A stretch of 41,080 bases of DNA, taken from the NCBI GenBank assembly GCA_902727895.1, contig CACVAP010000031.1, positions 1 through 41,080 on the forward strand. The letters run 5' to 3'. Source of the stretch: an uncultured Sulfurovum sp. GTDB taxonomy: Bacteria; Campylobacterota; Campylobacteria; Campylobacterales; Sulfurovaceae. Both the position numbers and the translations under genes were made by a program. This document shows positions 1 through 41,080 of the stretch, in pieces; the stretch's first letter is position 1; each line of letters opens with the position of its first letter. The notes beneath the pieces were generated by a model, which saw only the letters and a list, made by a program, of their open reading frames with translations, was not told where the DNA came from and made no database searches.

Positions 1-98
1 AAAATAACCTAAATTTTAGACCTAGAAAAACTCTTGGCTTCAAAACTCCTAATGAAATTTTTCATGCTACAATTACAGTCAACAGTAAATCAGCTTAG
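1..98 (+). CDS. IS30-family transposase, C-terminal end (5' cut by window)
   Basis: Only the last ~32 codons lie in the window; the frame runs from base 3 to the TAG at 96-98. The readable tail contains RPRKTLGFKTPNEIF, matching the conserved C-terminus of IS30-family DDE transposases (NxRPRKxLGxxTPxExF). IS30 enzymes cut and join IS ends to move the element. The gene is not truncated biologically as far as I can see; it simply starts left of the window. It points toward the DUF533 gene on the opposite strand and is separated from it by a hairpin at 139-168. Seen: the motif and stop codon. Inferred: that the rest of the transposase lies upstream. Confidence 0.75.
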   Translation, partial: NNLNFRPRKTLGFKTPNEIFHATITVNSKSA

Positions 99-125
99 GT
101 GTGTTGCACTTGTTGGTTGAATGTA
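1..125 (+). mobile_element. Right end of an IS30-type insertion sequence
   Basis: After the transposase stop codon at 98 comes a short non-coding tail (about 99-125) with GTTGCACTTGTTGGTTGAAT. This resembles the terminal inverted repeats of IS30 elements, where a TTGAAT-type end follows a GTTGC block. The exact last base and the target duplication cannot be fixed without the left end. Confidence 0.5.
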
Positions 126-138
126 AGTTATTAAAGAA

Positions 139-168
139 AAATACTTCTTAATAAAATAAGAAGTATTT
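139..168. terminator. Bidirectional hairpin between the IS30 end and the DUF533 gene
   Basis: A perfect 12-bp stem (AAATACTTCTTA at 139-150 and its complement at 157-168) with a 6-nt loop lies between two converging genes. Read on the minus strand it is followed by a T-rich stretch, so it can act as an intrinsic terminator for the DUF533 gene. Confidence 0.6.
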
Positions 169-196
169 ATTGAAGTTAAAAAAGATATTTAAAAGT

Positions 197-841
197 CTAG
201 CTATAAAGTTTTGCTACACCTAATTTTTCATGAAAAGCATCAGCTGCTTCTTCACTAATGTTTAAACCTTTTGCAAGTTTGTCCAAGTAAAGTGCTTCTT
301 CTTTTGAGTCAAGGTTAATGGTTGATAGAGAAGAAAGGTAAACTTCTGCTTCTATACCAGATGCATTTTCTATAACACCCTCTAAGTCAAGAGGAGCAGC
401 CATTTCACTTTTTACAAATTCTAGCTCTTCAGCTGTTACTTCACCAATATGTTCAACAATCTTTGCTTGTTCTTCTGCATCTATTTGACCGTCTGCTTTG
501 GCAGCGTTTATCATGGCTTTTAGTAGGGTTCTTGCTTGCTCTTCTTGAGAAGCTGTAGGTGTTCCTACGTCTTGACCAGAAAGTGCAGCAGAAAGTAAAC
601 CACCTAGACCATTGTCATTGTTAGTTGTGGATGTTTGTGAACTACCACCTGTTAAGCCTGAAAGTAAATCACCTATACCTCCACCTTGTGAAGCGTTGTT
701 ATTGTTTCCACCCATAAGTCCACCTAACATATCACCAATTCCTCCTCCACCAGAAGAAGAATTGTTATTCATCATAGAACTTGTTACTTTGGCTACAACC
801 ATACCCATTGCCATTTTTCCTAGCATACTCATCATGCTCAT
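197..841 (-). CDS. DUF533 / TerB-like protein (YebE-like)
   Basis: 214 residues. The N-terminal part (about 20-95) is low complexity, rich in Gly, Asn and Ser, with repeated GGGIGDxLxGLxGG units. The C-terminal ~110 residues form an all-helical domain of the DUF533/TerB superfamily, recognised by the acidic turn ADGQID (115-121) followed by EE. In that family this turn resembles a metal-binding EF-hand-like site and the proteins are probably membrane-associated, but the molecular role is unknown. The N-terminal stretch 1-20 (Met-rich, GMVVAKV) may be a weak membrane anchor. It is a single gene, with its own hairpin terminator downstream. Seen: composition and motif. Known: family membership of such domains. 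No function is claimed. Confidence 0.8.
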   Translation of the reverse strand: MSMMSMLGKMAMGMVVAKVTSSMMNNNSSSGGGGIGDMLGGLMGGNNNNASQGGGIGDLLSGLTGGSSQTSTTNNDNGLGGLLSAALSGQDVGTPTASQEEQARTLLKAMINAAKADGQIDAEEQAKIVEHIGEVTAEELEFVKSEMAAPLDLEGVIENASGIEAEVYLSSLSTINLDSKEEALYLDKLAKGLNISEEAADAFHEKLGVAKLYS

Positions 842-911
842 ATTTATTTCCTTATATTATATTTGGGTTAATTGTACCATAAATTTATTGAGTGGGTTAA
901 GGGTGTTTTTC

Positions 912-1826
912 CTACTTTAGTACCAATAACGCATCTCGATAAATAGGTTCATCTATAAATCCATAGAGTTCATCCATAAACCCATTTTCACCTTTAAGTG
1001 CTGAGGCTTCAAAAACTGTTTTAATATGTTTGGCACGTTTTATGGCTTCAGCGTCTAATCCAAACACTTGATTCGCAATCTCAACTTGAAGTGGTCCCAT
1101 ACAAGCCTTAGTAGTAAATCCCATACGCTTTTCAAGTTCACACCAAGCTTTAAACTCTTTGGTATCTTTATAGTCTTGAAACATAAATGAGATGGGGTTT
1201 AACCCAGCTGTTTTAGCGTCTATAAGAAACTTTGACAGTATATACTGAATGGTTGGATTGTCTTGTGTTACTAGCGACTGAGGTAGGCCTAAAGACGTTA
1301 GTAAGTCCAAAATACCAATGTTCGCTGTCGTAAATCTGTCAATACCTCCAAAAGTAGCCAAGTTTTGAAAAGCTTCTTTTGTTTCCAATGAAATATGTAT
1401 ATCAATTTCACGGTTAAGTAATCTATCAACTTCTAAAATCTCATCACGTGTTTTAATTTTTGCAACACGCACAGCATCAAAAGAAAAGCTGTTTAAAAAA
1501 ACCATCTCTTCTCGTCCACCTTCCTCTAAAGGATTGACACGCACAATTATAAAAGAGTTAGACTCCTCTAAATGAGAAAGAAAAAGAGCAATGTTATGTA
1601 GGGCTTCTTTTTTTCTACTAGGAGCAATGGCATCTTCTAAATTTAGGGTAATCATATCTGCTGGTAGATTGTCTATGCTGTTAATGTGTTTTAGACGAAG
1701 AGGATTGAGCATCATGTTTGAACGAAAAGTTTTAGTGGTACAGGGTTTTTTATTTTTCGTGCCTAAGTGTTTCAGTCGTTCATTGACGGATAGTTTTTCT
1801 ATGAAATCTAAGGATTCAAATATCAT
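912..1826 (-). CDS. CitE-like HpcH/HpaI aldolase/citrate lyase family protein
   Basis: 304 residues, close to the usual ~290-300 for CitE-like proteins. The core shows the family layout: an early LNLEDAI segment (acidic Mg-binding/CoA lyase loop), VRVNPL in the middle, a conserved Glu in SLETKEAF, and a small-residue-rich TTANIGILDL stretch, all fitting a TIM barrel. Family members cleave or form C-C bonds in acyl-CoA substrates such as citramalyl-CoA or malyl-CoA. The substrate here cannot be told from sequence, and no citrate lyase alpha/gamma subunits lie nearby. The N-terminal ~35 residues before MMLNPLRLKH are an extension. It is divergent from the RNase T2 gene, 55 bp away. Confidence 0.75.
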   Translation of the reverse strand: MIFESLDFIEKLSVNERLKHLGTKNKKPCTTKTFRSNMMLNPLRLKHINSIDNLPADMITLNLEDAIAPSRKKEALHNIALFLSHLEESNSFIIVRVNPLEEGGREEMVFLNSFSFDAVRVAKIKTRDEILEVDRLLNREIDIHISLETKEAFQNLATFGGIDRFTTANIGILDLLTSLGLPQSLVTQDNPTIQYILSKFLIDAKTAGLNPISFMFQDYKDTKEFKAWCELEKRMGFTTKACMGPLQVEIANQVFGLDAEAIKRAKHIKTVFEASALKGENGFMDELYGFIDEPIYRDALLVLK

Positions 1827-1854
1827 ATTTTATGCTACTTTCACTTTTTTAAAA

Positions 1855-1860
1855 TATAAT
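1855..1860 (+). promoter_or_regulatory. -10 box for the RNase T2 gene
   Basis: A perfect TATAAT lies 22 bp before the ATG at 1882, with the ribosome site ATAAGGA between. This fits the short 5' leaders typical of this region. No clear -35 box is seen, as is common in Campylobacterota. Confidence 0.5.
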
Positions 1861-1881
1861 ATCTAAATTATAAGGATTTAT

Positions 1882-2895
1882 ATGAAAAAAATTATATCAG
1901 CATCACTATTACTAAGTTTGCCCTTCTTGTTAGTGGCCAAAAAACCAAAAGTGTATGAAACAGCTGTGTTGGAATGTCCAGCATACAATAATATGAAACG
2001 TACCATGAATACAAATGATATACAACTTGAAATTGGTAAAGAATATAGAGTTTTACAAAAGAGTAAAGGGCTTGTTTTAACCCTTATAGAGGGAGAACGT
2101 ATTGCTCAACGATGGGTTAAAGAAGTTTGTCTTTCAGATGGAAAAGAGAAAGCAGTTCCAGCTCTTGTAAAAGAAACGGTAGACACACCTGAAAAGAGTT
2201 CTTCTTTTGCTGAACGTCTGGCTAACAATAACAAAGCCCCTCAAGCCCAAAGTTCTAAAAAAACTTCAAAACAAAACTTACTAGCACTCTCATGGCAAAA
2301 TGCTTTTTGTCAAACACATCAGTATAAAAAAGAGTGTAAATCTATGGACGCTAAAGATTTTGGTGCTTTTGAATTTGTACTTCATGGACTTTGGCCACAA
2401 CCTAGAAACAACGCTTATTGTAATGTCTCTAAAAAACAAATTGGTATGGACAAAAATAAACAATGGTATAACCTTGATAAGTTAGAGCTTGATACAGAGA
2501 CACGTACGAGACTTGCGAAACTTATGCCAGGTTACGCTTCTAACTTACACCGACACGAATGGGTAAAACATGGTACTTGTTATGGAACTTCAGCCGATGA
2601 GTACTATGATGACTCTATGGCATTACAAACACAGATTAATGAATCAAAAGTGCAAGAGTATTTTAAACAAAACATTGGACGGATGATAAATCTAAAAGAG
2701 GTTCGTAAAGTATTTGACAAAGAGTTTGGTAAAGGTGCTGGAGACCATGTAACCATGCAGTGTAAAAAAGGTTTAGTAACAGAGCTTTGGTTGCATTTAG
2801 GGTCGGGTAGTACAGATTTAAGAGAGTTGTTTAAAAGTGGTGAGACACCTAAAAGTAGATGTCATAAAGGTCGTGTGGACGCTGTAGGGTTTTAG
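1882..2895 (+). CDS. Secreted ribonuclease T2 family protein
   Basis: 337 residues. A Sec signal peptide (MKKIISASLLLSLPFLLVA) directs export, so the enzyme acts in the periplasm or outside. The catalytic T2 domain spans about 130-335 and carries both hallmark sites: CAS I as HGLWP at 168-172 and CAS II as HEWVKHGTC at 225-233, with the catalytic His and Glu/Lys present. T2 enzymes cut single-stranded RNA through a 2',3'-cyclic intermediate, usually for nutrient scavenging. Residues 20-125 form an extension before the catalytic domain: a possible small beta domain with two Cys, then a Ser/Lys/Asn-rich linker. Cysteines around the core fit disulfides. The ATG has a good AAGGA site. Whether the product is periplasmic or released cannot be told. 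Confidence 0.9.
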   Translation: MKKIISASLLLSLPFLLVAKKPKVYETAVLECPAYNNMKRTMNTNDIQLEIGKEYRVLQKSKGLVLTLIEGERIAQRWVKEVCLSDGKEKAVPALVKETVDTPEKSSSFAERLANNNKAPQAQSSKKTSKQNLLALSWQNAFCQTHQYKKECKSMDAKDFGAFEFVLHGLWPQPRNNAYCNVSKKQIGMDKNKQWYNLDKLELDTETRTRLAKLMPGYASNLHRHEWVKHGTCYGTSADEYYDDSMALQTQINESKVQEYFKQNIGRMINLKEVRKVFDKEFGKGAGDHVTMQCKKGLVTELWLHLGSGSTDLRELFKSGETPKSRCHKGRVDAVGF

Positions 2896-2915
2896 TTTCT
2901 AATAAAGCACCTATA

Positions 2916-2953
2916 TTTGACTACTTACAACTTTCAGGTTTAAAGTAGTCAAA
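2916..2953. terminator. Possible shared terminator hairpin between converging genes
   Basis: An 11-bp perfect stem (TTTGACTACTT at 2916-2926 with its complement at 2943-2953) and a 16-nt loop sit just after the RNase T2 stop. The hairpin overlaps the last codons of the opposing gene. There is no strong U-tract, so the call is tentative. Confidence 0.35.
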
Positions 2954-3295
2954 CATCTTTCTTAGGTTCTCAGAAACTTCTTGCTTTTCTCTTTTACTTA
3001 CATAGTTTGATATAAATTGATAAAAGATGCAATAAGCGTTATAAGAAGAGCCAAGATGTTGCCTCTTGGCTATATGCTCTTCATCTCTTGCATTTGTCTC
3101 ACAATATTGAAGCATAAGTTCAAAGTCTAATTGAAGAGATTTTTGAAACTCTATTCTGTTTACCTCAATATGATATCTAAGTCTTTCATCATTACTTGTT
3201 AACACATCATAAATCCCTAATGTAAGTAATTTGCTAATATTTTCTTTACTTAAATATTCTTCGACCAGTTCTAGTTTAATATCTTTAATAGGCAT
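2921..3295 (-). CDS. Hypothetical protein, helical, about 124 aa
   Basis: Not recognised. I chose ATG at 3295 over an in-frame TTG at 3301 because AAGAGA lies about 9 nt before the ATG but only 3 nt before the TTG. The product is soluble and mostly helical, with charged N- and C-terminal parts and no signal peptide or membrane segment. It contains Cys and His residues (YCETN, HIAKRQH, AYCIFY, ESCK) without a clear zinc pattern. It starts 13 bp after the stop of the 345-aa gene at 3309-4346 on the same strand, so the two are likely co-transcribed and perhaps functionally linked. No function can be assigned. Confidence 0.6.
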   Translation of the reverse strand: MPIKDIKLELVEEYLSKENISKLLTLGIYDVLTSNDERLRYHIEVNRIEFQKSLQLDFELMLQYCETNARDEEHIAKRQHLGSSYNAYCIFYQFISNYVSKREKQEVSENLRKMFDYFKPESCK

Positions 3296-3308
3296 ATTCA
3301 AATGTCTC

Positions 3309-4346
3309 TTATGCTGTTTGAGTACATAAGGCTTTTAGCGTATGCACAGAGATAATTTTTAGTCTAATATCTCTACCCATACTTCTTTCACAAGATGCGA
3401 TTGCTTCTTGGAAAATGCTTACATCTCTTTTTGTACAAACAAGAACAGAAGCTCCAGAATCTAATGCATTTAAAAGCATGGTTCCAGCTTTTAAATGTGC
3501 TATTTCAAAGTGTGTGTCCATGAGTGTTTGACCAGCCAGTTTGTGTGACTTTTCAAATGTTACATAAGAAGCAGCATGGCTTTTAATCAGTGTTCGAACC
3601 TCATCTAGGTCATCTGTATTTGAACCTGTGTAAAGTGCAACATTTGAAGATGCTAAAGTCTCAGTATCTAAATCATGGTTCTTTTTGCCTAAGGTAAGTT
3701 TGTCATAAAAACTTGCTGTGTCTTTAAGGTTTAATGCTTTTTTGAGTTGCGCAATTACCTCTCCATAGTCTTCACCTTGTAAAACATTGTTTTCATACTC
3801 ACAACATCTAATTCCATTAAATTCATCAGAGATTGCTTCTAGAATTTCTTCTCTATGTTCTGAACCATCAGATATCATTTTAGCAGCAACTACTAAAACA
3901 GCATCTCCAATGTATTGACGGTTATAATTACTGCTTTCAGATGCATAATGCATTGGGTACAGTGACTCATAGTATGCTTTGTCATCTTCAGAAGCATAAG
4001 GTGCTATGAGTTCAAAGCTTTCCATAAAGTCATCATCATTTAAAATGAGTCCATTGTTAGAACGGTAAGAGGTTGCAGGATCAATTTTTAGTTCTGTACC
4101 AAGTGTTGCTACAACATCTGCTATGGAAGTTTCAGAAGTAGTTATTAGGTTATTTATTTTTAAAATAACGTTTTTATTGGGAAATGAAAAGTCAGGGTTT
4201 TTACTTTTAACTTTGTCTAAAAGGTCAATAACCGTTGCATCTTTTTTTATAGTGATGTCAAAGTTTTTATAGTATGGTAAATAGTCTGTAGCAGAGTTAA
4301 AGAAAAAAGCTCTAACTTGTAAGTTTATCATGTTTGCAAATGGCAT
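3309..4346 (-). CDS. Conserved-type protein with ferredoxin-like N-terminus and HdrB-like C-terminal segment
   Basis: 345 residues. ATG at 4346 is supported by AGGA 7 nt upstream. The first ~95 residues look like a beta-grasp fold as in 2Fe-2S ferredoxin domains (YKNFDITIKKDATVIDLLDKVK), but without the Cys cluster ligands. The last ~60 residues (AHLKAGTMLLNALDSGASVL, then an ISVHTL segment) resemble the end of heterodisulfide-reductase B / CCG-domain proteins, again without the paired Cys motif. This combination suggests a non-catalytic relative of fumarate/succinate reductase-type iron-sulfur subunits. I recall similar uncharacterised proteins in Campylobacterota but cannot verify it here. 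It is first in a two-gene unit with the 124-aa protein. No function is claimed. Confidence 0.55.
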   Translation of the reverse strand: MPFANMINLQVRAFFFNSATDYLPYYKNFDITIKKDATVIDLLDKVKSKNPDFSFPNKNVILKINNLITTSETSIADVVATLGTELKIDPATSYRSNNGLILNDDDFMESFELIAPYASEDDKAYYESLYPMHYASESSNYNRQYIGDAVLVVAAKMISDGSEHREEILEAISDEFNGIRCCEYENNVLQGEDYGEVIAQLKKALNLKDTASFYDKLTLGKKNHDLDTETLASSNVALYTGSNTDDLDEVRTLIKSHAASYVTFEKSHKLAGQTLMDTHFEIAHLKAGTMLLNALDSGASVLVCTKRDVSIFQEAIASCERSMGRDIRLKIISVHTLKALCTQTA

Positions 4347-4473
4347 ATGGGCATCCTAATTTATATTGTTATTATTTAAGCATATTTTCTTGATAAAGAG
4401 AAGAGATAGGAGAAGTTTTATAGAAAAAACCATTTAGTGTGTAATTGAAAGCATATATTATTTTAAAGTAGTT

Positions 4474-4479
4474 TATAAT
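4474..4479 (+). promoter_or_regulatory. -10 box for the 138-aa membrane-anchored protein
   Basis: TATAAT lies 30 bp before the ATG at 4510. A strong AAAGGA ribosome site is found at about 4499-4504. Confidence 0.4.
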
Positions 4480-4509
4480 ATTAAAATATATTTAAGATAA
4501 AGGATTTTA

Positions 4510-4926
4510 ATGAATAGAACAGTTATTTTAGGACTTGTAATGATATCTCTCATCATGTTTTGGTTGGTAGGGTTTGTCAACACATTACATGATGATGTGG
4601 ATGTAAGTCATGGGTTTCAAGAAAAAACTTTAGCTACTGGAGCAAAGAGCCATGGAACAGTCAATATTTATGGAACTGAGGATTTAGTATTCAGTGAATT
4701 ATCCGAGCAAGAGAAAAAGCGTTTATGGAATAGTTCAGACCTAAAAGTTGAGATGTTAAAACTTTTTCCACACTTTGTAAGAATGAAAAGTTTTGTGGAT
4801 CAGAATGTTGAAGAAGAGGGTGCTTTTAAAGAATTATTAATCTCCCATATAGAAGAGATAGAACTTGAATATATTGGGGGTTCTTTAAGTGGAGAAAAGG
4901 CTCAACAAGCCCTTTCAGCATTTTAA
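4510..4926 (+). CDS. Hypothetical single-pass membrane protein
   Basis: 138 residues, not recognised. One N-terminal hydrophobic segment (about residues 5-25, VILGLVMISLIMFWLVGFV) is an uncleaved anchor or signal anchor. The remaining ~110 residues are hydrophilic and would face the periplasm. The soluble part ends in acidic helical stretches (EEEGAFKELL, EEIELEY). The gene stands alone between two minus-strand units, with its own TATAAT and AAAGGA site. Seen: topology and expression signals. Function unknown. Confidence 0.65.
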   Translation: MNRTVILGLVMISLIMFWLVGFVNTLHDDVDVSHGFQEKTLATGAKSHGTVNIYGTEDLVFSELSEQEKKRLWNSSDLKVEMLKLFPHFVRMKSFVDQNVEEEGAFKELLISHIEEIELEYIGGSLSGEKAQQALSAF

Positions 4927-4942
4927 TAGATTGGTGTATATG

Positions 4943-5248
4943 CTACCGACCTTGAAACTCAAAAGACTTTTGTGTGCTAAAGTTATATTTTTTAGCTAGA
5001 AATTTTCCTAACTTTGAGTCTAGGGTATGATTATATGCTCTGACTACAGTGTTGTAAGCACGTCTTTTATGATGAATTTTTTCTGCTAATTCTTCAGAAG
5101 CATTATGCTTATGCTTTTCTACATTTGTGTCAAGTTCTTTTAATAAAACAGAGAGCTTATGCTTAAAAGAGTTGAGTTTAAAATAAAGAAAAAATGGATA
5201 GAGAATAATTAGAATAACAATGCTCATTAACATAGCCGTACTGCTCAT
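4943..5248 (-). CDS. LemA-like mini membrane protein
   Basis: 101 residues with an N-terminal membrane segment (residues 5-23, AMLMSIVILIILYPFFLYF) followed by a helical, charged domain. The C-terminal part (HHKRRAYNTVVRAYNHTLDS, then a final FSTQKSFEF) matches the conserved LemA pattern: repeated YN in YNxxVxxYN, then a hydrophobic patch and a final FE. It is much shorter than full LemA (~185 aa); the first helical hairpin of LemA seems missing. The start codon overlaps the speA stop (ATGA), so it is translationally coupled to speA. LemA has no settled biochemical role in bacteria. I infer homology only from the YN pattern, so this is moderate. Confidence 0.5.
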   Translation of the reverse strand: MSSTAMLMSIVILIILYPFFLYFKLNSFKHKLSVLLKELDTNVEKHKHNASEELAEKIHHKRRAYNTVVRAYNHTLDSKLGKFLAKKYNFSTQKSFEFQGR

Positions 5249-7116
5249 AAAATGGACTCCTTTTCACTGGCAATAATAGTTTTTAAATAGCTATTTTCAT
5301 TTAAATACAAATAAAGCTTTCCTAAGAGTTCTTCTTTTTGTGTCGATGAAATAAGCGTAGAAGTTTGAATTTGTGTTTTGAGTTGTTTGTTTAGATAGTT
5401 TTTGTCATAGTCTATGTCGTCTAAAACATCTAAAGTGTGTTGTGCTTCTATGAGTTTAGACAGTGTAAAATGTCCCTCTTCATCAAAATCTACCGTTACT
5501 TCAGTAGGATGGGTAAATAGATTATGTTGCATCCCCAGTACTTCTTGGTAAGCACCTGTTAGGAAAAAGGCTAAAAAATACTCTTCTTTATCTATGTCTA
5601 CATCATGTAAATAGAGAGGAGCATTGTCATCAAAAGGAATTTCTCCATCAGAATCACAAGTAATGTCCCACAGTGTTGCTGGATTGGTCGCTTTAATGTC
5701 CAGTTTGTCTATGGGCATAACAGGGAAATGCTGTTTTAAACCCCAAAAGTCTGCTAAAGACTGAAAAGCAGAGAAGTTTACTAAGTAACGCTCTTGAATT
5801 TTGTTTTGTAGTTTTAGTAACTCTTGTGAACCATCAGAAAGCAGTAAGATAGACTTTTTGATAATAAGATGTACGAGTATCTCAGCATTGGAACGGTCTT
5901 CAAGGTCTATGTATCCTAAATCAAATAGCGTTAGTAAACTCTCCATATGGTCAAGTGCATCATGTAGATACTCTCTGGCATTAGAACGGGTCAAATCTTT
6001 CCATAAAGCATTTAGCTCTTCAATAAGAGGGGGGTTCTGCTCCTTAATACGTAAAGACTTCTCTTGATAGTCTTGTGAGAAGAGTTCTAACACAGGCGCT
6101 ATAAGCACAGCATGGGAAGCAGCAATGAAGCGACCAGACTCTGTAAAGATATCAGGCTCTTCAATATTTTTGTTTTTAGCAATCTCTTTTATAAGGAAGA
6201 CGACATCATTGGCAAATTCACTAAGGGCGTAGTTAATTTCTTTTTTGTGAGGGTATTGACCATATTCAACAGCCAACCCACCACCAATGTTAATAGCAGA
6301 TAGGGCATAAGCACCACGGTTCTTTAAATCAGCATAGATATTACCAGCTTCACGTAAGGCTTTTTTTAAGGGGTTAATCTCAGACATCTGTGAACCTATA
6401 TGAAAATGCACCATCCATAACTGTTCAAGTAAGTCATGTTTAGCCATAAGGTCATAAGCTTCTAAGAGTTCCGTAGAGGTAAGACCAAACTTAGAAGAGT
6501 ACCCACCACTCTTAGCCCAAATACCAATACCTGAACTGTGTAAACGTATGCGTACACCTATCTTAGGAATAATCGCTTCTTTATTCTCTTGGTTAAATTC
6601 AGAATGTACTTGGATAATAGTCTCAAGCTCTCCCAAACCCTCTATGGTAATGGTAATGTTATGTCCCATTGCTCTGGCTATAAAACACAAAGAAATCATC
6701 TCTTTGTCTTTGAACCCATTAACGGTAATAGGTGCACCAAGTGGGGTATGGGTCATAGCAATAACAAGCTCTGCTTTGCTTCCTGCCTCTAAGCCATAGT
6801 TAAACTCTTTAGAAACATCCATAAGCGAATTAACAAAGTTAGGATATTGATTAACCTTTAGAGGAAAAACAGCATGAAAGTTACCTTGGTAGTTAAACTC
6901 TTCTTTTGCTCGATTAAACTGTGTATAGAGCGTAGAGATTTGTTTTTTTATTAAATGAGGAAAGCGAAGAAGCATTGGTCCTCTGTAGCCTTCATCTCTA
7001 AGTTTTTGTGTAATTTCAAGGAGAGATGGTTGAGTTTTATGGTTTACATTTACCGTGTTGTCTTTAATGATAAAATTTTCGTCTGCCCAGATATTCAGAC
7101 CATAGTTTGTTTGCAT
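5245..7116 (-). CDS. speA: Biosynthetic arginine decarboxylase SpeA
   Basis: 623 residues, slightly shorter than E. coli SpeA (658). It is a PLP fold-III enzyme converting arginine to agmatine and CO2, the first step of putrescine/spermidine synthesis. The PLP lysine lies in FPLKVNQ (84-90, Lys87). Other family marks are HFHIGSQ, INIGGGLAVEYG, TESGRFIAASHAV and the late WDITCDSDGEI (conserved Cys/Asp of the active site). The C-terminal helical domain typical of SpeA is present. It is expressed from its own promoter (-10 at 7144-7149), divergent from ppx/gppA, and its stop overlaps the LemA-like gene. Cytosolic. Confidence 0.95.
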   Translation of the reverse strand: MQTNYGLNIWADENFIIKDNTVNVNHKTQPSLLEITQKLRDEGYRGPMLLRFPHLIKKQISTLYTQFNRAKEEFNYQGNFHAVFPLKVNQYPNFVNSLMDVSKEFNYGLEAGSKAELVIAMTHTPLGAPITVNGFKDKEMISLCFIARAMGHNITITIEGLGELETIIQVHSEFNQENKEAIIPKIGVRIRLHSSGIGIWAKSGGYSSKFGLTSTELLEAYDLMAKHDLLEQLWMVHFHIGSQMSEINPLKKALREAGNIYADLKNRGAYALSAINIGGGLAVEYGQYPHKKEINYALSEFANDVVFLIKEIAKNKNIEEPDIFTESGRFIAASHAVLIAPVLELFSQDYQEKSLRIKEQNPPLIEELNALWKDLTRSNAREYLHDALDHMESLLTLFDLGYIDLEDRSNAEILVHLIIKKSILLLSDGSQELLKLQNKIQERYLVNFSAFQSLADFWGLKQHFPVMPIDKLDIKATNPATLWDITCDSDGEIPFDDNAPLYLHDVDIDKEEYFLAFFLTGAYQEVLGMQHNLFTHPTEVTVDFDEEGHFTLSKLIEAQHTLDVLDDIDYDKNYLNKQLKTQIQTSTLISSTQKEELLGKLYLYLNENSYLKTIIASEKESIL

Positions 7117-7143
7117 GTATTTACCCTAGGATTATTTAAAAGT

Positions 7144-7149
7144 ATTATA
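7144..7149 (-). promoter_or_regulatory. -10 box for speA
   Basis: On the minus strand this reads TATAAT, 28 bp before the speA ATG. It sits back to back with the plus-strand TATAAT at 7165-7170, so the 82-bp gap is a compact divergent promoter region. Confidence 0.45.
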
Positions 7150-7164
7150 TCCAAATAGAAAAGA

Positions 7165-7170
7165 TATAAT
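7165..7170 (+). promoter_or_regulatory. -10 box for ppx/gppA
   Basis: TATAAT followed by TCGC, 29 bp before the ATG at 7199. An AGGGA ribosome site lies between. Confidence 0.5.
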
Positions 7171-7198
7171 TCGCTTAAGATTTAGATTAGGGACTGGA

Positions 7199-8110
7199 AT
7201 GAAAAATATTATTGCCATTGACTTAGGTTCAAATAGCTTAAGACTTTTAAAGATGAATATGGAAACAAAAGAGAGCTTAGGTACCTTTCATAAGACTGTT
7301 AAAACAGCAGATGGTTTAGCACAAACAGGTAAGATAAATGAAGATGCTCTTAGTAGAGTAGTTGCAGCACTTAACGAAGCCAAAGAAGAACTAGACTTTA
7401 GCGATGCTAGGGTAAAAGCTGTTACGACAGAAGCCATTCGTCAAGCAAAGAATGGTTTAGAGATTTTAAAAAGCATTGCCGATCAGACAGGTATACGCTT
7501 TGAAGTCATTGATGGTGTGGCAGAAGCTAAGTATGCGTTGAAAGCAGCTCAAAATCGTTTGGAACATTTAGGGAAAGAACCTAAGCACTTTATGTTGGTT
7601 GACATTGGTGGTGGTTCTACGGAGATGTTGTTTTACTATGGTGAAGAGAAATACTTTTCAAAGAGTTTTCAAGTAGGGATTGTTACCGTTACTCAGAAGT
7701 TTAAAAACTTGGATGAAATTGCCAAAGCCATTCCTATTGTTATGGAACCAATGCGAGCTTATTATGATGAGGTGGTAGAAGCGTATGGAGAAGTAGAACT
7801 CTTTATTGCAACAGCTGGAACACCAACAACCATTGCAGCCATGAAAAAAGGGATGAGTTATGCTACTTATGAGCCTGAAAATATTCATGGTACTATTTTA
7901 ACGCGAAAAGATTTAGCCGACAATTTAAAAGCATTAATTGAAATGAGTAAAGAAGATAAAGTAAAAGCTGTAGGTATTGGTCGTGATGACTTGATAGCTT
8001 CAGGTGTTTTAATCTATGATGAAATTTATAATATCTCTGGATTTAAAGAGTCAATGGTCATTGATGATGGTATCCGTGAAGGTGTGGCTTTTGATGAGTC
8101 TTCTAAGTAA
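7199..8110 (+). CDS. Ppx/GppA-type phosphatase (exopolyphosphatase / pppGpp phosphatase)
   Basis: 303 residues, the short two-domain form made only of the ASKHA ATPase fold and lacking the C-terminal HD extension of E. coli Ppx/GppA (~500 aa). Phosphate-loop motifs are clear: AIDLGSNSLRL at 6-16 and DIGGGSTEM at 135-143, with a later TAGTPTTIAA. Members hydrolyse terminal phosphates from polyphosphate and/or convert pppGpp to ppGpp; short versions from Campylobacterota have been linked to both. It heads a likely operon with the DUF2007 gene (18 bp gap) and the CCA-adding gene (24 bp gap). A PPK2 kinase lies elsewhere in the window, so polyphosphate turnover is plausible. Confidence 0.85.
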   Translation: MKNIIAIDLGSNSLRLLKMNMETKESLGTFHKTVKTADGLAQTGKINEDALSRVVAALNEAKEELDFSDARVKAVTTEAIRQAKNGLEILKSIADQTGIRFEVIDGVAEAKYALKAAQNRLEHLGKEPKHFMLVDIGGGSTEMLFYYGEEKYFSKSFQVGIVTVTQKFKNLDEIAKAIPIVMEPMRAYYDEVVEAYGEVELFIATAGTPTTIAAMKKGMSYATYEPENIHGTILTRKDLADNLKALIEMSKEDKVKAVGIGRDDLIASGVLIYDEIYNISGFKESMVIDDGIREGVAFDESSK

Positions 8111-8128
8111 TAAACTAAAGGATTAACT

Positions 8129-8455
8129 ATGAAAAAAGTATGTAATGCTTATGATCCAACTGAGGCACATATTATTAAAGGTGTGTTGGAATCATATGGT
8201 ATAAAAGCAGAGGTGCAAGATGACCAATTACATAATTTAGTTGCTGGTATTGGTTATACTGAAGCTGTAATTCCAACTATTTGGATATTTGATGACCGTC
8301 AATATGATGAAGCGCAAGGTATATTAGACGAATATGAAAAAAAGAAGAAAGACCAAACTAGAGATGAAGTCATATGGGTTTGTTCTTCTTGTCAGGAAGA
8401 ATCTACTGAAGCATTTACTGAATGTTGGAATTGTGGTGCGAGTAGAAGTCCTTAA
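8129..8455 (+). CDS. DUF2007 protein with C-terminal zinc ribbon
   Basis: 108 residues. The N-terminal ~70 residues match the DUF2007 pattern (putative signal-transducing, ferredoxin-like fold): an opening strand, then PTEAHIIKGVLESYGIKAEV, an aromatic strand IPTIWIFD, and DYxxA-type helix QYDEAQGILDEY. A C-terminal zinc ribbon follows, with Cys at 85, 88, 99 and 102 (CxxC...CxxC). Family function is unknown; these proteins are thought to bind small ligands or partners. Good AAAGGA site; co-directional and tightly spaced between ppx/gppA and the CCA-adding gene. Confidence 0.75.
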   Translation: MKKVCNAYDPTEAHIIKGVLESYGIKAEVQDDQLHNLVAGIGYTEAVIPTIWIFDDRQYDEAQGILDEYEKKKKDQTRDEVIWVCSSCQEESTEAFTECWNCGASRSP

Positions 8456-8479
8456 AGATTGAAAAGGTTAAAATAAATT

Positions 8480-9853
8480 ATGTATATACCTGATATTGTT
8501 AAACAAATCTCAAAAGACTTAAATGAAGTCAATGCAAAAGCATTGATAGTGGGTGGTTCTGTACGTGACCACTTTTTAGAACTTCCTATTAAAGACTATG
8601 ATGTAGAAGTATATGGTTTAGAAAGACTAGAAGATTTAGAAAAAATATTGTTAAAGTATGGTTCTGTTAATTTAGTAGGTAAAAGCTTTGGTGTCCTAAA
8701 GTTTGTCCATGAAGGTGAAGAGTACGATTTTTCTTTTCCACGCACAGAACAAAAAACAGCTTTAGGTCATAAAGGGTTTGATATTTCTTGTGATGGCTCT
8801 TTAAGTTTTAAAGAGGCAGCCTTACGTCGGGACTTCACCATTAATGCCATGGGTTATGACATAGAGAGAAAAGCCTTTATAGACCCTTATGCTGCTAAAG
8901 CAGACATGCAAAACAAAGTACTAAGACACATCAACACTAAAACATTTATAGAAGATCCTTTACGTGTTTATAGAGCTGTACAGTTTTGTGCTAGGTTTGA
9001 CTACACTTTAGACGCTCAGACTTTTGCGCTTTGTCAAAGTATGGTTGAAGAAGGCATGTTAGAAGAGTTACCCAAAGAGCGTGTGTATATTGAGTTTACA
9101 AAACTTTTATTAAAGTCTAAAAAGCCTTCCATAGGTTTTGAGTTAATGAGAAAGCTAGGGATTATTGAAAAGTATTATCCTGAACTTCATGCACTTATAG
9201 ATGTTCCTCAAAGTCCTGTTTGGCATCCTGAAGGTGATGTTTGGATACATACTATGATGTGTATAGATAAAATGGTTACCCTACAGACAGGGAATGAAAA
9301 GGATGATTTGAAAATGATGTTTGCCATTTTATGTCATGACTTAGGAAAAGCTACCCATACTCAAATAGGAACAGAAAAAATCTCAGCTATTGGGCATGAG
9401 TTGGCTGGAATTGAACCTACTGAAAGGTTTATGTACCGAATTACGGATGAACATGATTTTATAAAGTCTCTTCTTCCTTTGGTTGAACATCATTTAGCAC
9501 CTTCTATTTATTTTCGAGGAAACGCCAAAAAATCAACCATACGTAGATTGGCAACGAAAGTAAATATTGAAGAATTGGTAACCGTAGCTAGAGCAGATTT
9601 TCTAGGACGAACTACAGAAGCATCTTTAAAAGGTGTTTATGAAGCTGGAGATTGGTTGCTTGAAAATGCTAAAGTATTGGATGTTTATAATACCCCCATG
9701 GCGCCTTTTATACAAGGACGTGATTTAATAGCATTGGGAATGGAACCCTCTAAAGAGTTTAAAGTATTGTTAGACAATGTTTATATGGCTCAGCTTGATG
9801 GAAAAGTTTTAAATAAAGATCAAGCCATAAGTTATATACGAAACTTAATATAA
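8480..9853 (+). CDS. cca: CCA tRNA nucleotidyltransferase with HD domain
   Basis: 457 residues. Class II nucleotidyltransferase head: GGSVRD at 25-30, catalytic DYDVE at 39-43, and the RRDFTINAMGYD motif at 116-127. The neck/body follows, then a C-terminal HD phosphohydrolase domain with CHDLGKATH (His286-Asp287). The enzyme adds or repairs the 3' CCA end of tRNAs without a template; the HD domain gives 2',3'-cyclic phosphodiesterase/phosphatase activity in relatives. It could instead be a poly(A) polymerase-like member, but the HD fusion and motif set favour the CCA-adding type. The tRNA in this window encodes its own CCA, so repair is a likely role. Last gene of the ppx operon. Confidence 0.85.
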   Translation: MYIPDIVKQISKDLNEVNAKALIVGGSVRDHFLELPIKDYDVEVYGLERLEDLEKILLKYGSVNLVGKSFGVLKFVHEGEEYDFSFPRTEQKTALGHKGFDISCDGSLSFKEAALRRDFTINAMGYDIERKAFIDPYAAKADMQNKVLRHINTKTFIEDPLRVYRAVQFCARFDYTLDAQTFALCQSMVEEGMLEELPKERVYIEFTKLLLKSKKPSIGFELMRKLGIIEKYYPELHALIDVPQSPVWHPEGDVWIHTMMCIDKMVTLQTGNEKDDLKMMFAILCHDLGKATHTQIGTEKISAIGHELAGIEPTERFMYRITDEHDFIKSLLPLVEHHLAPSIYFRGNAKKSTIRRLATKVNIEELVTVARADFLGRTTEASLKGVYEAGDWLLENAKVLDVYNTPMAPFIQGRDLIALGMEPSKEFKVLLDNVYMAQLDGKVLNKDQAISYIRNLI

Positions 9854-9915
9854 TATTAACTATATATTAATAAAAATTTAAGTAAAATAAATTAATATTA
9901 ATCTAAGGTTATATA

Positions 9916-10374
9916 GTGAAAAAGAATGAAATAATCCATAAAATACGTTTAGCACGTTTAGCGCATGTTCAGTGGGTACAACGTGCTAAATCCTTAGTCA
10001 ACGGGTTTCCCATAAAAGAAGAAGACATACCCCTAACTCCTGATGCTTGTGCATTTGGAAAATGGTTTTATTCTGATGGACAAATACTCTTGGCGATTTT
10101 TAATGAGACATCGGTAAAAGATTTAGAAAACCTACATAATGAATTACATGAAGAATATATGAGCATTTTTAAAATATATTTTGATATTTCTAATCTTAGT
10201 TTTTTCTCAAAATTATTAAAACAAGGTAAGAAAATTACAAAAGAAGAACAAAATAAAGCCCAATTATATTTGAAGTCTTTAGAGAAAGTTTCAGATGTTT
10301 TAATTAAAAAGCTCAACATCATGGAAACCAAAATCAATATGGCTGATGAAGAGATATTTGAGAAGTATTCTTAA
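9916..10374 (+). CDS. Standalone CZB (chemoreceptor zinc-binding) domain protein
   Basis: 152 residues, starting with GTG (AAGG 7 nt upstream). The first ~95 residues form a CZB domain with its complete zinc site: HxxW at His17-Trp20, CxFGxW at Cys45-Trp50 and HNELH at His74/His78. CZB domains are four-helix bundles that sense zinc or hypochlorous acid through the Zn-Cys pair. They are usually attached to chemoreceptors or diguanylate cyclases; here there is no membrane segment or output domain. The C-terminal ~55 residues are a charged helical tail that might dock to a partner. It is monocistronic or loosely attached to cca (62 bp gap) and followed by a hairpin terminator. The partner is unknown. 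Confidence 0.85.
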   Translation: MKKNEIIHKIRLARLAHVQWVQRAKSLVNGFPIKEEDIPLTPDACAFGKWFYSDGQILLAIFNETSVKDLENLHNELHEEYMSIFKIYFDISNLSFFSKLLKQGKKITKEEQNKAQLYLKSLEKVSDVLIKKLNIMETKINMADEEIFEKYS

Positions 10375-10385
10375 TTCTTCTCAAA

Positions 10386-10409
10386 AGTAGCTAGTGAGAG
10401 TTAGCTACT
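10386..10409. terminator. Bidirectional terminator between the CZB gene and the lolC/E-type gene
   Basis: An 8-bp perfect stem (AGTAGCTA / TAGCTACT) with an 8-nt loop lies between converging genes. On the minus strand it is followed by TTTT, so it best fits termination of the secA-permease operon. It overlaps the permease stop codon. Confidence 0.5.
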
Positions 10410-11643
10410 ATTCGTTTCTGAGTACCTTTAATGGATCAGTTGACGAGGCTTTGTTTGCTGGATAAATTGATGAAATCATCACAATAACAATAGCACCAAG
10501 AATAATTAGAACAAAATCTAGTATGGTTAAGTCAATTGGTAATTTACTGAAACCATAAACATCTTCTGAGAGTTGAATAATAGGAAAAGTAGTTAAGACC
10601 CACATTCCTATGAGTCCCAAAAGTGTCCCTACAACTATTCCTGCAAAACCAATAATCGCACCTAATTTAAAAAAGATACTTTTAATTTCACTACTAGTAG
10701 CTCCCAGTGTTTTCATAAAAGCAATTTCTGTTCTACGACTCATAACTGTCATAAGTAAAGAAGAGATAATGTTCAAGGCTGCTACTAAGATAATAAGTAG
10801 TAAAACTAAAAACAGTGCTTTCTTTTCCATTTCCATGGCTGCAAAGAAAGAAGCATTTTGTTCCCACCAACCTTGAAGACGTACGCCTTTATAGGCATCA
10901 ATACTTTTTAGATACTCATTCATAAGTTTAATGTCATTCATTGCATTAGCAGAGTAAATATGTATACCATCATAAATACCAGCGTCACGTTTTAAGACTT
11001 TGTGAAAGGCTGCATGGGTTGTGTACATGATTACCTTATCATAGTTTGTAAGACCAGAACTAAAAGCTGCATCTATGACAAAACGTTTTTGAGTAGGCAT
11101 GGTTCCAAAACCAATGGTTTCACCTTTTAAAAAGAGTAAGGTAAGTTTGTCTCCATGTTTAAGCGCTGACTCTTCTAATACTGTCTCGCCAACAACAAGT
11201 TTATATTTGCTAGGGCTTTGTAGAGAGTTTTCTAATGCTTTTTTAAATACTTCATTGATTTGTGCTTCTTTTTTAAAATCCACACCATAAAGTTGAGAAG
11301 CACTTCCACCATAACCACTCTTACTCGCAACATGCGTAATATAATAAGGTGAAAAAATTAATTCTGGAAATTTTGTCGAGAGTTTATTAACTAAATCATC
11401 TGTCACATTTTCATAACCAATTGGTACAAGTGTAAGAGGGTAGTTCATAACAAAAAGACGTTTTTTGAATTCTTTTTGTGTTCCGTTCATAATACCCATG
11501 GCAAGCATAAGTACCATAACACCAGCTGCAACACTTAATAAAGAGAGAATAGAAGAGATAAAGATAAAAGGATTATCTTTATCGTATTTGAGATAGTGTT
11601 TAATTATTTTGTTTATAAAAGTAGTGTTGTTAGCCATTGCCAT
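10408..11643 (-). CDS. LolC/LolE-type lipoprotein-releasing ABC permease
   Basis: 411 residues. One N-terminal membrane helix (about 25-50), a large periplasmic MacB-type domain (about 50-270), and three C-terminal helices in the FtsX fold (about 275-405) give the standard LolC/E topology. With an ATPase (LolD) it would extract lipoproteins from the inner membrane and hand them to LolA. The conserved FtsX stretch MSRRTEIAFMKTLGAT marks the coupling helix. Its ATG overlaps the secA stop by one base (TAATG), so translation is coupled. A secA-permease pair with lolA close by is, to my knowledge, a recurring Campylobacterota arrangement. No lolD lies in this window. Campylobacterota usually have one such permease, probably forming a homodimer. 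Confidence 0.85.
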   Translation of the reverse strand: MAMANNTTFINKIIKHYLKYDKDNPFIFISSILSLLSVAAGVMVLMLAMGIMNGTQKEFKKRLFVMNYPLTLVPIGYENVTDDLVNKLSTKFPELIFSPYYITHVASKSGYGGSASQLYGVDFKKEAQINEVFKKALENSLQSPSKYKLVVGETVLEESALKHGDKLTLLFLKGETIGFGTMPTQKRFVIDAAFSSGLTNYDKVIMYTTHAAFHKVLKRDAGIYDGIHIYSANAMNDIKLMNEYLKSIDAYKGVRLQGWWEQNASFFAAMEMEKKALFLVLLLIILVAALNIISSLLMTVMSRRTEIAFMKTLGATSSEIKSIFFKLGAIIGFAGIVVGTLLGLIGMWVLTTFPIIQLSEDVYGFSKLPIDLTILDFVLIILGAIVIVMISSIYPANKASSTDPLKVLRNE

Positions 11644-14246
11644 TATGCAAGTAGCCCCTTTTTAGGTCCACTCACACCACAACACTGTTTAAACTTTTTA
11701 CCTGAACCACAAGGACAAGCATCATTTCTTTTTGGTTTCTTTTCAAAAACTGCTGTAGATGGTTCTTCAGGCTCTTCATTTGTTTTAGCATTCGCTAAAT
11801 CAACTTCGAGTTCGTCTCTCATTGCATCTAGTTTAGCTTGTTCTTCTGCTGGGTCTTGGAAGTTAAACTGTACTACTTGAAGTACTTTAATGGCTTCATA
11901 CTTAATACGTTCTACCAGTCCCATGAAAAGATTATAAGAATCTTTTTTATACTCAGTTAAGGGATCTTTTTGGTTATAACCTCTAAGACCAATACCTGTT
12001 TTCATTACATCCATCTCATAAAGGTGATCTCTCCACTGAGGATCGAGTACTTGAAGGTAAAGAATTCTTTGTACTTCTGAACGTTGTTCTTCATTAAGCT
12101 CTTCCATTTTTGCTTCGTAAGTATGGGTAAGAACTTCTAATATTAATTCATGTAAGTCATCATAATCTTTTTCTTTTAAAGTACTAAGTTCAAGATCAAT
12201 GTTTACTTCTTCCCGTAAAATATTTTGAAGCTTTTCAATATTGAAGTCTTCTTCAGCCCCACCATTATAAATTTCAGACTCTACAAGAACATGGTCAACA
12301 TATTCTAAACGGTTCTCTTTAATTTTTGAGTCAATGTCATATTCTTTATCTAAAAGGTTATTTCTAAACTTATAGATTGCTTTTCTTTGCTCACTGGCAA
12401 TATCATCATATTCTAAAACATGCTTACGTGATTCGTAGTGCATGTTTTCAACTTTGGTTTGTGCTTTTTCTACAGAACGTGTTACAATTTTTGAATCAAT
12501 GTATTCACCTTCTTCAACACCCAGTTTGTTCATGATGTTACGGATTTTGTCTCCACCAAAAATTCTTAGTAGGTTATCATCTAATGAAAGATAAAATTGA
12601 GAAACACCAGCATCACCTTGTCGTCCACTTCGTCCACGTAGTTGGTTGTCAATACGTCTACTTTCATGTCTTTCAGTTCCTAAGATGTAAAGTCCACCAA
12701 GTTCTTTGATTTCATCTGTAATTTTAATATCAACCCCACGTCCAGCCATGTTAGTGGCAACGGTTACAGCACCTTTTTTACCAGCCTCCATAATGATTTG
12801 AGCTTCATTTTCATGGTTTTTAGCATTTAGTGTGTTATGAGGAATCTTTGCAGCTTTAAGTCTTTGGTGAACGAGTTCAGACTTTTCAATAGAAGCTGTA
12901 CCAATAAGTACAGGTTGTCCAGAAACATGAAGTTCTTGAACTTTTTTAGCAACAGCATCCAGTTTTTCTTTTTCAGTATTGTAAATAAGGTCGTTAAAAT
13001 CTTTTCTACCAATAGGTAAGTTTGTTGGAATAGACAGCACTTCTAAGCTATAAATTTCTGCAAACTCAGTTGCTTCTGTCTGTGCTGTTCCTGTCATCCC
13101 TGCTAGTTTGTCATAAGCTCTAAAGTAGTTTTGGTAAGTAATCTCTGCTAATGTTTGAGATTCATCTTTAACCTCAACACCTTCTTTAGCTTCAATGGCT
13201 TGGTGAAGTCCTTCTGAGAAACGACGACCTTCACTTAAACGACCTGTAAATTCATCAACAATTACAATCTCACCATTACGTGAAACATAATCAATGTCTT
13301 CTACAAAAATGTATTGTGCTTTCATGGCTTGGTCAAGGTGGTGTGAAAGTGAAGCATTTTCAAGTGAATAGAGATTGTCAACTTCAAAAAGATCTTGTGC
13401 TTTTAGCAGTCCATCTTCTGTCATAACAACTTGTTTATTTTTTTCATCAACATAGAAGTCACCTGTTATTTGCTCAGGTTCTCCTGGCTTGGTGTCAGCT
13501 TTTTCACCTTTTTCCATTTGTAAAGCAATTTTATTGGCTTGTACATAATAAACAGTGTCACGTTGAACAGGACCAGAAATAATAAGAGGAGTTCTCGCTT
13601 CATCAATTAAAATTGAATCGACTTCATCAACAATAGCATAATGATGTTCACGTTGAACTTTTTCTTCTGCTCTTGTTTTCATGTTATCACGTAAGTAATC
13701 AAAACCATACTCGTTGTTGGTTCCGTATGTGATGTCACAGTCGTATTGTGCTTTCTTAGTCATTTCATCGTGGATTTCATCTGTTAGACAACCAACGGTA
13801 TAACCTAAAAAGTTATAGAGTTGACCCATTTCTTGTGAATCTCTTGTTGCTAGGTAATCATTCACGGTTACAATATGTACCCCTTTACCTAACATGGCAT
13901 TTAAAACAACAGCAAGGGTTGCAACAAGTGTTTTACCCTCACCAGTTTTCATCTCAGCAATAGAGTTGTTATGGAGTACCATACCACCAACAAGTTGTAC
14001 ATCATGATGACGCATACCCAAAACACGCACACTGGCTTCTCTTGTTATGGCGAAAGATTCATTGAGTACCTCATCAAGACTTCTTTCATTTGCTAGTACA
14101 GCGTTCTTTAGTGCCGTAAATGCATTCTTCAGTTCATCATCTGAAAGTTTTTTGTAATCATCTTCTAATTTATTAATTTTTTGCGCTCTTTTTAAATAAC
14201 CTTTTACAACTTTGTCATTTTTAGAACCGAATAGCATCTTTAACAT
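11643..14246 (-). CDS. secA: Preprotein translocase ATPase SecA
   Basis: 867 residues, full length. The motor drives proteins through SecYEG. Walker A is TGEGKT at 101-106; the DEAD motif II appears as [15 protein letters not shown]; further motifs are [16 protein letters not shown] and [11 protein letters not shown]. The C-terminal zinc-binding SEC-C motif [13 protein letters not shown] is intact, indicating SecB/ribosome contact. A linker rich in Glu precedes it. The gene is followed without a gap by the lolC/E-type permease. It supplies the route for the signal-peptide proteins in this window (RNase T2, LolA, amidase). Confidence 0.97.
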
Positions 14247-14336
14247 TATTATTATAACCTAGTATTAAAATTGTCATTATTTTATCAAAAATATGTGTAA
14301 GTGTTGTTTAGCTGTTACCTATTAAGGTCAATATAT

Positions 14337-14342
14337 TATAAT
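14337..14342 (+). promoter_or_regulatory. -10 box for mogA
   Basis: TATAAT followed by TCGC, 40 bp before the mogA ATG at 14382. It lies inside the open frame extending upstream of mogA, which supports the internal ATG as the real start. Confidence 0.5.
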
Positions 14343-14381
14343 TCGCAACATAGATTAAATCAGCTTATATTAGGAAATAAC

Positions 14382-14915
14382 ATGGATAAAATTAAAATTG
14401 GGGTAGTAACCACAAGTGATAGAGCGAGTGAAGGTATTTACGAAGACATTTCAGGGGTAGCCATTATGGATACGATGAAAGAATATTTGTTAAATGAATG
14501 TGAATATGAGTACCGTTGTATTCCCGATGAACAAGCAATTATTGAGACCACATTGATTAAACTTGCGCGTGAGGAACACTGTGATATTATTGTTACCACA
14601 GGGGGAACTGGACCAGCACCAAGAGACGTAACCACGGAAGCTACAGAGAATGTTTGTCAAAAGCTTCTTCCTGGTTTTGGAGAGCAAATGCGTGCTGTAA
14701 GTTTACAATATGTTCCAACAGCCATTTTATCACGACAAACAGCTGGTATTTGTAATAAGACATTGATTATTAATCTTCCTGGAAAACCAAAGTCCATTCG
14801 TGAATGTTTAGATGCTGTTTTCCCTGCTGTTCCCTATTGTGTTGATCTTATAGGTGGTGCTTTTATGGAAGCAGATGAAAAAGTAATTAAAATTTTTAGA
14901 CCAAAAAGTAAATAA
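14382..14915 (+). CDS. mogA: Molybdopterin adenylyltransferase MogA
   Basis: 177 residues from ATG 14382. An in-frame GTG at 14301 would add 27 residues with no homology and would lie upstream of the TATAAT, while TAGGA precedes 14382 by 7 nt. Motifs of the MoaB/MogA fold are clear: VVTTSDRASEGIYEDISG at the N-terminus, TTGGTGPAPRDVTTEAT in the middle and NLPGKPKS near the end. MogA adenylates molybdopterin before Mo insertion by MoeA, needed for Mo/W-enzymes such as nitrate or formate-type reductases. It could be a MoaB-type paralogue, but the length and the GPAPRD form favour MogA. It is followed one base later by a 69-aa gene. Confidence 0.85.
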   Translation: MDKIKIGVVTTSDRASEGIYEDISGVAIMDTMKEYLLNECEYEYRCIPDEQAIIETTLIKLAREEHCDIIVTTGGTGPAPRDVTTEATENVCQKLLPGFGEQMRAVSLQYVPTAILSRQTAGICNKTLIINLPGKPKSIRECLDAVFPAVPYCVDLIGGAFMEADEKVIKIFRPKSK

Positions 14916-14916
14916 A

Positions 14917-15126
14917 ATGAATGTTGAATTTATAGAAGCAAAACTCCAAGAGATTTATGCAGAACTTGAAAAAGAAGTGATGACGGTACTTATGGATGAG
15001 TCTTTAGACAGAAAACAAACCAACTTACACATGCAACCATTGAAGACAACTAAGCAGATTTTAGAAAATGCTTTAGACAGTATAAAAATGGTTGATAAGC
15101 GTGCTAAAGAAGAGCTAGAAAAATAA
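14917..15126 (+). CDS. Small hypothetical helical protein
   Basis: 69 residues, not recognised. It starts one base after the mogA stop and so is translated from the same mRNA; no separate strong ribosome site is seen except the A-rich end of mogA. The product is acidic/basic and predicted all-helical (EAKLQEIYAELEKEV, KRAKEELEK), with no membrane segment or Cys. A hairpin with a T-rich tail at 15160-15180 closes the unit. Its position suggests a role near mogA, but no evidence says what. Confidence 0.6.
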   Translation: MNVEFIEAKLQEIYAELEKEVMTVLMDESLDRKQTNLHMQPLKTTKQILENALDSIKMVDKRAKEELEK

Positions 15127-15159
15127 GTCCACAATTTTTAGGCAAAATAGCGAGAACAT

Positions 15160-15180
15160 AATCACACATCAAGTGTGGTT
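15160..15180 (+). terminator. Intrinsic terminator after the mogA unit
   Basis: An 8-bp stem (AATCACAC with GTGTGGTT, one G-T pair) and a 5-nt loop are followed by a T-rich stretch (TTGCTATATTTTT). It separates the mogA unit from lolA. Confidence 0.55.
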
Positions 15181-15216
15181 TTGCTATATTTTTACCTAGA
15201 AAAAAGGACTTCATAC

Positions 15217-15783
15217 ATGAAATTATTTATATCACTTTTAGCACTGAGCATTACGCTTTCTGCTGACATTACTTTACCCCAAAACTTCAAAACTGACTTT
15301 CACCAAAGCATCACCAATGAAAAAGGAAAAGTCATTAATTATGAGGGAACAGTACTCTTCAAAAATTTAAAAGAATCTTTAGCAAATATTATGGGCGAAG
15401 AGACGAACTACACAAGAAGTCTTTTTAAATGGTCATACACAGTACCAACAAAAAAAGAAGTTTGTACTGATGGTACTCAGCTAATTGTGGTTGATCATGA
15501 CTTAGAACAGGTTTCTAATTACTTAATTGAAGAAGGTATGAACCTTGATGAGATTTTAAAAATAGCTAACAAGATTTCATCTACAGATTATCAGGCTACT
15601 TATAAAGACATTGAATACCTTATTACTTTAGATGACAAAGCACAACTTCAACAGATAGTATATGTAGATAGTTTAGACAACAATGTAAAGATAATATTTA
15701 AAAATATGAACTACAATACTACTGTAAATGAGACTTCTTTAGAGTGTTCAGCTCCAGAAGTATATGACATTATAAAAGGTTAG
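15217..15783 (+). CDS. lolA: Outer-membrane lipoprotein carrier LolA
   Basis: 188 residues from ATG 15217; AAAAGGA lies 8 nt upstream. A GTG at 15175 would lie inside the terminator hairpin and add a non-signal stretch. A Sec signal peptide (MKLFISLLALSITLSA) precedes a periplasmic beta domain: SITNEKGKVINYEGTVLFKN matches the early strands of LolA, followed by the FKWSYTVP strand, as in the family's typical FRWxxxxP. LolA carries lipoproteins from the LolCDE complex across the periplasm. The substrate-releasing permease is encoded nearby on the other strand (10408-11643). It overlaps functionally with no other gene here; rmuC follows 2 bp later and uses its end as ribosome site. Confidence 0.8.
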   Translation: MKLFISLLALSITLSADITLPQNFKTDFHQSITNEKGKVINYEGTVLFKNLKESLANIMGEETNYTRSLFKWSYTVPTKKEVCTDGTQLIVVDHDLEQVSNYLIEEGMNLDEILKIANKISSTDYQATYKDIEYLITLDDKAQLQQIVYVDSLDNNVKIIFKNMNYNTTVNETSLECSAPEVYDIIKG

Positions 15784-15785
15784 TC

Positions 15786-17354
15786 TTGGATAGTTTAGTT
15801 ACAGGGTTCCAAATAGGAAATTCCTTCTACATAGGGCTTGGACTATTTTTGTTAATTACCATCTTAATTTCTACGATTATTGTTTTCTTTATGTCACGTA
15901 TCTCTAGGTTAGAAGCCATTTTAGAACATGCTAAAGCCATAGATGCTGCTAAAGAAGAACGTATGAGTGAATTTTACGAAGCATTTCAAGAAGAGCGTTC
16001 TAAAAATATGGGTTTAGAAAAAGAGCTTGAATACTTTTCCGAGAGTAAAGAAAAGATTAAAGAGTACGAATCAAAGCTAGAACGACTTAAAGAGCGTATG
16101 GTAGATGAAGCAAAAGAACATTTAACAGAAATACATAAAGAACGATCTGCATTAGAACAGTTAAATGTTCATTATGAGTTGCTTGAGCAAAGCTTTATGA
16201 AACAAGAAGAGAGTCATAAGGTTTTGTCAAAACGAAATGAAGACTTAGTTGACGTAAACAATAACCTGCATTTAAAAGTACGCGAAACGCAAATTAAAGT
16301 AAGTGAACAGCAAAAACAAAACTATGAAAAAATGCAAATGATGAATGAGCATAGGGGAGAAATCAAAGAAGAATTTGCCCAACTAGCAGCAAAAGTCTTT
16401 GAAGGAAACTCAAAAGAGTTCTCAAAACTGAGCCAAGAAAACCTTTCATCACTCATTAAACCAATGGAAAGCCAAATCTCTGATTTTAAACAACAAATCA
16501 ATACCTTGTATAGTGACGAGTCAAAAGACAGAGCCATGTTAAAGCAAGAGATTATGTCACTTAAAGAGTTAAACCAACAGATAAGCCAAGATGCCATAAA
16601 TCTTACGAATGCACTAAAAGGTGAAAAGAAACAACAAGGTATTTGGGGTGAGATGATTTTAGAGAAAGTTCTAGAGTCCTCTGGTTTGCGTAAAGGGGTA
16701 GAGTATACCCGTGAAGTTCCTTTAAAAAATGACGAGGGAAAAAGCTACCGTCCAGATGTTTTAGTACACCTTCCTGACAGTCGAGACCTTATCATAGATG
16801 CGAAGACTTCACTGAATGCGTATGAACGATTTATCTCAGCAGAGACAGCAGAGTTAAAAGAGGTACATCTTAATGAACACATTAATGCCATAAGAGCGCA
16901 CATTAAAGATTTGTCATCAAAAAACTATGAAAAGCTTTTAGGTATTAACACTTTAGACTTCATCTTTATGTTTGTTCCTATAGAGGGAGCGTTAGCACTG
17001 GCATTGGAAAAAGACCCTGCTTTATATGACAATGCATTTAAACATCAAATTTTACTTGTAGGTCCAACAACATTACTCATAGGTTTACGTGCCATTGAAA
17101 ATGTATGGAAGTACGAGAAACAAACTCAAAATGCAAAAGAGATAGCCTCAAGAGCTGGTGCTTTGTATGACAAATTTGTAAGTTTCTCAGATGACATGGT
17201 AAAAATATCTAAACAGTTTGACACGCTACAAGGTACATTTGAAGTGGCTAAGAAGCGTTTGAGTGAAGGGAAAGGTAACATCGTAAGACAAGTAGAACAA
17301 CTTAAAGAGATGGGTGCTAAGACGACTAAAAAAATACCTAAAGAATTAGGGTAG
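15786..17354 (+). CDS. rmuC: RmuC family DNA recombination protein
   Basis: 522 residues starting with TTG; AAAGG lies 6 nt upstream, inside the last codons of lolA. There is one N-terminal membrane helix (about 15-35), then a long coiled coil (about 40-260), then the conserved RmuC domain (about 270-480) with QGIWGEMILEKVLESSG, DVLVHLPDSRDLIIDAK and FMFVPIEGAL. The domain has a restriction-endonuclease-like core: the Asp and DAK of the PD-(D/E)xK site are visible. RmuC limits inversions at short inverted repeats, and this is notable here because a palindromic repeat doublet starts 5 bp after its stop codon. Confidence 0.9.
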   Translation: MDSLVTGFQIGNSFYIGLGLFLLITILISTIIVFFMSRISRLEAILEHAKAIDAAKEERMSEFYEAFQEERSKNMGLEKELEYFSESKEKIKEYESKLERLKERMVDEAKEHLTEIHKERSALEQLNVHYELLEQSFMKQEESHKVLSKRNEDLVDVNNNLHLKVRETQIKVSEQQKQNYEKMQMMNEHRGEIKEEFAQLAAKVFEGNSKEFSKLSQENLSSLIKPMESQISDFKQQINTLYSDESKDRAMLKQEIMSLKELNQQISQDAINLTNALKGEKKQQGIWGEMILEKVLESSGLRKGVEYTREVPLKNDEGKSYRPDVLVHLPDSRDLIIDAKTSLNAYERFISAETAELKEVHLNEHINAIRAHIKDLSSKNYEKLLGINTLDFIFMFVPIEGALALALEKDPALYDNAFKHQILLVGPTTLLIGLRAIENVWKYEKQTQNAKEIASRAGALYDKFVSFSDDMVKISKQFDTLQGTFEVAKKRLSEGKGNIVRQVEQLKEMGAKTTKKIPKELG

Positions 17355-17358
17355 ACCC

Positions 17359-17457
17359 GTAAGGTGTTTTCCCCTGAAAACACCGTCAAAACCAAACACA
17401 AATATTTTAAACATGCCAATTTGTATAACACGGTGTTTTCGGGGGAAAACACCCTAC
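17359..17457. repeat. REPIN-like element 1 (inverted REP doublet)
   Basis: Left unit: GTAA (17359-17362) then a hairpin with 9-bp arms GGTGTTTTC/GAAAACACC (17363-17371, 17376-17384, loop CCCT). Right unit: the same arms at 17432-17440 and 17445-17453 with loop GGGG, then CTAC (17454-17457). The right unit is the reverse complement of the left with 2 mismatches in 26. The spacer is 47 bp. GTAG-type feet next to a hairpin are the mark of REP sequences moved by Y1 (RAYT) transposases, and inverted pairs are called REPINs. No U-tract follows, arguing against a simple terminator. Confidence 0.7.
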
Positions 17458-17471
17458 CGAAGCAAAGCAAT

Positions 17472-17492
17472 ATAAGGCTAAAATTGCCTTAT
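17472..17492 (+). promoter_or_regulatory. Hairpin covering the hsdM ribosome site and start codon
   Basis: ATAAGGC (17472-17478) pairs perfectly with GCCTTAT (17486-17492) across a 7-nt loop. The only Shine-Dalgarno-like sequence (AAGG, 17474-17477) is in the left arm and the first two bases of the ATG are in the right arm. Translation of the methylase may be damped or controlled. Confidence 0.4.
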
Positions 17493-18948
17493 GATAACAA
17501 ACGAATTAAAAAGCCAAGTAGATAAAATATGGGAGACCTTTTGGACAGGAGGAATCTCTAACCCCTTAACCGTTGTAGAGCAGTTTACTTTTTTGATTTT
17601 TATAAAAAGTCTTGACACTGCACAGCGTACCATTGACAAAAAGAAACTTCTTTCGCCTAACACAAAAGACATTTTCCCTACAGACAAAAAGCACTTACGT
17701 TGGGAAGAACTCTCTAACTTAGCAGCTTTAGAAATGTTTAGCGTATTTCAAACTGAGATATTTCCTTTTATTAAAACACTTTCTTCTGAACAGTCAGCAT
17801 TTGCGAACTATATGAAAGATGCTTCTTTTCTTATTCCTACCCCGAAGCTTTTACAAAAGGTTGTGGACTTGGTTTCTAAGTTAAACTTGGAAGACAAAGA
17901 CATTAAAGGTGACCTTTACGAATACCTACTAAGTAAACTTGCCACAGCTGGAACCAATGGACAGTTTAGAACGCCAAGACATATTATTAAGATGATGGTA
18001 TCGTTAATGCTAAAAGATGCAAAGGTAGATAAAAATTATAATATCTACGATCCAGCTTGTGGTACGGCAGGGTTTCTTATAAATTCGATAGAGTACATTA
18101 AAGAGCAAAGAGCTGAAATACTCAATGACTTAAGTGTTTCAGAGTTTGAGTCGCTTTTCCATGGAAATGACTTTGACATCTCTATGGCAAGAATTGCGTC
18201 TATGAACATGATGTTACACTCCATAGGTTCAGCCAACATTTCTAACAGCGATGCTCTTTCAAAGTTTGACCATACACAAGAAGAGCGTTACGACCTCATA
18301 CTTGCGAATCCACCGTTTAAAGGTTCACTCGATTATGATGAGGTTGCTAAACCCATTTTAGAAGTGGCTAAAACCAAAAAAACAGAGCTTCTTTTTCTTT
18401 CGCTCATACTTAAGTCTCTTAAAGTTGGTGGACGTTGTGCTGTGATTATTCCTGATGGGGTATTGTTTGGTTCAACCAAAGCTCACAAAGAGATACGAGA
18501 AGAGATAGTAAGTAATCAACAGTTAGATGCTATTATATCTATGCCGAGTGGGGTTTTTAAACCTTATGCTGGAGTGAGTACGGCTATTATGCTCTTTACT
18601 AAAACCGACGGACATAAAAATGAAAATGTTTGGTTTTATGACATGCAAAATGATGGATATACGTTAAATGACAATCGTACAGCTTGTGAGGGTTCAAACA
18701 TACCCGACATTTTAGAGCGTTTTTCTAAATTAGACCAAGAGGGTGAACGAAAACGAACAGAGCAGAGTTTTTTAGTGCCTGTAAGTGAGATAGAAGCGAA
18801 TGATTTTGACCTTAGTATTAACCGTTATAAAGAGATTGTTTATGAGAAGGTAGAGTATGATGAACCTTCTAAGATATTGGCTGATATTGAGGCGATAGAG
18901 AAAGAGATAGGTTTGGGGCTTCGAGAATTGAAAGGGATGATAGATTAA
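17491..18948 (+). CDS. hsdM: Type I restriction-modification methylase subunit HsdM
   Basis: 485 residues. The N-terminal helical HsdM domain covers about 5-140. The Rossmann N6-adenine methylase domain follows, with the SAM-binding motif DPACGTAGF at 187-195 and catalytic NPPF at 273-276. It transfers methyl groups to adenine in the HsdS-defined site and forms the M2S core of the complex. The full motif set suggests an active enzyme. Upstream lie REPIN-like element 1 and a hairpin that holds the start codon. The methylase gene is separated from hsdS by a toxin-antitoxin pair rather than following the usual M-S order directly. Confidence 0.95.
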   Translation: MITNELKSQVDKIWETFWTGGISNPLTVVEQFTFLIFIKSLDTAQRTIDKKKLLSPNTKDIFPTDKKHLRWEELSNLAALEMFSVFQTEIFPFIKTLSSEQSAFANYMKDASFLIPTPKLLQKVVDLVSKLNLEDKDIKGDLYEYLLSKLATAGTNGQFRTPRHIIKMMVSLMLKDAKVDKNYNIYDPACGTAGFLINSIEYIKEQRAEILNDLSVSEFESLFHGNDFDISMARIASMNMMLHSIGSANISNSDALSKFDHTQEERYDLILANPPFKGSLDYDEVAKPILEVAKTKKTELLFLSLILKSLKVGGRCAVIIPDGVLFGSTKAHKEIREEIVSNQQLDAIISMPSGVFKPYAGVSTAIMLFTKTDGHKNENVWFYDMQNDGYTLNDNRTACEGSNIPDILERFSKLDQEGERKRTEQSFLVPVSEIEANDFDLSINRYKEIVYEKVEYDEPSKILADIEAIEKEIGLGLRELKGMID

Positions 18949-18958
18949 AGTATGCATT

Positions 18959-18988
18959 GAATATTCATTGAACATACAATGAATATTT
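18959..18988 (+). promoter_or_regulatory. Operator palindrome of the relB/yafQ-like module
   Basis: An inverted repeat, GAATATTCATTG (18959-18970) and CAATGAATATTT (18977-18988), matches at 11 of 12 positions across a 6-bp gap. It overlaps the -35 box of the promoter just before the antitoxin gene. This is the usual layout for autorepression by a ribbon-helix-helix antitoxin. Confidence 0.65.
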
Positions 18989-18996
18989 GTTATACT
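18968..18996 (+). promoter_or_regulatory. Sigma70-type promoter of the toxin-antitoxin module
   Basis: TTGAAC (18968-18973) and TATACT (18991-18996) are separated by 17 bp. The start codon is 26 bp after the -10. The promoter lies after the hsdM stop, so the module and downstream hsdS can be transcribed apart from hsdM. Confidence 0.6.
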
Positions 18997-19021
18997 CGTA
19001 TAAATGAATAAAGGATTGCTT

Positions 19022-19309
19022 ATGAATGCAAAAGAGATTAAAGTACAAACTTCTTTACGAATTGACAAAGATTCTTTGGCTGATGCTAAAGAGATACTCA
19101 ATGAAGTGGGTATGAATTTTTCAGAAGCTGTGAATATTTTTACAAAAATGATAGTAAAACATAAAGGTTTACCTTTTGAAGTAAAAATACCAAACAACGA
19201 ACAAGATGAATTAACACAAAAGCTTTATCGTGCATTAGAAGAAGTTGCTCAGATAGAAAACGCTGAGAAGAAAGCAACAAAAGCAAGAGATTTTTTAGAT
19301 GAGCTATGA
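19022..19309 (+). CDS. RelB/DinJ-family antitoxin
   Basis: 95 residues from ATG 19022, preceded by AAAGGA at a good distance; an upstream in-frame ATG at 19004 has no ribosome site. The N-terminal ribbon-helix-helix reads EIKVQTSLRID, then DAKEILNEVGMNFSEAVNIF, the typical DinJ/RelB DNA-binding fold that makes dimers on a palindromic operator. The phrase GLPFEVKIPN ends the core as in DinJ. The acidic, flexible C-terminal part would wrap the toxin. It overlaps the toxin gene by 11 bp, which couples their translation. The operator lies directly upstream, so autoregulation is likely. Confidence 0.85.
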   Translation: MNAKEIKVQTSLRIDKDSLADAKEILNEVGMNFSEAVNIFTKMIVKHKGLPFEVKIPNNEQDELTQKLYRALEEVAQIENAEKKATKARDFLDEL

Positions 19310-19643
19310 AGTTAATGTTGTTGATGAGTTTAAAAAAGATGTCAAGAAGCTTTTTAAAAAGTATAAATCTATTAAAGGTGATATTTTAGAGCTTATTGAA
19401 GTTTTAGAAGAAGATTATAGTGTTGGTATTCATTTGGGTAATGACCTCTATAAAATAAGGGTAAAAAATAGCGATGTAGGTGGTAAAAGTGGTGGATATA
19501 GAGTTATATACTACACAAAACTTTCAAACAACTCTGTTTACCTTTTAACCATATATTCAAAAACACAAAAAGAGAACATAGACGTGAAAATATTACAACC
19601 GATTATTGATAAATTGAATAAGGTAGTTGATGGAGAAGGTTAA
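19299..19643 (+). CDS. RelE-superfamily toxin, YafQ-like
   Basis: 114 residues. The fold is RelE/ParE: two N-terminal helices (FKKDVKKLFKKYKSIKGDIL), then strands with LYKIRVKN and the hallmark GGKSGGYRVIYY, ending in LLTIYSKTQKENI. YafQ/RelE toxins cut mRNA on the ribosome; ParE relatives hit gyrase. The sequence fits the mRNase side better because of its DinJ-like partner, but catalytic residues cannot be assigned with certainty. The gene overlaps the antitoxin at its start, and its own last 14 bases overlap the start of hsdS. A toxin reading into the specificity subunit is unusual and suggests shared transcription. Confidence 0.8.
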   Translation: MSYEVNVVDEFKKDVKKLFKKYKSIKGDILELIEVLEEDYSVGIHLGNDLYKIRVKNSDVGGKSGGYRVIYYTKLSNNSVYLLTIYSKTQKENIDVKILQPIIDKLNKVVDGEG

Positions 19644-20796
19644 GTTAAGTAAGATAAGGGATCTTTGTGAGAAAACTTTTAATATTAATTGGAAAAACAA
19701 TAAAGAAGAAATCTTTGAATACATTGATTTATCAGCAGTTTCAAGAGAAAAATTATTAATTTTTGAAAGTAGTAAAGTAGATATTAATAATGCACCAAGT
19801 AGAGCTAAACAAATCATTCGTACTAATGATATTCTTTTTGCAACAACTAGACCTACGCTAAAAAGAATTGCAATAGTTCCTAAAGAATATGATAAGCAGA
19901 TATGCAGTACAGGTTTTGCTGTTTTAAGAATAAAAAATAATTTAGCAGTTTTTAAATATATATTTTATTTATTACAAACTGTTAAATTTATACAAAGAAT
20001 GGAGGATGTGCAACGAGGAGCTAGCTACCCTGCTGTAAGTAATAAGGATATTATGGATTTTAAAATTCCTTTACCCTCTTTAGATAAACAAAAAACCATA
20101 GCCCAAACCCTAGACAAAGCCAAAGAACTTATAGAACTACGTAAAACTTCTATTAAAAAGCTTGATGAACTTTCTAAATCTGTTTTTATTGATATGTTTG
20201 GTGACCCTGTGGAGAATCCTATGGGATGGACTGATTCTAGGTTAGGGGAATTAATTCATTCTGCAAAAGATGGACCTCATGAAAGTCCAAAGTATTCAGA
20301 TGAAGGAATTCCTTTTTTATCTGCTCGACATGTAAGACCAAATAAAATGATTTGGAATGATTTAAAATATATTGATAGAGAAACAGCCGAAAGGTATTGG
20401 AAAAAATGTAAACCAGAAATAGGTGATATTCTTTATAGTAAAGGTGGTACAACAGGCTTTGCAGTAAGTGTGAATACTGATAAAGATTTTGCTATTTGGG
20501 TACATATTGCATTATTAAAGCCTATTCATGAAAATGTAAATTATATTTGGTTAGAAAGAATGTTAAATACTAGTTATTGTTATTCTCAGTCTCAACATTT
20601 GACTAAAGGTATTGCAAATAAGGATTTAGGATTAAAACGAATGGTCAATATTAAAATGTATTTACCTCCAATAGACCTACAAAACAAATTCGCCAAAACC
20701 ATACAAAAAATAGAAATCCAAAAAGCTCTTTATGAAAAAGAGTTAGTAAAGTTAGAAGAAAACTTTGAAGCCCTTTTAGCCAAAAGCTTTGGGTAG
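19630..20796 (+). CDS. hsdS: Type I restriction-modification specificity subunit HsdS
   Basis: 388 residues from ATG 19630 (AAGG 6 nt upstream; a TTG one codon earlier is possible). Two target-recognition domains are seen: TRD1 about 1-135 and TRD2 about 190-345. They are separated by a conserved helix (DKQKTIAQTLDKAKELIELR, about 150-170) and followed by a second one (DLQNKFAKTIQKIEIQK). Each TRD reads one half of a bipartite DNA site. The C-terminus stops at FEALLAKSFG, where HsdS proteins usually continue with a few residues such as xGEL. The TAG stop is part of the GTAG foot of REPIN-like element 2, so the end seems slightly trimmed by that insertion. The local base use is AT-richer than hsdM, common in exchanged TRDs. 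Confidence 0.92.
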   Translation: MEKVKLSKIRDLCEKTFNINWKNNKEEIFEYIDLSAVSREKLLIFESSKVDINNAPSRAKQIIRTNDILFATTRPTLKRIAIVPKEYDKQICSTGFAVLRIKNNLAVFKYIFYLLQTVKFIQRMEDVQRGASYPAVSNKDIMDFKIPLPSLDKQKTIAQTLDKAKELIELRKTSIKKLDELSKSVFIDMFGDPVENPMGWTDSRLGELIHSAKDGPHESPKYSDEGIPFLSARHVRPNKMIWNDLKYIDRETAERYWKKCKPEIGDILYSKGGTTGFAVSVNTDKDFAIWVHIALLKPIHENVNYIWLERMLNTSYCYSQSQHLTKGIANKDLGLKRMVNIKMYLPPIDLQNKFAKTIQKIEIQKALYEKELVKLEENFEALLAKSFG

Positions 20797-20888
20797 GGTG
20801 TGATTGCCATCACACCAAAGGTTACAATGTTATTTATGCATTTTATTTTACGTCGATGTTAATTGGTGTGATAGCAATCACCCCCTAC
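20793..20888. repeat. REPIN-like element 2 (inverted REP doublet)
   Basis: Left unit: GTAG (20793-20796) plus hairpin arms GGTGTGAT/ATCACACC (20797-20804, 20809-20816, loop TGCC). Right unit: GGTGTGAT (20865-20872), loop AGCA, ATCACCCC (20877-20884), then CTAC (20885-20888). The units are reverse complements with 2 mismatches in 24; the spacer is 48 bp. Size and layout match element 1, though the hairpin and spacer sequences differ. It fills most of the hsdS-hsdR gap and overlaps the hsdS stop codon. Confidence 0.7.
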
Positions 20889-20918
20889 AATAGAATAAGG
20901 AAATAAATAGGGCAATAT

Positions 20919-23900
20919 ATGAGTAATTTTACATTTTTAGTACATGAATTTGAAACATTAAAAAGCAATTCGATTAAATCAGAAAGTTATGCTGTAACAG
21001 ATCCACTTGTTTCAGCCATTTGTAGCAGAAAAGCATTAGAAACCTCTGTTAAGTTTATGTATAAGATAGACAAAGAGTTAGATGAAAAATTTGCTAAAAA
21101 AAATGAATTCCTTTTACTTCTACAAAAACGTGACTTTTTAGACATTATCCCCTTTGAATTTGTAGACGAACTCCACTTTATACGAAAACTAGGAAACCAA
21201 GCTGCCCATAGTAATGATGTAATATCAAGTAAGAACAGTATGTATGCTAATCAATGTTTGTACAAGTTTCAACGCTGGTTGGTAGAAGTCTATAGTTCTT
21301 ATGAAGTAGTAGATAACTACGACTCGACAAAAATGCTTCCTGTTAAAGCCACAGAGACAAAAGAAGAGATATTAGCCAAGCCTAAAGAGCAAGAAGAACT
21401 TGAAGAACAAAATGCAGTACTCCACGCACAAATAGAAGCTTTAAAAGCACAAATACCAAACAAACAAGTAGCTCCTGTTAAAGTAGAAGGGCTAAATGAA
21501 AAAGAAACACGTCAAAAACTCATAGATTTAGAGCTGTATGAAGCTGGTTATGACATAGAGAAGTTCCAAGAAGGTTTGGATGTTGAGTATAAAGTAACCT
21601 TAGACGATGGTCATAATGGATATGCTGATTATGTTATATGGTCTGATGACGGAAAACCCTTGGCTGTTATAGAAGCAAAGAAAGCATCTGTATCGGTAAG
21701 TGCAGGTAAGCATCAAGCACGACGTTACACAGAAGCATTAAAAAAACAGTATAAGTGCGATGTCTTGACTTTTGTAACCAATGGTAGAGTCATAGAGTAC
21801 AGTGATGGAGATTCTGCTTTTAGAGAGATACATAGTATATTTCCTCAAGATGAGTTAAACAGAGCATTAAAGAAAAAGCTTGCTATGAAGCGTAACGTAC
21901 CCTCTAGGTATGCGATAGACAATAACATTACCGACAGAGGTTACCAAAAACGGGTTATTGCTTCGGTGTTGAAACATTTTGAGAGTGGACAACGTAGGGC
22001 TATTTTGGTTATGGCTACAGGGACAGGTAAAACACGGGTGAGTGCTAGTTTGAGTGATGTGCTTATTCGTGCTGGTTGGGTTACAAAAGTTCTCTTTTTG
22101 GCTGATCGAAAAGAGTTGGTTAAACAGGCATATAAGAATTATTCTGAGTACTTGGATGAGACGACGGTTAATCTGGTGTTAGAGAAAAAAGATTTAAATG
22201 TACGAATGCACTTTGGTACTTATGAAACAGTACATAACCTTATAGAGAAAGGAGCGTATAACTCAGCTTACTTTGACCTCATTATAGTGGATGAAGCTCA
22301 TAGGACAATTTATAAAAAGTACCGAGCCATCTTTGAGTATTTTGATGCCTTTGTGTTAGGACTTACAGCTACCCCTGCTGATGAAGTACACAGAAACACC
22401 TATAACTTTTTTAATGCTTCAGAGGGTGAACCAACAGACTCTTATGGATTACGCCAAGCCATAGACGACACTAACCTAGTTGACTTTGAACCTTATGAGA
22501 TAGACTTAGGTATTGTAAAGCGTGGTATAAAGTATGCAGAACTAAGTGAAGATGAGAAAGAGCATTATGAAGAGACCTTTGACGAAGAGGAAGAAGAGAT
22601 AAGCTCAAGCGAAATAAATAAACGTGTACTGAACAAAGAGACCAATGACAAAGTACTACAGTACCTACATCAACATGGCTTTAAGATAGAAGAGGGAAAC
22701 AAGATAGGTAAAAGTATTATCTTTGCTAAGAACAAAAAACATGCAGAGTACATAAAAGAGAGGTTTGACATACTCTATCCTAGTCGTGCGAAAGAGGCTC
22801 AGCTTATTCATTCTGATATAGCCCATGTGGATGACTTGTTAGATAACTTTAAAAAACCAAAAGAAAATCCACAAATTGCCATAAGTGTAGACATGCTTGA
22901 CACAGGAATAGATGTACCTGAACTACTGAACCTCGTTTTCTTTAAACCGATAAAGTCTAAAATCAAGTTTTGGCAAATGATAGGAAGAGGAACACGGCTT
23001 TGTCCTAATCTGTTTGGAGAGGGAAAAAACAAAGAGAAGTTTAAAGTTTTTGATTTCTGTGCAAATTTTAGCTACTTTGAGATTCATGCCGATGGCTTGC
23101 CTTCACAGCGTACGGTTTCACTTAAAGAACGACTCTTTTTAAAACGTGTCAAAATGTTAACGACCATGCCAAAGGGAAGTACAAAAGAAGCCATAAAAAA
23201 TGTAATTGCTTCACAGTTAGATGCGTTGGATACTTCAGCTTATACTCTTAAAAAACATAAACATCTTGTTGAAGAACTAAGAGCTATTAATTTGGATTAT
23301 ATTTCTGATGAGGTATTAGCCAAGCTTAAAATTGTTTCAGAGTACATTGAAGATGAGACTCATGTAGAAAAACAACGTTTTGAGATGCTAACGCTAAATG
23401 CCCAAGAAGCATTAGTCAAAGGTGAGCAGAGTCAAAAGCATACAGATGAGATAAAAGAACGCTGTTTTGTTTTAAAGTCTAAATCCCACAACATTAAAGC
23501 CATACAAGAGCAAGAAAATAAGATAGATGCTGTACTTGAAGGTGCTAATGACTTGGGAAGTGTAGAGGGATTAGAAACTTTAAAAAATGACATTTCCCAT
23601 TTAGCCAATTTGTCTTTACTTAAGAGAGTAGATCCTGTTAAGAGTGACTTTAGAGACAAAGTAGAAGATGTGCGTATTTTAAAAAGTGAAAATTTCATTA
23701 AAAAAGCAGACATAGAGACAAAAGTTCAAAAAGTATTTGCCAACTACATAGAAAGGCTCTCTGAACTGGATGTTTTAAAAAATACTCAACTCATTAGCGA
23801 CAAAGAGATAAGTGACATAAAACATCAAGTTTTTGATTATGAAAAGATAGTAGAAGACAAACTTCAAAACAGTGATGATTTTGCTACTTTAATGCAAGAG

Positions 23901-24185
23901 GTTATGAACAGTTCAAGCAAACAGATAGCCAACAAAATCTTTGACAATTACATTGAAAAGGGAACCTACACGCAAAAGCAGGTAGAATTAACTAATGAGA
24001 TTAAAAACATACTCTTTGGAAAGAAGTACGCTACTTTAGAAGCTTCTCTTTCTGGGGTTAAAGATGAGTTGTTTTCAGAGACTCATCCAATTGCCAATGT
24101 TTTTGAACGTTTAAGTGAAGATGAGCAGATGATGATTGTAAATCTTATAACGCTTTTAGGAAATGTAGAACAACAGTTAAAATAA
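20919..24185 (+). CDS. hsdR: Type I restriction endonuclease subunit HsdR
   Basis: 1088 residues. An N-terminal DUF4145-type helical domain (about 10-125) is followed by a coiled stretch, then the HsdR nuclease domain with Asp237 and IEAK at 251-254 (PD-(D/E)xK). The SF2 translocase has Walker A TGTGKT at 367-372, VDEAH at 457-461, GLTATP, and QMIGRGTRL as motif VI. The C-terminal part is helical and probably binds the M2S core. It translocates DNA using ATP and cuts far from unmodified sites. All catalytic motifs look intact. A weak AGGG ribosome site lies about 6-8 nt before the ATG. The gene is separated from hsdS by REPIN-like element 2 but still follows in the same direction. Confidence 0.95.
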   Translation: MSNFTFLVHEFETLKSNSIKSESYAVTDPLVSAICSRKALETSVKFMYKIDKELDEKFAKKNEFLLLLQKRDFLDIIPFEFVDELHFIRKLGNQAAHSNDVISSKNSMYANQCLYKFQRWLVEVYSSYEVVDNYDSTKMLPVKATETKEEILAKPKEQEELEEQNAVLHAQIEALKAQIPNKQVAPVKVEGLNEKETRQKLIDLELYEAGYDIEKFQEGLDVEYKVTLDDGHNGYADYVIWSDDGKPLAVIEAKKASVSVSAGKHQARRYTEALKKQYKCDVLTFVTNGRVIEYSDGDSAFREIHSIFPQDELNRALKKKLAMKRNVPSRYAIDNNITDRGYQKRVIASVLKHFESGQRRAILVMATGTGKTRVSASLSDVLIRAGWVTKVLFLADRKELVKQAYKNYSEYLDETTVNLVLEKKDLNVRMHFGTYETVHNLIEKGAYNSAYFDLIIVDEAHRTIYKKYRAIFEYFDAFVLGLTATPADEVHRNTYNFFNASEGEPTDSYGLRQAIDDTNLVDFEPYEIDLGIVKRGIKYAELSEDEKEHYEETFDEEEEEISSSEINKRVLNKETNDKVLQYLHQHGFKIEEGNKIGKSIIFAKNKKHAEYIKERFDILYPSRAKEAQLIHSDIAHVDDLLDNFKKPKENPQIAISVDMLDTGIDVPELLNLVFFKPIKSKIKFWQMIGRGTRLCPNLFGEGKNKEKFKVFDFCANFSYFEIHADGLPSQRTVSLKERLFLKRVKMLTTMPKGSTKEAIKNVIASQLDALDTSAYTLKKHKHLVEELRAINLDYISDEVLAKLKIVSEYIEDETHVEKQRFEMLTLNAQEALVKGEQSQKHTDEIKERCFVLKSKSHNIKAIQEQENKIDAVLEGANDLGSVEGLETLKNDISHLANLSLLKRVDPVKSDFRDKVEDVRILKSENFIKKADIETKVQKVFANYIERLSELDVLKNTQLISDKEISDIKHQVFDYEKIVEDKLQNSDDFATLMQEVMNSSSKQIANKIFDNYIEKGTYTQKQVELTNEIKNILFGKKYATLEASLSGVKDELFSETHPIANVFERLSEDEQMMIVNLITLLGNVEQQLK

Positions 24186-24194
24186 GGAAAAAAC

Positions 24195-24998
24195 ATGAAA
24201 GTAAAATACACAACAAAACTAGCAGAACATCAACAAAAGCCAAAAAAAGTTTTTAAGAAAAATGGAAATATTCAGAGAGAGTTTTATCAACAAGAACTTG
24301 ATGCTCTTCATTTAGAGTTGGTAAAGCTTCAGAAATGGATTATAGACAATGACAAACGTCTGCTAATTATTTTTGAAGGCATGGATACAGGTGGAAAGTC
24401 TTCTTCTATTAAAGCGTTAAATGCTTTTTGGAATCCTCGTGAAGCACGTTCGGTGGCACTTTCTAAACCTAATTCTAAAGAGCTTGGACAGTGGTATTTT
24501 CAACGTCATTTGAAGCAAATACCTAATGAAGGTGAAATCGTATGTTTTGACCGTTCTTGGTATAACAGAGCAGGGATAGAAGCAGTATTTGGTTTTTGTA
24601 CAGAGGAAGAACATAAACTTTTTTACAAACAAGTAAATGATGTAGAGAAGATGTTGGTAGACGATGGCGTGATGGTATTTAAATTTTATTTGAATATTTC
24701 TCATGAAACACAAGCAAAACGTATAAAAGACAGAGAAAATGACCCATTGAAGTCTTGGAAACTTTCTGACTTGGATTATAAGTCACATGAAAATTATGAC
24801 AAATATGTAAAGCTTAGAGATAAAATGTTTAAAAAGTCGGGAACAGAACATGCACTATGGTGTATGTTAGATGCTAATGACAAAAAGAGAGCAAGACTTA
24901 ATTTGATTCGTTTTGTATTGGGTAATGTTGATTATGCAGACCGTAATAACGAACTTATTACGGGTGTTGATGAAAAGGTACTTACTTTTTTTAACTAG
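24195..24998 (+). CDS. ppk2: Polyphosphate kinase 2 (PPK2 family)
   Basis: 267 residues, single-domain PPK2. Walker A-like GMDTGGKSS at 62-70, the Walker B-like FDRSWYNRAG at 118-127, and the later lid WKLSDLDYKSHENY segment are present. PPK2 enzymes use polyphosphate to phosphorylate nucleoside mono- or diphosphates (making ATP or GTP); class cannot be set reliably without comparison. It follows hsdR by 9 bp with a GGAAAA site and could be read through from the hsd operon, but a functional link is not implied. With the Ppx/GppA-type gene at 7199 it would form the two sides of polyphosphate turnover. Cytosolic. Confidence 0.9.
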   Translation: MKVKYTTKLAEHQQKPKKVFKKNGNIQREFYQQELDALHLELVKLQKWIIDNDKRLLIIFEGMDTGGKSSSIKALNAFWNPREARSVALSKPNSKELGQWYFQRHLKQIPNEGEIVCFDRSWYNRAGIEAVFGFCTEEEHKLFYKQVNDVEKMLVDDGVMVFKFYLNISHETQAKRIKDRENDPLKSWKLSDLDYKSHENYDKYVKLRDKMFKKSGTEHALWCMLDANDKKRARLNLIRFVLGNVDYADRNNELITGVDEKVLTFFN

Positions 24999-25004
24999 TT
25001 TGAA

Positions 25005-25712
25005 TTAGTTCATTTCTTCTCTAAGAAGGAGTGAATCCATCCAGTTGTTCTCAGAGTTTCCCTTAACAACTTCGTAGGTAATATCTCCACGGTTTTCTTC
25101 AACATATTCATAAGCTTCTTCTGTTAGGAAAAATCCTGACATGCTGTAGTGTAGGCTCAAATCATAATTTTCAAAAACAGGATTGTCTTTTTTAAAATCA
25201 TCTCTTTGTTGTTGAAACACTTTTAATTCATCAATAGAAATGTCCAGTTGGTTATCACGACAGTGGATAAGTAAGATTTTCTTGTTCTTTTTAGCAATAA
25301 GCGTAATGTTTCTATTTTTGTCTTGCTGTGTCTTGTCTTTGGAGTGATGCCAAACAGTATAACCTTGTGCTTGAAAAGAGTCTTTTATAAATTCTTCATA
25401 TAGATTGTTTTCTATGTATGAGCGTACTGTAGTTTGAATGGTAGCAAGAAGCTCTTGATTTTGCATAATACTTTTTTCCCAGTAGACATAATGAACCCTA
25501 CTGTTTGAACTGGTATACTCTATGGCACCATTTTCTTTTCCGAGGTCAGTAGCTAGCCACCAAATATAGTGTTCTTTTTCAATCCACTTTAGTGTAGTAA
25601 GGATTTGGTTTAGTTGCCGAGGTTCAATAGAAAAGAATTTTGCAAGTTCAGTAGCACTAATATATTCATTTTTCATATTGGGTTTAAAAATATTTCTAGG
25701 TATGATTGACAT
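25005..25712 (-). CDS. Winged-helix protein with a nuclease-like C-terminal domain
   Basis: 235 residues. Residues 15-75 look like a winged helix (ISATELAKFFSIEPRQLNQI, then TLKWIEKEHYIWWLATDLG). The remainder, from about 95, resembles the Mrr/restriction-endonuclease-like fold: SFQAQGYTVWHH, a strand NITLIAKKNKKILLIHCRDN, then SIDELKVFQQQRDDF. In Mrr the catalytic strand ends in QxK; here the place reads HCR, so cleavage activity may be lost. It could be a DNA-binding regulator or a sensor of foreign DNA. AAAGGA precedes the ATG by 7 nt. A 22-bp perfect palindrome lies 27 bp upstream. It faces the ppk2 gene tail to tail. Family assignment is an inference from pattern. Confidence 0.5.
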   Translation of the reverse strand: MSIIPRNIFKPNMKNEYISATELAKFFSIEPRQLNQILTTLKWIEKEHYIWWLATDLGKENGAIEYTSSNSRVHYVYWEKSIMQNQELLATIQTTVRSYIENNLYEEFIKDSFQAQGYTVWHHSKDKTQQDKNRNITLIAKKNKKILLIHCRDNQLDISIDELKVFQQQRDDFKKDNPVFENYDLSLHYSMSGFFLTEEAYEYVEENRGDITYEVVKGNSENNWMDSLLLREEMN

Positions 25713-25738
25713 AGTTATATCCTTTCATTTACTATATA

Positions 25739-25760
25739 TTATATTAAATATTTAATATAA
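25739..25760. promoter_or_regulatory. 22-bp perfect palindrome, possible operator
   Basis: The 22 bases are fully self-complementary (half site TTATATTAAAT) and lie 27 bp before the ATG of the winged-helix/nuclease-like gene. The region is AT-rich, so chance is possible, but 11 matched pairs without a gap are rare even so. Confidence 0.35.
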
Positions 25761-25877
25761 ATTCTTAATACTATAGAAAGATATTAAAAAGAGTAAGGAT
25801 GAGAAACAGATTCTGTTACCTTAAAAATAAACTAGGGTGTATGGAGTGAATTTATAGTTAAAAATATTTTTTTGTGT

Positions 25878-25883
25878 TAAAAT
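25878..25883 (+). promoter_or_regulatory. -10 box for the amidase gene
   Basis: TAAAAT followed by TC, as in other promoters of this window. The transcript would start at about 25890, giving a leader of about 19 nt to the proposed ATC start at 25909. Confidence 0.4.
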
Positions 25884-25908
25884 TCTTCAATAATTCAAGG
25901 AGCAGGGC

Positions 25909-27054
25909 ATCTACAAAAAAACATTTCTTATTCTTATGTTGGTCATATTGACTAACATAAACCTTATGGCGAAAACAGCTAACTATTTACGTCAAACTTC
26001 TCTCAATGAGCATCAATTAAACTTAGTCTTTAAATACCCTATAGGAAATGTAAAACATTTTACTATTAAGGGTAATGGTATTGTAAAACATGTGTATGAC
26101 ATTGAAAATACTTCTTTACCCAGTACTCAAAATATTGGGCAATATAAGGCAAAGGGTGTACAAGCTTTTAGAATAGCCCAATATAACAAAAAAGTTTTAC
26201 GGGTTGTTATAGAAGCAACGCGATATATGAAAGGGAGTTTTGAAATTAAGGGTCGTAAGTTAACACTTCTTTTACCTATGGCTAAGGGGAGTATTAAAAA
26301 GCAAGTAACTTATAAAAAACATGTTGAACAAAAGGTTAAAAAAAACAGTCGAAAAAATACTCAAAAGTCTTATCGGTACAATTCAAAACGAAAATATAAA
26401 ACAATTATCTTAGATGCAGGTCATGGTGGACGAGATGTTGGTGCTTCTTCAAAACATGTGCGTGAAAAAGACTTAACCTTGAGTATGACGTTGAAGTTAA
26501 AAAATATTTTACAAAAGATGGGCTACAAAGTACTGCTTACAAGAACTAAAGACAAATTTATGAACTTAAAGCAACGTACAGATTATGTTTATAATCGTAA
26601 AGGGTCAATTTTTGTCTCCATACATGCAAATGCAGCACCTAAAAAGAGAACGAAAGGTGTTCGCTATGAGGGTATGGAAGTATTTTATTTGAGTTTGAAA
26701 AATTCTAAAAGAATTAGTAAGACAAGAGCTGTCTATCGTGGTAGAAAAGTTTACAGTAAAAGTTCCTACAGAAAAATGGTAAGTTCGTGGAAGTTTTCTC
26801 AGTCTAAAGCGTTAGCGCATCTTGTACGTAAAAATGTACTTTCTAATGTAGGTAGAGAATACAAGATATATGACAAAGGAATAAAGCGAAAAGATTTTTG
26901 GGTATTACTCGCAACCAAAATGCCATCTATTTTAGTTGAGACAGGATATCTAACAAATAAAGATGAAGTTAAGAAACTAAAGGACAGTCATTACCAGACA
27001 TTATTAATGGAAGGTATTGCGAATGGGATTAACCGATACTATGGACTACTTTAA
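25909..27054 (+). CDS. N-acetylmuramoyl-L-alanine amidase (AmiC type), probable ATC start
   Basis: 372 residues from the first ATG (25936) or 381 from the ATC at 25909. I prefer the ATC: AAGGAG (25897-25902) is 6 nt before it, the added residues YKKTFLILMLVILTNINLMA complete a Sec signal peptide with a basic n-region, and no ATG, GTG or TTG lies between. From the ATG the signal would be too short and lack a positive charge. Residues ~30-130 form an AMIN-like beta domain, followed by a basic linker. The Amidase_3 zinc domain starts at about residue 165: LDAGHGGRD, Glu in VREKDL, SIHANAA and LVETGYLTN give His, Glu, His and the catalytic Glu. It cleaves the amide between muramic acid and the peptide in the periplasm, for cell separation. 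Confidence 0.85.
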   Translation: MYKKTFLILMLVILTNINLMAKTANYLRQTSLNEHQLNLVFKYPIGNVKHFTIKGNGIVKHVYDIENTSLPSTQNIGQYKAKGVQAFRIAQYNKKVLRVVIEATRYMKGSFEIKGRKLTLLLPMAKGSIKKQVTYKKHVEQKVKKNSRKNTQKSYRYNSKRKYKTIILDAGHGGRDVGASSKHVREKDLTLSMTLKLKNILQKMGYKVLLTRTKDKFMNLKQRTDYVYNRKGSIFVSIHANAAPKKRTKGVRYEGMEVFYLSLKNSKRISKTRAVYRGRKVYSKSSYRKMVSSWKFSQSKALAHLVRKNVLSNVGREYKIYDKGIKRKDFWVLLATKMPSILVETGYLTNKDEVKKLKDSHYQTLLMEGIANGINRYYGLL

Positions 27055-27148
27055 GTAGGCTTCTTGATATGTTTTTCCTTCAGTTTGGCTATTTTTATGT
27101 TAGACTACTTAACACGACACAAAAGTTAAAATAAAAGAAGGAAGATAC

Positions 27149-29095
27149 ATGTTAGAACAAATATTTAACCCAAACCCTGAGTTTGCAAAAGATGCAGCCA
27201 TTAATTCAATGGATGCTTATTGGGAGTTACAAAACAAAGCTATCGAAGACTATGAAGGTTATTGGAAAGGTTTCGCTGATAAGAAGATTGACTGGATTGA
27301 ACCATATGACACAGTACTAGATGAGTCTAATGCACCATTCTACAAGTGGTTCTCAAATGGTAAACTAAATGTATCTAACCAATGTATCGACAGACACTTA
27401 GCTGATAAAGCTGATCAGAATGCCATTATTTTTGAAGGAGATAAAGGTGACGTTGAGCATATTACTTATGCACAGCTTTCTGAGCGAACAAACAAAATGG
27501 CAAACTTACTTAAAAACAAGTTTGGTGTAAAAAAAGGTGATAGAGTCGTTCTTTATATGCCAATGATTCCAGAAGCAGCGTATGCAATGTTAGCTTGTAC
27601 ACGTATTGGTGCGATTCACTCTATTGTATTTGGTGGATTCTCTTCAGAGGCACTAAAAGATAGAATCGAAGATGCTGAAGCAAAAGTTGTTATTACAGCT
27701 GATGGTGCTTTCAGAAAAGGTAAGCCTTACATGCTTAAAAATGTTGTTGATGACGCATTAAGCCAAGGTGGAGAAAGCATTGAAGCTGTTCTAGTTGTTA
27801 AAAGAAACAATGAAGAGATTACATGGGTAGATGGTAGAGATCATAACTATAATGAACTAATTACTGAAGAGTCTGCTGAGTGTCCTTTTGAGCCAATGGA
27901 ATCAGAAGATCCACTTTTCTTACTCTATACATCAGGTTCAACAGGAAAACCAAAAGGGGTTCAACACTCAACAGCTGGTTACATTCTTTGGGCGCAAATG
28001 ACTATGGAATGGGTATTTGACTTACGTCAAAACGATGTGTACTGGTGTACAGCTGATATTGGTTGGATTACAGGACATACGTACATTGTTTATGGACCTC
28101 TTGCAGCTGGTGGAACGACAGTTATGTTTGAAGGTGTACCAACGTACCCAGATGCAGGACGTGCTTGGAAGATGGTTCAAGACCATAACATTACTCAATT
28201 CTATACAGCACCTACAGCAATTAGATTACTTCACAAAACAGGTGAAGATGAGCCTAAGAAATATGACCTTTCAAAACTAAGAGTACTTGGAACAGTTGGT
28301 GAGCCTATTGATCCTCCAGCATGGAAATGGTACTACGAAGTAGTTGGAAATTCTAACTGTGCTATTGTTGATACTTATTGGCAAACAGAAACAGGTGGAC
28401 ATATGATTTCTCCATTACCAGGAGCTACACCTATTAAACCTGCTTGTGCTACATTTGCATTACCAGGAATTATTGCTGAAATTATTGAAGAAGATGGAAC
28501 ACCAACACCAGTTGGAGAGAAAGGTTTCATGTGTATTACTAAACCTTGGCCATCAATGATTAGAACCATTTGGAATGATCCAGAAAGATTCAAAAAATCA
28601 TACTTTGGTGATTGTAAAAAAGATGGTCAGCCAGTTTACTTTACAGGTGATGGTGCAATGATTGCTGAAGATGGTTACATTACGATTACTGGTAGAACTG
28701 ATGATGTTATTAACGTATCGGGACACAGAATGGGAACAGCAGAAGTAGAAGCTGCTATTAAAAAGCATGATTCTGTTGCAGCAGTTGCTGTTGTTGGAAA
28801 ACCTCATGAAATTAAAGGTGAGGGTATCTTTGCTTATATCGTATTGAAAAATCCAGATGAAGCAAATGATGAACTTAAAATAGCAATTAATAAAGTAATC
28901 AAAAAAGAAATTGGTGCTATTGCTCTTTGTGATGCAATGGCGTTTGTTCCAGATGTTCCTAAAACACGTTCAGGTAAAATTATGAGAAGAATTTTACGTT
29001 CAATTGTTAAAGGTGAAGAGATTACTCAAGATACTTCAACACTTGAAGATCCTTCTATTGTTGGTGTTATTGAGAAGATTGTAAAAGAGTCATAA
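27149..29095 (+). CDS. acs: Acetyl-CoA synthetase Acs
   Basis: 648 residues, the usual size. An ANL-superfamily enzyme making acetyl-CoA from acetate, ATP and CoA through acetyl-AMP. Motifs: P-loop [35 protein letters not shown] for acetate binding, [21 protein letters not shown] at the hinge, and [14 protein letters not shown] with the catalytic, acetylation-controlled Lys. The N-terminal acetyl-CoA-synthetase domain ([16 protein letters not shown]) is present. It has a strong GAAGGAAG site and is followed by tandem hairpins. The gene points to acetate assimilation or scavenging. Single-gene unit. Confidence 0.96.
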
Positions 29096-29129
29096 GCTCT
29101 TTCTCTTCTTCCCTTTTTTAAAAATATAC

Positions 29130-29172
29130 TACACGACAACGTCGTGTAAGTCGGGATATCTCATCCCGACTT
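29130..29172 (+). terminator. Tandem hairpins after acs (terminator and possible REP-like unit)
   Basis: Hairpin A: TACACGAC/GTCGTGTA with a 3-nt loop (29130-29148). Hairpin B: AAGTCGGGAT/ATCCCGACTT with a 5-nt loop (29148-29172), followed by T. They abut with one shared base, 35 bp after the acs stop. B is GC-rich for this genome and fits a terminator. GTAA plus arms GTCGGGAT/ATCCCGAC also follows the REP layout of the elements near the hsd genes. Confidence 0.5.
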
Positions 29173-29298
29173 TAACTCTCCCTCATAAATAAATTGTAAA
29201 TAATTGTTGATAACTACGCTTCTTGCAAAGTTCTCTTTTAGTTTAGGGCTTGGTTTAATTTTATCTGAGTTTTTTTAGATACACTAATTAGAAGGTTT

Positions 29299-29304
29299 TA
29301 TACT
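29299..29304 (+). promoter_or_regulatory. -10 box for the PqiA-like gene
   Basis: TATACT lies 22 bp before the ATG at 29327, with GGAG at 29313-29316 between. No good -35 box is seen. Confidence 0.35.
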
Positions 29305-29326
29305 GGAATATTGGAGTGTGTTATTT

Positions 29327-30628
29327 ATGAAAATCATTAAACTTATCTCATCGCTTGTTGCTGTACTTTTATTATGTATAGTTGTGTACTTTTCTGTGGA
29401 ACTTATAAAGTCTGGGGAAGATGCTAAAAGTTATAAACGTGACTATGCAGAACTTCATTCTGTAAAATATGGTATGTTTAACTCTGATGCATGGACAATG
29501 AAAATTACAAAAGTTGTAGAAAGAAAGATAGATAATTTTAATCTAAATGTAAACAACAGAGATCAAATAGAGGGTTATGTAAGTACCATTATTGATACGC
29601 TCATCATTGAAACAGAACGTATTGTAAAAGAGAGAAACAAGAACCAAAGTGGTTTCTTTAGTAGTTTTATGGGTTCAACAAAACAGATGCTTACAGATTC
29701 TATTGTAGACTTTAAAGATTTACGTAATCGTGTACCAGAGTTTACCTCTGCTGTTATGATAGAAATAGAAAAGCCAGAAAATCAAGAAAGAGTAAAAAAA
29801 GTTTTAAGAGAAAAGCTTAAAGAGTTTATGAACAATAAATTTAAAGCAAGTACCGACATGACAACTTATAATAAGTTGGTAGAAAAATATGACTCACCAG
29901 AAGTCTTAGATAAAAAAATCGAAGAAAATTCTGAGTATATGCATAGCATAATGCTAAAGATAGTATCTCTCTCGGGTATTATACTTTTAATGGTAGTCTT
30001 CCAAGGTAGGCTAAACTCTTTATCGTTACTTACGCTTTCTGGTACGACTTTGAGTTTACTTGTTACGGGTATTATGCTTCCTATGTTAGACATAGAAGCT
30101 AAGATTTCTAAACTCAATTTTGTGGTGCTTGACCAAGCTATCATTTTTGAAAATCAAATTTTATTTTTTCAATCTAAGAGTATTACAGATTTACTGGTAT
30201 TACTTTTGGAGTCTGGAGAGGGTAAAATGATATTTGTAGGAATATTGCTGGTAATGTTCTCTATTATATTTCCGTTATTAAAACTCATAGCTACTACCAT
30301 ATATTACTATTCAGCCGGAGCAATGGCTAACAATGGGGCAACCCGTTTCTTTGCACTTTATTCCACTAAATGGTCTATGGCAGATGTAATGGTAGTTTCT
30401 ATGTTTATGGCATATTTAGGACTAGATGGCGTAGTAGATAACGAATTAAAAAAACTTGGAACCCAAGATGACCCTGTTAATATTATTACTTTTAATGGAA
30501 CACATTTAGAGGTCGGGTTCTTTTTGTTTTTATCTTTCGTTTTAATTAGTTTTGTACTATCAATACTTGTGGAAAAAAGTAGAAAAAGCAAAGACGAAGA
30601 GAGCGTAACTGAGAAGGAAATTGTTTAA
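29327..30628 (+). CDS. PqiA-family (paraquat-inducible protein A-like) membrane protein
   Basis: 433 residues from ATG 29327; GGAG is 10 nt upstream, whereas the in-frame GTG at 29318 is only 1 nt after it. One N-terminal helix (about 5-25) is followed by a ~185-residue periplasmic helical domain not found in standard PqiA. Four more helices (about 205-420) form a single PqiA module, recognised by FQGRLNSLSLLTLSG...GIMLPML, FPLLKLIATTIYYY and STKWSMADVMVVSMFMAYL. PqiA proteins are linked to envelope lipid transport with MCE partners (PqiB), but none is encoded here. It may act alone in membrane homeostasis. Confidence 0.75.
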   Translation: MKIIKLISSLVAVLLLCIVVYFSVELIKSGEDAKSYKRDYAELHSVKYGMFNSDAWTMKITKVVERKIDNFNLNVNNRDQIEGYVSTIIDTLIIETERIVKERNKNQSGFFSSFMGSTKQMLTDSIVDFKDLRNRVPEFTSAVMIEIEKPENQERVKKVLREKLKEFMNNKFKASTDMTTYNKLVEKYDSPEVLDKKIEENSEYMHSIMLKIVSLSGIILLMVVFQGRLNSLSLLTLSGTTLSLLVTGIMLPMLDIEAKISKLNFVVLDQAIIFENQILFFQSKSITDLLVLLLESGEGKMIFVGILLVMFSIIFPLLKLIATTIYYYSAGAMANNGATRFFALYSTKWSMADVMVVSMFMAYLGLDGVVDNELKKLGTQDDPVNIITFNGTHLEVGFFLFLSFVLISFVLSILVEKSRKSKDEESVTEKEIV

Positions 30629-30697
30629 AGTTTTGGGGCTAATATTTTGATATACTCTTTTCAAAAAAATAACACATCAAAAAAACAAAGGAAAATT

Positions 30698-30934
30698 ATG
30701 AAAACAATGACATGTAGAGAACTTGGAGGAGCTTGTGACATTAAATTACAAGCTGAAACTTTTGGATCAATGAGCGAACTAAGTATGAAACACGGTATAG
30801 AAATGATGCAACAGAATGATGAAGCACATATGAAAGCCATTCAAAATATGAAAGAAATTATGCAAAATCCAGTGACTATGAATGAATGGTTTAGAATGAA
30901 AAAAGAAGAGTTTGACGCTTTACCTGAAGATTAA
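30698..30934 (+). CDS. Small DUF1059-like protein
   Basis: 78 residues from ATG 30698, preceded by AAAGGAAA; an in-frame ATT/ATA-rich upstream part does not look coding. The opening MKTMTCRELGGACD and AETFGSMSELSMKHGIEM match the DUF1059 pattern, a small domain with two conserved Cys. Its function is unknown. The rest is helical and Met-rich. It is convergent with the thioredoxin gene, four bases apart. Confidence 0.65.
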   Translation: MKTMTCRELGGACDIKLQAETFGSMSELSMKHGIEMMQQNDEAHMKAIQNMKEIMQNPVTMNEWFRMKKEEFDALPED

Positions 30935-30938
30935 GACT

Positions 30939-31292
30939 TTAGGTAAACAAACGACTAAAAAAAGAACCTTTCCCGACTAAGTTGTCAATAAGTTCAAAAT
31001 AATAAGTTTCATTTTTTAAACCCATGTTGACATATTTGAGTTGTTCATCAGGCATGACAGCTAGGGTAAAAGGTACAGAACGTACTTTAAAAGCATCTGC
31101 CAATTTTGGGTTTCTTGTTACATCGCATTTCACAACCACAACACCATTTTCTTCACCGTACTTCTCAAGTTTTTCATCTATGAGTTTAGTCAGTATTTGG
31201 CAAGGTCCACAAGAGGGAGAATAGAAGTCTATAAAGACAGGTTTGTCATTGTTTTTGATGATTTCATTATAATTATTATCTGTAAGTTCCAT
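30939..31292 (-). CDS. Thioredoxin-family protein
   Basis: 117 residues with a single thioredoxin fold. The active site reads SCGPC (within FYSPSCGPCQ, about 27-36), one residue different from the classic WCGPC, so the redox potential or partner may differ. The cis-Pro loop is VRSVPFTLAV. No signal peptide is present, so it is cytosolic. The typical last helix ends in LVGKGSFFSRLF, longer and more hydrophobic than in E. coli Trx. A disulfide reductant for unknown partners; not necessarily the main thioredoxin. Single gene, divergent from nothing and followed by the convergent DUF1059 gene. Confidence 0.8.
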   Translation of the reverse strand: MELTDNNYNEIIKNNDKPVFIDFYSPSCGPCQILTKLIDEKLEKYGEENGVVVVKCDVTRNPKLADAFKVRSVPFTLAVMPDEQLKYVNMGLKNETYYFELIDNLVGKGSFFSRLFT

Positions 31293-31374
31293 GGGCGTAT
31301 TGTAGCAAATTTTTTTAAAGATGTGATTTCCTTGACACTCTTAATTATTTCACTTTTAAGTAATATACCAATTT

Positions 31375-32613
31375 TTATAAATTCTTTTTAGCTGCCAATT
31401 CTCTAAGTTTATCTTTCTTACTTTTCTTCTTGCCTTTAACAGGAGCAGGACCTTTTTGTTTTTTAGGGGCTTCCCCCGTTAATTCATAACCTTTCACACT
31501 TTCACGTTCCAATTTTATTTCGCTACGTTTTTCTATGAGTTTAAAGTGGGCTTGTTCTTCATGTCCTATGAAACTTACAGCCACACCAGTTTCTCCTGCT
31601 CTTCCTGTTCGCCCAATTCTATGAATATAGTCAGCAGGAGAACGTGGTAAGTCAAAGTTTATAATACAGTCTATGCCTTCTATATGCAATCCACGAGAAA
31701 TAATATCAGTGGTAAACAAAACCTGAATCTTTTTTTCTTTAAACGCTTTAATGGTGTAGTTACGATCTTCTTGACTTAAATCAGCATGAAAAGACTCGGC
31801 TAAGTAACCACGTTTTCTAAATTTTTCAGCGATGTTGTCTGTGGCTCTTTTATTTGCCATAAAAACCAGAACTTGTTTCCATTTTTCTTGTTTGAGTAAG
31901 TACCGAAGTACAGGACCTCTGTTTTCAGGGTTTACTTCTATAACTCTTTGCTTTATCTTCTCAACAGTTGGTTCTTCATGTTCTACGCTTACTTTAACAG
32001 CTTCTGTAGTTACTTTGGCAGCAATGTCTAAGATTTTTTGAGGGTAGGTTGCTGAGAAAAGAAGGTTTTGACGCTTAGACGGGATGGCTTTTAAGATCTC
32101 ATCTAACTCTTCTGCAAACCCAAGGTTTAACATTTTGTCAGCTTCGTCTAGTACTAAGTATTCTAAATGCTTTAATGACATTTGATTTTTAGAGAGAACA
32201 TCTAAAAATCTTCCAGAAGTTGCAACTATAACATCACAACCTTTTTGAATGCTATAAATCTGGTCGCCAATACCTTCACCACCAATAACAGAAACTATTT
32301 TTGGCTTAGGGTTAAGTGCCTTAGAAAAGAGTGAAAAAGTTTCACTTATTTGTAAGGTAAGTTCACGGGTAGGGGCTAAAACCAAAACTTTAATTTTTCG
32401 TTTTCCCTCTGTAGGGTTTTGTGCTAAGAGTTCTAAAAGTGGTAAAACAAAAGCAGCAGATTTTCCTGTACCTGTTTGTGCCTGTGCCATAATATCACGA
32501 CGCTCTAGAACCAGAGGTATGACTTTTTCTTGTATGGGTGTGGGTTTTAGGTAGTTGTTTTTTTGAAGTTCTTTTTGGAGTGTGCTACTAAGCCCCAGTG
32601 TGGAAAAACCCAT
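31375..32613 (-). CDS. DEAD-box ATP-dependent RNA helicase (RhlE-like)
   Basis: 412 residues. The Q motif is FSTLGLSSTLQKEL...KPTPIQ, motif I AQTGTGKS, motif Ia PTRELTLQ, motif II DEAD, motif III SAT, motif V/VI DIISRGLHIEGID and HRIGRTGRAG. A basic tail (PKKQKGPAPVKGKKKSKKDK) should bind RNA non-specifically, as in RhlE. It unwinds short RNA duplexes in ribosome assembly or mRNA turnover. Its ATG overlaps the stop of the DUF234 gene by one base (TAATG), so the two are co-translated. One of three DEAD-box genes within 6.4 kb. Confidence 0.92.
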   Translation of the reverse strand: MGFSTLGLSSTLQKELQKNNYLKPTPIQEKVIPLVLERRDIMAQAQTGTGKSAAFVLPLLELLAQNPTEGKRKIKVLVLAPTRELTLQISETFSLFSKALNPKPKIVSVIGGEGIGDQIYSIQKGCDVIVATSGRFLDVLSKNQMSLKHLEYLVLDEADKMLNLGFAEELDEILKAIPSKRQNLLFSATYPQKILDIAAKVTTEAVKVSVEHEEPTVEKIKQRVIEVNPENRGPVLRYLLKQEKWKQVLVFMANKRATDNIAEKFRKRGYLAESFHADLSQEDRNYTIKAFKEKKIQVLFTTDIISRGLHIEGIDCIINFDLPRSPADYIHRIGRTGRAGETGVAVSFIGHEEQAHFKLIEKRSEIKLERESVKGYELTGEAPKKQKGPAPVKGKKKSKKDKLRELAAKKNL

Positions 32614-33536
32614 TAATACTTCTTATTTGTATTAACAAGTAGATCTTCTTCTGAAAGGTCAAGAAGTAAGTTACCTAAACTATTTAAAGAAAAAAGTTGT
32701 AATGTTTCACTTTTTTCTTTTTTTAATTCAGTTGAAAATTTATTTTTAGAGAAAATAACATAAGCGTCTATATCAAGTTTTGCTTTGTGGCATTTTTCTT
32801 GAAGTTTAGTAATCTCATTCTTTTTTGCTTTTGTTTTAGCAAATTTACAAGTACCAGCTATCATTTTTCCAGATTTTGTTTTGGCTAAAAGGTCTATCTC
32901 TACTTGTGTGTCCCAATATGAACCAATACGCATTATTTTGTCGTCAGAATTTTCGTTGTGTGCTTTTTTAACAAGTTCTAAAAAAAGTTGTTGGTAGACA
33001 TGGTTGCTAAATTCCAATTTCATTTCTCTCCAACGGTCATAAAATTCATCGTACTCACCAGCTTTAATACCTTTGTAGTTAGGCGAAATAAGTGCAAACC
33101 AAAAACGCATAAATGGTTGAGAAAAAAGAAGTTTTCCAGAAACTTTTTCATGGTCCACTAAAGGTTTCTCAACAGACTTGTCAGATTTTAAAAGTCCTTC
33201 AGCTATGAGAAAGTCAATAGATTCCTCTCCATGAAGTCGGTCAACCTGTGCTTTTTTAAAAGCAGAATGTTCACGTCTATCTCCCACAGCCAGTGCTGTT
33301 AAAATCTTATGATGAATCTCTTTACTTTGCGTAATCTTTGTGGTGTCACCATGAATGTAACGGTAGTTGTCCAAGACTTTGTCGGCTATGAGTTCATTTA
33401 AAGACTGAGTAAAGTCAACTCTCCAACCCATTCCACCAAAAACAGCGAAGTATTCTAGAGCAGTTTCTAAGTTAGTAGCGTTGTTTTGGTAACAAAAAGA
33501 GCGAAATTGCTGAAGTATGGTAGGTTGTGCAGACAT
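32613..33536 (-). CDS. DUF234 protein without its usual ATPase domain
   Basis: 307 residues. The C-terminal half (KLLFSQPFMRFWFALISPNY...WDTQVEIDLLAKTKSGKMIAGTCKF) matches DUF234, normally found at the C-terminus of archaeal-type P-loop ATPases. It contains a nuclease-like pattern: E/D-IDLLA followed by a strand and G-T-C-K (PD-(D/E)xK fold, with IDLLA as the Asp site). There is no Walker A motif anywhere, so this is a standalone form. The N-terminal ~130 residues look helical, wHTH-like. It is upstream of and translationally coupled to a DEAD-box helicase, so a nucleic-acid role is plausible. Function unknown. Confidence 0.6.
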   Translation of the reverse strand: MSAQPTILQQFRSFCYQNNATNLETALEYFAVFGGMGWRVDFTQSLNELIADKVLDNYRYIHGDTTKITQSKEIHHKILTALAVGDRREHSAFKKAQVDRLHGEESIDFLIAEGLLKSDKSVEKPLVDHEKVSGKLLFSQPFMRFWFALISPNYKGIKAGEYDEFYDRWREMKLEFSNHVYQQLFLELVKKAHNENSDDKIMRIGSYWDTQVEIDLLAKTKSGKMIAGTCKFAKTKAKKNEITKLQEKCHKAKLDIDAYVIFSKNKFSTELKKEKSETLQLFSLNSLGNLLLDLSEEDLLVNTNKKY

Positions 33537-33683
33537 GGGTAAAAGACCTTGGATTAATTTATGGAATTATAACATTATAAAATGAGAAAAATTTAATGAA
33601 ACTAGTATTTGTCTATTTTTATATATTAGAGCTATTAATATCAGAAGAAATTAGCTTATAGTTACTAACTAACTCAATTTGGG

Positions 33684-33689
33684 TATAAT
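33684..33689 (+). promoter_or_regulatory. -10 box for the middle DEAD-box gene
   Basis: TATAAT followed by TC, 29 bp before the proposed ATC start at 33718. The leader of about 22 nt ends with AAAAAGGA. Confidence 0.5.
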
Positions 33690-33717
33690 TCTACTTTTAA
33701 GATAAAAAGGATTTCCT

Positions 33718-35007
33718 ATCAACGCATTTCAAAAATTTAACCTTCACCCAGACATTGTAAAAACCATCACATTTGAAAATGCTACGGCTATCCAAAACAA
33801 GGTAATTCCTGCTGCAATGAAAGGTTTGGACATCATTGGTGCTTCTAAATCTGGTACAGGAAAAACAGTTGCCTATACTTTACCTGTTTTAAACAAAATA
33901 CAAAAAGTTATTAAATCAGAGAATAAAGTTATTCGTGCCTTAGTAATTGTGCCAACCATTGAGTTATGTGATCAGGTTACAAAAACTTTTATGGAATGTG
34001 GTAAACATTTAGACATTCGCGTAGCCAAAGTACAAGGTGGAACACCAAAAAGTATTCAACTTGAGCGTTTGAAAAAGGGTACTGACATTATTGTGGCAAC
34101 TCCTGGACGACTCCAAGACTTTATTAATGACAAAAAAGTTAACCTAGAAAATATTAATACCATTATTTTGGATGAAGCAGATACGATGCTCGAACTGGGT
34201 TTTGTTAACGAAATAAAAGTTATTTTAAATGCCTGTGCGAAACCAAGACAAATTATGATGTTTTCTGCAACCATTTCACAAAATATTAAACGTCTTGCTA
34301 AAGAGTTTTTACGTGAACCTGCCATTGTAGAAGTAAGTAACCGTAGAGACTTGGTTAATGCTATTACGCATAAAGCCTATAAAGTTGATAAAAAACGAAA
34401 AGCAGAAATAGTTGCTAAACTAGTAACGGATCTTGGAATTAAACAGTTGATTTTATTTACTAACACCAAAGAGTCTGCCAATAAGGTTTATGAGTATTTG
34501 AGGTCTGAGAAGATTCGTGTAGCCATCATTCATGGAGATAAAACACGAACAGAAAGAGCAAAGGCATTAAGTTTACTTAAGGCAGAAAAAACGCAAGTGT
34601 TAGTAGCAACGGATATTGCAGCACGTGGTGTAGACATACAAGAACTCCCATATGTTTTAAACTTTGATATTCCAGAAAAAACAGATGCTTATACACATAG
34701 AGTAGGTCGTACAGGAAGAGCAAATCATAAGGGTATGGTTATTTCTCTTTTAACCATTAATGATTACAATAGGTTTTCTGAGATAGAAAAAGATTTACGT
34801 ATTAATATAAAACGAGATGTTTATGAAGGTTTTGAACTGACAGACAAACAGCCTCGACAAAAAAGACCTGTTAAAAAAACTTTACGTGAGAAAAAAGGGT
34901 ATATAGATTACGATAAGAAACGTAAATATACTTATGCAGCACAAAAGAAAAAAAGAGATGAAAAGAAAAAAGACAGCGACAGACGTAAGGGTGAAAAGAA
35001 AAAATAG
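33718..35007 (+). CDS. DEAD-box RNA helicase, probable ATC start
   Basis: 396 residues from the first ATG (33817), but that start lies inside the helicase core and would remove the Q motif. In-frame upstream codons give FQKFNLHPDIVKTITF then ENATAIQNKVIPAA, a complete Q motif (conserved Phe and TxIQ). The frame is open only to the TAA at 33703-33705, and the only plausible start is ATC at 33718, 6 nt after AAGGA (33707-33711); no ribosome site precedes 33817. From ATC the protein has 429 residues. Motifs: SKSGTGKT, DEAD, SAT, ATDIAARGVDI, HRVGRTGRA. A long Lys/Arg tail follows residue ~380. Role in RNA remodelling. Confidence 0.88.
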   Translation: MNAFQKFNLHPDIVKTITFENATAIQNKVIPAAMKGLDIIGASKSGTGKTVAYTLPVLNKIQKVIKSENKVIRALVIVPTIELCDQVTKTFMECGKHLDIRVAKVQGGTPKSIQLERLKKGTDIIVATPGRLQDFINDKKVNLENINTIILDEADTMLELGFVNEIKVILNACAKPRQIMMFSATISQNIKRLAKEFLREPAIVEVSNRRDLVNAITHKAYKVDKKRKAEIVAKLVTDLGIKQLILFTNTKESANKVYEYLRSEKIRVAIIHGDKTRTERAKALSLLKAEKTQVLVATDIAARGVDIQELPYVLNFDIPEKTDAYTHRVGRTGRANHKGMVISLLTINDYNRFSEIEKDLRINIKRDVYEGFELTDKQPRQKRPVKKTLREKKGYIDYDKKRKYTYAAQKKKRDEKKKDSDRRKGEKKK

Positions 35008-35141
35008 GGAGATATAGTGCAGTTCATTTTGGACTGTTACTTTATATAAAAAATAAAAAGATTAATATAGTAGAAAAATTATTAAGTATTTGTAAATAAG
35101 TATAGGGTATTTGTTTTTGAAGTGATAAAAATAAGAAGAGG

Positions 35142-35168
35142 AGTATAAGCGAAAAGATCGCTTATACT
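35142..35168. terminator. Hairpin between the DEAD-box gene and cspA (converging)
   Basis: A 10-bp perfect stem (AGTATAAGCG / CGCTTATACT) and 7-nt loop lie 13 bp past the cspA stop and 134 bp past the helicase stop. On the minus strand T/C-rich sequence follows. It probably ends the cspA mRNA and possibly both. Confidence 0.5.
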
Positions 35169-35180
35169 AAAAGTCGAAGC

Positions 35181-35399
35181 TTAAAGAGCTGTTACGTTCT
35201 CTGCTTGAAGACCTTTTTCGCCTTGAGTTACTTCGAAAGAAACTTTTTGTCCGTCGTTAAGTGAAACTCTGTCATAACCTGTGTTATTAATGTTACGGAA
35301 GTGTACGAATACATCTTTTCCACCATCATCTTGCTCGATAAAACCGAAACCTTTTTCGCTGTTGAACCATTTTACTGTACCGTTTACTAATGCTGCCAT
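35181..35399 (-). CDS. Cold-shock protein, CspA family
   Basis: 72 residues, the full single cold-shock domain. RNP1 is KGFGFI and RNP2 is VFVHF, both with the aromatic residues that stack on single-stranded RNA. The opening [12 protein letters not shown] and the ending GLQAENV are standard. It melts or protects RNA and may respond to cold or growth phase. AAGGAA precedes the ATG by 6-7 nt. The leader on the minus strand is AT-rich and contains a hairpin further up (35496-35521). It sits among DEAD-box helicase genes, which act on the same kind of substrate. Confidence 0.95.
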
Positions 35400-35495
35400 A
35401 TGTAATTCCTTGTGTGTTGTGTTTTAAAATCTAATTATGAAATATCTATGGGTGTCATTTTACTATAAACAGTTAGTTCTAATATAAAGCGTGCC

Positions 35496-35521
35496 AAAGA
35501 TGAAATCCAGAAATCATCTTT
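35496..35521. terminator. Hairpin between yebC-like gene and cspA
   Basis: An 8-bp stem (AAAGATGA / TCATCTTT) with a 10-nt loop lies 58 bp after the yebC-type stop and 97 bp before cspA on the same strand. There is no U-tract. It may be a weak terminator of the upstream gene or a leader structure for cspA. Confidence 0.3.
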
Positions 35522-35578
35522 CATTCCCAGCAGTATAGCTCAATTTTATATAAATAACAACTATATCTCTAAATACAG

Positions 35579-36316
35579 TTAATTTATATTTGTATACACA
35601 GCTTGAACGTCTTCATCTTCTTCTAATCGGTCTATAAGAACATCAACTTCTTCCATGTGTTCATCGCTAAGATCTATAGGTGTGCTAGAAATATATTGAT
35701 GTTCACCTTTAGTAACTTCGATGTTCATTTCTTCAAGTGCTTTAGATAAATCACCAAAAGCAGCGAATTCTCCAAATACCCTAATAATCTTTTTATCATC
35801 TGCATCTTCTTGTGGCTCAATGTCTTCCTCTATTTCTTCAAGACCAGCATCAATAAGTTCTAGTTCTAACTCTTCTAAATCCATCTCATCTGTTTTATCA
35901 AATGTAAATACTGATTTACGGTTAAACATGAAGTTTAATGAACCTGATGTAAGCATTTCAGCTGAATTACGAGAAAGGGCTGCCTTTACATTGGCTACAG
36001 TACGTGTTCCATTGTCTGTTGCACAGTCAATAATAAACTGTGTACCATAAGGACCTTTTGCTTCATAGTGCATCTCTTTAATGTCAGCAGCATCTTTACC
36101 AGATGCTCTCTGAATCGCTGCTTCGATATTATGTTTAGGCATGTTTTGAGCTTTTGCCGTTAAGATTGCTGTACGAAGTCTAGGATTCATGTCAGGGTCA
36201 GGGCTTCCTGCTTTGGCTGCCATGGTAATTACTTTTCCTAGTTTAGGGAATATCTTAGACATTGCCCCCCATCTTTTCATCTTTGCTGCTTTACGGTATT
36301 CAAACGCTCTACCCAT
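35579..36316 (-). CDS. YebC/PmpR family protein
   Basis: 245 residues, standard three-domain size. The opening MGRAFEYRKAAKMKRWGAMS differs from classic YebC (which opens AGHSKWxNIKxRK) and marks the second YebC-type branch seen in several phyla. The family core follows: LGKVITMAAKAGSPDPDMNPRLR, AKAQNMPKHNIEAAIQRASG and YEAKGPYGTQFIIDCATDN. Members were long annotated as transcription regulators; recent work ties several to relief of ribosome stalling, for example at proline stretches. Which role applies here is not visible. It is divergent from the third DEAD-box gene (91 bp gap) and followed by cspA on the same strand. Confidence 0.88.
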   Translation of the reverse strand: MGRAFEYRKAAKMKRWGAMSKIFPKLGKVITMAAKAGSPDPDMNPRLRTAILTAKAQNMPKHNIEAAIQRASGKDAADIKEMHYEAKGPYGTQFIIDCATDNGTRTVANVKAALSRNSAEMLTSGSLNFMFNRKSVFTFDKTDEMDLEELELELIDAGLEEIEEDIEPQEDADDKKIIRVFGEFAAFGDLSKALEEMNIEVTKGEHQYISSTPIDLSDEHMEEVDVLIDRLEEDEDVQAVYTNIN

Positions 36317-36374
36317 AAAAAATCCTTTTATTCAGTTAAAAAATATTAATGAAATTATAGCCTAAATATTTTGT

Positions 36375-36380
36375 TATAAT
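36375..36380 (+). promoter_or_regulatory. -10 box for the third DEAD-box gene
   Basis: TATAAT followed by TC, 28 bp before the TTG start at 36408, with TTAGGA between. Confidence 0.5.
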
Positions 36381-36407
36381 TCTAAATCTAATCTATTAGG
36401 ATTTTCT

Positions 36408-37730
36408 TTGTCATTCAAAACATTAAAGCTAAGCCCAAAACTTCTCAAAACACTTGAAGAACTCAATTATAATACAGCCACAGAGATTCAAGAAAAAAGT
36501 ATACCTTTGCTTTTAGAAGGAAAAGACGTTTTAGCAACTTCTCAAACAGGGACAGGGAAAACGGCTGCATTTGTATTACCAATGCTTGAAAATTTAAAAG
36601 AGAGTGATGTCGTAAAGACTGGTGATGCTCGGTATAAAGTTCAAGCACTTATCTTAGCACCTACACGTGAGCTAGTAATACAAATACATGAAAAAACAGA
36701 AGAATACTCTAAAGAATTTACGCATAAGTCAGTGGCTCTTTTTGGAGGTATAAAGTTAGGTTCACAAGTTTCGGCCATACGTTCTGGTGCTAATATAGCA
36801 GTAGGGACAACAGGTCGCGTACTGGATCACATAAAAAATGGCTCATTAAATCTAAGTGAAGTAGAAATTATAGTACTAGATGAAGCAGACAAAATGCTAG
36901 AGATGGGTTTTATTGATGATATTCGTCGAATTGTTGCGTTAACGCCAAAGGAGAGACACTCTGTAATGTTTTCAGCTACTTTTCCTAAACCCATTATGAC
37001 ACTGGCAAGAACGTTTTTAAAAAATCCAATAACTGTTGAAATAGACAAAGAAAACTTAGCGACCAAACAAGTAAAGCAAATGGTTAATTATGTAAGTGAA
37101 GAAGATAAGATGCTTTTATTATGTAAGGTTATTGCTGAGAATAAATGGCAACAGGTATTGGTGTTTACAAACACGAAACTCCAAGCAGATAAAATTGTAG
37201 ACAATTTAAAAAGTTCAAAGATAAAAGCACTTGCCATTCATGGAGACAAAAGTCAAGGAATGAGAAGGGAAGGGTTGCGAGATTTTAAATCTAATGAGAT
37301 TTCAGTGTTAGTTGCAACGGATGTAGCAGCAAGAGGAATTGATATTATTAATTTACCTCATGTTATAAACTTTGAATTACCACTAAATAATGAAGATTAT
37401 GTACACCGTATAGGTAGAACAGGTCGTGCAGGTCAAAATGGTATGGCTTTGTCGCTTATTTGTGAAAAAGAGATTCCTCAGTTAAAAGAAATAGAAGCGT
37501 TAGTAAATAAAGAACTTGAAGTTTTTGAAACTGAAGGCTTCTCACTTGTTTCGAGTAAAATCCCAACGAATCGAAAGTTAAAAAAAGAAATTAAGAAGCA
37601 AGGTGTAAATATGAAGAAAGCTAAAGAATTAGCAGAAAAGATGATGGGAAAAGAAGGAATGGGAACTAATGATACACCAAGTAAGAAAAAACCAGGTGGT
37701 AAGAAGCCCACAAATAAGCGACACTTCTAA
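36408..37730 (+). CDS. DEAD-box ATP-dependent RNA helicase
   Basis: 440 residues starting with TTG; AGGA lies 6 nt upstream and the protein begins directly with the Q-motif region (FKTLKLSPKLLKTLEELNYN, TEIQ). Motifs: TSQTGTGKT, PTRELVIQ, DEAD, SAT, ATDVAARGIDI, HRIGRTGRAG. The C-terminal ~60 residues are Lys/Gly-rich (KKKPGGKKPTNKRHF). It unwinds RNA. It has its own promoter. Compared with the other two helicases here, it keeps the canonical motif set and differs mainly in the tail, so the three may have separate targets. Confidence 0.93.
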   Translation: MSFKTLKLSPKLLKTLEELNYNTATEIQEKSIPLLLEGKDVLATSQTGTGKTAAFVLPMLENLKESDVVKTGDARYKVQALILAPTRELVIQIHEKTEEYSKEFTHKSVALFGGIKLGSQVSAIRSGANIAVGTTGRVLDHIKNGSLNLSEVEIIVLDEADKMLEMGFIDDIRRIVALTPKERHSVMFSATFPKPIMTLARTFLKNPITVEIDKENLATKQVKQMVNYVSEEDKMLLLCKVIAENKWQQVLVFTNTKLQADKIVDNLKSSKIKALAIHGDKSQGMRREGLRDFKSNEISVLVATDVAARGIDIINLPHVINFELPLNNEDYVHRIGRTGRAGQNGMALSLICEKEIPQLKEIEALVNKELEVFETEGFSLVSSKIPTNRKLKKEIKKQGVNMKKAKELAEKMMGKEGMGTNDTPSKKKPGGKKPTNKRHF

Positions 37731-37756
37731 TTCTTATAAAGCAAACAAATAATTCT

Positions 37757-37783
37757 CAGATAAATTAAGAGTTAATTTATCTG
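37757..37783. terminator. AT-rich 12-bp palindrome (terminator or operator)
   Basis: CAGATAAATTAA (37757-37768) and its exact complement (37772-37783) flank a 3-nt loop. It lies 26 bp after the DEAD-box stop and 7 bp before a plus-strand TATAAT at 37791-37796. It could end transcription from either side (a T-rich run follows on the minus strand) or bind a regulator. Confidence 0.45.
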
Positions 37784-37790
37784 ATTAAGT

Positions 37791-37796
37791 TATAAT
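37791..37796 (+). promoter_or_regulatory. -10 box of a possible plus-strand non-coding transcript
   Basis: TATAAT followed by TCGA, with no open frame downstream before rodA. A transcript from about 37803 would begin with one arm of the long-range inverted repeat (37805-37816). Confidence 0.35.
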
Positions 37797-37802
37797 TCGA
37801 AC

Positions 37803-37945
37803 ATATCTTAAGTAGTTGAATTTTTCATGATTTTCTTCCTCCTTTTAAATTAAAAATTCTTTTCCCTTTAACCCAGTATTTCTCCTTTATAACTAAAATA
37901 CTAACACTACTTAAGATTAAATCTCCTCTTTATTATTCCCTCTGT
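37803..37945. ncRNA. Candidate small RNA region upstream of rodA (strand uncertain)
   Basis: The arms ATCTTAAGTAGT (37805-37816) and ACTACTTAAGAT (37906-37917) are perfectly complementary and enclose 89 bases. The plus strand is pyrimidine-rich, with CCTCCTTTT (37838-37846), TCTCCTTT (37881-37888) and TCTCCTCTTT (37922-37931). Read on the minus strand these become AGGAG motifs, the strongest (AAAAGGAGG) 9 nt before a mini-frame MKNSTT with stop (37808-37828). Either an anti-Shine-Dalgarno-like sRNA (plus) or a GGA-rich CsrA-type decoy or leader (minus) would fit. Confidence 0.35.
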
Positions 37946-37986
37946 ATAATATATGGAAACAATATTTTAAATTAAAGACTTTATAT

Positions 37987-39120
37987 ATGAACAACTGGTT
38001 CCAATTTGACAGACGTATCCTACAACAAATAAATTTTATATTAATATTACAACTTTTACCTCTTTTTGCAATTTCTTCTTACTTAGTATATGAAATTAAT
38101 GAATATCTTTTTCAAAAACAGATGGTTTATTATGGTATATCGGCTGGTGTATTTTTTCTTGCATTTTTAATTCCTTGGCGTAAGTATCAATGGTTGATTC
38201 CTTTAGCTTATTGGGTGAACCTAGTACTTCTCTTAAGTGTTGAGTTTTTTGGTAAAACTATTTTGGGTGCGAAAAGATGGATAGAGATTCCTGGAATCGG
38301 CATTACCATACAACCATCTGAGTTTATTAAGATTACTGTATTACTGATGCTTGCCTATATTATCTCAAGGAATCCACCCCATAAAGATGGTTATGGCTGG
38401 AAAATGTTTATAAAGCTTTCTATCTATATTTTAATTCCTTTTATACTTATTGCAAAAGAACCAGACTTAGGAACGGGTTTAGTTTTACTTTTAAGTGGAT
38501 TTGGGGTACTTTTTATTATTGGTATACAAGCACGTATTTGGATTACTTTATTATTAATTCTTGGATTAGCAGCTCCTTTACTGTATACGCATGGTTTAAA
38601 ACCTTATCAAAAACAGCGTATTGCCAATTTTATTGGTAAGCCGAGTTATCATGTTCAGCAGTCTATGATTGCCATTGGTTCTGGTGGGATGGATGGACAA
38701 AACAGAGAAGATGCAACACAGACACAGTTAAAGTTCTTACCCGTTTCTTCTACTGACTTCATTTTCGCCTATTTAGGAGAACGTTTAGGTTTTGTAGGAA
38801 TGATGACAACCATCATACTTTATATAGCACTGATACTACATTTACTTTTCATTTCTATGTCTAATGCAAAAGATTATTTTGTACGGGTTGTTGCTGCTGG
38901 TATTGCCTTTTTGTTCTTTATTTACATGACAGTCAATATTTTGATGACCATTGGTCTGGCTCCTGTTGTTGGCTTACCATTACCCATGTTTTCGCATGGA
39001 GGAACTTCATTTATTATATTTTCCTTTCTTTTTGGTATTTTAGAGAATTTACTTGCATTTAGGTTTTATTTTATGTATAATTCGGACTCAAAAATAACGA
39101 TGATGAAGAAGAATCTTTAG
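37987..39120 (+). CDS. rodA: RodA, SEDS peptidoglycan glycosyltransferase
   Basis: 377 residues with about ten membrane helices. The SEDS family marks are seen: GAKRWIEIPGIGITIQPSEFIKI, AKEPDLGTGLVLLLSG (with the catalytic Asp in the loop), STDFIFAYLGERLGF, and the C-terminal GLAPVVGLPLPMFSHGGTSF. It polymerises lipid II with a class B PBP in the elongasome to keep rod or spiral shape. The size matches RodA, and the WIxIPGxxIQPSE form favours RodA over FtsW. The ribosome site is weak (AAAG about 10 nt upstream). A -10 candidate TATAAT lies at 37945-37950. A tRNA-Met gene follows 24 bp later. Confidence 0.93.
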   Translation: MNNWFQFDRRILQQINFILILQLLPLFAISSYLVYEINEYLFQKQMVYYGISAGVFFLAFLIPWRKYQWLIPLAYWVNLVLLLSVEFFGKTILGAKRWIEIPGIGITIQPSEFIKITVLLMLAYIISRNPPHKDGYGWKMFIKLSIYILIPFILIAKEPDLGTGLVLLLSGFGVLFIIGIQARIWITLLLILGLAAPLLYTHGLKPYQKQRIANFIGKPSYHVQQSMIAIGSGGMDGQNREDATQTQLKFLPVSSTDFIFAYLGERLGFVGMMTTIILYIALILHLLFISMSNAKDYFVRVVAAGIAFLFFIYMTVNILMTIGLAPVVGLPLPMFSHGGTSFIIFSFLFGILENLLAFRFYFMYNSDSKITMMKKNL

Positions 39121-39144
39121 AATTTAATACTTTTTGCTCTACAC

Positions 39145-39221
39145 GGGTCGGTAGCTCAGTTGGTTAGAGCACTCGGCTCATAACCGAGTGGTCGGGAGTT
39201 CGAGTCTCCCCCGACCCACCA
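39145..39221 (+). tRNA. tRNA-Met (anticodon CAT)
   Basis: 77 nt with encoded CCA. Acceptor GGGTCGG pairs with CCGACCC; D-loop AGCTCAGTTGGTTAGAGC; anticodon stem CTCGG/CCGAG with loop CTCATAA (anticodon CAT); T-arm GGGAGTTCGAGTCTCCC. An A precedes the CCA. The G1-C72 pair excludes the initiator type, so this is elongator Met. An isoleucine tRNA(CAT) needing lysidine cannot be fully excluded by sequence alone. Confidence 0.93.
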
Positions 39222-39395
39222 CTAGATTATCTCATAAAACAATCACCTTTTAACATTTTAATTTATATTTAGCACGCTTAATATATTTCTCTATACTCCT
39301 TAAAGCTTTATTATTAATTTATAAATATATTAAAATTATAATTTAATTAAATATTAAGTATAATAACGATTAATATTTAATTAAGGTTATGATAA

Positions 39396-40991
39396 ATGAA
39401 AAAATTTTTCAAGTTACAAATAATATCTTTTTATCTTTTTTTTGGAATTTTTTGGTTTACTATGTTCGGCATGGATAATGTTTATAGTAAATCTTTATAT
39501 ATTGTAAGTACAGCAGTACTTTTATATTTATTTATGAACTTTTGTCAGAAAAAACACCACAAAACAAATTTAATACTTACGTCAATCTTTCAAGTAATTC
39601 CTGATCTTTTATTTATAATGAAAGAAGATACAACAATTATAGACTATCGTGCACAGACTGAAAATGACTTATATGTTAAACCAGAGAATTTTTTAGGGCA
39701 TAAAATGCAAGATATATTACCTGAAAAAGTAACTGAACTTTTTAATAAACATTTTGCAAAGGCTTTAACAAATCAATCTTTAGAAGTTTTTGAATACGAA
39801 CTTGAAATTAATGGACAAAGAAAATATTTTGAAGCACGTATGGCAAAATTGTTAGTGGGTAACAATCTTATGTTAATTAGTAGAGAGATTACAGAGCAAG
39901 TTTTAAATCAGGAAAAATTGGAATTTCAATCTGAATTAGTAGAACAATCACTTGCTGCTACGAATGTAATTAATGAAAAAGGTGTTTTTTCCTATGTTAA
40001 TGATGCTTATGTCAAGATGTGGGGCTATGATAGTAAAGAAGAGATTATAGGAACTTCACCTGCTCCTCATTGTGTAGACTTTATGATGCCTCAAACGATT
40101 ATTGAAAGAGTTGAAAGAGAAAAAGAGTCTCTTTTTTCTTTTAAGGCTAGACGAAAAAATGCTACATCATTTAATGCTCTTATGGCAGTTAAATATCTTG
40201 ACTTTAAGGAAAAGAAGTTTTACATAGGTTCTACTATGGATGTCTCAGAGCAAGAGAAACTTATACGGCAATACGAAACAATGTTCAATAACTCAAGAGA
40301 AGGCATCTTTTTACATGAGTTGGATGGAATCATTATTGATGTAAATCCTTATGTTGAAAAACTTCATAATGTTTCAAAAGAAGAAATTATAGGTTTAAAT
40401 ATAAGATGTTTTGTTAAAGAAGAGGATTCTCTAAAGTTCACAAATTTTACTAAAGAACTTTCCAAAAAAGGTTATGTCGAATTAGAGATGGAACTTATGA
40501 AGTTAGATGGAACTTTATTTTTTGCTTCTATAGAAGCCCATGTACTAGAATTAGATGGAAGAGAAGTTGTACAAGGAACGATTAGAGATTTAACAGAAAA
40601 GGTGCATACGGAGTTACTAGTTACACGCTCAAAAAAGATTTTTGAGAGTCTTGATGAAGGGGTGGTTATAACAGACTTGAAAGGTTCCATTACTGAAGTA
40701 AATAAAGCATTTGAAACCATAACAGGCTATAGTCAAGCTGAGGTATTAGGTAACAGGATGTCAATGTTAAAATCAGGTATACAAGATGCTCTTTTTTATC
40801 AAGAATTATGGAGTTCTTTAAAAAATGATTTTAGATGGTCAGGAAAAGTTTATAATAAACATAAAAATGGAGAGCTTTATACTTCGTTCTTAGCCATTAG
40901 TACTATTAAGAATAATGAGGGAGAAGTTCAAAATTATATTGGGATTTTTACAGATAAGTACCTACCTAAAATTAAATTCAAAATAAGATAA
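39396..40991 (+). CDS. Membrane-anchored multi-PAS sensor protein, probably lacking its output domain
   Basis: 531 residues. Two N-terminal helices (about 8-27 and 32-48) are followed by four PAS modules at roughly 57-170, 180-285, 290-400 and 409-519. The repeated marks are N-x-x-x-x-x-x-x-G-Y at sensing positions and ends of the type IGIFTD or GTIRDLTEK. PAS domains bind heme, flavin or small ligands. Such proteins normally end in a histidine kinase, GGDEF/EAL or methyl-accepting domain; here the chain stops 12 residues after FTD with KYLPKIKFKIR, unlike any output linker. Directly downstream lies the start of a transposase-like frame, so truncation by an IS is likely. AAGG precedes the ATG by 10 nt. 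Confidence 0.75.
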   Translation: MKKFFKLQIISFYLFFGIFWFTMFGMDNVYSKSLYIVSTAVLLYLFMNFCQKKHHKTNLILTSIFQVIPDLLFIMKEDTTIIDYRAQTENDLYVKPENFLGHKMQDILPEKVTELFNKHFAKALTNQSLEVFEYELEINGQRKYFEARMAKLLVGNNLMLISREITEQVLNQEKLEFQSELVEQSLAATNVINEKGVFSYVNDAYVKMWGYDSKEEIIGTSPAPHCVDFMMPQTIIERVEREKESLFSFKARRKNATSFNALMAVKYLDFKEKKFYIGSTMDVSEQEKLIRQYETMFNNSREGIFLHELDGIIIDVNPYVEKLHNVSKEEIIGLNIRCFVKEEDSLKFTNFTKELSKKGYVELEMELMKLDGTLFFASIEAHVLELDGREVVQGTIRDLTEKVHTELLVTRSKKIFESLDEGVVITDLKGSITEVNKAFETITGYSQAEVLGNRMSMLKSGIQDALFYQELWSSLKNDFRWSGKVYNKHKNGELYTSFLAISTIKNNEGEVQNYIGIFTDKYLPKIKFKIR

Positions 40992-41001
40992 AATATCAGA
41001 A

Positions 41002-41080
41002 TGAAAAGAGTAGAGAAAATAAATAAGTTAGAAGAAGCTAATTTAAACGATATAAAAAAGAATCATCCGAAATATAGAGA
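41002..41080 (+). CDS. Start of an IS630-type transposase (3' cut by window)
   Basis: 26 codons are visible: MKRVEKINKLEEANLNDIKK then NHPKYR, running off the window. The layout, a basic start, a helix and then the NHPKYR step before a helix-turn-helix, fits the N-terminus of IS630-family transposases (typically continuing RxRAHAILLS). No ribosome site is obvious, usual for IS genes. It lies 10 bp after the PAS protein stop. The assignment rests on a short segment. Confidence 0.4.

Follow-up and report, generated by a model that had tools for sequence, protein, structure and literature searches.

As judged from its sequence and that of its orthologues, the gene for a DEAD-box RNA helicase in the window (the whole stretch analysed, 41,080 nt of an uncultured Sulfurovum sp.) begins at AUC. 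This start appears to be real and selectively maintained rather than an error, because all 72 orthologues carry an AUH codon (AUC, AUU or AUA) at the aligned position, the Shine–Dalgarno (SD) sequence ahead of it is nearly invariant, the genes form one clade and AUC is over-used relative to the isoleucine codons of the gene body. Conservation of an AUH start between species is known for only a few bacterial genes. The helicase adds a case to this small known kind, unusually clean in that the rule holds in 72/72 over two families.

The features of the window are collected in Table 1. The preliminary description had claimed that the Q motif is encoded ahead of the first ATG, and this is borne out: that ATG sits after the Q motif and just before motif I, and translation from it would therefore lose the Q motif. 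It had also named ATC as the sole fitting codon in the frame that opens after the TAA, with AAGGA 6 nt ahead. Indeed, in-frame ATG, GTG, TTG and CTG are all absent between the TAA and the ATC, the spacer reads TTTCCT (6 nt) and the same class of codon recurs in every orthologue. The interval first given, 33704-33819, covers the 5′ end of the helicase, while the whole gene extends over 33718-35007. The promoter placed about 20 nt upstream stood in part: a TATAAT box is present, but the automatic promoter scan missed it because no −35 element matches. TATAAT-like boxes lie upstream of 65/72 helicase orthologues, and the predicted leader of about 20–25 nt is free of ATG, GTG and TTG in every frame. 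The helicase gene is probably monocistronic, since a −10-like box of its own precedes it and the next gene downstream is read from the other strand.

Table 1. Coordinates of the features discussed, numbered from the first letter of the window
Feature	Position	Strand	Remarks
N-acetylmuramoyl-L-alanine amidase gene	25909..27054	+	AUC start; signal peptide IYKKTFLILMLVILTNINLMA; AAGGA 7 nt upstream
DEAD-box gene	31375-32613	minus	ATG start
Candidate −10 box TATAAT	33684..33689	+	Direct reading; without −35 match
Stop codon TAA closing the frame	33703..33705	+	In-frame, 4 codons upstream of the start; direct reading
Shine–Dalgarno sequence AAGGA	33707..33711	+	6 nt before the start codon; AAGGA in 69/72 orthologues
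Predicted start codon ATC, non-canonical	33718..33720	+	Direct reading and orthologue comparison
DEAD-box RNA helicase gene, CshA/RhlE-like	33718..35007	+	429 aa; Walker A ASKSGTGKT
Q-motif region (F ... TAIQ)	33727..33795	+	Entirely upstream of the first ATG
First in-frame ATG	33817..33819	+	Codon 34; start of the automatic ORF call
Cold-shock-protein-like gene	about 35182-35399	minus	Adjoins the helicase gene, on the other strand
DEAD-box gene	36408-37730	plus	TTG start

The helicase gene, both other DEAD-box genes and the cold-shock-like gene all lie within 6.4 kb (31375-37730). Gene order around the helicase is only partly conserved, because among 35 loci compared at ≥50% identity a YebC/TACO1-like neighbour recurs in eight and the helicase at 36408 in one. 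An Rfam search found no RNA element. An open frame at L218:14107-14685 contains internal repeats (PNIFHFRLLIFYCNTFFFIIF) as well as a stretch of masked bases.

The translation contains the Q motif (TAIQ), motif I (ASKSGTGKT) and the DEAD box that define DEAD-box RNA helicases, and the Pfam domains DEAD (PF00270, 160.8 bits) and Helicase_C (PF00271, 106.4 bits) were both detected above cut-off. Its best solved relative is CshA (5ivl), in which residue 3 pairs with residue 3 of the helicase counted from the ATC; the ATC thus lies at the place of CshA Met1. The protein resembles the CshA and RhlE helicases in having the whole helicase core, with the alignment beginning at residue 3. Unlike them, it scores below the NCBIfam equivalog cut-offs for CshA (345 bits versus 646) and RhlE (340 versus 743), and it carries the unusual Walker A of the AUH helicase clade, with Ser before GTGKT, GSGKT or GTGKS.

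Orthologues were assembled from 34 relatives in named genomes and further sequences from a phylum-wide search, and their starts were read at the aligned codon, giving 72 distinct helicases with a readable N-terminus, the window included. The start codon is ATC in 44, ATA in 16 and ATT in 12, and ATG, GTG, TTG and CTG were found in 0/72. The preliminary description, which dealt with AUC, had overlooked both this interchangeability with AUU and AUA and the conservation of the helicase start across families. An AAGG-type SD precedes all 72 starts (AAGGA in 69), at 6 nt in 63 orthologues, 7 nt in seven and 5 nt in two, and among the 35 orthologues examined the first downstream canonical codon comes at codon 14 or later. 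The gene thereby shares with those of the infC/ccpN type an AUH start (72/72), a well-spaced strong SD and the absence of a usable canonical start nearby.

In a tree of 117 rows (71 AUH helicases and 46 paralogues), the AUH helicases formed a single clade with an SH-aLRT support of 100, inside which AUH codons replaced one another at least 14 times. Paralogues start with ATG (37/46) or TTG (7/46), the other two being L068 and L159. The latter (G039:C1:785943-786185, minus strand) carries ATC at a position that is ATG in its relatives, and no SD is suitably placed before it. L148 and L155 owed their AUH membership to a script label and were removed from the set, as their real start is an ATG at the next codon. 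The best relatives come from metagenome assemblies assigned to Sulfurovum or 'Campylobacteraceae', and the window itself is contig 31 of a 2.96 Mb genome. Besides the Sulfurovum group, the AUH clade takes in a second family, which is probably Arcobacteraceae given that a named member of the clade is Arcobacter sp. SZUA-1382.

AUC, AUU and AUA together make up the isoleucine codon set, so the conserved codon could in principle be an ordinary isoleucine of a protein that begins further upstream or is reached through a frameshift. We consider this extremely improbable, and the upstream sequence already contradicts it. An in-frame stop lies within five codons upstream in 31/72 orthologues and within ten in 50/72; no in-frame ATG, GTG, TTG or CTG occurs upstream in 67/72, and the last 25 nt before the start are free of ATG, GTG and TTG in any frame in 65/72. 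In the Sulfurovum-type set, diversity by codon position over the 60 nt upstream is 0.63/0.60/0.61, with no periodicity, against a periodic 0.26/0.04/0.41 over codons 2–17, and the distance to the SD is fixed. Codon choice at the start also differs from that for isoleucine within the gene: ATC makes up 61% of helicase starts versus 17% of body isoleucine codons (p 6e-17, a value that overstates the significance because the sequences are related and not independent). In the second family, ATC occupies 16/37 starts versus 10% of body isoleucine codons, even though C is found at only 3.5% of four-fold sites. An error of sequencing, or an ATG-to-ATC change private to this assembly, has no point in its favour and is refuted by the recurrence of the codon class in 72 separate assemblies; we give it practically no credence.

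We consider it moderately likely, by analogy with infC, sigR and ccpN, that a strong ribosome-binding site combines with IF3 proofreading to keep initiation on the helicase mRNA low but adjustable. The strong SD (AAGGA, 6 nt) would position the 30S subunit together with an ordinary initiator tRNA at the AUC, whose third base mismatches the CAU anticodon. IF3 proofreading would then discard most such complexes and hold helicase synthesis low, and synthesis would rise if IF3 ran short in relation to free 30S subunits or if proofreading were relaxed. Selection would retain any AUH codon and bar AUG, since AUG would abolish the control. The first residue would presumably be fMet, with IF3 as the discriminator and an output that is regulated, not merely low. 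Because a weak SD alone could give low output, the combination of a strong SD with a weak codon is an infC-like signature. The E. coli IF3 feedback loop would not be built alike here, because infC in the same genomes starts with UUG.

The same sequence facts, beginning with AUH in 72/72, would also be expected if the start were a fixed throttle that keeps the helicase scarce without responding to IF3 or to the state of the ribosome, and weak starts are known to lower output (PMC13009471, PMC13068326). A near-invariant strong SD at optimal spacing would nevertheless be an odd route to low output, and we regard a fixed throttle as rather unlikely. The perfect SD, its fixed spacing and a codon that is never AUG lead us to favour control of the IF3 type over this reading and over the near-neutral relaxation of start-codon recognition considered below. 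A point against IF3 control is that IF3 rises in the cold in E. coli (PMC6511841); if it does so here too, repression would strike a cold-type helicase just when the cell needs it.

The preliminary description had suggested that the lineage tolerates AUC initiation, citing as a second case the amidase in the window. The amidase does start with AUC, and AUH (AUU, AUC) recurs in its orthologues in at least three genomes, others having UUG or AUG. The equal spacing ascribed to the two genes was mistaken, as the amidase spacer is 7 nt, not 6 nt. The clearest second case is queH: its start is AUA in the window's genome (L224:6151; G000:C74:44151) and AUH in 14 of the 17 genomes of the genus in which it could be read (L242-L262), and most other families have ATG or TTG at exactly this codon. 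SD-preceded AUH was also found in about 6/7 genomes of the genus for an ApbE-family gene (L204:5387, L384-L389), and AUA with AAGGA in 3/3 copies found of a protein family without Pfam assignment (L209:5217, L382, L381). In many Campylobacterota, AUU is the only plausible start of rnpA, within the 3′ end of rpmH (L204:19058 minus, L272-L300); it was not taken as independent evidence because the overlap with rpmH forces it.

We scanned 642 kb of the window's genome and 1.2 Mb of one sister-genus genome for AUH positions that follow a good SD and lack a canonical start both upstream and over the 9 or more codons downstream. In the window's genome, 6/145 AUH positions passed versus 6/1109 other codons (p 0.001), one of the six (31322) being false; in the sister genus, 0/340 passed. 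The false case, ATC 31322 on the minus strand before a thioredoxin gene, lies upstream of the −10-like box TTTGCTACAAT, and ATG 31292 fits as the start. The ATC of dctM (L234:247) was likewise set aside: in most orthologues an ATG occupies the next codon, and the ATC is at best private to the window's genome. In 117 pairs of orthologues whose N-termini are conserved, no true AUH replaced a canonical start of the sister genus, the three printed cases adjoining an ATG.

Of the lineage-specific changes envisaged at first in IF3 and initiator tRNA, those in the tRNA did not show up in the anticodon stem-loop, which in each of the three initiator-type genes is the standard GGGCTCATAACCC with CAU. 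In IF3, 19 positions separate the genus from seven outgroup sequences, which are too few to link these differences to AUH use. The genus has Ser at the site matching E. coli R99, which we take to be Ser in B. subtilis as well. The start of infC was UUG wherever readable in the phylum sample (L102-L131).

AUH starts thus appear to be a minority feature of the genus, at roughly 1% of genes, and that of the helicase to extend more widely. The tolerance proposed earlier holds as an enrichment of AUH that recurs in queH, apbE, the amidase and one more family, but not as a general relaxation, because the 117 pairs yielded no true AUH, the initiator stem-loop is ordinary and infC starts with UUG. If start-codon recognition were relaxed in the lineage, AUH starts could drift in near-neutrally; the enrichment in the window's genome against none in the sister genus, the AUH starts of the additional genes in relatives and the IF3 differences are in keeping with this. 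In contrast, AUG reappears at the helicase start in none of the 72 genomes, those outside the genus included, and together with the 117 pairs and the normal initiator stem-loop this makes near-neutral drift quite improbable. More speculatively, the helicase, queH, apbE, the amidase and other genes of one Campylobacterota genus may together form a small post-transcriptional regulon in which AUH initiation senses the ratio of IF3 to ribosomes, built on an older AUH helicase that the second family shares; we regard this scenario as unlikely.

Since the three AUH codons interchange while AUG is excluded, the helicase offers a good natural test of selection on weak output versus IF3 sensitivity. 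Gene finders restricted to ATG, GTG and TTG truncate or misplace its N-terminus, as in the ORF call of the window, in which the Q motif is lost. The employment of AUH starts in several genes of one genus would, as a recurrence, be new.

A search of the open-access literature retrieved no paper on AUH starts in this helicase or in the phylum. The classical case is E. coli infC, the gene for IF3, whose start of the AUU/AUC/AUA type underlies autoregulation by IF3. The helicase gene resembles infC in a conserved AUH behind a good SD and in serving RNA or translation metabolism; it differs in not being infC, in that the local infC starts with UUG, and in implying no autoregulatory loop. E. coli pcnB is likewise an RNA-metabolism gene limited by an AUH start, although it encodes poly(A) polymerase and not a helicase; its AUU has reportedly been proposed as a fixed limit on output. 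In Streptomyces, sigR has a GTC start whose repression by IF3 was shown experimentally (PMC5472188). It shares with the helicase a conserved non-canonical start outside infC that is usually mis-annotated, but the codon is GTC, the hosts are actinobacteria and the IF3 effect has been demonstrated. Fixed AUH starts have also been described for infC and rnhC of Listeria (PMC13068326). In S. aureus and B. subtilis, ccpN starts with AUA and cvfC1 with AUU, with an extended SD and initiation seen by Ribo-Ret, and in S. aureus the conserved AUH and strong SD of both genes are accompanied by lower output (PMC13009471). These genes are like the helicase in combining a conserved AUH with a strong SD, and unlike it in encoding a regulator and a small protein, in belonging to Firmicutes, in their extended SD and in having their initiation observed by Ribo-Ret.
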